Positions 1 through 64,000 of a stretch of DNA of 64,000 bases are shown here, in pieces. The translations under genes and the position numbers were made by a program. The number at the start of each line of letters is the position of its first letter. The stretch's first letter is position 1. This DNA comes from Taklimakanibacter albus (lineage in GTDB: Bacteria > Pseudomonadota > Alphaproteobacteria > Rhizobiales > Aestuariivirgaceae), in assembly GCF_016595235.1 (NCBI RefSeq), contig NZ_JAENHL010000007.1:496001-560000 (forward strand). The letters run 5' to 3'. Below the pieces are notes generated by a model. That model was not told the origin of the DNA and made no database searches. It saw nothing but the letters and a program-made list of their open reading frames with translations.

Positions 1-540
1 CTGCGGCACGGCTTCGACATTAAGCGGTATATCCGGACCATTCCGGATTACCCCAAGAAGGGTATCCTTTTCCGCGACATCACCACGCTCCTCGCCAATT
101 TGCACGCCTTCCGTGCGGCGGTGGATGAGCTCGCCTGGCCGTTCCTCAAGGGCGGCATCGACTATGTGGCCGGCATCGAAGCGCGCGGCTTCATCTTAGG
201 CGGGGCTGTCGCCCATGTGCTGGGCCGCGGCTTCGTGCCCATCCGCAAGAAAGGCAAGCTGCCCTATAGGGTGATCGGCCAGGAATATGCGCTCGAATAC
301 GGCGTCGACACGATCGAGATCCATGCCGATGCGATCAGTGCCGGCGACCGCATCCTGCTCATCGACGATCTGATCGCCACCGGCGGCACCGCCAATGCCG
401 CCATCGACCTGATCCGCAAATCGGGCGGTGAAGTCGTGGCCGCCGCCTTCGTGATCGACCTCCCCGACATCGGCGGCAGCAAGCTGTTGCGCGACAAGGG
501 CGTCAAGATCCATACGCTCGTGTCCTTCGAAGGCCATTGA
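1..540 (+). CDS. apt: Adenine phosphoribosyltransferase, 5' end cut by window
   Basis: Salvages adenine to AMP using PRPP in the cytoplasm. The frame is open from base 1 and already reads [15 protein letters not shown] then [10 protein letters not shown], the usual first residues of the family, so only a handful of codons are missing upstream. The PRPP-binding signature [14 protein letters not shown] lies at about 357-398, and the C terminus (VSFEGH) is complete. About 179 codons are visible, which matches the usual length of the enzyme. Its upstream neighbour and promoter lie outside the window. The next gene is 218 bases away behind a repeat cluster. Confidence 0.95.
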
Positions 541-604
541 GTCCTTGGTCGTGTCAGTGGCACAAGACTGGCACAGGATTTCCCCTGCTATGAGGGGCCC
601 GCGG

Positions 605-675
605 AAATTCCCTGCAAATCCCTGCTGATCCGCTGTAAATCCGCTGCAAAAGAACAGCGGATCTGCAGCGGATTT
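605..675. repeat. Cluster of 11-base units, four direct then two inverted
   Basis: Four consecutive 11-base units start at 605, 616, 627 and 638 (aaattccctgc, aaatccctgct, gatccgctgta, aatccgctgca). They are followed by exact inverted copies of the last two: acagcggatc at 654-663 pairs with 627-636, and tgcagcggattt at 664-675 pairs with 637-648. The arms come in the order A B A' B', so the two perfect stems cannot form as simple nested hairpins; they are mutually exclusive or pseudoknotted. The period is close to one DNA helical turn. It lies between apt and the EamA gene. A repeated operator or a dispersed intergenic element are both possible. Confidence 0.7.
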
Positions 676-758
676 CCGGCAAAGACCTGCAGGAATGGCG
701 CGGCTGACATGCCGATCCGTCCGAAGCCCGAACCGGCTTTTCCGTGTAAGCGGAAAAA

Positions 759-1727
759 ATGAGCAGCGAGACCACGACCGACAGCGCCCCGACGGCGCCC
801 GCCGCCTCCGTACCGTGGCTCGGCTATGTCTTTGCGGCATTGGGAGCGGCGCTCTTCTCCTCCAAGGCCATCTTCATCAAGCTCGCTTATCTGGAGCGTG
901 CCGACGCCGCCATGATGCTCGCTTTGCGCATGGTGATGTCGCTGCCCTTCTTTCTCGCCATCGGCCTCTACGCGCTCTATCTGCATCGGCGCGCCGGCCG
1001 GCCTTATCCGAGCCCGCGCTTCGTGGCGCTGGCCGCGCTCAACGGCTTCATCGGCTACTACGTCGCCGCCTATCTCGATTTCGCCGGTCTCATCTACATC
1101 ACTGCCCAGCTCGAGCGGCTGGTGCTGTTCACCTATCCGGTCTTCGTGATGTTCCTGGGCTGGCTGTTCTTCAAAGGCCGCATCACCATGAACGGCCTGA
1201 TCGGCGCCGCCATCACCTATTCGGGTCTCGCGGTGATCTTCTCGCGTGGCCTCTCCGCCGATGGCTGGACGACCCTCATCGGCACCGTGCTGGTGCTCGG
1301 CGCCGCTTTGACCTTCGCGCTCTATCAGCTTCTCGCCAAGAACCTGATCACCGCGATGGGCAGCACGCTCTTCACCGCCATCGCCATGTCGGCCGCCTCG
1401 ATCGCCTGCGTGATCCATTATCTGCTGGTCTCGCATGGCACCGGCCCCAGCGTGTCCTGGCACTATCTCGGCCTCGTCGCCGGCTGCGCTTTCTTCGCGA
1501 CGGTGCTGCCTTCCTTCCTCATCAATGCCGGGCTCGGACGCACCTCGCCCCAGGCGACCTCGATGATCTCGACCATCTCGCCGCTCATCACCATCTTCCT
1601 GGCGGTGATCTTCCTCGGCGAGGAATTCACCTTCACCGACGCCATCGGCACCGCGCTCATCATTCTGGGCGTCGGCTTCTATGCCTGGTCGGATGCAAGG
1701 GCGGCGAAAGCTCCGCCGGAGAGCTGA
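759..1727 (+). CDS. EamA/DMT-family inner-membrane transporter
   Basis: A 322-residue drug/metabolite-superfamily carrier. After a short Ala/Pro/Thr-rich cytoplasmic start come two homologous halves of about five hydrophobic helices each. The second half contains SPLITIFLAVIFLGEEF, the pattern typical of the EamA repeat (a helix followed by an acidic loop). The substrate cannot be read from sequence; family members move amino acids, nucleosides or other small metabolites. The ATG at 759 directly follows a purine-rich stretch (gcggaaaaa). The gene stands alone, preceded by the 605-675 repeat cluster and followed by an unrelated low-GC gene. Confidence 0.85.
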   Translation: MSSETTTDSAPTAPAASVPWLGYVFAALGAALFSSKAIFIKLAYLERADAAMMLALRMVMSLPFFLAIGLYALYLHRRAGRPYPSPRFVALAALNGFIGYYVAAYLDFAGLIYITAQLERLVLFTYPVFVMFLGWLFFKGRITMNGLIGAAITYSGLAVIFSRGLSADGWTTLIGTVLVLGAALTFALYQLLAKNLITAMGSTLFTAIAMSAASIACVIHYLLVSHGTGPSVSWHYLGLVAGCAFFATVLPSFLINAGLGRTSPQATSMISTISPLITIFLAVIFLGEEFTFTDAIGTALIILGVGFYAWSDARAAKAPPES

Positions 1728-1749
1728 GGCCAACCGCGGCAAATCTCCT

Positions 1750-1778
1750 TTGACTTTTTGCACACAAGAAACATAGCG
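1750..1778 (+). promoter_or_regulatory. Candidate sigma-70 promoter for the 1815 gene
   Basis: TTGACT at 1750-1755 is followed after 17 bases by atagcg in an AT-rich stretch, about 40 bases before the ATG at 1815. A ribosome-binding site, ggag, is at 1802-1805, nine bases before that ATG. The -35 box is good and the -10 box is poor, so this is a tentative call. Confidence 0.35.
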
Positions 1779-1814
1779 CTTGTGCAGCAAAAATGACGGA
1801 TGGAGTATCCTGCA

Positions 1815-3785
1815 ATGCCGACAATCATCGTTAAAGGCAGAAGAGTCCAGGTCAGCGACGATTTTTTCAATCTGCCGCACGAGGATCAGGAAGCCACTAT
1901 ACGGCAAATTGGCGACCGGATAGCGTTCGAGGCTATTACTGGCACGCGCCCGACGAACTTCGACCAGCCCCCCGTGCCCAACGATGAGCCCAAGCCAGAA
2001 CCTTCGTGGTCTGATGTACCACAGAATATTAGACCGTCGGCCGTCAATGCAGCCACCGGACTTTGGGACATGATTACCCATCCGCAGCGAACGGCCGAGA
2101 CCCTCGTCGATGCCGCACAAGGCGGCGTTGACCGGATTGTCCCGGAAGAATTTACAAACTTCATGGATACTTATGTTTCACCACGCAGTCGGGAAACAAG
2201 GGAACGACAACGCCAGGTTTCGGGTGCGGTGGGGGAGGCACTCTATGATCGCTATGGTACATGGCGAAACATCAGGAACACGATGATTACCGACCCCGTG
2301 GGCAGCGCTCTGGATATAGTGGGCATCGCTACTGGCGCCGCTGGCTTGGTCCGCGGGGGACTTGCGGTCGGCTCGAAGGCAAATCTCGTTAAGACACCTG
2401 GCACGGCCCTCAATGCAGAGCGCCTTGCGACCAGTGAATTAGGGTCGATCGTACCCGAGAACAACATGGGCCATGCCACCGCTGCCGGCCCCGACAAGCG
2501 CGCGCTCCAAATTTCACCTGAAAAGCCCATATCTGACAGCCAGCTTCAACAAGGTCATCTCCCGCAAACAGCCACCCCTCAACGAAGTGATCTAGCTACC
2601 GCAGCAATCACTCGTCCGGACACCGGCTTGGTAGTGCCCAAGCCAGATATCATCCTGCCGGATACCAACTTGGTGGTGCCGACGCCGCATATCATTCGGC
2701 CGGTTAGCCGCGATGTGCTGGAATCAAAGCGCAGTGACTCGTTCAAGCCCACTTTTCTCCCTTTCCCGCCACCAGTGAAGCAGGCAGAAATCGAATTCAC
2801 ACTGCCTCGTCACTGGAAGCAGCGGTCCTCTCCCTGGATTGCACAATATCCGCCAATGACAACAGGACGCCGCCGGCCATTTCGCCTCGACTATCCGGAA
2901 GATCCGCCGACAGACGCTCAGGGAAGAATTCTGTTCGACATTGAAAGGAGGCCTCTAACAGCGAGGTTCGTTGCAGGACGAAATGAACTGGGCAAAGCCG
3001 ATCGCGCGCTCACATTGAGTGAAATGCTCAGCATCATAAAGAACGATTTGGGCCTTAAACTGGTGTCCATGCCCAGAGGCTACTTCCAACCAAGAACGAT
3101 TGGCCACATTAGCAAAGATCCCAAGGATGACCGCCTCGCGGAGATTGCCGTGTGGGATGGGCTTCCAGCTGACCAGGAGTTTGTCACAATAGGGCACGAG
3201 CTGGGACACGGCCTCGACTTGATCGCTGGGCAACTTTCGTTGAAGGGAATCGATGATGAGCTCATCCCTCTCTATAGTGCTCATTCGACGGGGATAATCG
3301 GACCGCCCTACCTATTGCCAGAAAATCGCGGATATGGAGGCCTCACGCCACCGCGCGAACGAGCTGCGGAAGCATTTCGCATATACTCAACGGGACCTGA
3401 CACAATGAAGCGGATGGCCCCCAAAGCGGCTGCCGCGATGCGGGAGTTGAATAGCCATCCGTTCTTTAAAAGAGTCCTCCAGTTTAACGGCCTTCCGATT
3501 GGAGTGCCGGCGGGGGTAGGAACCGCAACCGCTGCGGCAATCGGAGCTATGGCAGGCAGCGACGATGCCAGTGCGGTACCTTCGCGGCAGACGTCACCGG
3601 TGAGTCATCGCGGAGATCATGACAAGAAGGAGTCCAACAGAGGTCTGGCGAGCATCACAAATGCACTGTCCCGAAGAAATGGGCATGTGCCATCCCGACA
3701 AAAGGAGAATTTCAGAGACCTTGTCCGGACGATCATGCAACTCAAACACGATCCGAAGATTCGTCGCTATGGCGGCCCAAGATGA
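1815..3785 (+). CDS. Phage-like hypothetical protein with zincin (HExxH) domain
   Basis: A 656-residue protein I cannot name. The N terminus (MPTIIVKGRRVQVSDDFF, then a short helical segment ending in RQIGDRIA) resembles the opening of many rhizobial and phage proteins. Residues about 155-195 (DPVGSALDIVGIATGAAGLV) look like helices of phage virion or tape-measure-type proteins. A Pro-rich middle holds a 14-residue tandem repeat. The C-terminal third carries HELGHGLD (His461, Glu462, His465), with a downstream Glu519 in AAEAFRIY placed like the third zinc ligand of lethal-factor-like gluzincins. There is no signal peptide. Base composition and codon use are visibly more AT-rich than the flanks, suggesting transfer. 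The ATG at 1815 is chosen over 1800 because ggag lies nine bases before it. Confidence 0.6.
   Translation: MPTIIVKGRRVQVSDDFFNLPHEDQEATIRQIGDRIAFEAITGTRPTNFDQPPVPNDEPKPEPSWSDVPQNIRPSAVNAATGLWDMITHPQRTAETLVDAAQGGVDRIVPEEFTNFMDTYVSPRSRETRERQRQVSGAVGEALYDRYGTWRNIRNTMITDPVGSALDIVGIATGAAGLVRGGLAVGSKANLVKTPGTALNAERLATSELGSIVPENNMGHATAAGPDKRALQISPEKPISDSQLQQGHLPQTATPQRSDLATAAITRPDTGLVVPKPDIILPDTNLVVPTPHIIRPVSRDVLESKRSDSFKPTFLPFPPPVKQAEIEFTLPRHWKQRSSPWIAQYPPMTTGRRRPFRLDYPEDPPTDAQGRILFDIERRPLTARFVAGRNELGKADRALTLSEMLSIIKNDLGLKLVSMPRGYFQPRTIGHISKDPKDDRLAEIAVWDGLPADQEFVTIGHELGHGLDLIAGQLSLKGIDDELIPLYSAHSTGIIGPPYLLPENRGYGGLTPPRERAAEAFRIYSTGPDTMKRMAPKAAAAMRELNSHPFFKRVLQFNGLPIGVPAGVGTATAAAIGAMAGSDDASAVPSRQTSPVSHRGDHDKKESNRGLASITNALSRRNGHVPSRQKENFRDLVRTIMQLKHDPKIRRYGGPR
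2616..2699 (+). repeat. Two tandem 42-base coding repeats
   Basis: Within the zincin gene, 2616-2657 encodes PDTGLVVPKPDIIL and 2658-2699 encodes PDTNLVVPTPHIIR. Ten of the 14 residues match. The DNA copies have diverged at third positions, so the duplication is old and has been kept under protein-level constraint. It lies in the Pro-rich linker before the peptidase-like domain. Confidence 0.7.
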
Positions 3786-3800
3786 AGTCTGGGCAAAGCC

Positions 3801-5357
3801 TCATGCCACGCTGTCTGGCAGGCCTTCCTTGCGCTTCGCCATGAAGGCCTGAAGCGCTTCGTCGAGCGCCGGATCGAGAGCCGGCGCCTCATATTCGCGC
3901 AGCATCCGCTTCCAGGTTTCGTTGGCGCGCTGAGTGGCGTCCTTGCCGCCATCGTCGCGCCACTGCTCGAAGGAGTTGTTGTCGGCGATGGTCGAGCGCC
4001 AGAAGGCGGTTTCGAAATTGGCCTGGGTATGAGCGCAGCCGAGGAAATGCGAGCCCGGGCCGACTTCGCGGATGGCCGAGAGCCCCTGCCCGTTCTCCGA
4101 GAAGTCGACGCCTTCCGAGAAGCGCTGGAACATGGTGAGCTGGTCGGCGTCGATGATGAACTTCTCATAGGAGCTGACGAGGCCGCCTTCGAGCCAGCCC
4201 GCCGCATGCAGCATGAAATTGACGCCGCCGAGCAAGGCCGGCCACAGCGTGTTGGCCGTCTCATGCGCGGCTTGCGCGTCGGTGACTTTCGAGGCGCACA
4301 GGCTGCCGCCCGAGCGGAACGGAACGCCGAGGCGCCTGGCGAGCTGGGCTGCGCCGAACAGCACATGCGCCGGTTCCGGCGTGCCGAAAGTGGGCGCCCC
4401 CGACTGCATCGAGATCGAGCTGGCGAAAGTGCCGAACACCACCGGTGCGCCGGGGCGGCAGAGCTGCGCGAAGGCCATGCCGACCGAGGCCTCGGCCAGG
4501 ATCTGCGTCAGCGTGCCGACGACGGTAACCGCCGACATGGCGCCCGACAGGATGAAGGGCGACACCACCGTCGCCTGGTTGGCGCGGGCATAGACCTTGA
4601 GCGCCCCCACCATCGTGCCGTCGAAGACGAGCGGCGAATTGGCGTTGATGAGATTGATCATCACGCAGTTCTGATCGACGAACTCGTCACCGAACACCAT
4701 CTTGGCCATGGTGACGGAATCCTCCGCCCGCTCGGGCGCCGTCACCGAGCCCATGAAGGGTTTGTCGGAATAGCGGATATGGCTGTAGACCATGTCGAGA
4801 TGGCGCTTGGCCACCGGGATGTCGACCGGCTCGCACACCGTGCCGCCCGAATGATGGAGCGACGGCGCCATATAGGCGAGCTTCACGAAATTGCGGAAAT
4901 CCTCGATCGTGGCGTAGCGGCGGCCCTCGTCGAGATTGCGGATGAAGGGTGGGCCATAGACCGGCGCGAAGATGGTGCTGTTGCCGCCGACCGTGACCGA
5001 ACGCTCCGGATTGCGCGCATATTGCACGAACTCGCGCGGCGCCGTCTTGAGGAGCGCGCGCACCAGCCCCTTGGGGAAGCGGACCCGGTCGCCCTTCACA
5101 TCGGCGCCGGCTGCCTTCCACATCGACAGCGCCTCGGCATCGTCGCGGAAATCGATGCCGATCTCCTGGAGGACGGTTTCGGCATTGGCCTCGATGAGCT
5201 CGAGCTGGTCGGTGGTGAAGGGTTCGTAGAGCGGCACGTTGCGGCGGATGAAACCCTGCTGCTTGGCCATGCCGGAACCGCGCGCGGCGCGGCGCGCCTC
5301 CGCACCACCACGGGCCCGGCGGCCACCGGTTGAGGGAAGGGTCTGGGCTTCGGACAT
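3801..5357 (-). CDS. MttB-family methyltransferase without pyrrolysine
   Basis: A 518-residue member of the trimethylamine:corrinoid methyltransferase family. The frame is open throughout with no internal amber codon, so it belongs to the non-pyrrolysine branch, known members of which demethylate quaternary amines such as glycine betaine or carnitine-like substrates. Family-typical stretches include GGNSTIFAPVYGPPF near residue 126 and SGAMSAVTVVGTLTQILAE in the barrel. The N terminus is basic and Gly/Arg-rich. The ATG at 5357 is preferred to a GTG six bases upstream; no convincing ribosome-binding site marks either. No corrinoid protein gene is adjacent. It ends 15 bases from the convergent zincin gene. 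Confidence 0.85.
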   Translation of the reverse strand: MSEAQTLPSTGGRRARGGAEARRAARGSGMAKQQGFIRRNVPLYEPFTTDQLELIEANAETVLQEIGIDFRDDAEALSMWKAAGADVKGDRVRFPKGLVRALLKTAPREFVQYARNPERSVTVGGNSTIFAPVYGPPFIRNLDEGRRYATIEDFRNFVKLAYMAPSLHHSGGTVCEPVDIPVAKRHLDMVYSHIRYSDKPFMGSVTAPERAEDSVTMAKMVFGDEFVDQNCVMINLINANSPLVFDGTMVGALKVYARANQATVVSPFILSGAMSAVTVVGTLTQILAEASVGMAFAQLCRPGAPVVFGTFASSISMQSGAPTFGTPEPAHVLFGAAQLARRLGVPFRSGGSLCASKVTDAQAAHETANTLWPALLGGVNFMLHAAGWLEGGLVSSYEKFIIDADQLTMFQRFSEGVDFSENGQGLSAIREVGPGSHFLGCAHTQANFETAFWRSTIADNNSFEQWRDDGGKDATQRANETWKRMLREYEAPALDPALDEALQAFMAKRKEGLPDSVA

Positions 5358-5471
5358 CGTCACACCGTTGAAATCATCTCACCTCTCCGGGTGATACGCT
5401 CAACAGGGTCCACAGGACGGCGTATTTCCGTCCTGGCATGGCGCGGAAACGACCTCCCCGGTCAACTGCAC

Positions 5472-6689
5472 TCACCAGACGAGGTCGAGCCGTTCCAATC
5501 CGTGGAAATGATAGGCATCCCGGTGGCTTGGCGGCCGGGCCAGTTTCAGCCCTGGCAGGCGCTCGAACAGGATCGGCAACGCCACGTTGAGCTCAAGCCG
5601 GGCCAGAGGCGCCCCGACACAGAAATGAATGCCGGCGCCGAAGCTCACATGCGGGTTGGGGGTCCGGGCGGGATCGAACCGGTCGGGCTCGGGGAAGCGG
5701 GCCGGGTCGCGATTGGCGGCGCCGAGCAGGAGACCAACCGTCTCGCCTTTCTTCAGCTTGAGGCCGTTGAACTCGACATCCTCCAATGCATAGCGGGTGA
5801 AAAGATGGAGCGGCGCGTCGAAGCGCAGAAGCTCCTCGACATGCCCCTCGCCAAGGCCTGACCGCGCCTGCCCTTCCTCGATCAGCGCCTTTACCCCATT
5901 GCCGATGGCATGGACGCTCGCCTCGTGCCCGGCATTGAGGAGCAGGATGGCGGTGGTGATGAGCTCGTCCTCGCTGAGCGACTTGCCTTCCGCCTCGGCG
6001 GCGATGAGCTGGGACAGGAGATCGTCGCCGGGCGACAACCGCCGCGCCTGCACATGGCGGCGCATGAAGCTGCTGAAGGCGAGCGTCGCTTCCACCGCCT
6101 TGCGCTCGACCTCCGCATCGCGGCGCGCCTGATACATCGCCACCATGTCATGCGACCAGGAGAGGAGCCGCGGCCCCTCCTCCACCGGCACGCCGAGCAG
6201 CTCGGCTATGATGGTGATCGGGATCGGGGTCGCGAAAGCCTCGAGCAGCTCGACCTCGCGCGTTTCCGCGAAGCCGTCGATCAACTCATGGGTGAGTTGC
6301 GCGATGCGGGGTTTAAGCCGTTCCACCGTGCGCGACAGGAAAGCCCGGTTGACGAGGCCGCGCAGCCTGGTGTGGACCGGCGGCTCGGTCTCGAGCAGCG
6401 AATGCTGCTCGACATCATAGAACGGCTTGAGCCGTTCCGGTATTTCGGACCAGCCCAGCTCGTCCCGCGTCATCACATGCAGGATCTGCCGGCCGAAGCG
6501 CCGGTCGCGCAGCAACGCCGACACGTCCTCATGGCGCGAAAAGCACCAATAGCCGTACTCCTCCCATTTGAAGACCGGAACGCTCTCGCGCAATTGGCGG
6601 TAAATGGGATAGGGATTGCAGAAGAACGCGCGATCGCGCGGATCGAGGCTCAGGCTTCGGCTCGTCGTGTCGATTTTCATCAAGTCCAT
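5472..6689 (-). CDS. Cytochrome P450
   Basis: A soluble bacterial P450 monooxygenase of about 405 residues. The haem loop FGAGIHFCVGAPLARLE carries the thiolate cysteine at about residue 357. The K-helix EELLRF plus downstream Arg is present. The I-helix motif reads LLNAGHEAS in place of the usual AG(G/A)(D/E)T(T/S), so the acid-alcohol pair is Glu-Ala-Ser with a shifted hydroxyl. The substrate cannot be inferred. Starts at 6689 or 6680 both fit; earlier ones would run into the divergent gene whose ATG is at 6721. No ferredoxin or reductase gene lies nearby, so electron donors must come from elsewhere. Confidence 0.93.
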   Translation of the reverse strand: MDLMKIDTTSRSLSLDPRDRAFFCNPYPIYRQLRESVPVFKWEEYGYWCFSRHEDVSALLRDRRFGRQILHVMTRDELGWSEIPERLKPFYDVEQHSLLETEPPVHTRLRGLVNRAFLSRTVERLKPRIAQLTHELIDGFAETREVELLEAFATPIPITIIAELLGVPVEEGPRLLSWSHDMVAMYQARRDAEVERKAVEATLAFSSFMRRHVQARRLSPGDDLLSQLIAAEAEGKSLSEDELITTAILLLNAGHEASVHAIGNGVKALIEEGQARSGLGEGHVEELLRFDAPLHLFTRYALEDVEFNGLKLKKGETVGLLLGAANRDPARFPEPDRFDPARTPNPHVSFGAGIHFCVGAPLARLELNVALPILFERLPGLKLARPPSHRDAYHFHGLERLDLVW

Positions 6690-6720
6690 TCTACGTTGCA
6701 GGGAGCCTCGAAGGCATATC

Positions 6721-7518
6721 ATGAAAGTCTATATCAGTGTCGATATCGAAGGCGTGGCCGGCATCACCCATTGGGATGAGGCCCAGAAGAACCATGCCGA
6801 TTACGCCGAATTCCGCGAGCAGATGACGCGCGAGGCGGTGGCCGCCATCGAGGGCGCCGAGGCCGCCGGCGCCACGGAGATCTGGGTCAAGGACGCTCAT
6901 GATTCAGGCCGCAATCTCATCACCTCAATGCTGCCCGGCACTATCCGGCTGATCCGCTCCTGGGCCGGCCACCCGCTCTGTATGGTGCAGGAGCTCGACA
7001 AGAGCTTCGCTGCGGTGATGATGGTGGGCTATCACGCGGCGGCAGGCTCGGAAGCCAACGCGCTCGCCCACACGCTCTCGCTCAAACCGCATTTGATCCG
7101 TCTCAATGGCCGAACGGCATCGGAATTCTACATTCATGCTCTGGCCGGCAGCCTGCTCGGGGTGCCGACCGTCTTCGTCACCGGCGATGAAGGCCTGATG
7201 GCGGAGGTCAAATCGACCAATGCCGCGATCGGCCGCTGCGCCGTCAAGCGTGGCGTCGGCCAGTCGACCATCAGCCTGACGCCTAAGGCCGCCATCGCCG
7301 CCATCCGCGCCGGGGCCGAAACGGCCCTCAAGGGCAGGCTTGCCGACGCCCTTATTCCGCTGCCGGAGGATTTCGTGCTCGAAGTCACCTATGCCAACCC
7401 GGTCTTAGCCTACCGGATGCAGTGGTACCCGGGCGCCAGCCACAGCGGCGACCGCACCATCCGTTTCGCCACCAAGGACTATTTCGACGTCTTGCGGATG
7501 TTGAATTTCGTCACATGA
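6721..7518 (+). CDS. M55 family D-aminopeptidase (DppA-like)
   Basis: A 265-residue zinc peptidase of the DppA family, which removes N-terminal D-amino acids from peptides. The SxDxEG signature is at the start (Ser6, Asp8, Glu10). His60 in KDAHDSG, His105 in GYHAAAGS and Glu135 in ASEFYIHA fall close to the metal and active-site positions of Bacillus DppA. There is no signal peptide, so it is cytoplasmic and would act on imported peptides, perhaps from peptidoglycan turnover. It is divergent from the P450 with a 31-base gap, so the two promoters must overlap. An 8-base-pair hairpin follows at 7555-7582. Confidence 0.9.
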   Translation: MKVYISVDIEGVAGITHWDEAQKNHADYAEFREQMTREAVAAIEGAEAAGATEIWVKDAHDSGRNLITSMLPGTIRLIRSWAGHPLCMVQELDKSFAAVMMVGYHAAAGSEANALAHTLSLKPHLIRLNGRTASEFYIHALAGSLLGVPTVFVTGDEGLMAEVKSTNAAIGRCAVKRGVGQSTISLTPKAAIAAIRAGAETALKGRLADALIPLPEDFVLEVTYANPVLAYRMQWYPGASHSGDRTIRFATKDYFDVLRMLNFVT

Positions 7519-7554
7519 GGATGCGCCTGCTGCATAGATAGCAAGGGTGACAGG

Positions 7555-7582
7555 GGGGCGGATCGCGGTTATTGTCCGCCCC
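7555..7582. terminator. GC-rich hairpin after the M55 gene
   Basis: ggggcgga at 7555-7562 pairs perfectly with tccgcccc at 7575-7582 around a 12-base loop. It sits between the stop at 7518 and the next ATG at 7600. There is no T-tract, so intrinsic termination would be weak. Confidence 0.3.
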
Positions 7583-7599
7583 ATCCTCGAAAGCCCTCC

Positions 7600-8820
7600 A
7601 TGACCACCAGTCCCAGCCGCGCCGGCGCCGAATTCATCGCGCTCATGGCGCTCACTTTCTCGCTGATCGCGATGTCGATCGACTCGATGCTGCCGGCGCT
7701 CGGCGACATCGCGCGCGATCTTGGCGCCGGCAATCCGAATGACCGGCAATTCGTGCTCACTGCCTTTTTCGCCGGGCTGACACTGGGCCAGTTCATCTAT
7801 GGCCCGATTTCCGACAGCACCGGCCGCAAGCCTGCAATGTATGCGGGCTTCGGCTGCTTCATTGTGGGCGGGCTCATCTGCGCCCTCACCACCGACTTCA
7901 GCGTGATGATCATGGGCCGCGTGCTGCAGGGTTTCGGCGCCGCGGGCCCCCGCATCGTCGGCACCGCCATGGTGCGCGATCTCTATGCCGGCCGCGCCAT
8001 GGCGCAGGTGATGTCCTTCGTGATGGCGGTCTTCATCATGGTGCCGATCCTGGCACCTTCTATCGGCCAGCTCATCCTGCTCGTCGCCGACTGGCGCGGC
8101 ATCTTCTTCGGTCTCGTGCTCGTCGGCGCCATCAATTTCTTCTGGCTCGCCATGCGCCGCGCCGAAACGCTCGAGCCGACGGCGCGCGCGCCGCTGTCGC
8201 TCGGGCATATCTTGCGCTCGGCCAGGGAGGCGCTCGGCAACCGCATCACGCTCGGCTACACGATCGCCACCGGCTTCATCTTCGGCGCCTTCATCTCCTA
8301 TCTCGGCATGTCGCAGCAGATCTTCCAGGACCAGTATGCCGCCGGCAAGCTCTTCGCCGTCTATTTCGGCGTGCTCGCCGCCGGCATCGGCTGCGCGTCC
8401 ATCACCAATGCGACGTTGGTCACCCGTTTCGGCATGCGGACGCTGTCGAAGCTGGCGCTGCGCGCCGCCTGCCTGTGGTCGCTCGGCTTCCTGGTGATCG
8501 CCTTCCTGCTCGGCGGCCACCCGCCGCTGTGGTTCTTCCTCGTCTTCATGGTCGTCCTGTTCTTCTGCAACGGGCTCCTTTTCGGCAACTACAACGCGCT
8601 TGCCATGGAACCGATGGGCCACATCGCCGGCGTCGCCGCCGCTGTCATCGGCGCCGGATCGAGCCTCATCGCCGTTGTCGCCGGCACATTGATCGGGAGG
8701 CTCTATGACGGCACCGTGATCCCGCTGGTCGCCGGCTTCACCGCCATGGAGATCGCGGCTTTCCTCGTTACCGAATGGGCCGAGCGCGGCCGGTCCAAGC
8801 GCGTGATCACGCCGAGCTGA
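7600..8820 (+). CDS. Bcr/CflA-type MFS multidrug efflux transporter, copy 1
   Basis: A 406-residue, 12-helix major-facilitator pump of the drug:proton antiporter type. Motif A between helices 2 and 3 reads GPISDSTGRKPAMYAG, and the helix-4/5 region GRVLQGFGAAGPRIVGTAMV is typical of Bcr/CflA proteins. The first helix has LMALTFSLIAMSIDSMLPAL, with the acidic residue usual in this group. The stop is eight bases before the start of a very similar second pump, so the pair is probably one transcript born of tandem duplication. The substrate is unknown. Confidence 0.9.
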   Translation: MTTSPSRAGAEFIALMALTFSLIAMSIDSMLPALGDIARDLGAGNPNDRQFVLTAFFAGLTLGQFIYGPISDSTGRKPAMYAGFGCFIVGGLICALTTDFSVMIMGRVLQGFGAAGPRIVGTAMVRDLYAGRAMAQVMSFVMAVFIMVPILAPSIGQLILLVADWRGIFFGLVLVGAINFFWLAMRRAETLEPTARAPLSLGHILRSAREALGNRITLGYTIATGFIFGAFISYLGMSQQIFQDQYAAGKLFAVYFGVLAAGIGCASITNATLVTRFGMRTLSKLALRAACLWSLGFLVIAFLLGGHPPLWFFLVFMVVLFFCNGLLFGNYNALAMEPMGHIAGVAAAVIGAGSSLIAVVAGTLIGRLYDGTVIPLVAGFTAMEIAAFLVTEWAERGRSKRVITPS

Positions 8821-8828
8821 ATGCCCCC

Positions 8829-10037
8829 ATGACGCAACCGGCCTCAGCCCGCTCGAGCGTGGAATTCATCACGCTGATGGCGCTCACCTTCTCTTTGATC
8901 GCCATGTCGATCGACGGCATGCTGCCGGCGCTCGGCGACATCGCCCATGAGCTCGGCGCCGCCGATCCCAATGACCGTCAGTTGGTGCTCACCGCCTTCT
9001 TCGGAGGCCTCACCGTCGGGCAGTTCATCTACGGCCCGATCTCCGACAGCACCGGACGCAAGCCCGCAATGTATGCCGGCATCGGCTGCTTCATCGCCGG
9101 CGGGCTTATCTGCGCCTTCACCACCGATTTCACCTTGATGCTGCTCGGCCGCGTCCTGCAGGGCTTCGGCGCCGCGGGCCCCCGCATTGTCGGCATGGCG
9201 ATGGTGCGTGATCTCTTTGTCGGCCGCTCCATGGCGCGCATCATGTCCTTCGTCATGACGGTGCTGATCCTGGTGCCGGTCCTGGCGCCATCGATCGGCC
9301 AGCTCATTCTCCTCGTCGCCGACTGGCGCATGATCTTCCTGGCGCTGGCGATCGTCGGAATGCTCGATTTCCTCTGGCTCGCCACCCGCCAGCCCGAGAC
9401 ACTGGCGAAGACCGAGCGGGTCCCCTTGTCGATCGGCCGCATCCTGCGCTCCGCCTGGGAAGCGCTCTCGCATCGCCGCACACTCGGCTACACGCTGGCC
9501 ACCGGCTTCATCTTCGGCGCCGTCATTTCCTATCTCGGCACCTCGCAGCAGATTTTCCAGGAGCAATATGGCACCGGTCAGTTGTTCGGCGTCTATTTCG
9601 GCCTTCTCGCCGCCGGCATCGGTGTCGCCTCCTTCGCCAATGCCCGCCTGGTGATGCGCTTCGGCATGCGCAACCTGTCGAAATGGGCCCTGCGCACCTC
9701 CTGCCTGTCGTCGCTCGCCTTCCTGCCCTTCGCCCTTCTGCTCGACGGGCACCCGCCCTTCTGGGCCTTTATGGCTTATATGACCGTTCTGTTCTTCTGC
9801 AACGGCCTGCAATTCAGCAATTACAGCGCGCTCGCCATGGAGCCGATGGGACACATCGCCGGCGTCGCCGCCGCGGTCATCGGGTCGGTATCGAATCTCA
9901 TCGCCGTCGCGACCGGCAGTCCGATCGGCCGGCTCTATGACGGCACGGTCATCCCGCTCGTCGCCGGCTTCGCTGGTCTCGGTGTCGCCGCCTGGCTCGC
10001 CGTCGAATGGGCGGAGCGCGACCGCCGGCCGGTCTGA
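8829..10037 (+). CDS. Bcr/CflA-type MFS multidrug efflux transporter, copy 2
   Basis: A 402-residue paralogue of the preceding gene, collinear with it from first to last helix. Motif A (GPISDSTGRKPAMYAG) and GRVLQGFGAAGPRIVG are identical in both copies, while loops and the central region have diverged. That suggests different substrate ranges or heteromeric use, though MFS pumps normally work as monomers. The ATG at 8829 fits the duplicated start of copy 1; upstream in-frame codons lie within copy 1. The stop codon is shared in the palindrome TGACGTCA (10035-10042) with the convergent flavoprotein gene. Confidence 0.9.
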   Translation: MTQPASARSSVEFITLMALTFSLIAMSIDGMLPALGDIAHELGAADPNDRQLVLTAFFGGLTVGQFIYGPISDSTGRKPAMYAGIGCFIAGGLICAFTTDFTLMLLGRVLQGFGAAGPRIVGMAMVRDLFVGRSMARIMSFVMTVLILVPVLAPSIGQLILLVADWRMIFLALAIVGMLDFLWLATRQPETLAKTERVPLSIGRILRSAWEALSHRRTLGYTLATGFIFGAVISYLGTSQQIFQEQYGTGQLFGVYFGLLAAGIGVASFANARLVMRFGMRNLSKWALRTSCLSSLAFLPFALLLDGHPPFWAFMAYMTVLFFCNGLQFSNYSALAMEPMGHIAGVAAAVIGSVSNLIAVATGSPIGRLYDGTVIPLVAGFAGLGVAAWLAVEWAERDRRPV

Positions 10038-10039
10038 CG

Positions 10040-12469
10040 TCAGCCCCGCATCCGTTCGCCTTTGGGATCGAAGAGCGGCTCGCGCTGCGGCCTCGCCTTG
10101 TAGCGCTTGCCGATGATCTCGATCTCGAAGCCTTCGTCTTCGTGAGCAATCTCCTTCGGCACATAGCCGAGTGCCACCGACTTACCGGCATAATGGGCAT
10201 AGCCGCCGGACGTGATCCAGCCGATCACCTTGCCTCTGTGCCAGACCGGCTCGTCGCCGATGACATCGACATCCTTGGTCTCGACGGTGAAGGTGAGAAG
10301 CCTGAGCTTGCCGCCCGTCTCCTTCTCCTTGAGCGCGCCGTCGCGGCCGATGAAGTCGTTCTTCTTGAAGGAGACGAAGCGGCCGAGGCCGGCTTCGAGC
10401 GGCCCGTAGATCGGGCGATATTCACGCGCCCAGGTGCCCCAGGACTTCTCGAGCCTGAGCGACATCAGAGCCCGGCCGCCGAAATGAGCGAGGCCCAGCT
10501 CGCGGCCCGCTTCGACGATCATGTCATGCGCGGCCAAGAGATAGTCCGAGCGTACCCAGATTTCGTAACCGAGATCGCCGGTGAACGAGACGCGTCCCAC
10601 CTTGGCCGGCACGATACCGAGATCCATCTCGCGGAAGTCCATGAAGGGAAAGGCTTCGTTGGAGACATCGGCGTCGGTGAGTTTGGCGAGGAGATCGCGG
10701 GCACGCGGCCCTGCGATTGACAACCCCGCAAGCTCGACGGTCAAGGGGCGCACCGCGACGCTGCCGTCCTTCGGCAAATGCCCCTCGAACCAGCGCATAT
10801 GATAGTTCTCCGCCGGACCCGAACCGAAGATGTAGAAACGCTCGTCATCCGCCTTAGCGACGGTGAAGTCGCCGATCAGCTTGCCGGCCTCGTTGAGCAT
10901 CGGCGTCAGCGCCAGATGGCCTTTGGCCGGGATGCGATTGGCCAGGAGATGCGACAGCCAGGTTTCAGCCCCCTGCCCGGTGATCTCATATTTGGCATAG
11001 CCGGTGATCTCGATCACACCGACCCGCTCACGCACCGCGCGGCATTCATCGCCGACGATCGGAAACGCGTTGGAGCGGCGGAAGGTGATCTTCTCCGTGG
11101 GCTTCTTGCCCTTGGGCGCGAACCACAACGCCTGTTCGAGACCATAGCCGACGCCGAAGAAAGCGCCCATCGCCTTGAACCGCTCATAGAGCGGGCTGGT
11201 GCGCAGCGGGCGCGCCGCCGGCAATTCTTCATTCGGGAAGGTGATGCGGAAACGGCGTCCGTAATTCTCGATCACCTTTTTCGAGGTGTAGGACATGTTG
11301 GCCCAGGAGCCGTAACGCGCCACGTCCATCGCCCAGATGTCGAAGCCCGGATCGCCATCGACGATCCAGTTCGACAAAGCGAGGCCGACGCCGCCGCCCT
11401 GGCTGAAACCCGCCATCACACCGCAGGCCACCCAATAGTTGTGCAGGCCCCGGATTGGCCCGACCAGCGGATTGCCGTCGGGCGCAAAGGTGAAGGGGCC
11501 GTGGATGACATTCTTGATGCCGGCCTTGGCGAGGGCCGGATGATGCTGGAAGGCGCGTTCGAGATTGTCGGAGATATGCTCGAGATCGGGCGGCAGCAGC
11601 TCGGTCGAAAAATCCCACGGCGCCACCTTCGGCGACCATGGCCGGCCATTGGGCTCGTACGTGCCGACCAGGGCGCCGGTACGCTCCTGGCGCATATAGA
11701 GCTCGCCGTCGAAATCGATGCAGTGGAGCATCTCGTGGCCAGTCTCCTTGTTGAAGGCGACGACCTCCGGGATCTCCTCGGTGATGAGATATTGATGCGC
11801 CATGGCGAGGATCGGCAGTTCGAGGCCGACGAAGCGACCGACCTCGCGCGCCCACAGGCCACCGGCATTGACCACATGCTCGGCATGGATCGTGCCGCCT
11901 TCGGTCACTACATCCCAGGTCCCGTCCGGGCGCTGCACGGTGTCGGTGACCCTGTTCTTGCGGATGACTTCGGCGCCCTGCATACGCGCCGCCTTGGCGT
12001 AGGCATGTGTCGTGCCGGAGGGATCGAGATGGCCTTCGAGCGGATGGAACATGGCGCCGATGAACTGCTTCTCATCGAGCAGCGGCCAGTATTTCTTTGC
12101 TTCCTTGACCGGAATGAGCTCGGTCGGCACGCCCAGATAGCGATTGCGCGCATGCGCCATCTTCAGCCAGTCCCAACGGTCGTGGTTGGACACCAGCATG
12201 ACGCCGCCGGTCAGGTGGATGCCGGTCGCCTGGCCCGAGATCTGCTCGATCTCCTTATAGAGATTGATCGTATATTCCTGCAGCTTTGCGACATTGGGAT
12301 CGCCATTGAGGGTGTGGAATCCGCCGGCCGCATGCCAGGTCGAACCCGAGGTCAGCTCATCGCGTTCGATGAGCACGACGTCCTTCCAGCCGCGTTTGGT
12401 GAGATGGTAGAGCACCGACGCCCCGACGACACCGCCGCCGATGACGACAACACGAGCCTGACTGCGCAT
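10040..12469 (-). CDS. FAD-dependent dimethylglycine/sarcosine dehydrogenase-like protein
   Basis: An 809-residue two-part enzyme. Residues 1-400 form a DAO-type flavoprotein with VVVIGGGVVGAS for FAD and GSTWHAAGG (His46), where dimethylglycine dehydrogenase carries its covalent FAD. Residues from about 440 form the folate-binding GcvT-like domain, including MSLRLEKSWGTWAREY and a C-terminal GYVP motif. The family oxidatively demethylates N-methyl glycines and passes the one-carbon unit to tetrahydrofolate. aaggaa six bases before 12469 marks the start. Together with the MttB-like gene at 3801 it suggests methylated-amine or betaine catabolism, though they are not one operon. Confidence 0.88.
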   Translation of the reverse strand: MRSQARVVVIGGGVVGASVLYHLTKRGWKDVVLIERDELTSGSTWHAAGGFHTLNGDPNVAKLQEYTINLYKEIEQISGQATGIHLTGGVMLVSNHDRWDWLKMAHARNRYLGVPTELIPVKEAKKYWPLLDEKQFIGAMFHPLEGHLDPSGTTHAYAKAARMQGAEVIRKNRVTDTVQRPDGTWDVVTEGGTIHAEHVVNAGGLWAREVGRFVGLELPILAMAHQYLITEEIPEVVAFNKETGHEMLHCIDFDGELYMRQERTGALVGTYEPNGRPWSPKVAPWDFSTELLPPDLEHISDNLERAFQHHPALAKAGIKNVIHGPFTFAPDGNPLVGPIRGLHNYWVACGVMAGFSQGGGVGLALSNWIVDGDPGFDIWAMDVARYGSWANMSYTSKKVIENYGRRFRITFPNEELPAARPLRTSPLYERFKAMGAFFGVGYGLEQALWFAPKGKKPTEKITFRRSNAFPIVGDECRAVRERVGVIEITGYAKYEITGQGAETWLSHLLANRIPAKGHLALTPMLNEAGKLIGDFTVAKADDERFYIFGSGPAENYHMRWFEGHLPKDGSVAVRPLTVELAGLSIAGPRARDLLAKLTDADVSNEAFPFMDFREMDLGIVPAKVGRVSFTGDLGYEIWVRSDYLLAAHDMIVEAGRELGLAHFGGRALMSLRLEKSWGTWAREYRPIYGPLEAGLGRFVSFKKNDFIGRDGALKEKETGGKLRLLTFTVETKDVDVIGDEPVWHRGKVIGWITSGGYAHYAGKSVALGYVPKEIAHEDEGFEIEIIGKRYKARPQREPLFDPKGERMRG

Positions 12470-12601
12470 GGGAATTCCTTGAAAGGAAGGGATGTGGCTC
12501 AAGCTTTCTAGCCAATGGCCTGCCTTGTCGCAACGGCGCGCCTGCCATTCGCCGGTGAGAAGTTCTCAACCCCCTCTCGAGCCTGTAGGATAGTATGCAC
12601 C

Positions 12602-13309
12602 ATGCGTCATCTGCTGGCCTTCCTCCTGCTCGCCATGAGCCAGCCCGTCACGGGCACGGTATCGGCCAAGACTGTCGACCTCGAGCTCGTTCTCGCAGTC
12701 GATGCCTCGGGCAGCGTCGATGATCGTGAATACACGTTGCAGCTCGAAGGCATCGCGCAAGGCTTCCGCGACGCCACAGTCCGGCGGGCGATCCGCTCCG
12801 GGCCAACGAAAAGCATCGCCGTTAATCTGCTTGTCTGGGCCGAGCCGCAGATCCCCAAGGACATGACCGGCTGGTTCGTCATTACGTCCGATGCGGAGGC
12901 CGAACACTTTGCCGCAACGGTCGCGACCTTTCCGCGCCGGCAAAGCGGGTCGACGGCGATCGGTGAAGGCATTGCCGCTGCTTTGCGGGCAATCGACGGC
13001 AATGACGTCGAAGCGGCACGTGCCGTCGTCGACGTATCGGGCGACGGCCGCGAGTCGGTGGCGCGCGAATTCACCGTCCTGGTCGGACAGGCTCGCGCCA
13101 TGGCGCTGAGCCGCGGCATCGTCATCAACGGGCTCGCCATCCAGAATGAGGTGAGCGATCTCGCCGACTATTATCGCCGCAACGTCCAGGCCGGCCCCGA
13201 CAGCTTCGTGATGACAGCCAAGGATTACGAAGATTTCGCCGAGGCGATGCGCCTCAAACTCTTGCGCGAGATCGAGTATCGTCCGCGCCTCGCTTTCCGT
13301 TCCAGATAG
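12602..13309 (+). CDS. Exported DUF1194 protein with von Willebrand A domain
   Basis: A 235-residue protein with a signal peptide (MRHLLAFLLLAMSQP, cleavage likely near TVSA-KTVD) and a von Willebrand A fold. The metal-ion-dependent adhesion site is seen as VLAVDASGSVDD, with further positions GSTAIGEGIAAAL and VVDVSGDG. This matches the DUF1194 family of alphaproteobacteria, exported proteins of unknown role. The ATG at 12602 is taken because it begins the signal peptide. The aldo/keto reductase starts nine bases after its stop, so the two are probably co-transcribed. Confidence 0.85.
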   Translation: MRHLLAFLLLAMSQPVTGTVSAKTVDLELVLAVDASGSVDDREYTLQLEGIAQGFRDATVRRAIRSGPTKSIAVNLLVWAEPQIPKDMTGWFVITSDAEAEHFAATVATFPRRQSGSTAIGEGIAAALRAIDGNDVEAARAVVDVSGDGRESVAREFTVLVGQARAMALSRGIVINGLAIQNEVSDLADYYRRNVQAGPDSFVMTAKDYEDFAEAMRLKLLREIEYRPRLAFRSR

Positions 13310-13318
13310 GAGAAGACC

Positions 13319-14314
<996 letters not shown>

Positions 14315-14436
14315 GCGCGAGCCTATTCCTGCAGCGAGAGGTCGGGGTTCTTCACCCCGGCATCGACCTCGGCCTGGTAGAAGCGCGCGCTGATATCGCG
14401 CGCAAAACTGCAAGGAATTTTATGCGAATCCGAAGC

Positions 14437-14796
14437 TCAGTAGAGCCTGCCGCCATTCGGCACTTTGCGCTCGATCGCCGCGAGCACGACTTCACCGTCA
14501 TCATCGGGAAAGCCGAGCGTCAGCACTTCCGACATGAACTTGCCGATCTGGCGCGGCGGGAAATTGACGACCGCCGCCACTTGCCGGCCGACCAGCTCCT
14601 CAAGCTTGTAATGCTTGGTGATCTGGGCCGAGGATTTCTTGACACCGATCTCGGGACCGAAATCGATCTTGAGCTTGAAGGCGGGTTTGCGCGCTTCCGG
14701 ATAAGGCTCCGCCTCGATGATCGTTCCGGCTCTGATATCGACTTTGAGGAAATCGTCGAAGGTGATCGGCGCTGATTTGTCAGTCGGCTGTGTCAT
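14437..14796 (-). CDS. csaA: CsaA-like tRNA-binding protein
   Basis: A 119-residue single-domain protein with the EMAP-II/Trbp111 oligonucleotide-binding fold. Its sequence ([20 protein letters not shown], then [19 protein letters not shown] and [16 protein letters not shown]) is close to CsaA, a dimeric tRNA-binding and chaperone-like protein. The length is normal for the family. The ATG at 14796 lies inside the end of the upstream TetR/COQ9-like gene (stop at 14780), so the two are translationally linked. Confidence 0.92.
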
Positions 14797-15436
14797 GGGC
14801 CTGTGTCTTGGTTGTCCGCTCTTCCCTGAAGCTGCGGAAGACGCGGGCAAAGCCAGAGCACAGCGCGATCGGTGTTTCAAGCCGTTTCATCACCGCCTCG
14901 CCGTCCCGCAATTTGCGGTCGAGCGCCGCCATGGTTCGCGCAAGGCCGGTATCGTCGTCCTTGAGCCAGACCAGCATCGTATCGGCGGCGATCTTGGCGA
15001 GGCCCAGCCGCGCCGCATCGCCCCTGAAGCCCGTGAGCCTGATATCGGCCGCCGCCAGCATCCAGCCCTGCGTGACGAGTGAAGACGCGAGCAGCGACAG
15101 CCACTCCACCGGGCCGTCGGCCGGCGCCTTTGCGATATTGGCGATCGCTGGCTTATAGGGCGCCAGCAATTCGAAGCGGCGCAGCATGATGTCGAACAAG
15201 CGGTCATGCGCATCGCCCTCGACCGGATCACCCGTGAGCGAGGCGAGCAGCTCGCTGTCCATTCGGCGCGCAAAGGCGTCCAATATGTCGGGCTTGCCCG
15301 ACACCTGCCGGGCGAGATCGGCGAGGCTGATCCCGGCATTCTCGGCGATGGCGGCCAGCGTTATCTCCGGCCAGGGCTTGTCCGCCGCGAGGCGAAAGGC
15401 GGCATCGACGATGAGATCGCGCGTCTCGGTGCTCAT
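14780..15436 (-). CDS. TetR/COQ9-superfamily protein
   Basis: A 218-residue all-helical protein. Residues 1-55 form a TetR-like helix-turn-helix ([20 protein letters not shown]). The rest resembles COQ9 more than a typical TetR ligand domain: [13 protein letters not shown], then [20 protein letters not shown] followed by LDRKL, which parallels the COQ9 pattern of an aromatic-Trp-Leu-Asp-Asp-Asp stretch and a terminal LDRR. COQ9 is a lipid-binding accessory factor of ubiquinone synthesis with a TetR fold. A DNA-binding regulator remains possible. It overlaps csaA and lies 31 bases upstream of nothing transcribed with it except proC's 3' end. Confidence 0.7.
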
Positions 15437-15467
15437 ATGGAGAGTGTAGCTGAGGCCGAGGCCGCCG

Positions 15468-16289
15468 TCAGCTTGCCAATTCGCGCGAGCGGCGGGTTGC
15501 CGCATCGATCGCCTTCTCCATCAGCGGCGCGAGCCCGTCCTCCGCCATCAGCACTTGCAGCGCGGCATAGGTGGTGCCCTTGGGAGAGGTCACATTCTGC
15601 CGCAATGTCTCGGCCGGAAGCCCGCTCACTCGCATGAGTTCGCCCGAGCCCGCCACCGTGGCCCGCGCCAGCTGCATGGCGATGTCCACGGGCAGCCCCA
15701 TGGCGACACCGGCTTTGGCCAGGCACTCGGTAAGATAGAAGACATAAGCGGGACCCGAGCCCGAGACCGCCGTCACCGCATCGATGAGGGACTCGTCCTC
15801 GACCGTCACCACCTCGCCGATCGCCGAAAGCAGATTTCGGGCAAGTTCGATCTGGGCTGCGGAGACATGGGCATTGGCCGCCATGGCGGTGATGCCGCGT
15901 CCGACCGCCGCCGGGGTGTTGGGAATGGTGCGGATGATTGCCGCATCCGCGCCGAAATGCCGCGCAAAAGAGGCGATCGTCTTGCCGGCCGCCACCGAGA
16001 CGACCAGGGGCCGCGAAGTCTTGAGGGAAGCGACGCCCGGCAGCACGTCTTCCATCACTTGCGGCTTGACCGCGACGAGCACGACTTCGGCGTCCTTGAT
16101 GGTCGCGACGGCAGGGTTGTGCCGGATATGATGCTGCTGCAGGAGCGCCAGGATTTCGGGGGGCGGCGAAGGGTCGAGCGCCACCACCTGCTCGGGCCTG
16201 ACGCCGCTCTTGAGCCAGCCTTCCAGCATGGCGCCGCCCATCTTGCCGCAGCCGACCAGCACCAGGGTACCGGAAAGGGAAATGCTCAT
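15468..16289 (-). CDS. proC: Pyrroline-5-carboxylate reductase
   Basis: Catalyses the last step of proline synthesis, reducing pyrroline-5-carboxylate with NAD(P)H. At 273 residues it has the normal length. The Rossmann motif LVGCGKMGGAMLEGW is at residues 11-25, VAVKPQVMEDVL is conserved, and the dimer/active-site signature SGSGPAYVFYLTECLAKAGV lies near residue 170. The ATG overlaps the stop of the upstream YbjN gene by four bases, so it is translationally coupled to it. Confidence 0.97.
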   Translation of the reverse strand: MSISLSGTLVLVGCGKMGGAMLEGWLKSGVRPEQVVALDPSPPPEILALLQQHHIRHNPAVATIKDAEVVLVAVKPQVMEDVLPGVASLKTSRPLVVSVAAGKTIASFARHFGADAAIIRTIPNTPAAVGRGITAMAANAHVSAAQIELARNLLSAIGEVVTVEDESLIDAVTAVSGSGPAYVFYLTECLAKAGVAMGLPVDIAMQLARATVAGSGELMRVSGLPAETLRQNVTSPKGTTYAALQVLMAEDGLAPLMEKAIDAATRRSRELAS

Positions 16290-16786
16290 GCCTCACCCAT
16301 TGTATCGAGCAGACTCGACTCCAGCGCCTCCTCGGCGCTCTTGCCGGCCCAGACGACGAACTGCAGTGAGGGGAAATAGCGCTCGCAGGTCTCGATCGAG
16401 ACACGGATCAGCGCCTCGCACTGGGCGTCGGTGACGCGTGCGCCGCCCGCCAGCATGAGGCTGTTGCGCAACAGCACCGTACCGTCCTGGCGCCAGATGT
16501 CGAAATGTCCGAAATAGAGCTGCTCATTGACCAGGTTGAGCAGCCGGCCGATTTCCTCGCGCCGCGCCGGCGGCACTTTGAAGTCGTAGCTGCAGGCGAT
16601 GTGGAGGCTCTCGAAATCCTCGCGCCAATGGATCGAAATGCTCATGTCGCCCCAGGTGGCGGCGACGATCATATTCACTTCGTCTTCCGCCGAGCGGTCG
16701 ATGAACCATTCATGGCCATGCGCTATATGCTCGACGCGATCGAGCGGGTTGGACGTTTCTCTCAAGAGCGATTGCAGGCTCGCCAT
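16286..16786 (-). CDS. YbjN domain-containing protein
   Basis: A 166-residue cytoplasmic protein of the YbjN fold, related to type III secretion chaperones. Features include the central SYDFKVPPARREEIGRLLNL and ERYFPSLQFVVWAGKSAEEA near the end, both typical of alphaproteobacterial YbjN proteins encoded next to proC. Biochemical function is unknown in the family; E. coli YbjN affects motility and stress traits. It is the first gene of a coupled pair with proC (4-base overlap). The 131 bases upstream, to the ubiK stop, contain no feature I recognise. Confidence 0.85.
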   Translation of the reverse strand: MASLQSLLRETSNPLDRVEHIAHGHEWFIDRSAEDEVNMIVAATWGDMSISIHWREDFESLHIACSYDFKVPPARREEIGRLLNLVNEQLYFGHFDIWRQDGTVLLRNSLMLAGGARVTDAQCEALIRVSIETCERYFPSLQFVVWAGKSAEEALESSLLDTMGEA

Positions 16787-16917
16787 TCAATTGTTCCCAG
16801 TGACGAATCAATTCGTCAATCCCGGGGAGACCGTGCCCAAGCCTTTGAGTCGCATCAAGACAGCATTAACCATGGAGGTGATTCCTCCACAGCGGATTTT
16901 ACAGACAGGCGGGCTAT

Positions 16918-17226
16918 TTAGTGAGTCGCGGCCGGGCCTTCGCCGGGCTTTTCGCTCGTGGGGGCCGCCGGCGGGACAATGCCGAGCCGGGCTTCGAGCA
17001 CCGCGATGCGCTCATGCAGGCGGTCATTCTCCTCGCGTGCCTTCTGCGCCATCTCGCGCACGACCTCGAAATCCTCGCGCTTCACGACGCCGACGTCATT
17101 GAGCACGCGTTCGACCTGCGCCTTCACCAGCGTGTCGATCTCGCGCCTGACGCCTTGTGCGGCGCCGGCCGCATTGGTCGCAAGCTTGGCGAGTTCATCA
17201 AAAAACCGGGACGATGTCGTGGTCAT
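16918..17226 (-). CDS. ubiK: UbiK/BMFP accessory factor
   Basis: A 102-residue protein of the Brucella membrane-fusogenic-protein family, called UbiK in gammaproteobacteria, where it assists ubiquinone synthesis with UbiJ. The amphipathic N-terminal helix (RFFDELAKLATNAAGAAQGV) is followed by VKREDFEVVREMAQKARE and a coiled coil (NDRLHERIAVLEARLG), then a disordered Pro/Ala tail. It is divergent from lgt with a 96-base shared upstream region. Confidence 0.9.
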   Translation of the reverse strand: MTTTSSRFFDELAKLATNAAGAAQGVRREIDTLVKAQVERVLNDVGVVKREDFEVVREMAQKAREENDRLHERIAVLEARLGIVPPAAPTSEKPGEGPAATH

Positions 17227-17322
17227 GGGGCACGCTCCTATTGCCCTTTCAATTAAGTGTGAGCGGGCCGCAATTCAAGGGTGCCTTGACCAATCAGGGC
17301 CGTGCGCCCAGTTTGCCCCGCC

Positions 17323-18126
17323 ATGATCGAATTCCCCAATATCGACCCTATCGCCTTCTCCATTGGCCCCTTTGCGGTGCGCTGGTACGCGCTGGCCTAT
17401 ATTGCCGGCCTCCTCTTCGCCATCTGGTACGCCAAGCGCCTGGTCGCGACCCCGTCTCTGTGGGGCGACCGCAAGCCGACCGCTACGCCGGCGCAGGTCG
17501 ATGACCTCTTCATCTGGATCGCCCTCGGCGTCATCCTGGGTGGGCGGCTGGGCTATGTGCTGTTCTATAATCCGCTCCATTTTCTCGCCAATCCGCTCGA
17601 CATCTTCCGCATGTGGGAAGGCGGCATGTCCTTCCATGGCGGCTTCCTCGGTGTCGTCGTGGCGTTGCTTGTCTATGGCAGACGGCATGGCATGACGCTC
17701 GACCGCCTGCTCGATCTCGGCGCCGCCGCGACGCCCGTCGGCCTGGGCCTCGGCCGCCTCGCCAATTTCATCAATGGCGAGCTTTATGGCCGGGCGGGCG
17801 ATGTGCCCTGGGCGATGATCTTCCCCAACGACCCGCAGCAGATCCCACGCCATCCGAGCCAGCTTTACGAGGGCCTCCTCGAGGGCCTCGTGCTGTTCGT
17901 CATCATCCGTATCGCCACGCATCGATTCCAGGCCCTTAGCCATCCCGGCCGCGCCTCCGGCCTCTTCGCGCTTGGCTACGGCCTGTCGCGCATCATCGTG
18001 GAGTTCTTCCGTGAGCCCGACGCGCAGCTCGGCTATTTCTTCGGTTTCATTACCATGGGCATGATCCTGTCGCTGCCGCTGGTCGCCATCGGCATCTGGC
18101 TGCTGATGCGCTCGCGCCGCACATGA
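17323..18126 (+). CDS. lgt: Prolipoprotein diacylglyceryl transferase
   Basis: Inner-membrane enzyme that transfers diacylglycerol from phosphatidylglycerol to the lipobox cysteine of prolipoproteins. About 267 residues with seven hydrophobic helices. Conserved motifs are EGGMSFHGGFLGVVVAL with the catalytic-region His, the Lgt signature GRLANFINGELYGR, and RHPSQLYEGLLEG. The ATG at 17323 (MIEFPNIDP) is preferred over an upstream GC-rich extension because the family starts here. Its stop overlaps the next ATG (ATGA), beginning a tightly coupled run of genes. Confidence 0.97.
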   Translation: MIEFPNIDPIAFSIGPFAVRWYALAYIAGLLFAIWYAKRLVATPSLWGDRKPTATPAQVDDLFIWIALGVILGGRLGYVLFYNPLHFLANPLDIFRMWEGGMSFHGGFLGVVVALLVYGRRHGMTLDRLLDLGAAATPVGLGLGRLANFINGELYGRAGDVPWAMIFPNDPQQIPRHPSQLYEGLLEGLVLFVIIRIATHRFQALSHPGRASGLFALGYGLSRIIVEFFREPDAQLGYFFGFITMGMILSLPLVAIGIWLLMRSRRT

Positions 18127-19190
18127 TGAAGCCGACGCCGCTCGAACAGATCATCGTCGCGATGATCCGCGAGGACGGACCAATACCGCTTGATCGCTAT
18201 ATGGCGCTCTGCCTCGGTCATCCGGTTCACGGCTATTACATGTCGCGCGATCCCTTCGGACCTGAGGGCGACTTCATCACCGCGCCCGAGATCTCACAGA
18301 TTTTCGGCGAGCTCATCGGCATCTGGTGTGCGGCGGCGTTCCAGGCTCTGGGCGCGCCGGACGAGTTCCATCTGATCGAACTTGGTCCTGGCCGCGGCAC
18401 ACTGATGAGCGACATGCTGCGCGCCAGCCGCGTGATGCCCGGTTTCCGCGACGGTGTCCGCATCCATCTCGTCGAAACCAGCCCGGCCTTGCGCAAGCTG
18501 CAGGCCGCAAGGCTCGGACAGACCATCACTTGGCATGACAGCCTCGCTACTCTCCCTGACGGGCCTTCGATCGTTATTGCCAATGAGTTCTTCGACGCGC
18601 TCCCCATCCGCCAGTTCGAATCCCGCAATGGCCAATGGATGGAGCGCCGCATCGGCCTCGGCGCCGATGATCGGCTGGTGATCGGCCTTTCGGCGCAGCA
18701 TCTCGATCGGCCTCCTGGCACCGACGGCGACATTCTGGAATCCGCTCCTTTGCGCGACGACATCGCACGCGAGCTGGGCAGCCGCCTCGCTGCTAGCCCG
18801 GGAGTCGCCCTCGTCATCGATTATGGCCATGCCGCCTCCGCTCTCGGCGACACGCTGCAAGCGGTCCGCCGTCACAAATTCTGCAGCATTCTCGACCGCC
18901 CGGGTGAGGCGGATCTGACTTCCCATGTCGACTTCGAAAGCCTGGGGAATGCCCTCAGGCAAGGCGGCGCCCTGCCCCATGGCCCCATCACCCAGCGGCA
19001 GTTCCTGCTGAGCATGGGGCTGGAAGCGCGCGCCGCCCTGCTCACCCAGAAGGCCAAGCTCCCAGAACGCAACGTTATCGGACGCGCCGTCGAACGGCTT
19101 GCCGGGGAGAATCAAATGGGTAACTTGTTCAAGGTCTTGGCGGCCACTTCGCCCGGGCTCCCCACGCCTTATCCCTTTGGATCGCCATGA
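18123..19190 (+). CDS. MidA/NDUFAF7-family protein arginine methyltransferase-like
   Basis: A 355-residue class I SAM-dependent methyltransferase of the DUF185 family. Mitochondrial relatives (NDUFAF7/MidA) symmetrically dimethylate an arginine on a complex I subunit. Visible are GDFITAPEISQIFGELIGIW, the SAM-binding FHLIELGPGRGTLMSDMLR, VIANEFFDALPIRQFE and VIDYGHA. The start overlaps the lgt stop and its stop overlaps the pgeF start, four bases each. A bacterial role in assembly of NADH dehydrogenase is plausible from the family but not shown here. Confidence 0.9.
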   Translation: MMKPTPLEQIIVAMIREDGPIPLDRYMALCLGHPVHGYYMSRDPFGPEGDFITAPEISQIFGELIGIWCAAAFQALGAPDEFHLIELGPGRGTLMSDMLRASRVMPGFRDGVRIHLVETSPALRKLQAARLGQTITWHDSLATLPDGPSIVIANEFFDALPIRQFESRNGQWMERRIGLGADDRLVIGLSAQHLDRPPGTDGDILESAPLRDDIARELGSRLAASPGVALVIDYGHAASALGDTLQAVRRHKFCSILDRPGEADLTSHVDFESLGNALRQGGALPHGPITQRQFLLSMGLEARAALLTQKAKLPERNVIGRAVERLAGENQMGNLFKVLAATSPGLPTPYPFGSP

Positions 19191-19957
19191 TCGAAGCTTC
19201 CGACCTCAAATCATCTACAGCACTGCGCCACGGTTTCTTCACCCGCGAGGGCGGCCATTCGGACGGCCTCTTCGCCTCGCTGAACTGCGGTTTCGGCTCG
19301 GGCGACGACAAGCCGACGGTCGCGAAGAACCGAGCCACCGCCGGTGAGGCGCTCGGCGTTCCCGGCAGCCACCTCCTCACCGTATGGCAATGGCACAGTC
19401 CCGATGTGATCGTTGCCGATACGACCTGGGATCCGCTCGCCCCACCCAAAGGCGATGCCATCGTCACGGCAAAGCCTGGCCTCGCCATCGCGGTGCTCAC
19501 CGCCGATTGCGCTCCTCTCCTCTTCGCCGACATGGAGGCCGGCGTCATCGGCGCCGCCCATGCCGGCTGGAAGGGCGCGCTTGCCGGCGTGAGCGACGCC
19601 ACTGTCGCCGCAATGGAGAAGCTCGGCGCCAGGCGCGAGCGCATCAATGCGGTCATCGGTCCGACGATTTCGCAACCGGCTTACGAAGTCGGCCCGGAAT
19701 TTCCGGCCCCGTTCCTCGCCCAGGACACGGGCAACGCGGATTTCTTCATTCCCTCGAAGCAGGCGCGCCATCATATGTTCGACCTGCCGGGCTATCTCGC
19801 CCGCCGCATGACGGGCTCAGGTGTCGGCAAGGTCGTCAATCTCAACCTCTGCACCTATTCAGACGAGAATCGCTTCTACAGCTTCCGGCGCGCCACGCAT
19901 CGCCGTGAAAAGGATTACGGCCGGCAGATTTCGGCCATCGTGCTCAACGCGGAATAG
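19187..19957 (+). CDS. pgeF: Peptidoglycan editing factor, YfiH/laccase-domain family
   Basis: A 256-residue zinc protein of the YfiH (formerly polyphenol oxidase) family. In E. coli the homologue prevents or removes misincorporated serine in peptidoglycan precursors; purine-nucleoside activity is reported for other members. The metal triad is visible as His70 (VWQWHSPD), Cys108 (TADCAPLL) and His125 (AAHAGWKG). The C-terminal NLCTYSDENRFYSFRRAT is also conserved. It is translationally coupled to midA upstream and followed after four bases by the M24 gene. Confidence 0.93.
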   Translation: MIEASDLKSSTALRHGFFTREGGHSDGLFASLNCGFGSGDDKPTVAKNRATAGEALGVPGSHLLTVWQWHSPDVIVADTTWDPLAPPKGDAIVTAKPGLAIAVLTADCAPLLFADMEAGVIGAAHAGWKGALAGVSDATVAAMEKLGARRERINAVIGPTISQPAYEVGPEFPAPFLAQDTGNADFFIPSKQARHHMFDLPGYLARRMTGSGVGKVVNLNLCTYSDENRFYSFRRATHRREKDYGRQISAIVLNAE

Positions 19958-19961
19958 CAAC

Positions 19962-21113
19962 ATGGCTCTTCATTTCGAGAAGAAAGAATACAAGGCGCGT
20001 ATCGCCAAGGCGCGGCGTGCGCTGGAGGCCGAAGGCCTCGACGGCCTGCTGATGTTCCAGCAGGAGAGCATGTATTATCTCACCGGCTACGACACATTCG
20101 GCTTCTGCTTCTTCCAATGTCTTTATCTCGGCGCGGATGGAAAACTGGCGCTGCTCACCCGTACCCCTGATTTGCGTCAGGCGCAGCACACCTCGATCAT
20201 CGAAGACATCCGCATCTGGACGGACCAGGCCGGCGCCAGGCCGGCGGCGCAGTTGCGCGACATGCTCAAGAGCCTCGGCGCCAAGGGCAAGCGGCTCGGC
20301 ATCGAGACCAATTCCTATGGCCTCACGCATTTCAATGGCAAGGCCGTCGAAGCGGCGCTCAAAGGTTTCTGCACGCTTACCGAAGCGACCAATCTCGTCG
20401 ACCGCATCCGCCTGGTGAAATCGGAAGCCGAGCTGCGCTATGTGCGCAAGGCCGGCAAGCTTGGTGATCTGGCGCTCGAGGCCGGCGTCGCGGAGACGCG
20501 TGCCGGTGCGGATGAAGGCCGCATTCTCGCCGCCCAGCAGGCGGCGGTCTTCGCCGGCGGTGGCGATTATCCCGCTAATGAATTCATCATCGGATCAGGC
20601 CATGACGCGTTGCTCAGCCGCTACAAAGCCGGCCGCCGCAAATTGGCGAAGCGCGATCAGCTCACCCTCGAATTCGCCGGTGTCTACCGACATTATCACG
20701 CGGCCCTGATGCGCACCGTCATCATCGGCAAGCCGAGCAAGACGCATGAGAAGATGGACGAGGCATGCCGCGCGGCGCTCGCCGCTTGCGAGAAGGCGCT
20801 GCGCCCCGGCAATGAAGCCGGCGATGTCTTCGACGCACATGCACGGGTGATGGACGAGCACGGCATGAAGGCGCACCGCTACAATGCCTGCGGCTATGCT
20901 CTGGGCGCCAAATTCACCCCGAGCTGGATGGATTATCCGATGTTCTTCACCGGCAATCAGACGAAGCTCGCGCCCAACCAGGTCTTCTTTTTGCACATGA
21001 TTCTGATGGACAGCGACAGCGGCCATGCTTTTAGCCTGGGCAGGACTTATATCATCGGGCATGCTAGGCTTGAGCCCTTGTCCAAATATCCATTGGGGAT
21101 GATCCTGCGCTGA
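19962..21113 (+). CDS. M24-fold hydrolase, creatinase/ectoine-hydrolase-like
   Basis: A 383-residue pita-bread-fold protein with the creatinase N-domain (about 1-130) and an M24 C-domain. The catalytic-position histidine is present (His214, GSGHDALLS). The five metal ligands of Xaa-Pro peptidases are not: LEFAGVYRHYHAALMRT has Glu for the first Asp and Ala for the second, and the later Glu ligands read His and Gly in FFLHMILM and FSLGRTYII. This is the pattern of the metal-free creatinase-like subgroup, so a C-N hydrolase is more likely than a peptidase. Placement after pgeF is common in Hyphomicrobiales. Confidence 0.8.
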   Translation: MALHFEKKEYKARIAKARRALEAEGLDGLLMFQQESMYYLTGYDTFGFCFFQCLYLGADGKLALLTRTPDLRQAQHTSIIEDIRIWTDQAGARPAAQLRDMLKSLGAKGKRLGIETNSYGLTHFNGKAVEAALKGFCTLTEATNLVDRIRLVKSEAELRYVRKAGKLGDLALEAGVAETRAGADEGRILAAQQAAVFAGGGDYPANEFIIGSGHDALLSRYKAGRRKLAKRDQLTLEFAGVYRHYHAALMRTVIIGKPSKTHEKMDEACRAALAACEKALRPGNEAGDVFDAHARVMDEHGMKAHRYNACGYALGAKFTPSWMDYPMFFTGNQTKLAPNQVFFLHMILMDSDSGHAFSLGRTYIIGHARLEPLSKYPLGMILR

Positions 21114-21117
21114 TCCC

Positions 21118-22287
21118 ATGGGCGATGATCGCACCATAAGCTTGCGCCCCTGGCGACAGGGGTTTTTCTGGGCGCTGCTGGCGTTCTGCCTCGTGGCCCT
21201 GGCCGGCTGTGGCGGCGGCGGCTCGCAGCCTTTCGCAAAATCGGGAGGTACGCCAGGCCCGAGCGGCAAAACCGTTCCACCGATCGCGCTGGTCGAGGTT
21301 ACCGGCCTCCCCGCGACGAAGTTGCCGCAATTGAAGGACGCGCTCGCCATTTCGGCCGGCAAGCGCGACATGGCCATAATCGATGGCCGCCTCGATGCCA
21401 GCACCTTATCGCTCAGGGGCAATTTCCACATCATCCCGGACACGGCGGCGGTACGGCTCGGTTACAATTGGACTCTGACCGACCCCAATGGCGTCGTCCT
21501 GCACACGATTTCAGCCGAGGAAGTGGCCCCGGGCCTGCCGGGTGGTGATCCCTGGGCGCAGGTTACCCCGGCCGTGCTTCAGCGCGTCGCCGCCTATACG
21601 GCGGAAAGCCTGTCGAGCCGCCTGTCGCAGCTCGGCTATGCGACCGAAGTGGGCGGCCTGCCGCCACCGCTCGAGACCTATGCCCGAGCCGGCCCGGATG
21701 CCGACAAGGACATTGACTACGAGACCCTCAACGGGCCGATGCAGCCGCCGCCCCAGCCCCCAGTCGCGGTGGCCGAGGCGACGCCGGTACCCGCTCCCGA
21801 CGGTGCGGCCCCCCCGCCTTTGTCCGAAAAGGAATTGGCCTTGGCCGAGACCCAGGAGGCTGAGCCGACGGAGGATCAGGTGGTGGCCGCCTCGGCGAAG
21901 CCGATCAAGACCGATGTTACGACCCGTAAAGAGATCACCGCCGTCGCCGTCATTCCCGTCAAGGGAGCCCCCGGCAGCGGCAATTCCGATCTGACTGCGG
22001 CCATGCGCCAGACCTTGCAGGATGCCGGCTGGCCGGTGTTGTCCAAGCCGCGCGACGACGCCCTGACCATTGCCGGCAATGTCGAGCTCGGCCCGACGGA
22101 GGGGCCGAACCAGAAAGTGGCGCTGGCCTGGGAGGTCAAGACGCATGACGGTAAGACGCTGGGCACCATAAGGCAGGCGAATAACGTTCCGTCGGGTTCT
22201 CTCGAGGCGGGCTTTGGCAACAATGCCCTTTTTGCCGCCCAGGCGGCGGCACGCGGAATCTCCGACCTGGTGACCAAATACCGCTGA
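21118..22287 (+). CDS. Lipoprotein of unknown function upstream of prs
   Basis: A 389-residue predicted lipoprotein. After a basic start, a hydrophobic helix ends in the lipobox LAGC (Cys30). There follow a folded region (about 55-200), a Pro/Ala/Glu-rich linker (205-275) and a second folded region (about 280-389) ending SDLVTKYR. Both regions contain similar beta-strand patterns and may be an internal duplication. It starts four bases after the M24 stop and shares its transcript. Its partner lgt lies in the same cluster. I recognise it as a conserved hypothetical of this gene neighbourhood, not by function. Confidence 0.75.
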   Translation: MGDDRTISLRPWRQGFFWALLAFCLVALAGCGGGGSQPFAKSGGTPGPSGKTVPPIALVEVTGLPATKLPQLKDALAISAGKRDMAIIDGRLDASTLSLRGNFHIIPDTAAVRLGYNWTLTDPNGVVLHTISAEEVAPGLPGGDPWAQVTPAVLQRVAAYTAESLSSRLSQLGYATEVGGLPPPLETYARAGPDADKDIDYETLNGPMQPPPQPPVAVAEATPVPAPDGAAPPPLSEKELALAETQEAEPTEDQVVAASAKPIKTDVTTRKEITAVAVIPVKGAPGSGNSDLTAAMRQTLQDAGWPVLSKPRDDALTIAGNVELGPTEGPNQKVALAWEVKTHDGKTLGTIRQANNVPSGSLEAGFGNNALFAAQAAARGISDLVTKYR

Positions 22288-22431
22288 CCGGGCGGGAATC
22301 ATGCGGGATTTCAAGCCCTTCTAGGCTCCTGTGGACTGTTAAGGAAAATACACGCGCGGCCCTTTGCGCGAGCGCCGCCCTGTTGATATAGAGCCCGCAC
22401 AGCACTTCCCGCCAACGAGGGCCGGCCCTTC

Positions 22432-23364
<933 letters not shown>

Positions 23365-23369
23365 GCACG

Positions 23370-24347
23370 ATGACCATCGATATCGCCGCCGCGGATTTCC
23401 TGCGCGCGCATCAGCTTCTCGGCCAGCATCTGCGTCCCTCGCCCGTGATCGAGCTCGACCGCGTGTCGTCGATCTCCGGTCACTCAATCCTCGTCAAGGC
23501 GGAAGCGCTGCAGCCGACCGGGTCGTTCAAGATCCGCGGTGCGCTCCACGTGCTGGGCGCGCTTTCGGAAGATGAGCGGCGGCTTGGCGTCATCGCCTAT
23601 TCGACCGGCAATCACGCCCAGGCCGTCGCCATGGCGGCGCGCCGCTTCGGCACCCGGGCGGTGATCGTCATGTCGCCCGATGCGCCCGAACCCAAGATCG
23701 CCGCGACGCGCGGCTTCGGCGCCGAGATCGTGATGGCGGAGCCCACTTCGGCGGCGCGGCGCGCGCTCGCCGAGCAGATCGCGCAGGAACGAGGGCTCAG
23801 GCTTGTGCCGCCTTATGACGATGCGCAAGTGATCACCGGCCAGGGCACGATCGCCGTCGAATTGATCCAGCAGCTTGCCAACATGGCGGCGGTTTTCGTC
23901 CCGATTGGCGGCGGCGGGCTGATTTCCGGTGTCGCCGCGGCCCTGAAGCAGCTCAAACCCGGAATCCGCGTCATCGGCGTCGAGCCGGAGCTCGAAAATG
24001 ACGCACAGCAATCCTTTGCAGCGGGCCGGCGGATCGCCCTCCCCGGCCCCAGCGCCAGCAGTGCCGACGCCATCAAGGTCCAGATGGTGGGCGACCTTAC
24101 CTTTCCGCTGATCCAGCGCCATGTCGACTCTGTCGTAAGCGTCAATGAAGCCCAGATCGCCGAAGCCATGCGCCTCGCCTTGGCCCATGGCCGCCTCTGG
24201 CTTGAGCCGGCGGGCGCGGTTGCGCTGGCAGCCGCCCTGACATTTGACGAGCCGACGGGCGGCAAGGCGCCCTTAGTCGCCATCGGCAGCGGCGGCAATG
24301 TCGATCCGGACCGGGCCTATCGGCTGGCCGTCGCCAGTCGCGATTAA
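23370..24347 (+). CDS. Threonine/serine dehydratase, PLP-dependent
   Basis: A 325-residue fold-type II PLP enzyme of the threonine-dehydratase/serine-racemase group. It deaminates hydroxy-amino acids to 2-oxo acids and ammonia. The PLP lysine is Lys54 in PTGSFKIRGA, the phosphate loop is PIGGGGLISG near residue 182, and STGNHAQAVAMAA is conserved. There is no C-terminal ACT domain, so it is the catabolic, non-isoleucine-inhibited type. It is probably co-transcribed with prs from five bases upstream. Confidence 0.88.
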   Translation: MTIDIAAADFLRAHQLLGQHLRPSPVIELDRVSSISGHSILVKAEALQPTGSFKIRGALHVLGALSEDERRLGVIAYSTGNHAQAVAMAARRFGTRAVIVMSPDAPEPKIAATRGFGAEIVMAEPTSAARRALAEQIAQERGLRLVPPYDDAQVITGQGTIAVELIQQLANMAAVFVPIGGGGLISGVAAALKQLKPGIRVIGVEPELENDAQQSFAAGRRIALPGPSASSADAIKVQMVGDLTFPLIQRHVDSVVSVNEAQIAEAMRLALAHGRLWLEPAGAVALAAALTFDEPTGGKAPLVAIGSGGNVDPDRAYRLAVASRD

Positions 24348-24472
24348 GGATACTAATCCCATTAGCGCCCTGGGTTGCGTCCTGCGGGGTAAGTCTGTAT
24401 ATCCGCCCGCGCGCGGACGCCGGTCACCCCTGGAGGAAGGTTCGCGCAATCCATATCCAATCGGAGAGTAGA

Positions 24473-25228
24473 ATGTCCAAGATCATTAAGCTTCAGGCCA
24501 CGGCGCGTGGCGGGGCCGGCAAGGGGGCCGCCCGAGCAGTGCGCCGCGAAGGTCGTGTCCCCGGCGTCGTTTATGGCGACAAGAAGGAGCCCCAGAATAT
24601 CTCCTTCGCCTATAACGAGCTCCAGCCTCATGTGAATACCGGCCGCTTCATGTCGACCCTCGTCGACCTCGAAGTCGATGGAACCGTGGTGCGCGCCATT
24701 CCGCGCGACATCCAGTTCGAGCCGGTGCGCGATTTCATCAGCCATGTGGACTTCCTGCGTCTCGGCAAGGGCGCCCGCATCCATGTCGAAATCCCGGTTC
24801 ACTTCAAGAACCACCTCGACTCGCCCGGCATCAAGAAGGGCGGCGTGCTGAACATCGTCCGCCACGAGATCGATCTCTACTGCCCGGCCGACTTCATTCC
24901 GGACGAGATCCTGATCGACCTCACCGGTCTCGAGATCGGCCAGTCGATCCACATCTCGGCGGTGAAGCTGCCCGAGAACGTGACTCCGGCCATCCGCGAG
25001 CGTGACTTCACGATCGCGACGATCGCCGCTCCGGCCGGCCTCAAGGAAGAGGAAGCCGCCGCTGCCGAAGCACCGGCCGCGGAAGTTCCGGCGACCGCCC
25101 AGAAGGCGCCTCCCGCCGCTCCGGGTGCCGCTCCCGCCGCTGGCAAGGACGCCAAGGCTGGCGCCGCTCCGGCCGGCAAGGCCGCGGCAGCCGCTCCGGC
25201 CGCCAAGGCCGGCGACAAGAAGAAGTAA
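24473..25228 (+). CDS. rplY: 50S ribosomal protein L25/Ctc with Ala-rich tail
   Basis: Binds 5S rRNA. At 251 residues it is the long Ctc/TL5 form. Residues 1-95 are the L25 domain (GAARAVRREGRVPGVVYG) and about 100-190 the second beta domain (VEIPVHFKNHLDSPGIKKGG). The last 60 residues are low-complexity Ala/Pro/Lys, typical of alphaproteobacterial copies and likely disordered. A ggagag ribosome-binding site precedes the ATG. A stem-loop at 25236-25261 separates it from pth. Confidence 0.96.
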   Translation: MSKIIKLQATARGGAGKGAARAVRREGRVPGVVYGDKKEPQNISFAYNELQPHVNTGRFMSTLVDLEVDGTVVRAIPRDIQFEPVRDFISHVDFLRLGKGARIHVEIPVHFKNHLDSPGIKKGGVLNIVRHEIDLYCPADFIPDEILIDLTGLEIGQSIHISAVKLPENVTPAIRERDFTIATIAAPAGLKEEEAAAAEAPAAEVPATAQKAPPAAPGAAPAAGKDAKAGAAPAGKAAAAAPAAKAGDKKK

Positions 25229-25235
25229 CCCTTCT

Positions 25236-25264
25236 CTCCCCGCGTCGAACGTCGCGGGGAGTTT
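25236..25264 (+). terminator. Stem-loop between rplY and pth
   Basis: ctccccgcg at 25236-25244 pairs perfectly with cgcggggag at 25253-25261 around an 8-base loop, followed by only three T's. The pth start is just 16 bases after the stem, with its ribosome-binding site immediately downstream. This is a partial terminator or a processing and stability element that sets pth below rplY, not a full stop. Confidence 0.6.
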
Positions 25265-25276
25265 CAGGAGGGCGCG

Positions 25277-25885
25277 ATGCTTCTTCTCGTGGGCCTCGGC
25301 AATCCCGGGTCGAAATATGCCGGCAACCGGCACAACATAGGTTTCATGGCGGTGGACTCGATAGTCCGCCGCCATGGTTTCGGCCCATGGCGCAAGCGCT
25401 TCCAGGGCGAAACCGCCGAAGGCACGCTCGCCGGTGAACGCATCCTTGCCCTCAAGCCTCTCACTTACATGAATGAATCTGGCCGCGCCGTCGGCGAGGC
25501 GATGCGCTTTTACAATCTGGTACCCGCCGATGTCGTGGTCTTGCATGACGAGATCGACCTGCCTCCCGCCAAGGTCCGGGTGAAGACGGGTGGCGGCAGC
25601 GCCGGCAATAACGGCATCCGCTCGATAGACGCGCATATCGGCAATGACTATCACCGCGTGCGTTTGGGCGTCGGCAAGCTCGACGTCAAAGGCATGGCGC
25701 ATGTTCATGTGCTGGGCGATTTCAGCAAGGCCGACAAGCAGTGGCTCGATCCCTTGATCGACACGCTTGCCGACAATGCCGACCTGCTCGCCAAGCGTGA
25801 TTTTGCGACTTTTCAGAACAGGGTGCATCTGGCACTCACGCCCGAGCCGGAGAAACCGAAGCCGGGCAAGAAGGAGACGGAATAA
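25277..25885 (+). CDS. pth: Peptidyl-tRNA hydrolase
   Basis: Recycles peptidyl-tRNA that falls off ribosomes. A 202-residue protein of normal length plus a short charged tail. Motifs are [20 protein letters not shown] with the catalytic His (GNRHN), [13 protein letters not shown], and the tRNA-binding [13 protein letters not shown]. It follows rplY, the standard alphaproteobacterial order. Its last base is the first of the ychF ATG. Confidence 0.97.
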
Positions 25886-26982
25886 TGGGTTTCAAATGCG
25901 GCATTGTCGGTCTGCCGAATGTCGGCAAGTCGACCTTGTTCAATGCCCTCACCCAGACGGCGGCGGCGCAGGCGGCGAATTATCCCTTCTGCACCATCGA
26001 GCCCAATGTCGGTGATGTCGGCGTCCCCGATCCGCGCCTCGATCGTCTGGCGGCAATCGCCAAGAGCGGTCAGATCATTCCGACGCGGCTGACCTTCGTC
26101 GACATCGCCGGCCTGGTGCGCGGCGCTTCCAAGGGTGAAGGGCTCGGCAATCAGTTCCTCGCCAATATCCGCGAGGTCGATGCCATCGCCCATGTGGTGC
26201 GCTGCTTCGAGGATGGCGACGTCACCCATGTCGAAGGCGGCGTCGATCCGATCCGGGACATCGAGACGATCGAGACCGAACTGATGCTGGCCGATCTCGA
26301 CAGCCTCGAGAAACGCGCCGTCAATCTCGAGAAGAAGCTACGCGGCGCCGACAAGGAAGCCAAGGAACAATACGACCTCGTCAAGCGCGCCCTCGTGCTG
26401 CTGCAGGAAGGCAAGCCCGCCCGCCTCGTCGAGCGCAAGCCCGAGGAAGAAAAGACTTTCCAGATGCTGGGCCTCCTGAGCTCGAAGCCGGTGCTCTATG
26501 TCTGCAATGTCGAAGAGGCTTCCGCCGACAAGGGCAATGATTTTTCGGCCAAAGTCATGATACGCGCCAAGGAGGAAGGCGCCGAAGCCGTCGTCGTGTC
26601 GGCCAAGATCGAAAGCGAGATCGCGGTTCTGCCTCTGGCCGAGCAGAAGGACTATCTCGACACGATCGGCCTCGCCGAGCCCGGCCTCAACCGCGTGATC
26701 CGCGCCGGCTATGAGCTTCTCCATCTCGTGACCTATTTCACCGTCGGCCCCAAGGAGGCGCGCGCCTGGACCATCACCAAGGGCACCCGCGCGCCGCAGG
26801 CCGCCGGCGTCATTCACACCGACTTCGAGAAGGGTTTCATCCGCTCGGAAACCATCGCCTATGACGATTATGTCGGCCTCAATGGCGAGGCCGGCGCCCG
26901 TGATGCCGGCAAGCTCCGTCTCGAGGGCAAGGAATATATCGTGCAGGACGGCGACGTTCTGCATTTCCGCTTCGCGAACTGA
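25885..26982 (+). CDS. ychF: YchF/Obg-like ATPase
   Basis: A 365-residue translation-factor-class P-loop ATPase related to OLA1 that binds ribosomes and is redox-regulated in E. coli. The P-loop is GLPNVGKSTLFNALT at the N terminus. The G3 region is FVDIAGLVRGASKGEGLGNQ, and the C-terminal TGS domain ends in the standard EYIVQDGDVLHFRFAN. Translation starts on the last base of the pth stop codon, a typical coupled pth-ychF pair. Confidence 0.97.
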   Translation: MGFKCGIVGLPNVGKSTLFNALTQTAAAQAANYPFCTIEPNVGDVGVPDPRLDRLAAIAKSGQIIPTRLTFVDIAGLVRGASKGEGLGNQFLANIREVDAIAHVVRCFEDGDVTHVEGGVDPIRDIETIETELMLADLDSLEKRAVNLEKKLRGADKEAKEQYDLVKRALVLLQEGKPARLVERKPEEEKTFQMLGLLSSKPVLYVCNVEEASADKGNDFSAKVMIRAKEEGAEAVVVSAKIESEIAVLPLAEQKDYLDTIGLAEPGLNRVIRAGYELLHLVTYFTVGPKEARAWTITKGTRAPQAAGVIHTDFEKGFIRSETIAYDDYVGLNGEAGARDAGKLRLEGKEYIVQDGDVLHFRFAN

Positions 26983-26992
26983 GGCGGAAGCA

Positions 26993-27445
26993 ATGTCCGA
27001 TCTTCTCCACTTTGAGGACTTCACCGTCGGAGAGAGTTGGGATCTCGGCACCTATGATGTGAAGGCCGACGAGGTCAAATCCTTCGCCCGTGAATTCGAC
27101 CCGCAATTCTTCCATCTCGACGAGGAGCGGGCCAAATCCTCCGTCCTCGGAGGGCTTTCGGCCTCAGGCTGGCACAGCTGCGGCATGCTCATGCGCATGA
27201 TGGTCGACGGGTATCTCGCCCGCACCGCCGGCATGGGTTCGCCCGGTCTCGACGAGATCAAATGGCTAAAGCCCGTTTATGCGGGCGAGACCTTGCGCGG
27301 ACGGATGACCGTGCTGGCCAAGCGCCAGTCCAAGAGCCGTCCGGAAATGGGGCTCGTCACCATGCGCTGGGAAGCGCTTTCAACGCAAGGCGAGGCGAAG
27401 GTCGACATGACCGGCGTCAATCTGATCAAGGTGCGCGCGCCATGA
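26993..27445 (+). CDS. MaoC-like hot-dog dehydratase, copy 1
   Basis: A 150-residue hot-dog-fold protein of the MaoC/R-specific enoyl-CoA hydratase group. The hydratase-2 motif is seen as FAREFDPQFFHLDEERA, with the catalytic Asp and His, and LSASGWHSCGMLMRMMVDG is the expected following helix. It starts 10 bases after ychF and overlaps its paralogue by four bases. This ychF-maoC-maoC order is common in Hyphomicrobiales. The acyl substrate is unknown. Confidence 0.9.
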   Translation: MSDLLHFEDFTVGESWDLGTYDVKADEVKSFAREFDPQFFHLDEERAKSSVLGGLSASGWHSCGMLMRMMVDGYLARTAGMGSPGLDEIKWLKPVYAGETLRGRMTVLAKRQSKSRPEMGLVTMRWEALSTQGEAKVDMTGVNLIKVRAP

Positions 27446-27933
27446 TGGGGCTTTATTACGAAGAATCGGAGATCGGCCAGAAATGGCGTCTCGGCTCCTA
27501 TCATTTTACCCGCGAGGCGGTCTTACGCTTCGCCCGCGCCTATGATCCGCAGGTCTTTCACATCGACGACGACGCGGCCGCGGAGAGTCATTTCGGCCGT
27601 CTGGCCGCGTCCGGCTGGCACACCGCCTCCGGCTGGATGCGCTGCTATGTCGAGGCCGACGATACCGCCCGCAAAGCGCGGATCGCCCAGGGCGACGTGC
27701 TGCCCGAGCACGGCCCCTCGCCCGGCGTCACCAACCTCAAATGGATCAAGCCGGTCTATCCGGGCGACACGGTCACCTATTGGATGGAGATCACCGCCAA
27801 GCGTGAGATGGCGTCGCGGCCGCGCTGGGGCCTCGCCACCAAACACAGCGAAGGCTTCAACCAGAATGGCGAGCTGGTTTTCGCTTTCGACGGCAAGGTG
27901 ATGGTCCAGCGCAAGAGCGCTCTATCTCTTTGA
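27442..27933 (+). CDS. MaoC-like hot-dog dehydratase, copy 2
   Basis: A 163-residue paralogue of the preceding protein. The hydratase motif is FARAYDPQVFHIDDDAA, followed by LAASGWHTASGWMRCYV. It has an insertion of about 15 residues after that helix relative to copy 1. Coupling through the 4-base overlap and complementary lengths suggest the two form a heterodimer, but this is inference. The gene ends five bases before a palindromic repeat that faces the convergent kinase gene. Confidence 0.9.
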   Translation: MMGLYYEESEIGQKWRLGSYHFTREAVLRFARAYDPQVFHIDDDAAAESHFGRLAASGWHTASGWMRCYVEADDTARKARIAQGDVLPEHGPSPGVTNLKWIKPVYPGDTVTYWMEITAKREMASRPRWGLATKHSEGFNQNGELVFAFDGKVMVQRKSALSL

Positions 27934-27937
27934 TTTT

Positions 27938-27985
27938 GCGCATCGGCTAATCCGAGAACCGCACACACTTCTCGGGCCGATGCGC
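27938..27985. repeat. Intergenic palindromic repeat, copy 1
   Basis: Outer arms gcgcatcgg (27938-27946) and ccgatgcgc (27977-27985) are perfect complements. Inner arms ccgagaa (27952-27958) and ttctcgg (27969-27975) also pair. It fills the space between convergent stops at 27933 and 27989, so it can act as a two-way terminator; tttgatttt lies just before it. The core (agaaccg, then cactt-tc) matches the copy at 34583-34630 read on the other strand, and resembles repeats common in rhizobia. Confidence 0.75.
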
Positions 27986-27988
27986 TGA

Positions 27989-29365
27989 TCACACTGGGAT
28001 CTTCACGACAGCTCTAAGGCCTCCGAGCGGACTGTCTTCGAGCGTGATGTCGCCACCATGCGAGCGGGCGATGTCGCGGGCGATCGAGAGACCGAGGCCG
28101 GTTCCCGGCTCGTCCTGATTGCGCGCCTCATCGAGCCGGAAGAACGGCCGGAACACGTCCTCGCGCATATTGGCCGGGATGCCTGGCCCGTTGTCATCGA
28201 CGGTGATGTAGAGCCGGCTGCCCTTCACCCTGGCCTTGACGGCAATCTCCTGGCCGAAGCGCGCCGCATTGGCGATCAGGTTGAGCACAAGGCGGCGAAA
28301 CGCATTGGGCTTGACCTTGGCGACGAGATCGGGCGACACGTCGACCTTCACCTGCGAATGCGGCCGGGCGCCGCTTTTCACAGCGCCGGCGACCATCTGC
28401 GCAATATCGCTGGGCTCGGCCTTCTCGCCGCCGGCGCCGCGGGCGAAGTTCATATAGGCTTCGAGCATCGTCTGCATTTCCTCGACATCGCCCTTGAGCG
28501 CCTTCACCTTGGCATCGTCGCCGAGAAAGGCGAGCTCGAGCTTGAAGCGCGTCAGGATGGTGCGCAGATCGTGGCTCACCCCCGCCAGCATCGCCGTGCG
28601 CTGCTCGACATGGCGCTCGATACGATCCTTCATATTGAGGAAGGCTTGCGCCGCCTGACGCACTTCAGTGGCGCCGCGCGGCACGAAATGGCTGACATCG
28701 TGGCCGAGGCCGAAGCTCCGCGCCGCATGGGCGAGCTCGAGGATGGGCTTGATCTGCTTGCGCATGAAGACGATGGCGATGGCGAGCAGGACGAGCGAGG
28801 ACACCAGCATCCACATCAGCAGTGAGTTGGTGTTGGCCGCGAAGGCCCGCTCGTCATTGGGCAGGAACCGGAAGACGGTTCCCTTCTCGGGCTCGACGCG
28901 GATTTCGACGTAGCCCGGATAGCTGGTGCTGTCGATCCAGGCCGGCAGGCCCTCATGATCGAGATAGCGGCTGAGGCGCGTGTCGACGATCGACAGCCAG
29001 GGCGCCGGCTTCGGTGGCGGCAGTGATGCGTTGTTCTCGATCTCGAGCCTCAGGCGCAGGCGCTTGTTCACCATCTCGGTGAAGCCGGCGACCGCCGCGG
29101 GCGTTTTCTCCGTCTTGCCATAGAGCTCGATGACCAGCGAGATATCGCGCGCCAGTGAACGGGCGAGCACCCTCGTCACATTGTCCCAATGGCGGTCGAG
29201 GATGATACCCACCATGATGCTCTGCAAGAGGACGATCGGCGCCACGACGATGATGAGCGAGCGCTGATAGAGCCCGGCCGGAAGATAGCGCTCGAGAAAC
29301 CGGTTGAAACGCCAGTAGAGCGTCGGTCGCTCGATCTTGGGGTCGGTCTCGGTGACGGCACTCAT
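27989..29365 (-). CDS. EnvZ-like sensor histidine kinase
   Basis: A 458-residue membrane sensor kinase. Helix 1 spans about 36-56 and helix 2 about 181-202, enclosing a 120-residue periplasmic sensor. A HAMP linker (about 205-255) follows. The phosphorylated histidine is His265 in AGVSHDLRTILTRFKLEL, the EnvZ-type H-box. N, G1 and G2 boxes are LVLNLIANAARFG, VDDNGPGIP and GTGLGLSIARDIARSHGG. It follows its response regulator by 12 bases and is the last gene of a MarR-regulator-kinase operon. Confidence 0.95.
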   Translation of the reverse strand: MSAVTETDPKIERPTLYWRFNRFLERYLPAGLYQRSLIIVVAPIVLLQSIMVGIILDRHWDNVTRVLARSLARDISLVIELYGKTEKTPAAVAGFTEMVNKRLRLRLEIENNASLPPPKPAPWLSIVDTRLSRYLDHEGLPAWIDSTSYPGYVEIRVEPEKGTVFRFLPNDERAFAANTNSLLMWMLVSSLVLLAIAIVFMRKQIKPILELAHAARSFGLGHDVSHFVPRGATEVRQAAQAFLNMKDRIERHVEQRTAMLAGVSHDLRTILTRFKLELAFLGDDAKVKALKGDVEEMQTMLEAYMNFARGAGGEKAEPSDIAQMVAGAVKSGARPHSQVKVDVSPDLVAKVKPNAFRRLVLNLIANAARFGQEIAVKARVKGSRLYITVDDNGPGIPANMREDVFRPFFRLDEARNQDEPGTGLGLSIARDIARSHGGDITLEDSPLGGLRAVVKIPV

Positions 29366-29377
29366 GCATTTATCCTG

Positions 29378-30061
29378 CTAATCGATATGCAGAGTATAGC
29401 CCGCCCCGCGCACGGTTTGCAGATAAACTGGATTGGACGGATCTTCCTCGATCTTCTGGCGCAGGCGGTTGATCTGGACATCGACGGTGCGTGCATTGTC
29501 CTCCGCCCCATCGGGCGAGAGATCCCCGCGGGTGATCGGCTGACCGGCATTCTGCACGAACAGCCGCAGCAATTCACGCTCACGCGTCGTGAGCTTGACG
29601 AGTTCACCATTGCGCCGGAGCTCGCCGCGCGTCAGGTTGAATTGGCAGGCGCCGAAGCGGACATCGACCCGCTGGTCGGACGGCGGCGCGGAACGGCGCA
29701 GCAGATTCTGCACCCTGAGCAAGAGCTCGCGCGGCTCGAACGGCTTCGGCAGGTAATCGTCGCTGCCCGCCATCAGGCCATTGATGCGATCCTCGATCTC
29801 GGACAGCGCCGAAAGCATGAGGATTGGAATGCGCTCCTTGGCGCCGCGCAACGATTGCGCCAGCGCTGTGCCGCTTTCGCCCGGCATCATCACATCGAGG
29901 ATGAGAAGGTCGAATGCAAGGCCGCGCATCTTCTCGCGCGCCACCGCCGCCGTCGGCGCCACGCTGACGCGAAAGCCATTCTCCGCCAGATAGGACTGCA
30001 GCAGCTCGCGGATACGGCGATCGTCGTCGATCACCAGGATATGCGGCTTCTCCTCACTCAT
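29378..30061 (-). CDS. OmpR-family response regulator
   Basis: A 227-residue regulator. The receiver domain (1-120) has the acidic triad IDDD near residue 12, phospho-acceptor Asp56 in LLILDVMMPGESG and a conserved Lys in DDYLPKPFEPRELL. The C-terminal winged helix ends NPVYLQTVRGAGYTLHID. The ATG at 30061 overlaps the MarR stop by four bases. A MarR gene directly before an OmpR-type regulator recalls petP-petR of Rhodobacter, where PetR controls cytochrome bc1 genes; that function is not shown here. Confidence 0.95.
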   Translation of the reverse strand: MSEEKPHILVIDDDRRIRELLQSYLAENGFRVSVAPTAAVAREKMRGLAFDLLILDVMMPGESGTALAQSLRGAKERIPILMLSALSEIEDRINGLMAGSDDYLPKPFEPRELLLRVQNLLRRSAPPSDQRVDVRFGACQFNLTRGELRRNGELVKLTTRERELLRLFVQNAGQPITRGDLSPDGAEDNARTVDVQINRLRQKIEEDPSNPVYLQTVRGAGYTLHID

Positions 30062-30564
30062 TCCGGCTTGGCCTGTGTCGTGCGGCTGGTGAGCCATTCG
30101 CTCACCGAGCGGCGGTTCTCAGGGTTGATCAGGTGATAGAGCACCTTGCGATAATTGGGTTCGGCTTCTTCCCCCGCCTCGCTGAGCGCGCGGATGATCC
30201 GCTCGGCCTGCGGCGCCATCAGCTTGAGGCGCAAGGCCTCACCTTCCTGGGTGAGGAACAGAAGCCGCTGCCGCCGGTCGGTGTCGCCCGGCCGCTGAAA
30301 GACGAGATCCTTCTCGATGAGATCGCGCAGCACCCGGCCGAGGCTCTGCTTGGTGATGCCCAGGATGCCCAAGAGCTGCGCCACCGTCATGCCAGGGTTG
30401 CGGCCGACAAAATGCACGACGCGATGATGCGCCCGCCCGAATCCCCATTCCTCCAGTATCGCATCGGGATCGCTGGTGAAATCGCGATAGGCAAAGAACA
30501 GGAGCTCGATCAGGCTGACGATTTCCTCGTCGCCCACATCGTGCTCAGAAATTATGTCAGCCAT
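30058..30564 (-). CDS. MarR-family transcriptional regulator
   Basis: A 168-residue winged-helix dimeric regulator, PetP-like. The DNA-binding region is VAQLLGILGITKQSLGRVLRDLIEKD, followed by the wing GDTDRRQRLLFLTQEG with the typical DxRxR pattern. It is first in the coupled operon with the response regulator and the EnvZ-like kinase and is divergent from ilvE. The 158-base region between it and ilvE must hold both promoters. Confidence 0.93.
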   Translation of the reverse strand: MADIISEHDVGDEEIVSLIELLFFAYRDFTSDPDAILEEWGFGRAHHRVVHFVGRNPGMTVAQLLGILGITKQSLGRVLRDLIEKDLVFQRPGDTDRRQRLLFLTQEGEALRLKLMAPQAERIIRALSEAGEEAEPNYRKVLYHLINPENRRSVSEWLTSRTTQAKPE

Positions 30565-30722
30565 ATTGACGTATTTTCCGAAGTTTGTTACAAGACATCA
30601 CAATCGCAAGAAACCTTGTTGCGTCATCAGGGCCGAATATTCGGACAGCCGTGATGACATATAGGCCGAACCGAGGCTGCGTGCAAAAATGCCGAGCAGC
30701 CGGATAGATGGGAGTAGCTGCC

Positions 30723-31610
30723 ATGTCGATCGTTCCTTTTGACCAGCGTGAAGGCGTCATCTGGATGAATGGCGAATTCGTGCCGTGGAAGGACGCCAAG
30801 GTCCATGTACTCACCCATGGCCTGCATTATGGCAGCGGCGTCTTCGAGGGCGAGCGCGCTTATGGCGGCGAGATTTTCAAGCTCACCGAGCATACGCAGC
30901 GCCTCTTCGACTCCGCCGAGATGCTCGACATGAAGATCCCCTTCACCGTCGCCGAGATCGACGCCGCCTGCCGCGAGACGCTGAAGCGTCAAGGCTTCGC
31001 CGACGCCTATGTCCGCCCCATCGTCTGGCGCGGCTCGGAAATGATGGGCGTCGCCGCCCAGAACACCAAGATCAATGTCGCCATCGCCATCTGGCAGTGG
31101 CCGTCCTATTTCGATCCGACGCAGCTCGAAAAGGGCATCCGTCTCGACATCGCGGAATTCCGCCGTCCCGACCCGATGACCGCGCCGTCCAAGGCCAAGG
31201 CCGTCGGCCTCTATATGATCTGCACCATCTCCAAGCATAAGGCCGAGCGCAAAGGTTATGCCGATGCGATGATGCTCGACTGGCGTGGCCAGGTCGCCGA
31301 ATGCACCGGCGCCAATATCTTCTTCGTGAAGAATGGTGAGATCCACACGCCGACGCCGGACTGCTTCCTCGATGGCATCACGCGGCGCACCGTCATCGGC
31401 CTCGCTCAGAAGCGTCAGCTCAAGGTGATCGAGCGCGCCATCATGCCGGAGGAGCTTGCGGGCTTCGAGCAGTGTTTCATCGTCGGCACCGCCGCCGAAG
31501 TGACCCCGGTCGGCGAGATCGGCCCCTACAAGTTCAGCGTCGGCGACCTGACCCGGACGCTGCGCGTCGACTATCTCAACGAAGTGCAGCCGAAGAAGAA
31601 GGCGGCCTGA
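30723..31610 (+). CDS. ilvE: Branched-chain amino-acid aminotransferase
   Basis: A 295-residue fold-type IV PLP transaminase interconverting leucine, isoleucine and valine with their 2-oxo acids. Landmarks are LTHGLHYGSGVFEGERAY near the N terminus, the PLP-lysine region ISKHKAERKGYADAMMLD, and ECTGANIFFVKNGEIHTPTP. The ATG at 30723 has ggag nine bases upstream; an in-frame ATG at 30708 is less well placed. It is monocistronic, closed by a strong terminator at 31634. Confidence 0.95.
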   Translation: MSIVPFDQREGVIWMNGEFVPWKDAKVHVLTHGLHYGSGVFEGERAYGGEIFKLTEHTQRLFDSAEMLDMKIPFTVAEIDAACRETLKRQGFADAYVRPIVWRGSEMMGVAAQNTKINVAIAIWQWPSYFDPTQLEKGIRLDIAEFRRPDPMTAPSKAKAVGLYMICTISKHKAERKGYADAMMLDWRGQVAECTGANIFFVKNGEIHTPTPDCFLDGITRRTVIGLAQKRQLKVIERAIMPEELAGFEQCFIVGTAAEVTPVGEIGPYKFSVGDLTRTLRVDYLNEVQPKKKAA

Positions 31611-31633
31611 GGGTTTTCATCAAGTAACGAATT

Positions 31634-31667
31634 CGCGCGGAAGCACCTTCCGCGCGCTTTTTGTTTT
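31634..31667 (+). terminator. Strong intrinsic terminator of ilvE
   Basis: A perfect 10-base-pair stem, cgcgcggaag (31634-31643) with cttccgcgcg (31647-31656), closes a 3-base loop. It is followed by ctttttgtttt. It lies 24 bases after the ilvE stop and is the clearest rho-independent terminator in the window. Confidence 0.92.
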
Positions 31668-31728
31668 CGCAAAACCCGCCATGCCTTGGTGGTAGCGACT
31701 GACCGCTTCGATACGAGGATCGCGAGGC

Positions 31729-31983
31729 CTATCCTCCGGTCACCGGTGGGAAGAAGGCGATCTCGCGGGCGCCCGTGATCGGTGCGTCGAGGGGCGCATG
31801 CGCCTGGTCGATGGCGGCGCGGATGATGCGCGGGTCGGCGAAAGCCGAGGCATAGGCCTCGTCGCGGCCTTTCAAAAAATCGATCAGCATGCTGACGGTC
31901 GTGATTTCGGCCGGGAGAGCGATCTCCTCTTCCCCCTTGCCGATGATCTGACGCATGCGAGCGAAATAGAGGAGTTTTGTCAC
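31729..31983 (-). CDS. moaD: Molybdopterin synthase small subunit MoaD
   Basis: An 84-residue ubiquitin-fold sulfur carrier for molybdopterin synthesis. It starts KLLYFARMRQIIGKGEEEI and ends in the required PPVTGG, whose terminal glycine becomes the thiocarboxylate. The start is GTG at 31983, overlapping the pgsA stop as GTGA, so it is coupled to pgsA. The partner subunit moaE, which usually follows moaD in related genomes, is missing from the next 100 bases; ilvE and its terminator face it instead. Confidence 0.92.
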   Translation of the reverse strand: MTKLLYFARMRQIIGKGEEEIALPAEITTVSMLIDFLKGRDEAYASAFADPRIIRAAIDQAHAPLDAPITGAREIAFFPPVTGG

Positions 31984-32588
31984 TTGTCGTCCATCACATG
32001 GCCGATGCCGGCGCGGAAGTAGTCGTAGCCTGTATAGAGGGTGAGCGCCGCGGCGATCCACAGGCAGAACAGGCCGAACTCGCTGACATAAGGCACGATC
32101 TTGTCACCGGCAGGCCCGGCGATGAGGAAGCCGATGGAGATCAATTGCACCGTGGTCTTCCATTTGGCAACCTTGGTGACCGGCACGGAGACGCGCAGCT
32201 CGGCCAGGAATTCACGCAGGCCCGACACCAGCACCTCGCGGGTGAGGATGATGATGGCGGCCCAGATATGGGCGTCATCGATGGTCCGGTCGGTGGTGAG
32301 CACCAGGAGCACCACCGCCACCAGCACCTTGTCGGCGATCGGGTCGAGCATGCGCCCAAGCGCCGATTGCTGGCCCCAACGCCTCGCCAGATATCCATCG
32401 AAGAAATCCGTAATGGCGGCGGCGATGAAGAGAGCGAGCGCCGTCCAGCGCGCCGCATCGCCGCCCCAAAGGACGAGGCCCGCGACCACCGGCACGGCGA
32501 TGAGCCGGCCATAGGTGAGCAAATTGGGCAGGCTCAGCGCATGGCGCTGGCTTTCTTTCTGGGCCAATTTGGTCACCGCGTCGCTCAT
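31980..32588 (-). CDS. pgsA: CDP-diacylglycerol-glycerol-3-phosphate phosphatidyltransferase
   Basis: Inner-membrane enzyme that makes phosphatidylglycerol phosphate, the precursor of phosphatidylglycerol used also by Lgt. 202 residues with several hydrophobic helices. The CDP-alcohol phosphotransferase signature is [20 protein letters not shown] followed by PIADKV, with all the Asp and Gly positions intact. It overlaps uvrC upstream and moaD downstream by four bases each. Confidence 0.95.
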
Positions 32589-34510
32589 GAAGCGCCCTCG
32601 TGGAAGTGGTCATAGATAGCCTGGGCCAGAGCGTAATTCACCCCTTCAACCTTTGCCAAATCGGCAAGGCTGGCCCGCGCCACCGCTTTGGCCGATCCAA
32701 ATGCCTGTAATAAGGCTTTTTTGCGAGTCGGGCCAATGCCGGCGATCTCGTCGAGCGGGTTGAGCGAGATCGCCTTGGCGCGCTTGGCCCGGTGGCTGCC
32801 GATGGCGAAGCGGTGCGCCTCGTCCCGGAGCCGCTGAATATAGTAAAGAACCGGATCGCGCGCCTCGATCATGAAGGACGGCTTGTCCGGCACATAGAAG
32901 TGCTCCCGGCCGGCATCACGGTCGGGTCCTTTGGCGACGCCGGCGATGCAGAGATCGGCAATGCCGAGATCGGCCAGCACGGTGCGCGCCGCGCTAAGCT
33001 GGCCCTGCCCGCCGTCAATGAGCACCAGATCCGGCCAGGCCTGCGGCTGGTCCGGGCCGGCCTCACTGGCGGGCTCGCGTTCACCATGTTCCTTGAGGAG
33101 CCGCGAGAAGCGCCGCGTCAGCACCTCGCGCATCATGCCGAAATCGTCTCCGGGGGTAAGGTCCTCGGCCCGGATATTGAACTTGCGGTATTGCGATTTG
33201 AGGAAGCCTTCGGCGCCGGCCACGATCATGCCGCCCACCGCTTGCGCGCCCTGGATATGGGAGTTGTCATAGACCTCGATGCGCCGCGGCGGCTCGGCGA
33301 GGCCAAAAACACGCGCCACCCCGGCGAGGAGCTTCGCTTGCGAGGAGGACTCGGCAAGCTTGCGGCCCATGGCCTCACGCGCATTGGTGACGGCGTGCTC
33401 GACCAGCGCCCGCTTCTCGCCCCGCTGCGGCACCGCGATCTCGACCTTGCGCCCGGCATGGGTGGCGAGCGCCTCTTCGAGAAGCGCCGTCTCCTCGATC
33501 TCGTGCGACAGCAGGATCAAGGGTGGAATGGGCTTGTCGTCATAGAACTGCGCCAGGAACGAGCCCAGCACCTCGGCCACCGGCAGCGACTTGTCGGCGC
33601 GCGGGAAATACGGCCGGTTGCCCCAGTTCTGGCCGGCGCGGAAGAAGAACACCTGGATGCAGGTCTGCCCGCCTTCCTGCGCGAGACCGAAGACATCGGC
33701 CTCCTCCACCCCTTGCGGGTTGATGCCCTGCTCGGAGGTGACGAAGCTCATCGCCTGGATGCGATCGCGATAACGCGCCGCGCTTTCGAAATCGAGCCGC
33801 TCGGAGGCCTCTTCCATCAGCTTGGCGAGCTCGGCTTTCACCGTCTTGCTCTTGCCGTTGAGAAAGGCTTCCGCTTCCTTGACCAGCTCATTATAGGGGC
33901 CAGGCTCGATCACGCCTGTGCACGGCGCCGAGCATCGCTTGATCTGATAGAGAAGGCAGGGCCGCGTGCGGTTCTCATAGACGCTGTCGGTGCAGGAGCG
34001 CAGAAGAAAGGCCTTCTGCAGGGCATTGATGGTGCGGTTGACCGCCCCCGCCGAGGCGAAGGGGCCGAAATAATTGCCTTTATGCGAGCGGGCGCCGCGG
34101 TGTTTGACGATCTGGGCGACCTCGTGATCCTTGCGGATGAGGATATAGGGAAAGGACTTGTCGTCGCGCAGCGAGACATTGAAGCGCGGCCTGAGCTTCT
34201 TGATCAGATTGGCTTCAAGGAGCAGCGCTTCCGCTTCGGTCTCCGTCGTTACGAATTCCATCGTCGCGGTCAGCGAGATCATCGCCGCGATGCGGTTGCT
34301 ATGCCCGCCAAGCCGGACATAGTTCGAAACGCGGTTCTTCAGGCTGCGCGCCTTGCCGACATAGAGGACGTCACCCTTGACGTCGAACATCCGGTAGACG
34401 CCGGGCCGGTTGGGCAACGTCTTCAGATGGGCGCGGATCACATGCGGGCCGGGGCCCTCTTTGACGCCCTCCTCACCTTCTTCCGCAATAATGTCTTCCG
34501 GTTCGTCCAT
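32585..34510 (-). CDS. uvrC: Excinuclease ABC subunit C
   Basis: Nucleotide-excision-repair endonuclease that cuts both sides of a lesion with UvrB. 641 residues. The N-terminal GIY-YIG domain ([20 protein letters not shown]) makes the 3' cut; a UVR motif lies near residue 210. The C-terminal RNase-H-like domain contains [17 protein letters not shown] and makes the 5' cut, and helix-hairpin-helix motifs end the protein ([20 protein letters not shown]). The ATG at 34510 is taken; the frame extends to a TTG 36 bases upstream. It is first in uvrC-pgsA-moaD. Confidence 0.97.
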
Positions 34511-34582
34511 GGGCCCCAATATCGTGATTCTGCGAGGTTTTCGCAAATAGCACGATGGCCTGCCGGGAAATGGCAGGACGGA

Positions 34583-34630
34583 GCGCGTGATCAGGAAAAG
34601 TGGATGCCGGTTTTCCGTCCGATCACGCGC
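34583..34630. repeat. Intergenic palindromic repeat, copy 2
   Basis: Perfect 10-base outer arms gcgcgtgatc (34583-34592) and gatcacgcgc (34621-34630), with inner arms ggaaaa and ttttcc. Read on the minus strand the core is aaaaccgg, four bases, then ccacttttcc, the same design as the 27938-27985 copy. It lies between the clpP stop and the uvrC start on the minus strand, so it may end the ArsR-SRPBCC-ClpP transcript. Confidence 0.75.
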
Positions 34631-34652
34631 AAACAGAGATGACGACGCAGCG

Positions 34653-35255
34653 TCAGGCGGCGGCTTGGCCGACCCTCACCTCATAGACATGGTCGACAAG
34701 GCCCCAGTTCTTCGCCTCCTCGGCCGTCAGGAAGAAATCGCGGTCGAGGGTACGCTCGACCTCCTCCAGGCTGCGTTTACAGTGCTTGGCATAGAGGCCG
34801 ATCATCCGCTTCTTCATCTTGACGATGTCCTCGGCGTGGCGCTCGATGTCCGAGGCTTGGCCCTGGAAGCCGCCTGAGGGCTGGTGCAGCAGGATGCGGG
34901 CATTGGGCAGCGAGATGCGCTTGCCCGGCGCGCCCGCCATCAGCAGGAACGACGCCATCGAGGCGGCGAAGCCCATGCACACCGTGGAGACCGGGCATTT
35001 GATATATTGCATCGTGTCATAGATCGCGAAACCGCTCGTCACCACGCCACCCGGCGAATTGATATACATGGCGATTTCCTTGCCCGGCGCCTCGGCTTCG
35101 AGGAACAGCAATTGCGCGCAGATGATCGCCGACATGTTGTCGTCGATCTGGCCGTTGAGGAAGATGATGCGTTCACGCAGCAGCCTGGAGAAGATGTCGA
35201 ACGAGCGCTCGCCACGGCTCGACTGCTCGACGACGACGGGGACGAAGTTGCTCAT
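34653..35255 (-). CDS. ClpP-family serine protease subunit, orphan paralogue
   Basis: A 200-residue ClpP protease subunit. The catalytic triad is intact: Ser99 ([11 protein letters not shown]), His124 (LLHQPSGG) and Asp173 ([10 protein letters not shown]). The handle helix region is normal. It is not next to clpX or lon, unlike the main alphaproteobacterial clpP. Instead it is the third gene of an operon with an ArsR regulator and an SRPBCC protein (4-base overlap). That makes it a probable second ClpP whose amount is set by the ArsR switch. Which ATPase it works with is unknown. Confidence 0.9.
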
Positions 35256-35611
35256 GCCGCCCTCATCATCAGCATGGCGCCGTTGTCATTGGCGGCCTGG
35301 AGGGCGACGGTCGCAAAGCCCGCATGGACGATGCGCAAGTGCGTGCCGCCCGCGTCGGTCGGCGAAAGCTCGAAAGTGACGACGGTGTCGAGGCCCTGGC
35401 CGAAGCCGTCGCGTTCATCGTCCCGGCTCCTCCAGGAACAGCGCAAGAACCGCTCGGGCTCGGCCTCCAGGACGCGGCAATCGACGTCATCGGGCACCAG
35501 CCACTGGGCAACGAGATCCGGCTCGGTCAGCGCCCGCCATACTTTCTGGGGCCTTTCTTCGAGATCATATTCGCTGACGATCACATCATCCGACTTGGTT
35601 TGGCTGGTCAT
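35252..35611 (-). CDS. SRPBCC/AHSA1-domain protein
   Basis: A 119-residue START-like ligand-binding fold related to the activator of Hsp90 ATPase C-domain. It opens [20 protein letters not shown], the family signature, then [10 protein letters not shown]. Such proteins are very often encoded directly after an ArsR repressor, as here, and their ligands are mostly unknown. It is shorter than the usual 140-160 residues because the C-terminal helix is trimmed. It overlaps arsR and clpP by four bases on each side. Confidence 0.88.
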
Positions 35612-35931
35612 GGATCCATTCCCTTGAGGACATCTTTCAGTTTCTCGATCCGCTCGGGCCAGAAGGCCCGGTAACGCTTGACCCAGCTCAGTAGCGGCGC
35701 GATGCCCTTGGGATCGGCGCGGTAATAGGCGAAGCGGCCTTCTCGGCGCTCGGCTACGAGCCCCGCCCCTTTGAGCGCCGCCAGGTGCTGCGAGATGGCG
35801 GGCTGCGACACCGCGAAATGGCTCTTGAGCTCCCCGACACTCATTTCCCGCGCCGCCACCCTTTCAAGGACGGCGCGCCGTGTCGGATCCGCCAGAGCGC
35901 GGAAGACCTCAGATTCGATCATGCTCAACAT
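35608..35931 (-). CDS. ArsR-family transcriptional repressor
   Basis: A 107-residue winged-helix repressor. The DNA-recognition region is ELKSHFAVSQPAISQHLAAL, preceded by ALADPTRRAVLERVA. The metal-binding ELCVCDL box of true arsenic sensors is absent, so it belongs to the SRPBCC-linked group that does not use the classical metal site. ATG at 35931 directly abuts a palindromic operator, suggesting a very short or absent leader; ATG at 35922 is the alternative. Confidence 0.92.
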   Translation of the reverse strand: MLSMIESEVFRALADPTRRAVLERVAAREMSVGELKSHFAVSQPAISQHLAALKGAGLVAERREGRFAYYRADPKGIAPLLSWVKRYRAFWPERIEKLKDVLKGMDP

Positions 35932-35947
35932 ATAAGTACACACTTAT
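35932..35947. promoter_or_regulatory. Palindromic operator for the ArsR operon
   Basis: ATAAGT-ACAC-ACTTAT is a perfect inverted repeat with 6-base arms touching the arsR start codon. It is AT-rich in a GC-rich setting. Its position would block RNA polymerase, fitting autorepression by the ArsR protein. Confidence 0.65.
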
Positions 35948-36048
35948 GCAAAAGGCAAGCCTCATCACAATCGCGGGAGCCGGAGCCTTCGGCATTGTTC
36001 CTGAGACTTCACCCCTTAAGCTTGGCGTGACGGCCCTAGGAGGAGCAT

Positions 36049-36399
36049 ATGCGCGCAAAACTGGTCACCTCCCTCGTCTTCCTGATCGGCGCCACCGCCG
36101 CCGCCTCGGCACATCATGGTTGGGGCAGCTACGACTCGGCCAAGAAGTTCACCATCGAAGCGCCGGTCGAAATGATCGCCTGGCAGAACCCGCATGCCCA
36201 TGTGATGCTCAAATACCAGGACGCGACCTGGGAGATCACCTTGGCGCCGATCTCACGCATGCAGAACCGTGGCCTGAGCGAGGAGATGCTGAAGGCCGGC
36301 ACGGTCATCACCGCCGAAGGTTATCCCTCGACCAGGCGCGAGCATGAGATGCGGGCAGAGCGCATCACCGTCGGCGGCAAGGTCTTTGAGATGCGCTGA
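36049..36399 (+). CDS. Exported DUF6152-family protein
   Basis: A 116-residue protein with a signal peptide (AKLVTSLVFLIGATAAASA), then AHHGWGSYDSAKKFTIEAPV. The mature 97 residues form a small beta-rich domain with PHAHVMLKY, the pattern of DUF6152. The histidines just after the cleavage site (HH) could bind a metal, but this is a guess. aggagg sits just before the ATG. It is followed after six bases by a membrane protein and probably works with it. Confidence 0.8.
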   Translation: MRAKLVTSLVFLIGATAAASAHHGWGSYDSAKKFTIEAPVEMIAWQNPHAHVMLKYQDATWEITLAPISRMQNRGLSEEMLKAGTVITAEGYPSTRREHEMRAERITVGGKVFEMR

Positions 36400-36405
36400 C
36401 CGCAA

Positions 36406-36873
36406 ATGTGGGAGAGTTTCCTCCAGGGCCTTGAATTCTCGAGCCTCGGTTTTGCCGCGCGGGGATCGGTCTGGCTCTATCCGCTCGCCAATCTCTGCCA
36501 CGTGGTCGGCGCCAGCTTGCTGGTGGGCGCGATCCTGGTTTTCGACATCCTGCTGCTGCGCAACCGCTTCGACCTCGCGGCCACGATCTCGCCCGTGGCC
36601 CTCGGCGTCGCGGCGACTGGCCTCGTCCTGCTCCTGGTCACCGGGCCGGTCATGTTCAGCGCCGAAGCGACGGCCTTCGGGCGCAACCCGATCTTCCTCG
36701 CCAAGATGGCTTTCATCACAGCGGGTTTCGCCAATCTCGCCTTCTATCATTGGGCCAGACGAAGAGCGGTTCTCACGCCGGCGATCCCCGCCAATGCCCG
36801 CTTTCATGCCGCCTTTTCCGCCGGCATCTGGATCCTGGCCGTCATCGCCGGCCGCTCGATCGCCTATGTCTGA
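36406..36873 (+). CDS. DUF6644-like four-helix membrane protein
   Basis: A 155-residue integral membrane protein with four hydrophobic helices. It opens MWESFLQGLEFSSLGFAARG, then WLYPLANLCHVVGASLLVGA, the pattern of the DUF6644 group found beside DUF6152 genes. A conserved His in the first helix (LCHVVG) and another later (FYHWAR) could ligate haem or metal, as in some DUF2214-like proteins. Co-transcribed with the exported DUF6152 protein. Function unknown. Confidence 0.7.
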   Translation: MWESFLQGLEFSSLGFAARGSVWLYPLANLCHVVGASLLVGAILVFDILLLRNRFDLAATISPVALGVAATGLVLLLVTGPVMFSAEATAFGRNPIFLAKMAFITAGFANLAFYHWARRRAVLTPAIPANARFHAAFSAGIWILAVIAGRSIAYV

Positions 36874-36921
36874 GAATTTGAATCTATTTCTGAGCTTGCG
36901 CCGCTAAGCAGTTGAAGCGAC

Positions 36922-37972
<1,051 letters not shown>

Positions 37973-37986
<14 letters not shown>

Positions 37987-38617
37987 CAGGCTCCCCGAGG
38001 CGCCGCGCCATGAACAGCGTGTCGTCCGGCAGGTCCGGCGAGGAAAGCACGTCGAAGCCGAGGCCCCGATAGAAATCCTGCGCGCCCTTGTTCTTGGGAC
38101 TCACCTGCAGATGAAGACCGGGCGAGCCAAGCTCGGTCAGCCGCTCCATCATCGTCTGCATCAGATGCCGCCCGACACCCTGCCCGCGCGCTTCGCTCAG
38201 AAGATCGATATGGGCGTGCGAGGGATAGGGTCCGAGAGCGGCGGGAATCCTGAGAAAGGGATGATGAACCGCATGGCGCACCCAGTCGCTTCCGTGCCAT
38301 CCGGCGGGGTCGCCGACCGGGTCATGATGGGTCTTCTTCAGGCGCGGCAGCCAGTCGCGCTCGAGCCGGCCATTGAATTTCGCCGTATCCAGGACGCCCA
38401 AGAGATAACCGATAGGTCCTTCCGAGCTGTCGAGCGCATAAGCGAGTTCCGGCTCGAGCATCACATAAGGCCCGACATAAAATTCGCCCAGGAGATCGGG
38501 ATCGTCCTGGATGGCGCTCGCATCCTGGCCGGAATCCCCGGTCTTCAGACAGACCCGGTAAAGCGCTGGCAGATCCTCAGGCGTGGCATGACGCAGAAGA
38601 TAGGAGTCAAGGGGCAT
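37973..38617 (-). CDS. GNAT acetyltransferase resembling the O-GlcNAcase C-terminal domain
   Basis: A 214-residue GNAT-fold protein. The acetyl-CoA motif RGQGVG (144-149) is intact. Its N-terminal half (LPALYRVCLKTGDSG; DPDLLGEFYVGPYV; GPIGYLLGVLDTAKF; RDWLPRLKKTH) follows the same order of motifs I recall for the pseudo-acetyltransferase domain of human O-GlcNAcase and its bacterial homologue from Oceanicola. It overlaps the GH84 gene by 11 bases, so the two products are made together. The substrate is unknown; an amino sugar is the obvious guess. Confidence 0.82.
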
Positions 38618-39956
38618 GGCTGTAATGTCCTCTCTCATCGCGCGGGAAAAGATGCTGGAGCGCCACGGCGAAACCCTGCCGATAGGTATTGGGCAAATGG
38701 TCCTGATGCGGGAAGCGGGCGCCGGGCTGAGGTCCGGTCGCCAGCCAGTCGAGATAGTGAATGGTGGTCAGGAGCTCCTCGCGGCACTCCCAAAGATAGG
38801 GCTGGAATGTGTAGAAGAGATCACGATTGCTGATCTCGGTGAGGTCGTCAAAGAGTTTCGAGACACGCTTGAGGAAATGCCGGATGCGCTCGATACCTCC
38901 GGCTTGCCCGGCCGCCTTGGGTTCGGCCAGGAGCCGTCGCGTCTCGGCGACGACTGCCGCTGATTGCGGTCCGAGACGGAAAGGCTGGTAAAGGAGATCC
39001 GCCAATAGTTCCACCTGCTCGAGCTCGAGCTGCCGATTGCTTGAAGCATAGACGAAGCGCTGCCGCCAGTCGCGGCAAGAGGCGTTGAGGGCTTGCCCCT
39101 CCTCATAACCTGGATCGGCCAGGAACCGTCCGAGCGTGTGAACCGCGGAAAAATTGGCCTCGAACTCGTTATTGGGATTGGTGATGAAGCCCGCGATCTC
39201 CGGCACGATATCGGTCTTGCGCCCGCCCAAGGGCCCAGCATAGACGCGCCGGATGTCATAATCGTTGGCGTGGAAATTCTCCCAGATCACCGGCTTGCGC
39301 CGGATCACCCGGGCGAGATCGCGCAGCGACTGCGCGGAGATCTCCTCGGAGACGATCTCAGGCCCTGTCCAGAATATCTCGATGTCCGGTACCAATTTTT
39401 CGCCGATCTCCGCCAGATAGGCTGACGTCTTGACATCGCCTCCGGCCATGCGTCCGCAATACTCGGTCGGGCAGAAGAACAGCCGGCGGTCGGAACCCAG
39501 CTCCTTCACGAAGCCCTGAACCTCGTTGACCACATGCGCCTGCGCTTCCGCGAAAGTGGCGAAAATCTTGCGATCCTCGGGCCCGAGAACGCTCGGCACA
39601 TCGTCGAAGAGCAAGGCGAAGGACCGCATGCCGAGATCGTCGAGCTGCTGCAGCTTGCGTTTCAGTGTGGTGACTTCGCCCGGGTCGCAATGACGGATAT
39701 CGAGACAGGGCGAGATGGCGCCCATCAGCATGACGTTTTTCGATTTTGCTTCCTTGGCCAGATTGGCGATGCTGCGGCTTTCCCAGCAATCATAGAGCTC
39801 ACGCCAACGCGCCCTGATCTTGATGTCGTCCTTTGGAGCATAGGCGAAGAGCTTCATATCCGCCGCCTTGATCCAGTCCAGCATCTCGATGCGCTGCGCC
39901 GCCGACCACGGTCTGCCGTAGAAACCTTCGATGACTCCGCTGTAGAACATTCGCAC
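38607..39956 (-). CDS. GH84 beta-N-acetylglucosaminidase, O-GlcNAcase-like
   Basis: A 449-residue GH84 enzyme using substrate-assisted hydrolysis of beta-GlcNAc. It starts almost like human O-GlcNAcase: GVIEGFYGRPWS, then LFAYAPKDDIKIRARWRELY. The catalytic pair is Asp118-Asp119 in LLFDDVPS, and VIWENFHANDYD is conserved. There is no signal peptide, so it acts in the cytoplasm on imported glycosides. The C-terminal 150 residues are helical, as in the stalk region of the family. It lies between the permease and GNAT genes of one operon. Confidence 0.93.
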   Translation of the reverse strand: MRMFYSGVIEGFYGRPWSAAQRIEMLDWIKAADMKLFAYAPKDDIKIRARWRELYDCWESRSIANLAKEAKSKNVMLMGAISPCLDIRHCDPGEVTTLKRKLQQLDDLGMRSFALLFDDVPSVLGPEDRKIFATFAEAQAHVVNEVQGFVKELGSDRRLFFCPTEYCGRMAGGDVKTSAYLAEIGEKLVPDIEIFWTGPEIVSEEISAQSLRDLARVIRRKPVIWENFHANDYDIRRVYAGPLGGRKTDIVPEIAGFITNPNNEFEANFSAVHTLGRFLADPGYEEGQALNASCRDWRQRFVYASSNRQLELEQVELLADLLYQPFRLGPQSAAVVAETRRLLAEPKAAGQAGGIERIRHFLKRVSKLFDDLTEISNRDLFYTFQPYLWECREELLTTIHYLDWLATGPQPGARFPHQDHLPNTYRQGFAVALQHLFPRDERGHYSHAP

Positions 39957-39961
39957 TCCCG

Positions 39962-40804
39962 CTATTCGGCGACCGCGGCGGTGAGGCCGCGCATGACATG
40001 GCGCTGACAGATGAAATAGAAGATCATGATCGGTATGGTGGTGATGGTCAGCGCCGCGAAGATGAGGCTGTAATCGGTGCTGTGATACCCCGAGAAGCGC
40101 ACGATGCCGGCCGGCAGCGTACGTTTGGCGTCGTCGCTGATGAAGAGCAGCGCGAACAGAAGCTCGTTCCAGATATTGATGGCATTGAGGATGGCGACGG
40201 TGATCATCGCCGGTTTCACCAGAGGCATCACCACATGCCAGAAGATCTGGAAGCGGTTCGCCCCCTCGAGCAATGCGGCCTCCTCCATCTCACGCTTGAG
40301 CGAACGGAAATAGCCGCCGAGCAGATAGGTGGTGAGCGCGATCGTCCAGGCACCGTTGGTCAGGATAAGCGCCCACAAAGTGTTGATGAGACCGAGCGCG
40401 CTCAATTGCGTGAAGAGTGCGATGGCGACGGCGGGCGGCGGCAGCAGAAGCCCGACAAGGAACAGGCGCGCCAGGGCCCGGCGCCCCGGAAAGTCGAGCC
40501 GGGTGAAGGCATAGGCCGCCATGCTGGCGAAAAAGACCGACATCGCCACGCCGAGCCCGGTGACGATGATGGTGTTGAGGAACAGCGCGCCGAGGCCGCC
40601 TTCGATCCAGGCCTTGGTGAAATTCTCGAAACGCCATTCCGCCGGCAGGCCGAAGGGCGAGCGGAAGATCTCGCGGTTCGACTTGAAGGCGGAATAGACC
40701 ATCCAGATCGCCGGGAAGCACATGACCGTGACGATGACGCTGCCGGCTCCGAATTGCAGCCATTCACCGGGGGTTCTGGGCCTCGCGTCAGTATTCGACG
40801 ACAT
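39962..40804 (-). CDS. MalG-type sugar ABC permease
   Basis: A 280-residue inner-membrane permease with six helices. The coupling-loop motif EEAALLEGANRFQIFWHVVMPLVKP carries EAA---G, the contact site for the ATPase. The C-terminal end (QRHVMRGLTAAVAE) is standard for MalG-like CUT1 subunits. The ATG at 40804 lies within the end of the upstream permease gene (stop at 40788), so translation is coupled. Its stop is six bases from the GH84 start. Confidence 0.95.
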   Translation of the reverse strand: MSSNTDARPRTPGEWLQFGAGSVIVTVMCFPAIWMVYSAFKSNREIFRSPFGLPAEWRFENFTKAWIEGGLGALFLNTIIVTGLGVAMSVFFASMAAYAFTRLDFPGRRALARLFLVGLLLPPPAVAIALFTQLSALGLINTLWALILTNGAWTIALTTYLLGGYFRSLKREMEEAALLEGANRFQIFWHVVMPLVKPAMITVAILNAINIWNELLFALLFISDDAKRTLPAGIVRFSGYHSTDYSLIFAALTITTIPIMIFYFICQRHVMRGLTAAVAE

Positions 40805-41711
40805 GGCTTCGCTCGGCATAACGCAGATAAATAAGAGAGATGAGGCAGACGACGCCGGTGAGGATCACGGTGAGCGCGATGCCGTAGCCGAGCTGATCGT
40901 TGTCGAAGGCCTGCTTCATGATCCAGGTCGCCGGCACCTCGGTCGAATTATAGGGCTGGCCGTTGGTCATGGTGAAAAACAGGTCGAAGCCGGCAAAACC
41001 GCCGGTGACGGCAAGCAGCACGGCCACCAGGATATTCTGCTTGAGCAGCGGCAGCGTGATGTTGCAGAAGCTCCAGACGGGGCCCGCCCCTTCGAGCCTG
41101 GCCGCCTCATAGAGATGGCGGGGAATGCGGCGCAAGGCGGCGAAGAACAGGATCATATAGAGCCCGGCGAATTTCCACCCCGACACCAGCATGACGCAGA
41201 GGAGCGCGGTCGTGGGCTGCGACAGCCAGGGCTGCGCCCAGTCGGTCAGGCCAATGGCTTTCAACGACGCGTTGATGATGCCGGTACGATAATCGAAGAC
41301 GAAGGTCCACAGCACGCCCGCCGCCGACATCGACAGCACCACGGGTGAGAAGAACAGCGCCCGGAGCAGCGCGAAGCCGGGCCGGTCGCTGTTGAGCAGC
41401 ACCGCCATGAAGAGGCCGAAGCTCACCTCGAACACCAGCGTGCCCAGAATGTAGAGCGTCACATGCAGATAGGACGCGAGATGGATCTTGTCGGCGAAAG
41501 CGCGCTCGAAATTGGCGAAGCCGATCCAGCGCGCCTGGGAGATGCCATCCCAGTCGGTCATCGAATAATAGACGGAGGAAGCGAGCGGCCAGAGCACGAA
41601 GGCGGCATAAAGGACAAGCGCCGGCGCGACGAAGATCAACCCCGTCGCACCGGCCCTTATCGCTCCTGTCGCACCTGTAGAACTCGAAATTTTTACGGCG
41701 CCGCCCGTCAT
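40788..41711 (-). CDS. MalF-type sugar ABC permease
   Basis: A 307-residue inner-membrane permease, partner of the MalG-type subunit. Six helices begin at GLIFVAPALVLYAAFVLWPL. The EAA motif is seen in LYEAARLEGAGPVWSFCNIT. The C terminus (LIYLRYAERSHVVEY) is typical. The ATG at 41711 lies two bases after the stop of the binding-protein gene. It needs the binding protein and the distant ATPase gene of this locus. Confidence 0.95.
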   Translation of the reverse strand: MTGGAVKISSSTGATGAIRAGATGLIFVAPALVLYAAFVLWPLASSVYYSMTDWDGISQARWIGFANFERAFADKIHLASYLHVTLYILGTLVFEVSFGLFMAVLLNSDRPGFALLRALFFSPVVLSMSAAGVLWTFVFDYRTGIINASLKAIGLTDWAQPWLSQPTTALLCVMLVSGWKFAGLYMILFFAALRRIPRHLYEAARLEGAGPVWSFCNITLPLLKQNILVAVLLAVTGGFAGFDLFFTMTNGQPYNSTEVPATWIMKQAFDNDQLGYGIALTVILTGVVCLISLIYLRYAERSHVVEY

Positions 41712-41713
41712 TG

Positions 41714-43009
41714 TCACTTGCGCATGGTCTTGACGCGGTCGTCGAGCCAGACAAGCGCGTCCTTGGGCGATTTCTCGCCGCCCGCCACATAGGCGGCGGC
41801 CTGGTAATAGGCTTCCGCCACTTCGACCGGATAGGTCGTGTCGGGCGGCGGCACCAGCGAACCGGCGCTGTTGAGGAGATCGGCCATCGCCTTGGTCTTG
41901 GGATCGAGCTTGGCCTTCTCCATCGCGCCCTTGACCGGGCTGAAGCTGCCGGCTTCGGCCCATTTGACCTGGTTTTCAGGCGAGGTGAAGAAGCGCAGGA
42001 AGGTGATCGCCTGTTGCGGATTCTGGCTCTTCGGGCTCACCGCGAAACCGGTGAGCGTGCCGATGACGCTGTCTTTCAGCGGATGCGCCGGGTCGATGAG
42101 CGGCGTGTTGAATTCGTCATAGTCGAAATCCTTCTCGGCGAGCTCGGTCGCCGAGGAGACGAGCCAGGAGCCGATCGGATGCATGGCGGCGGCGCCCTGG
42201 AAGAAGGTGCTCATCGCCGGGTCGGCGCCGAGGCCGGCAATGTCCTTGTTGAAACCACCGGCCTGGCGGATCTCGTCGACGAGGTTCAGCGCCTTTTCGA
42301 AGTCCGGCGTATTGAAGGGCTTTTCGAGCCGGAAGGCCGCTTCATAATCGGCGGGCGGCACGACACGCGAGGCGATATGCGAGGCCCAATTGCCGAGCGG
42401 CCAGAGTTCCTGGTTGCCGATGACGAAGGGCGTCTCGCCCTTGCCGGCGAGCTTCTTGGTGAGATCGATGAGCTCGGCCCAATTGGCGGGCGGCGCGATC
42501 CCCGCTTCCTTGAAGATCTGCTTGTTGTACCAGATGACATTGGTCACATCGAGCGTGATGGGCACGAGATATGGCTTGCCGTCATTGAGCACGCCCATCT
42601 GTTGCGAGAAGGCCGGCGCGATGAAGCTGTCCTTCCAGCCTTCCGCACCAAGCGCCTCCGAGAGATCCATGGCGAAGCCCTCGCGCGCATCGCGCTGGGT
42701 GGGAGCACCCGCCCATTGGAAATAAATCTCGGGCGGCGAAGAGCTTTTCAGCTGCGTGATGAGGCCGGTATCGGAATAGAGGTCGTCATCATAGACGATC
42801 TGTTTGATCTTGATGTCGGGATGAGCGGCTTCGAAAGCGGCGACGATGGCATCGAAGGCCTCTTTCTGGGCGCCGCCCGTCATGGAATGAGTGATGCGCA
42901 CTTCCGCGGGAGCAGCCAGAGCCGGCAGGGATGCGCTTCCCCAGGCCGCCGCGCCCAAAGCCAGAAGAGAAAAGGCCCGGCGCGTCAAAGCGGGTGTCCT
43001 GGGCAGCAT
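41714..43009 (-). CDS. Sugar-binding protein of ABC importer, Tat-type signal
   Basis: A 431-residue periplasmic binding protein of the CUT1 class. The signal has twin arginines (LTRRAFSLLALGAAAWGSA), suggesting Tat export. The mature part (EVRITHSMTGGAQKEAFDAI, WYNKQIFKEAGI, FFQGAAAMHPIGSW) matches family 1 extracellular solute-binding proteins. GGAGG seven bases before ATG 43009 fixes the start. It is first in the minus-strand operon and divergent from the GntR gene. Confidence 0.95.
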   Translation of the reverse strand: MLPRTPALTRRAFSLLALGAAAWGSASLPALAAPAEVRITHSMTGGAQKEAFDAIVAAFEAAHPDIKIKQIVYDDDLYSDTGLITQLKSSSPPEIYFQWAGAPTQRDAREGFAMDLSEALGAEGWKDSFIAPAFSQQMGVLNDGKPYLVPITLDVTNVIWYNKQIFKEAGIAPPANWAELIDLTKKLAGKGETPFVIGNQELWPLGNWASHIASRVVPPADYEAAFRLEKPFNTPDFEKALNLVDEIRQAGGFNKDIAGLGADPAMSTFFQGAAAMHPIGSWLVSSATELAEKDFDYDEFNTPLIDPAHPLKDSVIGTLTGFAVSPKSQNPQQAITFLRFFTSPENQVKWAEAGSFSPVKGAMEKAKLDPKTKAMADLLNSAGSLVPPPDTTYPVEVAEAYYQAAAYVAGGEKSPKDALVWLDDRVKTMRK

Positions 43010-43023
43010 CACATCCTCCATAT

Positions 43024-43037
43024 TGGTATGTTTTTGG
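43024..43037. promoter_or_regulatory. Candidate GntR operator, binding-protein side
   Basis: tggtatgtttttgg lies 15 bases upstream of the binding-protein start codon. An inverted copy with one mismatch in 14 lies at 43199-43212 on the regulator side. A bound regulator here would block the transport operon; looping between the two sites is possible. The AT-rich stretch 43078-43180 between them should hold both promoters. Confidence 0.45.
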
Positions 43038-43198
43038 CATGGTATCGGAATGTTGGATGATCGTCCAGTGGCCCATAACCGTGTTACAAAATATATTCTG
43101 CGAGAATTTTTTCTGGACTTAAAATGTTGATTTCAATAACATATGATACTTACACTAGGTCATTTTCATGAATTGAGCCTTGCATACCGGAATGCGAT

Positions 43199-43212
43199 CC
43201 AAAATCATACCA
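43199..43212. promoter_or_regulatory. Candidate GntR operator, regulator side
   Basis: ccaaaatcatacca is the inverse complement of the 43024-43037 site except at one base. It lies 60 bases before the GntR start, where it could serve autoregulation. Confidence 0.45.
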
Positions 43213-43271
43213 GTGTTGCCAGAGTCTGCAGACCAGAATAAGGTGCCGCCCGAATCTCAGCCTTGGAACTC

Positions 43272-44006
43272 ATGACTGAAACGCAGGAAATCCGCCGCCG
43301 CATGGATCGATTGACGGGCCCTTTGGGAATCCGTCTGGTGATGGCAATGGCCTCGGCGATCGACGACCGTACTTTGGGACCGGGCCAGCCATTGCCGGCC
43401 GAGCGCGACTTCGCCGCAGGCCTTGGCGTCTCACGCTCGACTTTGCGCCAGAGCCTCGAACAGCTTGCCAAGGACGGCTACGTGGCCACCCGGGCCGGCG
43501 CCGGCACCTTCATCGCCCAGCGCATCCAGAAACCGATCACCCGGCTTACCGGCTTCACCGACGACATGCTGAGCCGCGGCCTCAAGCCCTCCTCGCATAT
43601 TGTCGAATGCAAGGTCATGCCGGTGCCGCCGGAGATCTCCTTCCGCACCGGGCTGCCGCTCGGCACTGAAGTCATGATGCTCAGCCGTCTGCGCCAGGCC
43701 GACGACGAGGTGATGGGTTATGACCGCTCCATCTTCCCGGTCCAGGCCGTGGGAGCCGATTTCGACGGCACCGGCTCCCTTTACGCCCGCATGGACGCCC
43801 AAGGCGGCCGGCCGCGCCGCATTCTGCAGAGCCTCAAGGCGGCCGAAGCACCGGCCGACATCGCCCGCTATCTGGGTGTGAAGCCGGGCGCGGCCGTGCT
43901 CGCCATTCACCGCATCGGCTATGGCGTGCAGGGCAATGCCCTCGAAGACGCCATGAGCTGGTACCGCGGCGACCGCTATGAATATATCGCTGAAATAACA
44001 GGATGA
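43272..44006 (+). CDS. GntR/HutC-family regulator with UTRA domain
   Basis: A 244-residue regulator. The N-terminal winged helix reads LPAERDFAAGLGVSRSTLRQ, followed by LAKDGYVATRAGAGTFI. The C-terminal UTRA ligand domain (from about 90) includes GLPLGTEVMMLSRLRQADD. This subfamily contains NagR/DasR, which sense phosphorylated amino sugars. It is divergent from the transporter operon and five bases before the SIS gene, so it most likely controls both. The ATG at 43272 is used; the frame opens with a TTG nine bases earlier. Confidence 0.93.
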   Translation: MTETQEIRRRMDRLTGPLGIRLVMAMASAIDDRTLGPGQPLPAERDFAAGLGVSRSTLRQSLEQLAKDGYVATRAGAGTFIAQRIQKPITRLTGFTDDMLSRGLKPSSHIVECKVMPVPPEISFRTGLPLGTEVMMLSRLRQADDEVMGYDRSIFPVQAVGADFDGTGSLYARMDAQGGRPRRILQSLKAAEAPADIARYLGVKPGAAVLAIHRIGYGVQGNALEDAMSWYRGDRYEYIAEITG

Positions 44007-44010
44007 GTTG

Positions 44011-44751
44011 ATGACGACGCTGATCGATGAATATTGCGACAACATCACCGGGATATTGAAGAGACTGGTGGCCACGCAGCGCAATGTTCTGGCGACGGCG
44101 CAGGACTGGATCGCCGACGCGCTGGCGCAAGGCGGCCTCGTCTATGTCACCGGCAGCGGCCACTCCCACATGATCGCCGAGGAAGTCTTCTACCGGGCCG
44201 GCGGCGCGGCGGCGGTGCAGGCGATTCTTGATCCCGCCCTCATGCTGCATCAGGGCGCCCAGCGCTCCACCGTCCTCGAGCGTCTCGAAGGCTACGCCGA
44301 GATCGTGCTGGAGGACTATCCGATCGGCCCCAAGGATGTGCTCTTCGTCGCCTCCAATTCAGGACGCAACGCCTTTCCGATCGAGGCCGCCTTGTTCGCC
44401 CGCGACAGAGGCGCCAAGGTGATCGCCATCACCTCCACCGATCATGCGTCGCGCGTCACGTCGCGCCATCAGAGCGGCAAGATGCTCGCCGACGTCGCCG
44501 ATCTCGTCATCGACAATCAAGCCCCTTACGGCGATGCCTGCCTCGCTATCCCCGATTCCGACAAACGCATGGGCTCGACATCGACCATTTCCGGCGCCTT
44601 CATCGTCAATGCGCTCATGGCCGAGGCGGTCGCGACCTTGAGCCGGCGCGGTATTCCGGTCGATGTCTATCGCAGCGCCAATTCCGCCGGCGAAGCCAAG
44701 GAGATGAGCGACATCATCGCCCGCTGGCGCCCGCGCATCCGCGGCCTCTGA
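44011..44751 (+). CDS. SIS-domain sugar-phosphate-binding protein
   Basis: A 246-residue SIS-fold protein of the UPF0309 type. The sugar-phosphate loops are VTGSGHSHMIAEEVFYRAGG near residue 50 and FVASNSGRNAFPIE near residue 115, and SADxH-type residues lie in ITSTDHASRVTSRHQSGK. It begins five bases after GntR and is co-transcribed. With a GH84 and an importer nearby it probably acts on a phosphorylated amino sugar as an isomerase or similar. Its stop abuts the convergent GST stop in the palindrome TGATCA. Confidence 0.88.
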   Translation: MTTLIDEYCDNITGILKRLVATQRNVLATAQDWIADALAQGGLVYVTGSGHSHMIAEEVFYRAGGAAAVQAILDPALMLHQGAQRSTVLERLEGYAEIVLEDYPIGPKDVLFVASNSGRNAFPIEAALFARDRGAKVIAITSTDHASRVTSRHQSGKMLADVADLVIDNQAPYGDACLAIPDSDKRMGSTSTISGAFIVNALMAEAVATLSRRGIPVDVYRSANSAGEAKEMSDIIARWRPRIRGL

Positions 44752-45393
44752 TCACTTGAGTTGATGCGGCCGCGGCGCTGTCGCCGCGAAGCTGGCGCGT
44801 CCCTCGAGTGCACCGACAAGACGCTCCATTTGCGCCCGCCCGCGCCAAGCAATCCGGCCACGCGATTCCGACCACAGGATGAAGGCCGCGAGAGCGATGT
44901 CTTGAACGCTCACATGGCCGGACTGGAAGGCACCGTTCCGCATGCGCCTCTCCAGCCAGTCGAGTGTTCGAAGGGCCCGCACCATATTGCGCTCCGCCGG
45001 ATCGAAGCCGAGCCGGTTGCGATCCACTGGTCCGATTCCCGCCCATTTCGCATAGTGATGGGCGGCGAGCGCATCGCCCATGGCAAGAATGACGGCCAGA
45101 TCCTGCTCATCCTCGGTCCGATGATCGGGGCGGGCTATTGTGGCCGCGACGCCCTGGGCTGGACCGTTCACGCGCGCCAGGAGAGCGTCGATGGCGATCC
45201 TGGTCGGAAAATGCGCGACGCCATCGGCCATCATGACCGGTACTTGGCCGAGCGGATTGATGTCGAGGAAACTGTCCGAAGGTGGGAATTCGGCCAGCTC
45301 GATCTCCCGCATCACGACCCCATGCTCGCGCGCCAGGATGCGCACGATCCGGGCGAAGGGCGAACCGTCAATATAATGGAGATCCAGCGACAT
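44752..45393 (-). CDS. Glutathione S-transferase
   Basis: A 213-residue GST. The thioredoxin-like N domain starts LDLHYIDGSPFARIVRILAR and contains the cis-proline turn LGQVPVMMADG. The helical C domain has VSVQDIALAAFILW, the N-capping and hydrophobic staple motif. The Ser in GSPFAR is at the position of the catalytic Ser/Cys of beta- or nu-type enzymes. Substrate is unknown. The gene ends exactly at the convergent SIS stop, and folB lies 11 bases upstream on the same strand. Confidence 0.9.
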   Translation of the reverse strand: MSLDLHYIDGSPFARIVRILAREHGVVMREIELAEFPPSDSFLDINPLGQVPVMMADGVAHFPTRIAIDALLARVNGPAQGVAATIARPDHRTEDEQDLAVILAMGDALAAHHYAKWAGIGPVDRNRLGFDPAERNMVRALRTLDWLERRMRNGAFQSGHVSVQDIALAAFILWSESRGRIAWRGRAQMERLVGALEGRASFAATAPRPHQLK

Positions 45394-45404
45394 CGATACC
45401 GAGG

Positions 45405-45809
45405 TTAGTCGCGCAACCTTTCGATTTCAACGCCGACGCTGCGCGCATTGGGAATGACGTCCGGCTTCTCGATGCGTACTCTGGCCGCCATCACGCGTTT
45501 ATCACGCAGACAGGCGGCGGCGATGAGCTCGGCCAGGGTTTCGGCGAGGCCGACATGGCCTGCCGACACGATCTCCTCGACCTTGCGCACCACGATCTCG
45601 TAGCTCACGACATTCTTGATGTCGTCGCTCAAGGGATCATCGCCCTCCTTCACCGAAAGGTCGATATTGACGACGATCATCTGCGGAGTGGTCTTCTCCT
45701 CGGGATAGATGCCGAGAAGCGCGTTCACTTTCAGGTCCTTGACGAAGACATGACGCAGACGCGCATGGCCGCTCGCCACGTGGTGGGTGATCTTGACTTC
45801 GTTGCTCAT
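45405..45809 (-). CDS. folB: Dihydroneopterin aldolase
   Basis: Folate-pathway enzyme that splits dihydroneopterin to hydroxymethyl-dihydropterin and glycolaldehyde. 134 residues with VKDLKVNALLGIYPEEKTTP near the start, the catalytic-region VSYEIVVRKVEEIV and VRIEKPDVIPNARSVGVEIE at the end, all typical. It is four bases after the SDR gene and probably co-transcribed with it. No folE, folK or folP is nearby. Confidence 0.93.
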   Translation of the reverse strand: MSNEVKITHHVASGHARLRHVFVKDLKVNALLGIYPEEKTTPQMIVVNIDLSVKEGDDPLSDDIKNVVSYEIVVRKVEEIVSAGHVGLAETLAELIAAACLRDKRVMAARVRIEKPDVIPNARSVGVEIERLRD

Positions 45810-45812
45810 CGC

Positions 45813-46583
45813 CTATTCTTTCACTTCGGTGACATCGCGGGTCTGCCACAGGAGATGCTGGCCGCCATCGAGAACGATCATTTGCCCGGTCATTGCCGGG
45901 GCCGATAGTATGTATTTTACCGCAGAGGAGATTTCCTCCGGCGACGTGCCACGCTTCAGAAGCGTCAGCCGCATCTGCCGCGCGAAATCCTCTTCATCCA
46001 TCCGCACATTGGGCAGCGCCGGCCCCGGCCCGATGGCATTGACCCTGATGCGCGGGGCGAGCGCTTGCGCCAGCGTCCGCGTCACCGTCCACAGCGCCGA
46101 CTTGCTCGCCGTATAGGAGAAGAATTTCGGCGTCAGCTTCCACACCCGCTGGTCGATGATGTTGATGATATTGCCCGAGCTATCGGCCGGCAGTTGCGCC
46201 GCGAAATGCTGCGACAGGAAGACCGGCGCCCTGAGATTGGTGTCGAGATGGGCAGCCCAGCTGTCGAGCGTCACCGAACCCGCCTCATCGGGCTCGAAGC
46301 GCGACGCATTGTTGACGAGGCAGGTCAGCGGCCCCAAAGCCGCGACGGCTTCGGCCACCAGCCGTTCCGGTACTTGCGCTTCGGCGAGGTTTCCCTGGAC
46401 GATCACCGCGCTCCCACCCGCCGCTTCGATTTCGGATTTGAGCGTCCCGGCATCATGTAATGAGGTGTTGCAATGGATGGCAACGGCCCAGCCGTCGCGC
46501 GCGAGGTCGAGGGCGATACATCGCCCGATCCGGCGCGCCGCGCCAGTGATCAGGACGGCGCCGCTGTCGCGTCGTACAGTCAT
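45813..46583 (-). CDS. SDR oxidoreductase, pteridine-reductase-like
   Basis: A 256-residue short-chain dehydrogenase. The cofactor loop is LITGAARRIGRCIALDLA, whose TGAARRIG form is typical of FolM/pteridine reductases. NNASRFEPD and the catalytic SYTASKSAL (Tyr and Lys) follow. Its placement directly before folB supports a role in reducing dihydropteridines. An ordinary fatty or sugar SDR cannot be excluded from sequence alone. Confidence 0.85.
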   Translation of the reverse strand: MTVRRDSGAVLITGAARRIGRCIALDLARDGWAVAIHCNTSLHDAGTLKSEIEAAGGSAVIVQGNLAEAQVPERLVAEAVAALGPLTCLVNNASRFEPDEAGSVTLDSWAAHLDTNLRAPVFLSQHFAAQLPADSSGNIINIIDQRVWKLTPKFFSYTASKSALWTVTRTLAQALAPRIRVNAIGPGPALPNVRMDEEDFARQMRLTLLKRGTSPEEISSAVKYILSAPAMTGQMIVLDGGQHLLWQTRDVTEVKE

Positions 46584-46599
46584 TCGAATTCAGAAACCT

Positions 46600-47331
46600 T
46601 CAAGGCTGCTCGAGGAGCGGAGAGCACTCTGTCTGGAGCAGATCGGGATAGATGTCAAAGCCGCGCATAAGGAATTTGACGCGCAGGCCATAGGAGGTGA
46701 TCTTGCAGCGGCTGACCGCCACCGGCACCGAGGCCGCGACATAGTCCGGAAAGAACAGGCCACGGCCGCTCAGGATCGACCAGGCTTCGTTGAAATTGCT
46801 GGCGCGGATGCGGAAGTAGATGCTGTTCTGGTCGGTGCACGGCAACGCGTGGCAGCCTTGCACCGAATGCTCGTTCTCGTGCGGCAGGATTTCCTGCGAG
46901 TTGGTCAGATAGACCACCTCATCATGCTTCACGGTGGTGAGATAGAGAACGGCATGAAAGAGAAAGACGATCAGCGGAATGAACAGGTACCAGGCGAAAC
47001 CCGCCGACACGGCGAGGAAAATGCCGGCGCGCGTCTTGGAGAATTGCCGCTCCTGGTATTTGTCTTCGTAATAGACGGCCTTGTCCCAGAGCAGCCGATA
47101 GAGATGCCAGAGCCAGGTGATGGGCTTGAACAGGACACGCGCCACCGGCCGCAGGATATGCGTGTAGATCCACGACAGCGCCAGGACGAACTGGAACAGG
47201 AACTTGTGCAGCGCCGTCAGATTATATTGGGTCCGTCCCGTCCACGAGCGCGAATTAACCTTGTCCCGTTCCTCGGCCCGCCCTTCGACCTTCTTTTTCA
47301 GCGCCTCGACCTCGTCGCGCAGCGTGCTCAT
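46600..47331 (-). CDS. Two-helix membrane protein of the Clp-like operon
   Basis: A 243-residue protein I cannot assign to a family. A short charged coiled-coil-like start (MSTLRDEVEALKKKVEGRAE) is followed by hydrophobic spans at about 41-66 and 102-134, with an aromatic amphipathic segment between (TWLWHLYRLLW). The C-terminal 105 residues are soluble with four cysteines (160, 165, 209, 236), perhaps two disulfides if outside. Translation is coupled to the Clp-like ATPase gene by a 4-base overlap. It is the last gene of the operon and the likely membrane anchor or target. Confidence 0.7.
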   Translation of the reverse strand: MSTLRDEVEALKKKVEGRAEERDKVNSRSWTGRTQYNLTALHKFLFQFVLALSWIYTHILRPVARVLFKPITWLWHLYRLLWDKAVYYEDKYQERQFSKTRAGIFLAVSAGFAWYLFIPLIVFLFHAVLYLTTVKHDEVVYLTNSQEILPHENEHSVQGCHALPCTDQNSIYFRIRASNFNEAWSILSGRGLFFPDYVAASVPVAVSRCKITSYGLRVKFLMRGFDIYPDLLQTECSPLLEQP

Positions 47332-49484
47332 GTCTCTTTGATCTCGAAAGCCTGGCGCTTCGGATTATAGGCGAGATCGAGCTTGCCGCGTTTGTCGCTC
47401 TCCAGGATCATATTGACGATGATCGGCTCGATATTCGCCTGGATGAAGCCCGGCAGGCCGCGGGCGCCGATCGCCGGATCATAGTGATCCTTGCAGAAGG
47501 CCTTGAGATCGGCCTCCGGCACCGTGACCTTGATGCCCTCCTGGGTATAGGTGCGGTCGATGCTGTCGAATTCGCGGCGCACGATCTTCTCGATCGACGG
47601 CAGGTCGAGCTTGTTGAAGCAGATGATGTTCTGCCGGCCGGCGAAGCGGTTGAGGAACTCCGAGCGGTAGGTCTTCTCGATCTCGCGGATCGCTTCGGCA
47701 TTGGCCTCCTCGACGGTGAGCTTCGGATTGAGGAAATGCGGCTGGCCGATATTCGTCGTCATGACGATGATCGCGTCGGAGAAGGAGACGGTGCGCCCGA
47801 CATTGTCGGTGAGCCGGCCGTCCGACAGGATCTGCAGGAAGACGTTGAAGACGTCGGGATGCGCCTTCTCGATTTCATCGAAGAGCAGGATGCGCAGTGG
47901 GTTCTTGCGCATGGCATTGGTCAGGATGCCGCCGGCCTCGAAGCCTTCATAGCCGGGCGGCGCGCCGATGAGCCGCGAAACCGCGTGTTTCTCCATATAT
48001 TCCGACATGTCGAAGCGGGTGAGCGCCTTCTCGTCATCGAGCAGGCTCGCCGCCAGCGCCTTGGCGATCTCGGTCTTGCCGACGCCCGAGGGACCTAAGA
48101 ACATGAAGGAGGCCTGCGGCTTGTCCTGGTTGCGCCGGCCCACCCGGGCGGTCTTGACGGCATTGGACAGCATGCGCACGACATGGTCCTGGCCGAAGAT
48201 ACGGTTCTTGAGTTCGGTCTCGAGATTGCGCAGCTTCTCCCGCTCGTCCTCGTTGAGCTTGCTCACCGAGATGCCGGAGATCTGGCTGAACTCGCGCAGC
48301 ACGATCTCGCGCGTGAGCTCGAGATGATCGTTGAGCTCCTTGGTGAGGGCGTCGAAGGCCGTGCGGTTCGTCGCGATCTCACCCTGGAATTTCTCGATGC
48401 GGCCGCGCAGGTCCCTGACCTCGTCGGATTCGATCCCGGCGCCGGTGGCGAGACGCGCAAATTTGGCGATGCGTCCGGTAATCTCGCTGACCTGATTGTC
48501 GGGAGATTTCCGCGCCTCGGCTTCCGTCGCCACCTGCTTGTCGAGCTCTTCCTCGAGCTCGAGCACGGCGATCTCGCCGTCACGCTGGCGCTTGTAGAGC
48601 GATTTGATCTTCTCCTGGCTCTCGGTCCAGCGCGCCAAGGACTGCGCCATGGCGGCTTCCGCCGCGACGACCTGCTGCTGGTCCTTGGCCGATTTCCTCG
48701 CCGCTTCCGCCTCGGCGAGCCCAGGGGCCTTGCGATGGGCGCCGAGCCTGTAGGTGGCGAGCGCCCGGTCGATCAGCGAAACGCTGCGTTCGGGCTGCGC
48801 CCGGCTCATGCCGGCGTCGCGCGAGCGGTATTTGGAGGTGAGTTCGATCGCGGTGCGGGTCGCGTTTTCGGCGATGCGGATGCGGTGGAATTCGTTCAGA
48901 TGGCCGGCCCGTTCCGAGACGATCTGGAACAGGGCGTCGCCTTCGGGTTCCGCCAGATCGACGAGAGTGAACAGCTCCCTGAGGTCCGAATGGCTCTTCA
49001 GGATGATGTCGAGATCCTCATCGCGCGCTTCGAGGATGACTTGCGTCCGCTTCGACTTGATGGCGAGGCAGAGCGCATTGATGAAATGCAGTGTGCCGAT
49101 ATTGCGCGCCGCCTCGATAAAGTCGCGCGTATCTTCGATGATCAGCACCGAGTCGGGCGTGCGATCGAGCGTGGCCATGATCCGCTGGAAGGAATCACGG
49201 ATGACGACGGGATCGCCTGAAGAGAACAGGGCGTCGGTGTCGAGCCAGAAGAAACGCTTGTTGACGATGTCGAAAGGCGCATCCGGATCATGCTTGCTGG
49301 CCTGCAGCCCCATGCACAAGGCCGTGCAGCCGACGCCGCCCGGCCCCACCAGCAGCACGGAATTCGCCATGTTGCGGACCAGGATCGACGACAGCTTCTT
49401 GAGTTCGCTGTCGCGCCCGACCAGGCGGAATCTCGGCGCCTTGGCCAGATAGTCTTCCCCGCGGGTGAGAAAACTCATCACCAT
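47328..49484 (-). CDS. ClpB/ClpA-like double AAA+ ATPase with degenerate first ring
   Basis: A 718-residue HSP100-type protein with no Clp-N domain. Ring 1 (about 20-245) has Walker A GPGGVGCT (47-54) with Cys53 for the lysine, and LIIEDTRDF (114-122) where DE is normal, so it should not hydrolyse ATP. A long charged coiled coil (about 255-400) stands where ClpB has its middle domain. Ring 2 is intact: GPSGVGKT (464-471), pore loop GAPPGYEG (507-514), Walker B LLFDEIEKAH (533-542), sensor 1 MTTNIG and sensor 2 GARGL. aggag six bases before ATG 49484 fixes the start. It is the middle gene of a three-gene operon. Confidence 0.88.
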   Translation of the reverse strand: MVMSFLTRGEDYLAKAPRFRLVGRDSELKKLSSILVRNMANSVLLVGPGGVGCTALCMGLQASKHDPDAPFDIVNKRFFWLDTDALFSSGDPVVIRDSFQRIMATLDRTPDSVLIIEDTRDFIEAARNIGTLHFINALCLAIKSKRTQVILEARDEDLDIILKSHSDLRELFTLVDLAEPEGDALFQIVSERAGHLNEFHRIRIAENATRTAIELTSKYRSRDAGMSRAQPERSVSLIDRALATYRLGAHRKAPGLAEAEAARKSAKDQQQVVAAEAAMAQSLARWTESQEKIKSLYKRQRDGEIAVLELEEELDKQVATEAEARKSPDNQVSEITGRIAKFARLATGAGIESDEVRDLRGRIEKFQGEIATNRTAFDALTKELNDHLELTREIVLREFSQISGISVSKLNEDEREKLRNLETELKNRIFGQDHVVRMLSNAVKTARVGRRNQDKPQASFMFLGPSGVGKTEIAKALAASLLDDEKALTRFDMSEYMEKHAVSRLIGAPPGYEGFEAGGILTNAMRKNPLRILLFDEIEKAHPDVFNVFLQILSDGRLTDNVGRTVSFSDAIIVMTTNIGQPHFLNPKLTVEEANAEAIREIEKTYRSEFLNRFAGRQNIICFNKLDLPSIEKIVRREFDSIDRTYTQEGIKVTVPEADLKAFCKDHYDPAIGARGLPGFIQANIEPIIVNMILESDKRGKLDLAYNPKRQAFEIKET

Positions 49485-49503
49485 TCCCTGCTCCTACGAA
49501 CCT

Positions 49504-51186
49504 CTAGTGCTGGCCCAGCTTGAACGGCGATGGCGTGGCGCCGGTCGCCTCCGGCTCCGCCACCCTCTCTTGCGGACGTGCGACATCGGCGTGGACGCCG
49601 ATCGCATCATGCACATCGCCCTGCACGTCCTCGGCGAGCTTCTTGAGCTCATCGAGCTTGGCGCGCATGTCGGTGAGGCCTTCGCGCGTGATATTGGTGG
49701 CGGCGCGTACCACCTCGCCATAGGCGCCGAGATCGTCGATCGCCTTGGCGAGGTCGGTGTTCTGCTCCTCGATGCCCATGGCGATGCGGATGCTCTCCTT
49801 CTGCGCCACCTTGTTGGTGTTCTCCGCCATCTGCTGCAGCGTATCCTTGGCCATGGCCGAGGCCTCGCCCAGAGCCGCCGAGGAAACCGCCTGGAGCACG
49901 ACGCTCAAACGATCGGCGACACCTGAGATACCCTGGCTGTGCATGGCGCGCGCTTTGATCGCCTGCTGATCGACGGCATCCTTCATCGTCTTGATACGAA
50001 TGGCCCCCGACGTCAGGTCGGCATAGGTCGCCATCGTGTCGGCGGCGGAGGCATCGAGCATGGTGATATGCTGCTCGACCGCCATCTTCTTCTGCTCGCG
50101 CGCCATTTGCGCGATCATGTCTTCGCTGCCCGGTGCCGGCGGCTGCAGCGCCTCACGGGTTTTCAGATTGGCGTCAGCCGCTTCCTTGATGCCTTCGTTC
50201 ATGATGGCATAGACCGTGCCCATCATATTGTTGGCGTCGAACAGATTCTCGACCTGGTCGTTCATTTTGTTGAGATGCCCGCGCACCGAGCCGACGCGGG
50301 TCTTGGCCGTGTTCACGAAATTCACCGCCGCGTCGACCAGGTCCTTCTGGCGCTGCTTGTGATCGTCGGCGCTGATGTCGAGGAGCTCGCGCAGTTTCTT
50401 CTTCTGCTCGACATATTCGCCGAGCTCGCTCTCCGTCGGGGTCTGCTGGTCGAGCTGATGAAGCTCGTCCGACAGCTTGTCCAGCGAGTCGACGACCCAT
50501 TTCAGCTCTTCATTCTTGCGCGCGATCGCGATACGGGCCTCTTCCTTGACGCCGCCAAGGCCGAAGAAACTGCGATTCTCGCCCAGCGCCGCGATGTCGG
50601 AATGGATATCCTCGACCGAGGATTTGAGCTGCTTGAACTCCTGCTGCTTGGCATCTTTGATACGCAGAAGCTCCTCCTCGCGCTTTCTGTCGCGCAGGAT
50701 CTCCTGGAAGGCGTCGAGCGTCAGGCCGTTCGTGCGCAAAGTATAGACCGCATCGATGATGTCGGTCAGCGGCTGCATCCGCTCGTCGAACTGGATCAGC
50801 GAAGTGTTGAGGTCGTCATAGACCTGCTTCAGCTCGGAGAACGTGCCCGTATCGGTAAGCCGGATGATCTCCTGCGCCATCTCTTCGCGCTGGCTCTGGA
50901 GATATTCCTTGAACAGCTCGAACTCCTTGATGCGTTCGCGATTCTGTTCCTTCGTGCCCTCGAAGGTGAGGAGCTTGGCGACTTCCTCGCGCTTGGCCTC
51001 AGGCTTGGTGTTCTCGGCGAACATCACCTTGAAAAAGCTGTTGGCCGAGATATTGGCGAAGCGCGGATCGGCGCTGACCTCGGTCTTGGCGGCCTTGCTT
51101 ACGTTCTCGCGTGCCCGCACCGCTGTGGTCAGGATATCGGAGACGTCGGGCTTCTGCTGAAGTTTCGGCTTGGCGGCGTCGGCCAT
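49504..51186 (-). CDS. Large coiled-coil protein of the Clp-like operon
   Basis: A 560-residue, highly charged, almost wholly helical protein of no family I recognise. There is no signal peptide or membrane span. Heptad-like stretches cover about 70-130, 165-215, 235-320 and 345-530, broken by SFFGLGGVKEE near residue 205 and PPAPGSED near 350. The C-terminal half (AADTMATYADLTSGAIRIKT; VVRAATNITREGLTDMRAKL) vaguely recalls TelA-like or chemoreceptor helical bundles. Its length and low complexity suit a filament or adaptor. It is first in the operon, 19 bases before the ATPase. Confidence 0.75.
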   Translation of the reverse strand: MADAAKPKLQQKPDVSDILTTAVRARENVSKAAKTEVSADPRFANISANSFFKVMFAENTKPEAKREEVAKLLTFEGTKEQNRERIKEFELFKEYLQSQREEMAQEIIRLTDTGTFSELKQVYDDLNTSLIQFDERMQPLTDIIDAVYTLRTNGLTLDAFQEILRDRKREEELLRIKDAKQQEFKQLKSSVEDIHSDIAALGENRSFFGLGGVKEEARIAIARKNEELKWVVDSLDKLSDELHQLDQQTPTESELGEYVEQKKKLRELLDISADDHKQRQKDLVDAAVNFVNTAKTRVGSVRGHLNKMNDQVENLFDANNMMGTVYAIMNEGIKEAADANLKTREALQPPAPGSEDMIAQMAREQKKMAVEQHITMLDASAADTMATYADLTSGAIRIKTMKDAVDQQAIKARAMHSQGISGVADRLSVVLQAVSSAALGEASAMAKDTLQQMAENTNKVAQKESIRIAMGIEEQNTDLAKAIDDLGAYGEVVRAATNITREGLTDMRAKLDELKKLAEDVQGDVHDAIGVHADVARPQERVAEPEATGATPSPFKLGQH

Positions 51187-51272
51187 CTGGTGTCCCTCCT
51201 GACAGAATGTCGCAGGGGCACATATAGGGGGGAAGCCTCATGCCGTCCAGCACTGCGCACACAGAAATTTGT

Positions 51273-51304
51273 GCAACACCGGCCCTTGTAGGGACCGGCG
51301 TTGC
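51273..51304. terminator. Stem-loop between the cupin and coiled-coil genes
   Basis: gcaac-a-ccgg-ccct pairs with aggg-a-ccgg-c-gttgc around tgt: 13 pairs with one mismatch and one bulge. On the minus strand it follows the cupin stop by 40 bases and ends about 85 bases before the coiled-coil start. It probably ends the cupin transcript, isolating the Clp-like operon. It lacks a clean T-tract. Confidence 0.45.
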
Positions 51305-51343
51305 ATCACACATACTAACGTTTAATCGCGATCCGACACTGCC

Positions 51344-51706
51344 TTATTTCGGCGTCAGAATCACATAGTGCTTGCGCACCTTCTCGACCGTTTCCCAAGT
51401 TCCCTTGAAGCCCGGCGGAATGATGAAGCCATCGCCGGCCTTCAGCGTCCACTTCTTGCCCTTGTCGTTGGTCAGGATGGCCTTGCCTTCGATGAAGTGG
51501 CAGAACTCCCATTCGTTATAAGCCACCTTCACCTTGCCCGGCGTCGATTCCCAGATGCCCGAATATAGCCGGCCCTTCTCGCCCTTATAGTGGTTCCAGG
51601 TCTTGGTCTTGTACGGTCCCTTGAGGAGCGTCGGTCCACTGCCCTGCCCCTTCTCGACCTTTGGCGCTTTTGCGCCCGTGGTTTTCATGACGATGATGTC
51701 AGCCAT
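51344..51706 (-). CDS. Small cupin-domain protein
   Basis: A 120-residue single-domain cupin of the DUF861 type. The core (SGIWESTPGKVKVAYNEWEF, then CHFIEGKAILTNDKGKKW and AGDGFIIPPGFKGTWE) has the two beta-barrel motifs. Of the usual metal ligands only the Glu (NEWEF) and a His (CHFIEG) are seen, as expected for this subgroup. Relatives are (S)-ureidoglycine aminohydrolase-like or of unknown role. It is probably transcribed alone, lying 48 bases downstream of cca. Confidence 0.85.
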   Translation of the reverse strand: MADIIVMKTTGAKAPKVEKGQGSGPTLLKGPYKTKTWNHYKGEKGRLYSGIWESTPGKVKVAYNEWEFCHFIEGKAILTNDKGKKWTLKAGDGFIIPPGFKGTWETVEKVRKHYVILTPK

Positions 51707-51754
51707 TGTGATCTCCTCTTGTCTGGCTTGATTTGAAACGGATGGGTGCCGCTG

Positions 51755-52975
51755 TCAGCCTCTGGCCTCCAGCTTGTGCAGGAGGGTCTCTTTGTTTTCG
51801 GTAAAGTCCGACGCGATCCACCAGTCTTCGAGTCGCTCCAATTCGCGGCCGAGATCCGGTCCTGGCTTGAAGCCATGCGCCAGGAGATCCTGTCCGGAGA
51901 GCGGAAAGCGCGGAATGATCCATTGATCGGCGAAATCGAGAAGCGCTCTCCAAGCCGTGCGGTCGACCCGGGTCTCCGATTGTGCCCAAGCGAGCCGGAC
52001 CTGATCGCGCCAGGTCGCCGGGCCAAGCCGATAGAGCACCGCGCGGCGTTCCTTGTCGCGCAACGACGGATGCGGTGAAGTATGGCTCGCGATCGCTTCG
52101 AGGCGTTTCATTTCCGCATTGGTGAGGCGCAAATGCTCGCGCAAGGCGAACGGCGACTTGGCGATGAGGATGAGCCGCAAGAGCGCGTCGGGAGCGAGGC
52201 CTTGCACGGCATCGATCTTCGCCATGCGGACAAAAGCGCTCAGCTCCGCGAGAGGCGTGAACAGCATCTTCAGCACATTGCGGGCGGCCATCAGCTTGAT
52301 TGTCTCGCTCGCCCGCTTCGCTTCGAGCAGCTTGAACAGTTCCTGGCGAACGCGCTCGCTTGAGAGTTCCTTAAGCTTGCCCTTGTATCTGATGCAGGCG
52401 GCAAGCCCCTTGGGATCGGGCGCGCCGGCACCATATCGCGCATGGAATCGGAAGAAGCGCAGGATGCGCAGATAGTCCTCCTTGATGCGCGCCGCGGGCT
52501 CGCCGACGAACCTGACTCTTTTTCTTAAAATATCCGGATAACCCTTTGTAGGGTCATATATTTTCCCATCTCCTGAACAATAGAGCGCGTTCATGGTGAA
52601 ATCGCGCCGGCGCGCATCCGCTTCCCAATCGTCGGTGAAGGCGACACGTGCCTTGCGACCATAGGTTTCGACATCGACACGCAAGGTCGTCACCTCGAAG
52701 GGTTTACCGCCGGTGACCAGCGTAATCGTGCCATGGGCGATGCCGGTCGGATGCACACCGAGACGGGCTTTCTCGCCGGCCGCGATGATGCGCTCGGGCG
52801 TCAGCGTCGTCGCGATGTCGATGTCGTTGATCGGCTCGCCGAGCAGCGTATTGCGCACCGCGCCGCCGGCGACACGCGCCTCGCCGCCCGCCGCCGCGAG
52901 GGCGTCGAAAACCCGGCGCAAGGCCGCATCCTTGAGCCAGGGCTCGGAGCTGAGGGAAGGCAATGTCGTCGTCAT
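51755..52975 (-). CDS. cca: CCA tRNA nucleotidyltransferase or poly(A)-polymerase-like
   Basis: Class II nucleotidyltransferase that adds or repairs CCA on tRNA 3' ends. 406 residues. The head has GGAVRNTLLGEPINDIDIAT with the metal-binding DID. Motifs B and C follow: RRRDFTMNAL, then the RNA-binding KEDYLRILRFFRFHARYG. The C-terminal 180 residues are helical neck and tail. The ATG overlaps the stop of the CoA-pyrophosphatase gene by four bases, a usual alphaproteobacterial order. Confidence 0.95.
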   Translation of the reverse strand: MTTTLPSLSSEPWLKDAALRRVFDALAAAGGEARVAGGAVRNTLLGEPINDIDIATTLTPERIIAAGEKARLGVHPTGIAHGTITLVTGGKPFEVTTLRVDVETYGRKARVAFTDDWEADARRRDFTMNALYCSGDGKIYDPTKGYPDILRKRVRFVGEPAARIKEDYLRILRFFRFHARYGAGAPDPKGLAACIRYKGKLKELSSERVRQELFKLLEAKRASETIKLMAARNVLKMLFTPLAELSAFVRMAKIDAVQGLAPDALLRLILIAKSPFALREHLRLTNAEMKRLEAIASHTSPHPSLRDKERRAVLYRLGPATWRDQVRLAWAQSETRVDRTAWRALLDFADQWIIPRFPLSGQDLLAHGFKPGPDLGRELERLEDWWIASDFTENKETLLHKLEARG

Positions 52976-53604
52976 GGCGCGCGATAGAGACGGTCGTAGA
53001 GATTCATGATCATGCCGGCGGTGGCCCCCCAGATATACCTTTCACCATAGGGCATGGCATAAAAATATCTCTGCTTGCCCAACCATTCGCGGCTGTGCCG
53101 CGCATGGTTTTCCTGGCTCATGAGAAATCTGAGCGGCACCTCGAAGACGGCGGCGACTTCGCCCTCATGCGGTGCCAGCACGAAACCCGGTTTGACCAGC
53201 GCCACCACCGGCACCACATGGAAGGAGGTGCGGGTCAGATAGGCGTCGAGAAAGCCGATCGGCTCGATATAGCTCTGATCGAGTCCTGTTTCCTCGCGCG
53301 TTTCGCGCAAGGCGGCGGCGAGCGCATCCTCGCGTGGCTCGATCTTGCCGCCCGGAAAAGCGACCTGGCCGGCATGGCTCGCCAGATGATCGGTGCGCTG
53401 GGTGAGGAGCACGGTGAGCTCCGGCTCATGCAGCACGATCGGCACCAGCACCGCGGCGGCGCGCCGGGCCTTCAGCGGATCGATGGCCTTGAGATCGGGA
53501 TTGAGATCATCGTCGCTGCGCGCCACGGCCTCAGGCGCGTCTTTCAGAAGCCGCGTCGCGGCGCGTGCGCGGACTTCCGCCTCGTCGAACCTGAAATCAT
53601 CCAT
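52972..53604 (-). CDS. NUDIX CoA pyrophosphatase, NudL-like
   Basis: A 210-residue NUDIX hydrolase. The UPF0035 signature TDHLASHAGQVAFPGG precedes and merges into the NUDIX box GGKIEPREDALAAALRETRE followed by ETGL, with all the Glu ligands. Family members cleave CoA and its derivatives to 3',5'-ADP and phosphopantetheine. It is coupled to cca downstream, and its ATG shares a base with the DUF1285 stop upstream. Confidence 0.93.
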   Translation of the reverse strand: MDDFRFDEAEVRARAATRLLKDAPEAVARSDDDLNPDLKAIDPLKARRAAAVLVPIVLHEPELTVLLTQRTDHLASHAGQVAFPGGKIEPREDALAAALRETREETGLDQSYIEPIGFLDAYLTRTSFHVVPVVALVKPGFVLAPHEGEVAAVFEVPLRFLMSQENHARHSREWLGKQRYFYAMPYGERYIWGATAGMIMNLYDRLYRAP

Positions 53605-54194
53605 CAGGCGACTGCACCGATTTCAGCGGCGCGCTGCATCGGCCAGAAGCGGCCGGCCGACCACACGCCGAACCAGTCGCCCTCGACCGTGCCGAGCGCC
53701 ACCAGGTCATAAAACAGCGCCCGCGAAACCAGCGCCTCGAGCCTTCCCCGCACCAGCACATAGGGCTTGAGACCTTCGGTCCCCGCCTCGACCGCCACGC
53801 GCATCGGATGCGTAGCGTCAATTGTGACAATGTCGTCGGTATTGGTCTCGAAGGTGATCGACTGATCGCGCCCCTTGCCCTCGACGCTCATCCTGATGGC
53901 GACAAAGGGGGCGTCATCGACCCGGATGCCGCATTTTTCGACCGGCGTGACGAGATAATACTTCCCGTCCTCGTCATGCCTCAACACCGAAGCAAAGAGC
54001 TTCATCAAGGGTTTGCGGCCGATCGGCGAGTTCAAATAGTACCACAGGCCGTCCTGCGCGATACGCATGTCGATATCGCCGCAAAAGGGCGGGTTCCACA
54101 AATGGACCGGCGGCATCCCCTTCTTGCCCGAGGCGCGCTCGGCCTCTTTCAGGCCGGCCAGGGGGTTGCCCGCGTCGCGCTCCGGCTTGGTCAT
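53604..54194 (-). CDS. DUF1285-family protein
   Basis: A 196-residue protein of the DUF1285 family. Landmarks are WNPPFCGDIDMRIAQDGLWY, YYLNSPIGRKPLMKLFASVL and KYYLVTPVEKCGIRVDDAPF. Its fold is known from structural genomics as two beta domains, but no activity is assigned. The ATG at 54194 is the only good in-frame start. It heads the DUF1285-nudL-cca operon and is divergent from the MoxR gene with a 102-base shared region. Confidence 0.9.
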   Translation of the reverse strand: MTKPERDAGNPLAGLKEAERASGKKGMPPVHLWNPPFCGDIDMRIAQDGLWYYLNSPIGRKPLMKLFASVLRHDEDGKYYLVTPVEKCGIRVDDAPFVAIRMSVEGKGRDQSITFETNTDDIVTIDATHPMRVAVEAGTEGLKPYVLVRGRLEALVSRALFYDLVALGTVEGDWFGVWSAGRFWPMQRAAEIGAVA

Positions 54195-54296
54195 GATAAG
54201 GCCATGCTTGTTCACAAGGATTTCATTAACGGATTCGGCATTTGGCGCACCAGATTTGGTTTCGCAACCGACCATGCCCAAACTATAGTGAGCCCC

Positions 54297-55295
54297 ATGG
54301 CAAGCATCAATGAAGCTGAAAAGCATATTGTTTCCGAACTCGACCAGATGGCCGGCCGCCTGGAGAAGGTGCGTGAAGCCATCGGCAAGGTGATCTTCGG
54401 CCAGTCCGAGGTCATCGACCTGTCGCTCACCGCCATCCTGGCCGGCGGCCATGGTCTGCTGGTCGGCGCGCCGGGCCTCGCCAAGACCAAGCTCGCGACC
54501 ACCCTCGGCCGCGTGCTGGGCCTCGAGGAGAAACGCATCCAGTTCACCCCCGACTTGATGCCTGCCGACATACTGGGCTCGGAAGTGCTCGATGAGAGCG
54601 AACATGGGCGCCGCCAGTTCCGTTTCGTGCCCGGGCCGGTCTTCTGCCAGCTTCTGATGGCCGACGAAATCAACCGCGCCAGCCCGCGCACCCAGTCGGC
54701 CCTGCTGCAGGCGATGCAGGAGCATCACATTACCATTGCCGGTGTGCGCCATGACCTGCCACGCCCCTTCCACGTGCTCGCCACCCAGAACCCGATCGAG
54801 CAGGAAGGCACTTATCCCTTGCCGGAAGCCCAACTCGACCGCTTCCTGGTCGAGATCGACGTGCCCTATCCGGCGCTCGATGCCGAGCGGCGCATGCTTT
54901 TCGCCACCACCGGCACCGAAGAGGACGAAGCTCAGACCGTGCTGACCTCCGGCGAGTTGATGAAGATCCAGCATCTCGTCCGCCTGATGCCGGTCGGTGA
55001 GCAGGTCGCCGACGCCATCCTGTCGATCGTGCGCGCCGCCCGCCCTGGACCCGACGCCGATGAATTCGTCAACAAGACCATCGGCTGGGGCCCGTCGCCG
55101 CGCGCCAGCCAGGCCTTGATGCTGGGCGCCCGTGCGCGCGCCTTGCTCGGCGGCCGGCTGTCGCCCTCCATCGACGATGTGCTCGCTCTTGTCGGTCCGG
55201 TCTTCCGCCACCGCATGGCGCTCACTTTCACGGCACGCGCCGACGGCGAGACGATCGACAGCGTGATCGCCCGCCTGAAGACACGGCTGAGCTGA
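54297..55295 (+). CDS. MoxR-family AAA+ ATPase
   Basis: A 332-residue AAA+ chaperone-like ATPase. Walker A is GAPGLAKT near residue 60, Walker B LLMADEINRA, then RTQSALLQAMQEH and the sensor ATQNPIEQEGTYPLPEAQLD. A C-terminal lid domain follows. MoxR proteins load metals or assemble complexes together with von Willebrand proteins. Here the DUF58 and two VWA-type membrane proteins follow in one operon. It starts the plus-strand run. Confidence 0.95.
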   Translation: MASINEAEKHIVSELDQMAGRLEKVREAIGKVIFGQSEVIDLSLTAILAGGHGLLVGAPGLAKTKLATTLGRVLGLEEKRIQFTPDLMPADILGSEVLDESEHGRRQFRFVPGPVFCQLLMADEINRASPRTQSALLQAMQEHHITIAGVRHDLPRPFHVLATQNPIEQEGTYPLPEAQLDRFLVEIDVPYPALDAERRMLFATTGTEEDEAQTVLTSGELMKIQHLVRLMPVGEQVADAILSIVRAARPGPDADEFVNKTIGWGPSPRASQALMLGARARALLGGRLSPSIDDVLALVGPVFRHRMALTFTARADGETIDSVIARLKTRLS

Positions 55296-55302
55296 TCCCA
55301 GA

Positions 55303-56205
55303 ATGCAGGACCGGGCAGCCCTCGCCCTCAATGACCGCGCCGAAAACCTGTCCGGCGCGCTGCCGGCGCTTCTCGTCGAGGCGCAACGCATCGCCGCGAC
55401 CGTGATCATCGGCGTGCATGGCCGCAAGCGCTCAGGGCCTGGCGAGACCTTCTGGCAATACCGCCCCTATTCCTTCGGCGACACGGTGCAGCAGATCGAC
55501 TGGCACCGCTCGGCGCGCTCCGACCGCGTCTTCATCCGCGAGAACGAATGGGAAGCCGCCAATACATTATGGCTGTGGGTATCGCCCTCGCTCACCATGA
55601 ATTTCCAATCGCATCTCGCCAACGTGACCAAGGTGGATCGCGCCAAGCTTCTCGCCCTTGCCATTGCGAGCCTTGCGGTGCGCGCCAATGAGCGCGTCTC
55701 GCTCCTCGGCGCCGATATGCTTCCCGCCCATTCGCGTCCCGCTTTGCTCCGTCTGGCGCAGATGCTGATCGCGCAGCCCTCCTCGCAGACCTTGCCGCAT
55801 TCGGTGAAGCTGCCGAAATTCTCCACCGTGCTGATGTTCGGCGACTTTCTCGAGCGCCCGCAGGAAATCGCCCGCTCGCTGAGTTCGATCGCAGCACACG
55901 GTGTGGCGGGCCATGTCGTGCAGGTGTCCGATCCGGCGGAAGAGACGCTGCCCTATTCGGGCCGCGTGCAATTCGAGGAAATGGCGGGGCCGCTTCAGTA
56001 TGTCGCCGGCAAGACCGAAAGCCTGCGCGAGGCCTATCAGGCTAAATTCCAGGAGCAGCGCGCGCAGGTGCGCGACATCGCGCGGCGTATCGGCTGGAGC
56101 TTCGCGGTGCATCGCACCGACGAAGCGCCGCTCAAGATTCTCCATGCCCTGCACGGGCTGATCGGCGGCGAGAAGAGCCGCGCCAATGGCGCGAGGACCT
56201 TCTGA
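55303..56205 (+). CDS. DUF58-family protein
   Basis: A 300-residue protein, standard partner of MoxR. The DUF58 signature is RPYSFGDTVQQIDWHRSARS, followed by VFIRENEWEAANTLWLWVSP. The C-terminal half has a VWA-like fold with degenerate metal site. It starts seven bases after moxR and its stop codon shares a base with the next ATG. No membrane span is visible, so it is cytoplasmic or peripheral. Confidence 0.93.
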   Translation: MQDRAALALNDRAENLSGALPALLVEAQRIAATVIIGVHGRKRSGPGETFWQYRPYSFGDTVQQIDWHRSARSDRVFIRENEWEAANTLWLWVSPSLTMNFQSHLANVTKVDRAKLLALAIASLAVRANERVSLLGADMLPAHSRPALLRLAQMLIAQPSSQTLPHSVKLPKFSTVLMFGDFLERPQEIARSLSSIAAHGVAGHVVQVSDPAEETLPYSGRVQFEEMAGPLQYVAGKTESLREAYQAKFQEQRAQVRDIARRIGWSFAVHRTDEAPLKILHALHGLIGGEKSRANGARTF

Positions 56206-59009
56206 TGCTGCAGGGTCTCACTTTCCTCACCCCCTGGGCGCTGGCCGGCCTCGCGGCACTTCCGGTCATCTGGTGGCTTTTGCGTTTTACACCGCCCCGG
56301 CCCCAACATGTGCGCTTTCCGCCGCTGCGCCTGCTGCTCGATCTTATCCCGCGCGAGGAACAGCCGGACAAGACGCCCTGGTGGCTGCTGCTGTTGCGCC
56401 TCGCTCTGGCGGCTCTGCTGATTCTCGCCGTGGCGCATCCCTTGCTGTCGCCTACTGACGCCGCACGATTTGCCGGCAATCCGGTGCTGATCGTCGTCGA
56501 TGACAGCTGGGCGGCGGCAAAGGACTGGGATGCGCGTCTTGCCGTCCTGCAGGATGTCGCCGCGTCCGCCGAGCAAGCGGGCGTGCCCGTGGCGGTTGCC
56601 GGCACCACGCCGGTGGGACGTCCTTTCGATCTCCAGCCGCAAGCGGCGCGCGAGGCCATGAGCCGGATCTCCGCGCTCACCCCCAGGGCCTTGCAACCCG
56701 ACCGTTTGGCGCTGCTCGAGCGTCTGCGGCAGGCCTATCGTGACACGTCCGGCCTCAGCATCGTCTGGCTGTCGGATGGTCTCGACCACCGCACGGCGCG
56801 GGAGTTCGCGCAAGGATTGCTCGGCCTCGGTGGCGGAAGCGCCACGCTCGATGTGATCGCTGCCCCCGCAACGGGCCTGCCGCTCGCTCTCGCCACCCCC
56901 GATATCGAAAGCGGTCGCCTGAAAGTGACGGCGTTGCGCGCGCCCACGGCACCGCAGGACAAGGTCGTCGCCAAGGCGCTGGCCGGCAATGGCCGCAACC
57001 TCGCCGAGACGACGCTGACCTTCGGCCAAGGCGCCCCGCGCGCCGAAGGTTTCATCGAGCTACCACTCGAATTGCGCAACGAGGTCGAGCGTATCGAGCT
57101 CGCGGATGAACGCAGCGCCGGCGCCGTCTACCTTCTCGACGACCGTTGGCGCCGCAAGACGGTCGCCCTCATGGCCGGCAGCTCATTCGAGTCGGCCCAG
57201 CCCCTGCTTTCACCGCTTTATTATGTATCGCGTGCGCTCGAGCCTTACACCGAGATCTTCGAGCCCAAGGAAGCGAACGACCTGAAGAACCAGCTCGACG
57301 CCGGGCTTTCGGTTTTGGCGCTCGCCGATATCGGCGTGCTGCCGCAAGAAGAGCAGGACCAGATTTCCGGCTGGATCGAGCGTGGTGGTCTTCTTTTGCG
57401 GTTTGCCGGCCCGCGCATGGCCACCGCTCAGGATTCGCTCATTCCGGTCACCTTGCGCGAAGGCGGCCGCGCTCTGGGCTCGGCTCTCTCCTGGGAGACG
57501 CCGCAGGTGCTGCAGCCCTTCGCCGAAACCAGCCCCTTTTCGGGCCTCGCTCTCGACAGTTCCGTGGTCGTCAACCGCCAGGTCCTGGCGGAGCCCGCCG
57601 CCGATCTGACGCCCAAGGTCTGGGCCAGCCTCGCCGACGGCACCCCGCTCGTCACCGCCGAGCGCCGCGGAAAAGGCATGATCGTGCTGTTTCATGTCAC
57701 TGCCAACGCTGATTGGTCGAATCTTCCTTTGTCTGGCATGTTCGTGGAAATGTTGCGGCGCATCCTCGATCTCGCTCCTGGCGCCGGCAGCGGCGCCGGC
57801 ACGGCTTCCGGCGAAGCGGCCAGCCAGGCCGCTTTCACGCCGCGCCGCGTGCTGACCGGCACGGGCGATTTCGCCGATCCCTCACCCGATGCCGAACCGA
57901 TCGCCGCCGCCGATATCGACGCCGCCAGGCCTTCACCGAGGCATCCGGCGGGTTTCTACAATCGCGGCAGCCTCGAACGCGCCATCAACCTCACCATCAG
58001 CGAGGCAGACCTCGCCCCCATGCCGGCCCTGCCGGCCGGCGCAAGTCTGCGCGGACTGGAACGCGCGCCGGCGATTCCGCTCGCCCCCTATCTCTTCGGC
58101 TTGGCCGCCCTTCTCTTCCTGCTCGATTGCGTCGCCGCATTGTGGCTGGGCGGCAGCTTGCAGCGGCTGAGAGCCCGGCGCGCCGGCACCGCTGCGATGG
58201 TTGCCCTGGGCTTTCTGGCGCTTCCTCTGCTGCAGCCAGGTGCCCTGCATGCGCAGGACACCGCCGCCGACCAGTTCGCGCTCGACAGCACGCTCCAGAC
58301 CAAGCTCGCTTATGTCGAGACGGGCGACGCCCAGGTCGATGAGATCAGCCGGCAGGGCCTCGCCGGCCTCGGCAATGTCCTGGTCGAGCGCACCTCGGTC
58401 GAGCCCGGCGAGCCCGTCGCCATCAATCTCGACCGCGACGAGATCGTATTCTTCCCGCTGCTCTATTGGCCCATTCTGCCCGATGCCCAGGCGCCTTCGC
58501 CGGCAGCGCTTGCCAAGCTCAACACCTATATCAAGAATGGCGGCACGATCTTCTTCGACACGCGCGAGGACGGCACCGATCTCGGCTCACTGTCGGGCGA
58601 CGTTTCGGGCGCCACACTGGCACTGCGCCGCGTCGTCGAGAAGCTCGACATCCCGCCGATCGAACCGGTGCCGCCCGATCACGTCCTCACCAAGGCCTTT
58701 TACCTGCTGCAGTCTTTCCCCGGCCGCTATGAGCGCGGTCAGCTCTGGGTCGAGACCGGCGAAGGGGGGGCTGCGAATACCGGCAATGCCGACGGCGTGA
58801 CCTCGATCATCATCGGCGCCAATGACTACGCCGCCGCCTGGGCGCAGGACAGTCGCGGCCAGCCGCTTTATGCGACCGTGCCCGGCGGCGAGCGCCAGCG
58901 CGAACTCGCCTACCGCACCGGCGTCAACATCGTGATGTATGCGCTGACCGGCAATTACAAGGCGGATCAGGTCCACATCCCTGCTTTGCTCGAAAGATTG
59001 GGGCAGTAG
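56205..59009 (+). CDS. BatA-DUF4159 membrane protein
   Basis: A 934-residue protein in parts: N-terminal BatA module with two helices (LTFLTPWALAGLAALPVIWW and a second near 58-76), a VWA-like domain whose metal site reads VVDDSWAA instead of DxSxS, a large central region to about 600, two further helices near 625-680, and a C-terminal DUF4159 domain (IFFDTREDG, VLTKAFYLL, IIIGANDYAAAW). It bridges MoxR to the envelope. DUF4159 has a glutamine-amidotransferase-like fold with no known reaction. Confidence 0.9.
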   Translation: MLQGLTFLTPWALAGLAALPVIWWLLRFTPPRPQHVRFPPLRLLLDLIPREEQPDKTPWWLLLLRLALAALLILAVAHPLLSPTDAARFAGNPVLIVVDDSWAAAKDWDARLAVLQDVAASAEQAGVPVAVAGTTPVGRPFDLQPQAAREAMSRISALTPRALQPDRLALLERLRQAYRDTSGLSIVWLSDGLDHRTAREFAQGLLGLGGGSATLDVIAAPATGLPLALATPDIESGRLKVTALRAPTAPQDKVVAKALAGNGRNLAETTLTFGQGAPRAEGFIELPLELRNEVERIELADERSAGAVYLLDDRWRRKTVALMAGSSFESAQPLLSPLYYVSRALEPYTEIFEPKEANDLKNQLDAGLSVLALADIGVLPQEEQDQISGWIERGGLLLRFAGPRMATAQDSLIPVTLREGGRALGSALSWETPQVLQPFAETSPFSGLALDSSVVVNRQVLAEPAADLTPKVWASLADGTPLVTAERRGKGMIVLFHVTANADWSNLPLSGMFVEMLRRILDLAPGAGSGAGTASGEAASQAAFTPRRVLTGTGDFADPSPDAEPIAAADIDAARPSPRHPAGFYNRGSLERAINLTISEADLAPMPALPAGASLRGLERAPAIPLAPYLFGLAALLFLLDCVAALWLGGSLQRLRARRAGTAAMVALGFLALPLLQPGALHAQDTAADQFALDSTLQTKLAYVETGDAQVDEISRQGLAGLGNVLVERTSVEPGEPVAINLDRDEIVFFPLLYWPILPDAQAPSPAALAKLNTYIKNGGTIFFDTREDGTDLGSLSGDVSGATLALRRVVEKLDIPPIEPVPPDHVLTKAFYLLQSFPGRYERGQLWVETGEGGAANTGNADGVTSIIIGANDYAAAWAQDSRGQPLYATVPGGERQRELAYRTGVNIVMYALTGNYKADQVHIPALLERLGQ

Positions 59010-59010
59010 A

Positions 59011-61074
59011 ATGGGCTGGGATTTCACCATAGCGCCGCTGCTACCCTGGCCGCTTCTCGCCGCATTGGCGGCTGCCGGGCTCGTCTTCATCGCCATCTCA
59101 GCCTTCACCCGCGGGCGCGGCTGGTTACTACGCGCCGTGGCGCTGACGCTCCTCATCGCCGCTCTCGTCAATCCGAGCCTGCGCAATGAAGACCGCGAAA
59201 ATCTTTCCGACATCGCCATCGCCGTCGTCGACCAGAGCCGCAGCCAGAGCTTCGGCGACCGCACCGCCCGCACCGAGCGCGCTTTGGCCGATCTCAAACA
59301 GGCGGTGGCACGCCTCGGCAACACCGAACTGCGCGTCGTCACCGTAACCTCGAACTCCTCCGCGGAGAATGACGGCACACGCCTGTTCGCGGCCCTGAAC
59401 GAAGCCTTGTCGGAAGTGCCGCCCGAGCGTTTCGCCGGCGCCGTCTTCATCACCGACGGTGAAGTTCATGACGTCCCAGGAGAGCCGGGCAAGCTCGGAC
59501 TCAACGCACCGGTCCACGGCCTCATCACCGGCAGCCGCAAGGAGATCGACCGGCGCATCGTCATCGAGCAGTCGCCGCGCTTCGGCATCGTCGGCAAGGA
59601 ACAGACGATCCGTTTCCGCGTCGAGCAGAAGGGCGCGACACCGGGACCGATCGGCGTCACCATCCGCACCAATAATGGCGAGGAACACACGATCGAGGTC
59701 GAGCCCGGCCAGAGCGTCTCGCTCCCGGTTCTCGTCGATCATGGCGGTCAGAACATCACCGAGATCATCGCCGATGCCTTGCCGGGCGAGCTCACCGAGC
59801 AGAACAACCGCGCGATCTCGATCATCGAAGGAATTCGCGATCGCCTGCGCGTGCTCCTGGTGTCGGGCGAGCCGCATCCGGGCGAGCGCACCTGGCGCAA
59901 CCTCCTGAAGGCGGACGCATCCGTCGATCTCGTCCATTTCACCATCCTGCGGCCGCCTGAGAAGCAGGACGGCACGCCGATCAAGGAATTGTCGCTGATC
60001 GCCTTCCCTACCCGCGAATTGTTCGTGGAGAAGCTCGACGAATTCGATCTCATCATCTTCGACCGCTATCAGCGGCGCGGCATCCTGCCGATGATGTATC
60101 TCGCCAATATCGCGGACTATGTGAAGCGCGGCGGCGCCGTGCTCATTGCCGCCGGCCCTGATTTCGCCGCCGAAGACGGCCTCTACAACACACCATTGAA
60201 TGCGGTGCTGCAGGTCGTGCCGTCAGGCCAGGTTTTGCAAGGCGGGTTCAAGCCGCGGGTCACCGACCGCGGTCAGCGCCATCCGGTCACGCGCGATCTT
60301 CCCGGCGCACAAGGTGCGACGCCCAATTGGGGCCGCTGGTTCAGGCTGGTGGATGCCGAGGCGCAGTCGGGCGAAGTCGTCATGTCGGGCCTCGACAGCA
60401 AGCCGCTTCTCGTCCTGTCGCGCGAGGAGCAAGGCCGTCTCGCGCTGTTGCTTTCCGATCACGGCTGGCTATGGGCGCGTGGCTATGAAGGCGGCGGTCC
60501 GCAGACCGAGTTGCTGCGCCGTCTCGCCCACTGGCTGATGAAGGAGCCCGATCTCGAAGAGGAATATCTGAGCGGCAAGCAGGACAACGACAATATCGTG
60601 ATCGAGCGCCGCACCATGGCCGATACGACCGCCCCGGTGACGGTGACCCTGCCCTCAGGCGCCACCAAGCAGGTCGAGCTCAAGCAGGTGACGCCGGGCG
60701 TCTGGCGCGCCGATCTGGCGGTGACCGAGCCCGGTATCCATCGTCTGGCCGACGGCAAGCTCACCGCCGCCGTGGCGATCGGCAGCGCCGATCCCAAGGA
60801 GACGGCCGATCCCATCGCCACCGAGGAGAAGCTCGCTCCCGTCGCCCGTGCCACCGGTGGCGGCCTCTATTGGCTCGAGGACTATTCGGGCCTGCCGCGC
60901 CTCGTCAAAGCCGATGCCGGCCGCCAGATGGCGGGCTCGGGCTGGCTCGCTTTCAAGGCCAACGACGCGCATCGCGTGCGCGCCGTGCATGAGCTTCCGC
61001 TCTTCTCAACCCTGGGCAGCCTGGGCCTGCTGCTGATGGCCTTTGCCGCCATGTGGTATCGCGAAGGACGCTGA
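59011..61074 (+). CDS. Membrane VWA/GATase1-like protein
   Basis: A 687-residue protein with two N-terminal helices (about 10-32 and 40-55), a VWA-like domain with an intact DxSxS site (VVDQSRSQS, Asp74), a linker, a glutamine-amidotransferase-like domain from about 280 (VLLVSGEPHPGER; LIIFDRYQRRG), a beta-rich region and a last helix (LGSLGLLLMAFAAMWY). It complements the preceding protein, whose VWA site is degenerate. It starts one base after that stop. Its last 69 bases overlap the convergent GNAT gene. Confidence 0.88.
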   Translation: MGWDFTIAPLLPWPLLAALAAAGLVFIAISAFTRGRGWLLRAVALTLLIAALVNPSLRNEDRENLSDIAIAVVDQSRSQSFGDRTARTERALADLKQAVARLGNTELRVVTVTSNSSAENDGTRLFAALNEALSEVPPERFAGAVFITDGEVHDVPGEPGKLGLNAPVHGLITGSRKEIDRRIVIEQSPRFGIVGKEQTIRFRVEQKGATPGPIGVTIRTNNGEEHTIEVEPGQSVSLPVLVDHGGQNITEIIADALPGELTEQNNRAISIIEGIRDRLRVLLVSGEPHPGERTWRNLLKADASVDLVHFTILRPPEKQDGTPIKELSLIAFPTRELFVEKLDEFDLIIFDRYQRRGILPMMYLANIADYVKRGGAVLIAAGPDFAAEDGLYNTPLNAVLQVVPSGQVLQGGFKPRVTDRGQRHPVTRDLPGAQGATPNWGRWFRLVDAEAQSGEVVMSGLDSKPLLVLSREEQGRLALLLSDHGWLWARGYEGGGPQTELLRRLAHWLMKEPDLEEEYLSGKQDNDNIVIERRTMADTTAPVTVTLPSGATKQVELKQVTPGVWRADLAVTEPGIHRLADGKLTAAVAIGSADPKETADPIATEEKLAPVARATGGGLYWLEDYSGLPRLVKADAGRQMAGSGWLAFKANDAHRVRAVHELPLFSTLGSLGLLLMAFAAMWYREGR

Positions 61075-61590
61075 CAGTTCCGCGAAGCGAAACGGCGGCA
61101 GGACGAGGCCATGCGCTTCGGCGAGCGCTCCCTCTACGAGCTCGAGATAAAGAAGCCGGTCCGAATCGACGGGACCGGGCATTTCGAGCTGATCGTCAGG
61201 CACGCGCTTGAAGCCGACCCGTGCATAATAAGGCTCATCGCCGACCAGGATCACCAGCCGGTGGCCGAGCGCTTTGGCCTTGTCGAGGCCGGCCTTCATC
61301 AAAGCGCGCCCGATGCCGATATTCTGCCGCTCGGGATGGACGGCGAGCGGACCGAGCAGCAGGGCATCGGTGCCCGCCTGGCCGATCTTGAGCGGCCAGA
61401 AGCTGATCGCACCGGTAAGCCCGAAGCCCGCATCGCGGGTCACCAGCGAAAGGCCGGCCACGGCGACATTACCCTCGCGCAGCCGATAGGAGGTCTTGGC
61501 CCAGCGGCTCAGGCCGAAAGTCAGGTCGAGGAGGTTTTCGGTGGCGGCATGATCGGCGGCGAGCGCCGCTTCGACGGTGATGGTGGACAT
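61006..61590 (-). CDS. GNAT N-acetyltransferase
   Basis: A 194-residue YhbS-like acetyltransferase. The acetyl-CoA motif is LAVHPERQNIGIGRALMKAG, followed by VILVGDEPYYARVGFKRV, both typical of the group. The target is not known. The last 23 codons (Ala/Gln/Gly-rich, after SASFAIPHG) lie antisense over the end of the 59011 gene, so this tail may be a run-on of a once shorter protein. Confidence 0.88.
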   Translation of the reverse strand: MSTITVEAALAADHAATENLLDLTFGLSRWAKTSYRLREGNVAVAGLSLVTRDAGFGLTGAISFWPLKIGQAGTDALLLGPLAVHPERQNIGIGRALMKAGLDKAKALGHRLVILVGDEPYYARVGFKRVPDDQLEMPGPVDSDRLLYLELVEGALAEAHGLVLPPFRFAELSASFAIPHGGKGHQQQAQAAQG

Positions 61591-61782
61591 GATGATTTCC
61601 GAAGGTCTGAGACTGTAGAGGCCCCAGCAAACGGAAGTACCGCCGGCTGGAGCGATTCAAACGCGCTGAGGCGCCGATCGGTCTCGTCGTCGCAAATGGC
61701 CGAGGATATGCAGCATCCGCTTCATGGCCGCGCCCATAACACAGGGCTGGCTTGCCGTAAACAGATAACTCGGCGCCGCCCC

Positions 61783-62238
61783 CTACCAGTTGGCCAGCGG
61801 CGTCCGCCCCTCCAGAACCTCGGCGATGCGCCGGCGGGTGCCGCCGGTCGTGCCCTCGGGCAAATCCGCTACCGGGAAGAAGCCGGCTTCCCTGATCTCC
61901 AAAGTCGGCGTCCAGTCCTTGCGGGTGAATTTGCGCAGGACGAAGCAGGCGACATGGTCGCCGCGAAACTTCGCCTCATTGGAGAAAAGCCCATGCAGCA
62001 CCGGCCTCTCGTCGGGCACGATCCCACCCTCCTCGGCAAGCTCGCGCTCGACCGCGTCATAGAACGTTTGGCCGCGCTCGACGCCGCCGCCGGGCAGGAG
62101 CCAGCCCGGCGCATAACCGTGCCGCACCAGGAAGACACGATTGGCATCGTCGAGGACGACGATGCGTACCCCTAGCGTCATGCCCCTACGGAGCCTGAAC
62201 CAGGGCTGCAAGACACGGATAAGGATTCGGCTGAGCAT
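61783..62238 (-). CDS. NUDIX hydrolase
   Basis: A 151-residue NUDIX protein. The box reads GGGVERGQTFYDAVERELAE followed by EGGI, matching GX5EX7REUXEEXGU. It starts with a basic stretch (LSRILIRVLQPWFRLRRG), then GVRIVVLDDANRVFLVRHG. The substrate is unknown; the group includes nucleotide-sugar and dinucleotide hydrolases. Divergent from the ABC gene with a 48-base gap. The 192 bases to its other side hold no feature I recognise. Confidence 0.88.
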   Translation of the reverse strand: MLSRILIRVLQPWFRLRRGMTLGVRIVVLDDANRVFLVRHGYAPGWLLPGGGVERGQTFYDAVERELAEEGGIVPDERPVLHGLFSNEAKFRGDHVACFVLRKFTRKDWTPTLEIREAGFFPVADLPEGTTGGTRRRIAEVLEGRTPLANW

Positions 62239-62286
62239 GGGCTGTCCTTGAGTCGGGCGGGCAATCACAGTAAAGCCAACCGCATA

Positions 62287-64000
62287 ATGAAACAGGTATT
62301 CCGCATCTTTTTTACCGCCGAGGGCACCAGGCCCTGGGCCGTGTTGTTCTGTCTGCTGCTCGCTGGCTTTGCCGAAGTGATCAGCCTGTCCGCCCTGTTG
62401 CCGACGATCCAGGCTATCGCCAGCGAGGGCACCAATTCAGCCGGCTCGCCGGCGGTTGTCCTTATCCATGATTTCATGTCGAAATTCGGCATCGCGCCGA
62501 CTTTGCCCAATCTGGTCATCGTCGTCGTGGTCTTTTTTGCATTGAAGACGCTGCTCTCCTTCGTCGCCCTGTCCTATGCCGGCATCGCCATCGCGCATGT
62601 GTCCACCACGCTCCGCCGCCAGCTGATCTCGGCTTTGTTCAATGCGCGCTGGAGCTACTACACGCAACTCCATGCCGGACGCGTCGCCAATACGATCAGC
62701 GGTGACGCGGCCTTCGCCGCCGCCGCCTATTTCGTCGCCGCACAGGTCGTCGCCTACTCCATCCAGGGTATCGTCTACGGCCTCGTCGCTTTCCTGGTCG
62801 ACTGGCGGCTGGCGCTCCTCGGCATCGGCGTCGGCGTGGTCATCGCCGCCGCACTCAACTGGCTGGTCGATGTCGCCAAGCGCGCCGGCTACAAGCGTGC
62901 CGACCGCACCTCCGATCTCACCAAATTCATCACCGACTTGATCAACAACATCAAGCCGCTGAAAACGATGAACCGCTATGACAAGCTGGTCGCCCAGATG
63001 ACCGGCATCCTCAAGCGCCTGCGCAAGGCGCTCGCCACCCGCGAAGTGGCGCGCCAGGGTCTGGCCCAGGGCAGCGAATTGCTCATCATCATCGCGCTCG
63101 GCGTCGGCGTGTATCTCGCCGTGACCATCGCCAAGGTGTCGCTGGCCGAGCTCGTGGTCCTGGGCATCGTCTTCTTCCAGGTGCTCTCGATCATCAACCG
63201 GCTGCAGAAGTTCCTGCAGCAGGCGGCGGAAAACGAAAGCGCCTATATACGCACCGAGGAGCTCATCGCCAGCGCGGTGGCGGCGCGCGAGACCCACACC
63301 GGAACGCTGCCCCCCACATTGACCAAAGAATGCCGGTTCGAGGACGTCACTTTCGCTCATGAAGAGACACCAGTGGTCAGGAACGCCAATCTCTCGATCA
63401 AAGTCGGCTCGATCACCGTGCTGCAAGGCGGCTCGGGCGCCGGCAAAACCACGCTGATCGATCTGCTCATCGGTTTGCACATGCCGGATTCCGGCAAGAT
63501 CACGCTGGACGGCGTTTCGCTGGCCGACATCGACATCAAGCAATGGCGGCGTTCGATCGGCTATGTGCCGCAGGAGCTCAGCCTGCTGCACACGACCATT
63601 CGCGACAATCTCACCCTCGGCGACACGGAAATCAGCGATGACGCCATCAAGCTGGCGCTCGATCAGGCCGGCGCGAGCGATTTCATCCTGGAAATGCCAC
63701 GCGGGCTCGACACTGAAGTCGGCTCCATGGGCGCGAAACTGTCGGGCGGCCAGCGTCAGCGCATCGCGCTGGCGCGGGCACTGGTGACCAAGCCCAAGCT
63801 CCTCATCCTCGACGAGGTGACGAGCGCCCTCGATCCCGATACCGAGCAATCCATTTGCGAGAATATCGCGGCCTTGCGCGGTCAATACACGACGGTCGCC
63901 ATCACCCATCGTCCGGCCTGGACCGAAGTCGCCACTCATCTCTACAAGGTGGAAAAGGGATCCGTCACCAAGGCCCATCTTCCCCGCAAAGCAAAGGTCC
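62287..64000 (+). CDS. ABC exporter, fused permease-ATPase, 3' end cut by window
   Basis: The frame is open from ATG 62287 to the window edge, 571 codons. The N-terminal 300 residues form the six-helix exporter domain (AVLFCLLLAGFAEVISLSAL; RWSYYTQLHAGRVANTISGD in the coupling region). The ATPase domain has Walker A LQGGSGAGKTT, Q-loop GYVPQELSLL, signature KLSGGQRQRIALARAL, Walker B LLILDEVTSALD and the switch His in AITHRPAW. It resembles lipid or glycan flippases (MsbA/PglK type); nothing nearby fixes the cargo. Confidence 0.92.
   Translation, partial: MKQVFRIFFTAEGTRPWAVLFCLLLAGFAEVISLSALLPTIQAIASEGTNSAGSPAVVLIHDFMSKFGIAPTLPNLVIVVVVFFALKTLLSFVALSYAGIAIAHVSTTLRRQLISALFNARWSYYTQLHAGRVANTISGDAAFAAAAYFVAAQVVAYSIQGIVYGLVAFLVDWRLALLGIGVGVVIAAALNWLVDVAKRAGYKRADRTSDLTKFITDLINNIKPLKTMNRYDKLVAQMTGILKRLRKALATREVARQGLAQGSELLIIIALGVGVYLAVTIAKVSLAELVVLGIVFFQVLSIINRLQKFLQQAAENESAYIRTEELIASAVAARETHTGTLPPTLTKECRFEDVTFAHEETPVVRNANLSIKVGSITVLQGGSGAGKTTLIDLLIGLHMPDSGKITLDGVSLADIDIKQWRRSIGYVPQELSLLHTTIRDNLTLGDTEISDDAIKLALDQAGASDFILEMPRGLDTEVGSMGAKLSGGQRQRIALARALVTKPKLLILDEVTSALDPDTEQSICENIAALRGQYTTVAITHRPAWTEVATHLYKVEKGSVTKAHLPRKAKV

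What the first reader, a model, noticed from the sequence alone, without database searches (positions are those of the whole stretch)
46600..51186. Undescribed three-gene system: coiled-coil protein, Clp-like ATPase, membrane protein
Seen: three minus-strand genes, 19-base and minus-4-base spacing, isolated by a stem-loop at 51273 upstream and 16 bases from the SDR downstream. Known: HSP100 proteins remodel protein assemblies, and AAA+ genes coupled to coiled-coil and membrane partners occur in secretion, stress and phage-defence systems. Inference: the ATPase remodels the coiled-coil protein at the membrane through the two-helix protein. I recognise no family for either partner gene.
Basis: partly seen in the sequence, partly recalled or inferred. 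Interest (0 to 1): 0.8.

Follow-up and report, generated by a model that had tools for sequence, protein, structure and literature searches.

The report
Membrane-linked ATPase cassette shared with giant phages
A rare set of three neighbouring bacterial genes (a long helical protein, a Clp-type ATP-driven motor and a membrane protein) turns up in the same order in giant phages, which suggests an undescribed machine that works at the cell membrane and is traded between phages and bacteria.

Summary
The three genes, their spacing and the upstream stem-loop are real. They form one conserved cassette: CC (coiled-coil), ATP (HSP100-type ATPase), MEM (membrane). The ATPase follows CC in 32 of 32 CC-bearing bacterial loci; MEM follows in 27 of 29 testable, both misses being Gilliamella. 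The trio also occurs in 19 virus records, one the isolated 490-kb phage Atu_ph07. No other neighbour is widely shared. The window's CC and MEM match no Pfam or NCBIfam family above cut-off. The ATPase family lost the first-ring Walker A lysine in 41 of 41 rows and keeps the second ring. MEM keeps or loses its cysteines only in pairs (42 of 42), pointing to a disulphide-bonded periplasmic domain. Most CC proteins end in a short PF-containing tail. Phages as one clade are rejected. My reading: a membrane-tethered remodelling machine whose client is CC, most likely used in phage-host or phage-phage conflict. The cassette is well supported; its mechanism and the conflict role are inference. No account of the trio was found in the paper searches run.

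The parts
49504..51186 (-). CC: 560-aa coiled-coil/helical protein, first gene of the cassette
   Evidence: relatives; no Pfam/NCBIfam family above cut-off
49507..49530 (-). C-terminal tail of CC (SPFKLGQH), a candidate recognition peptide; PF within the last 11 residues in 35 of 45 rows, looser form in 39 of 45
47328..49484 (-). ATP: 718-aa HSP100/Clp-type ATPase; no Clp N-domain, degenerate D1, linker, intact D2
49323..49346 (-). degenerate Walker A of D1 (GPGGVGCT; the lysine is absent in 41 of 41 family rows)
   Evidence: the 7 other viral Clp proteins printed keep lysine in both rings (they were picked for at least one such motif)
48072..48095 (-). intact Walker A of D2 (GPSGVGKT; lysine in 41 of 41)
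47874..47891 (-). intact Walker B of D2 (ILLFDE; DE in 41 of 41)
46600..47331 (-). MEM: 243-aa membrane protein, overlaps ATP by 4 bases
46930..46986 (-). strong hydrophobic segment of MEM (residues 116-134, peak window), the probable transmembrane helix
   Evidence: Kyte-Doolittle
46603..46929 (-). C-terminal domain of MEM, probably periplasmic, with C160/C165 and C209/C236 kept or lost only as pairs (35 CCCC, 4 --CC, 3 ---- of 42 rows)
51222..51250 (-). promoter-like pair of invariant blocks (CTGGACG, 14 bases, CCCTATAT) upstream of CC; resembles a heat-shock sigma promoter, weakly
51260..51273 (-). near-palindrome CACAAATTTCTGTG, identical in four related copies
51272..51305 (-). stem-loop between the cupin gene and CC, with compensatory changes

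Best explanation
CC, ATP and MEM make one machine. Shown: the three are kept together, in one order, in bacteria and giant phages; the ATPase has a family-wide loss of the first-ring Walker A lysine and an intact second ring; MEM has a strong hydrophobic segment and a paired-cysteine domain. Inferred: MEM anchors the complex in the inner membrane with its cysteine domain in the periplasm. The ATPase hexamer uses D1 as a rigid or regulatory ring and D2 to thread and remodel its dedicated client CC, which it finds by CC's PF-containing tail. CC forms assemblies under the membrane that the ATPase takes apart or resets. The most likely use is in conflict at the cell envelope: phages would carry it to exclude rivals or blunt host defence during infection, and bacteria that captured it would use it against incoming phages.
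For: Co-retention: CC then ATP in 32 of 32 bacterial loci (two cut off inside the ATPase). MEM in 27 of 29 testable: 26 by a profile that held no bacterial row but the window's, L109 by the wider profile. In virus records CC with ATP in 17 of 17 testable and MEM in 19 of 19, one of these a contig-end fragment. The trio persists in phages even where other genes sit between its members. Neighbour clustering finds no other widely shared neighbour. D1 lysine absent 41/41, D2 Walker A/B intact 41/41, GYEG pore motif 36/41. D1 Walker A starts at residue 41-62 in 37 of 41 rows (4 missed by the pattern), so no Clp N-domain; a ClpP-loop-like tripeptide in 2 of 41. Cysteines paired 42/42. CC tail 39/45. 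Phage nature: Atu_ph07 is an isolated phage; terminase in 10 of 16 records tested, terminase or sheath at E <= 0.001 in 11 of 16. Trees mix phages and bacteria; one phage clade is rejected, p-AU 2e-45. A Nampt (NAD+ salvage) gene lies within 5 kb in 4 of the 11 records that have one, 0.59 expected, p 0.001. Dispensable and patchy in bacteria.
Against: No experiment, no structure model (tool off) and no protein contact is shown. Bacterial copies show no clear defence-island setting: of 139 flanking proteins the 25 PADLOC families shown (of 42) are mad2 (6 proteins), PDC-M72A (3), Ankyrin (3), and AbiEi, AbiEii, type I and type II methyltransferase and DEDDh models (1 protein for each model), with no control set. 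In Gilliamella it lies behind a groEL gene and lacks MEM. rIIA lies next to the cassette in only 1 of the 7 records that have it. Nampt was chosen for the distance test after it was seen nearby, and the p-value ignores relatedness and the clustering of auxiliary genes. Replication genes (clamp loader, DNA ligase, helicase) are among the phage neighbours too.
Confidence: 0.45

Rival explanations
1. A stress or proteostasis system: a ClpB-like disaggregase tethered to the membrane that clears misfolded envelope proteins, with CC as adaptor and the periplasmic domain as damage sensor; carried by giant phages to keep the cell alive, as the Atu_ph07 authors suggest for its Clp proteins.
For: HSP100 engine; heat-shock-like promoter blocks invariant in four related copies, and a good match in L100; cassette behind groEL in Gilliamella; proposal in PMC6102473 (passage read).
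Against: Shuffles reach the promoter score in 10 or fewer of 100 for only 4 of 28 upstream regions; lost D1 lysine and no N-domain are unlike ClpB; nearly all sampled relatives lack it.
Confidence: 0.2
2. A membrane-remodelling or pore system: CC polymerises on the membrane (as ESCRT-III or PspA do, recalled) and the ATPase disassembles it (as Vps4 does, recalled), with MEM as nucleator.
For: CC is long, with its best conserved stretch near 427-469; MEM looks like a membrane protein.
Against: No match of the CC profile to such a protein among solved structures; best hit E 6e-4 over 53 residues of an oxidoreductase subunit. Fold comparison could not be run.
Confidence: 0.15
3. A phage assembly or takeover tool: in giant phages the trio helps virion assembly or protein movement at the membrane; bacterial copies are captured and repurposed.
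For: PMC7824862 suggests translocation or virion assembly for AUZ95251.1 (passage read); phage copies dominate the clade that holds the window's ATPase (15 of 20 rows).
Against: Among the neighbour families shown (25 of 79) there is no head or tail structural protein, only one RNA ligase family whose name also mentions tail-fibre attachment. With L016 and L117 left out, 21 bacterial rows form their own group in the CC tree, so it is not simply a recent phage leftover.
Confidence: 0.12

Closest known systems
ClpB/Hsp104 disaggregases
   Same: Best-scoring solved relative by sequence is ClpB (1qvr, E 6e-96); D1, linker and D2 in the same order; no conserved ClpP-loop-like tripeptide.
   Different: No Clp N-domain, D1 Walker A lysine absent in 41 of 41, fixed CC and MEM partners; 400.6 bits against the ClpB equivalog cut-off of 1232.
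ClpA/ClpC unfoldases
   Same: D2 is strongly alike.
   Different: ClpP-loop-like tripeptide in only 2 of 41; 390.9 bits against a cut-off of 993 for ClpA.
ClpV (TssH) of type VI secretion
   Same: HSP100 ATPase that works on a dedicated assembly (recalled).
   Different: 329.3 bits against a cut-off of 885; no widely shared neighbours beyond the trio.
AUZ95251.1, 'ClpB/ClpA' of phage Atu_ph07 (PHROG 4871)
   Same: A relative of the same cassette: ATP 51.5% identical, with CC (40.6%) and MEM (39.8%) nearby.
   Different: In the passages seen only the ATPase is named; the partners are 'hypothetical protein' in the record.
TelA / Ter stress and phage-exclusion systems
   Same: TelA is said to form sub-membrane structures that prevent phage entry (PMC7824862 passage).
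   Different: CC shows no profile relation to TelA (hhalign probability 0.2%; reversed controls 0.1% and 0.2%); TelA found in 0 of 40 related genomes.

Membership tests
HSP100/Clp AAA+ superfamily (ATP) | Clp-type D2 with Walker A, Walker B and D2-small domain | tested here: met
   AAA_2 187 bits and ClpB_D2-small 42.5 bits, both above cut-off; Walker A/B intact 41/41
ClpB disaggregase | two active ATPase rings | tested here: not met
   D1 Walker A lysine absent in 41 of 41; activity itself not assayed
ClpB disaggregase | N-terminal Clp_N domain | tested here: not met
   D1 Walker A starts at residue 41-62 in 37 of 41, 4 missed by the pattern; no Clp_N among the 25 of 30 Pfam families shown
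ClpB disaggregase | equivalog score | tested here: not met
   400.6 vs cut-off 1232.1
ClpA/ClpC/ClpX proteolytic unfoldase | [IL]G[FL] loop for ClpP (recalled) | tested here: not met
   tripeptide of that kind in 2 of 41
TelA (PF05816) | profile match of CC | tested here: not met
   TelA is not among the 3 families of the window's CC nor the 25 of 32 weak families shown for 14 members; hhalign 0.2%
CysZ/EI24 (PF07264) | score over the curated cut-off for MEM | tested here: not met
   26.5 bits vs cut-off 32, in 1 of 15 members
Known anti-phage defence system | PADLOC model match of all components | tested here: not met
   CC and MEM none; ATP matches 9 models through its ATPase domains, best PDC-M37B and DolB
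Anti-phage or superinfection-exclusion function | protection in a phage challenge | not testable with these tools
   needs experiment
ESCRT-III/Vps4-like or PspA-like system | fold of CC | not testable with these tools
   structure prediction switched off; sequence search of solved structures gave nothing convincing

The most novel reading that the evidence does not exclude
The trio is a stand-alone envelope-guarding machine of a kind not yet described: a pseudo-ring HSP100 motor bound to the inner membrane cycles a polymer of CC under the membrane, with a disulphide-bonded periplasmic domain that senses an arriving tail tube or DNA. Giant phages carry it as superinfection exclusion and bacteria have captured it several times as immunity.
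Probability: 0.25. Interest if true: 0.92.

Novelty: new variant of a known kind. Interest (0 to 1): 0.72.

Why it matters
Two protein families without a named relative in the libraries searched travel with a specialised Clp motor, in bacteria and in some very large phages. If the motor works on its partner at the membrane, this is a new use of HSP100 ATPases and a direct test case for how giant phages control the host envelope. It also gives a handle on 'hypothetical' genes in isolated phages and bacteria that can be deleted and assayed. The ATPase was already noted singly in phage papers (passages); the cassette was not found described in the searches run.

Tried and rejected
CC as TelA: resemblance seen by eye (recalled motif), rejected by profile comparison with reversed controls. 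MEM as CysZ/EI24: below cut-off and in 1 of 15 members. Plasmid carriage: no match of CC (window or Halopseudomonas copy) or MEM in 72,556 plasmid records; the ATPase was not searched there. General heat-shock control: not general. Defence island: not clear. tRNA-site integration: tRNA genes in 4 of 22 loci scanned. rIIA as a constant neighbour: next to the cassette in 1 of 7 records that have it (distances by hand). G004 as an ancestral empty site: rejected, because roughly the last 90-120 bp of MEM are still recognisable (score 105; maximum of 200 shuffles 46), so it is a deletion; an arrangement without relic is seen in G008, with 17 bases between the matched parts of cupin and SDR. Rfam: no match in 45000-53000 at gathering scores.

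Rows dropped: A4, A5 and A6 leave out near-copies and truncated or split copies (for example L087, L113, L115; A6 also L088, L089, L096, L106, L108). The CC tree leaves out L016 and L117 as long branches; in the ATPase tree the phage row L016 falls beside bacterial rows. The phage neighbour scans covered 10 ORFs and 63 of the 112 listed. The bacterial scan covered 139 of 151 listed, after 8 loci, ORFs under 150 aa and ORFs inside the cassette stretch had been set aside. The genome-contig scan used one degenerate pattern, so 32 loci is a lower bound. The profiles contain many of the rows they find; one search is the more independent test. ORFs are naive longest ORFs, not gene calls.

Full report
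WHAT IS THERE. Three minus-strand genes: CC (49504-51186, 560 aa), ATP (47328-49484, 718 aa) and MEM (46600-47331, 243 aa), with 19-base and minus-4-base junctions and 16 bases to the SDR gene. The genome is 7.17 Mb in 9 contigs. The closest named relatives are Taklimakanibacter lacteus (88% in CC) and Rhizobiales bacterium Y(2018) (99%), with the same neighbours nudix-cca-cupin-[cassette]-SDR-folB, so the host is probably a Taklimakanibacter-like alphaproteobacterium of Aestuariivirgaceae (family label; inference).

CO-OCCURRENCE. A scan of 84,980 species genomes with the CC alignment (one pattern, so a lower bound) gave 32 loci in records titled Alpha-, Gamma- and Deltaproteobacteria, isolates among them: Mameliella alba, Plastoroseomonas hellenica, Halopseudomonas, Gilliamella. 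The family ATPase follows CC in 32 of 32, two of them cut off inside the ATPase. MEM follows in 27 of 29 loci long enough to tell: 26 with a profile that held no bacterial row but the window's, and L109 with the wider profile. The two misses are Gilliamella copies. Clustering of naive flanking ORFs shows no further widely shared neighbour: the next largest cluster is in 4 of 32 loci and is made of minus-strand ORFs that lie over the cassette. It is rare: 3 of 59 other relatives searched, all three of the same genus; 1 of 384 other genomes of the class sample; 0 of 397 others of the phylum sample.

GIANT PHAGES. Agrobacterium phage Atu_ph07 (490 kb, an isolated phage) encodes all three: CC 40.6%, ATP 51.5%, MEM 39.8% identical, with three annotated genes between ATP and MEM. 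Eighteen further IMG/VR records carry the family; one of them (L018) is nearly a copy of another (L006). CC stands before ATP in 17 of 17 records that extend that far, and MEM is found in 19 of 19, one as a contig-end fragment. Of 16 records tested (54 to 519 kb), 10 hold a large terminase above its cut-off; 8 have a sheath match at E <= 0.001, of which 2 are above the cut-off; 11 have one or the other. Five records have neither, so their phage nature rests on IMG/VR.

ANATOMY. ATP has no Clp N-domain: D1 Walker A begins at residue 41-62 in 37 of 41 rows, 4 missed by the pattern. The Walker A lysine of D1 is absent in 41 of 41 rows (Cys 23, Val 7, others), while D2 Walker A and B are intact in 41 of 41 and the pore motif GYEG is present in 36 of 41. 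The seven other viral Clp proteins printed keep lysine in both rings (they were picked for at least one such motif). A ClpP-loop-like tripeptide is present in only 2 of 41. CC ends in a variable linker and a tail with PF within the last 11 residues in 35 of 45, and a looser form in 39 of 45. MEM has one strong hydrophobic segment in nearly every row and a C-terminal domain whose four cysteines are CCCC in 35, --CC in 4 and ---- in 3 of 42 rows, never one of a pair alone (related rows are not independent). That is what disulphides C160-C165 and C209-C236 would give, and so a periplasmic domain (inference).

HISTORY. In the rooted ATPase tree the window copy lies in a starred group of 20 rows, 15 of them phage (a quick tree, with long branches meeting near the root). 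In the unrooted CC tree (L016 and L117 left out) phages as one clade are rejected (p-AU 2e-45), starred branches force at least 3 changes between the labels, and 21 bacterial rows form a group of their own. In the ATPase tree the phage row L016 falls beside bacterial rows. So the cassette has crossed between phages and bacteria more than once; the first direction is not settled. In a fourth same-genus relative (G004, 87% complete) CC and ATP were not found, and roughly the last 90-120 bp of MEM are recognisable between cupin and SDR: a deletion, so the cassette is dispensable. In another genus of the family (G008) 17 bases lie between the matched parts of cupin and SDR, the likely state before the cassette came in; in G009 the spacer is 186 bases without a MEM relic (score 37, shuffle maximum 56).

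UPSTREAM. The stem-loop 51272-51305 keeps pairing through changes on both sides at four pairs in four related copies; the tally of further pair types is no higher than in shuffles. The 14-base near-palindrome beside it and a CTGGACG-N14-CCCTATAT pair are invariant there. The pair resembles a heat-shock sigma promoter, but such matches are not general in the family.

PHAGE NEIGHBOURHOOD. Phage flanks hold NAD+-salvage genes (Nampt, NMNAT, PnuC), RNA ligases, tRNA-His guanylyltransferase, tRNA nucleotidyltransferases, some replication genes and, in one record, rIIA-rIIB directly downstream. Nampt lies within 5 kb of the cassette in 4 of 11 records that have it, against 0.59 expected (p 0.0011, uniform placement, relatedness ignored, gene chosen after it was seen nearby). 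That phages rebuild NAD+ to counter host NAD+ depletion is stated in PMC12774641 for another enzyme pair, Adps and Namat (abstract start seen in the listing); that Nampt does the same is recalled. This is guilt by association only.

LITERATURE. PMC7824862 (passages read) names AUZ95251.1 as a ClpA-type AAA+ that may translocate proteins or aid assembly. PMC6102473 (passages read) calls it ClpB gp492; CC and MEM are not named in the passages seen, and its supplements could not be read, so whether they were found in virions is unknown. PMC11242549 (passages read) reports six potential Clp ORFs in a Sinorhizobium jumbo phage. Searches list no paper whose title or abstract start describes the trio; only open-licence papers are held.

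JUDGEMENT. The three-gene cassette is real and undescribed as far as these searches reach. A membrane setting is supported by sequence; the client role of CC is an inference from the anatomy; the role in phage conflict is plausible but unproven, and bacterial contexts do not specially support it.

Noticed in passing
L011:8103-12680 (record G065): In one giant-phage record rIIA and rIIB lie directly downstream of MEM.
   Followed up: partly
L115:3844-9708: In Gilliamella wkB171 the CC-ATP pair sits behind a gene that reads as groEL (by eye) and no MEM was found; it may have been lost or replaced.
   Followed up: partly
L192:3266-3457 (G004): Relic of the MEM 3' end between the cupin and SDR genes in a same-genus genome that lacks the rest of the cassette.
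   Followed up: yes
L088:1641-3823 and L106:7822-10154: The ATPase is split over two frames in these two draft genomes; sequencing error or decay.
   Followed up: no
L024:1259-4144: A 962-aa viral Clp-like frame with intact D1 whose match starts at residue 2 of the window ATPase; perhaps a sister line with a live first ring.
   Followed up: no
record G062 (L008), contig ends: A Nampt gene is split over the two ends of the 381,886-base record, which suggests a complete circularly permuted genome.
   Followed up: no
window 53808-55295: ORF on the plus strand that looks like a MoxR-type AAA+ ATPase (recalled motif, not searched); unrelated to the cassette.
   Followed up: no
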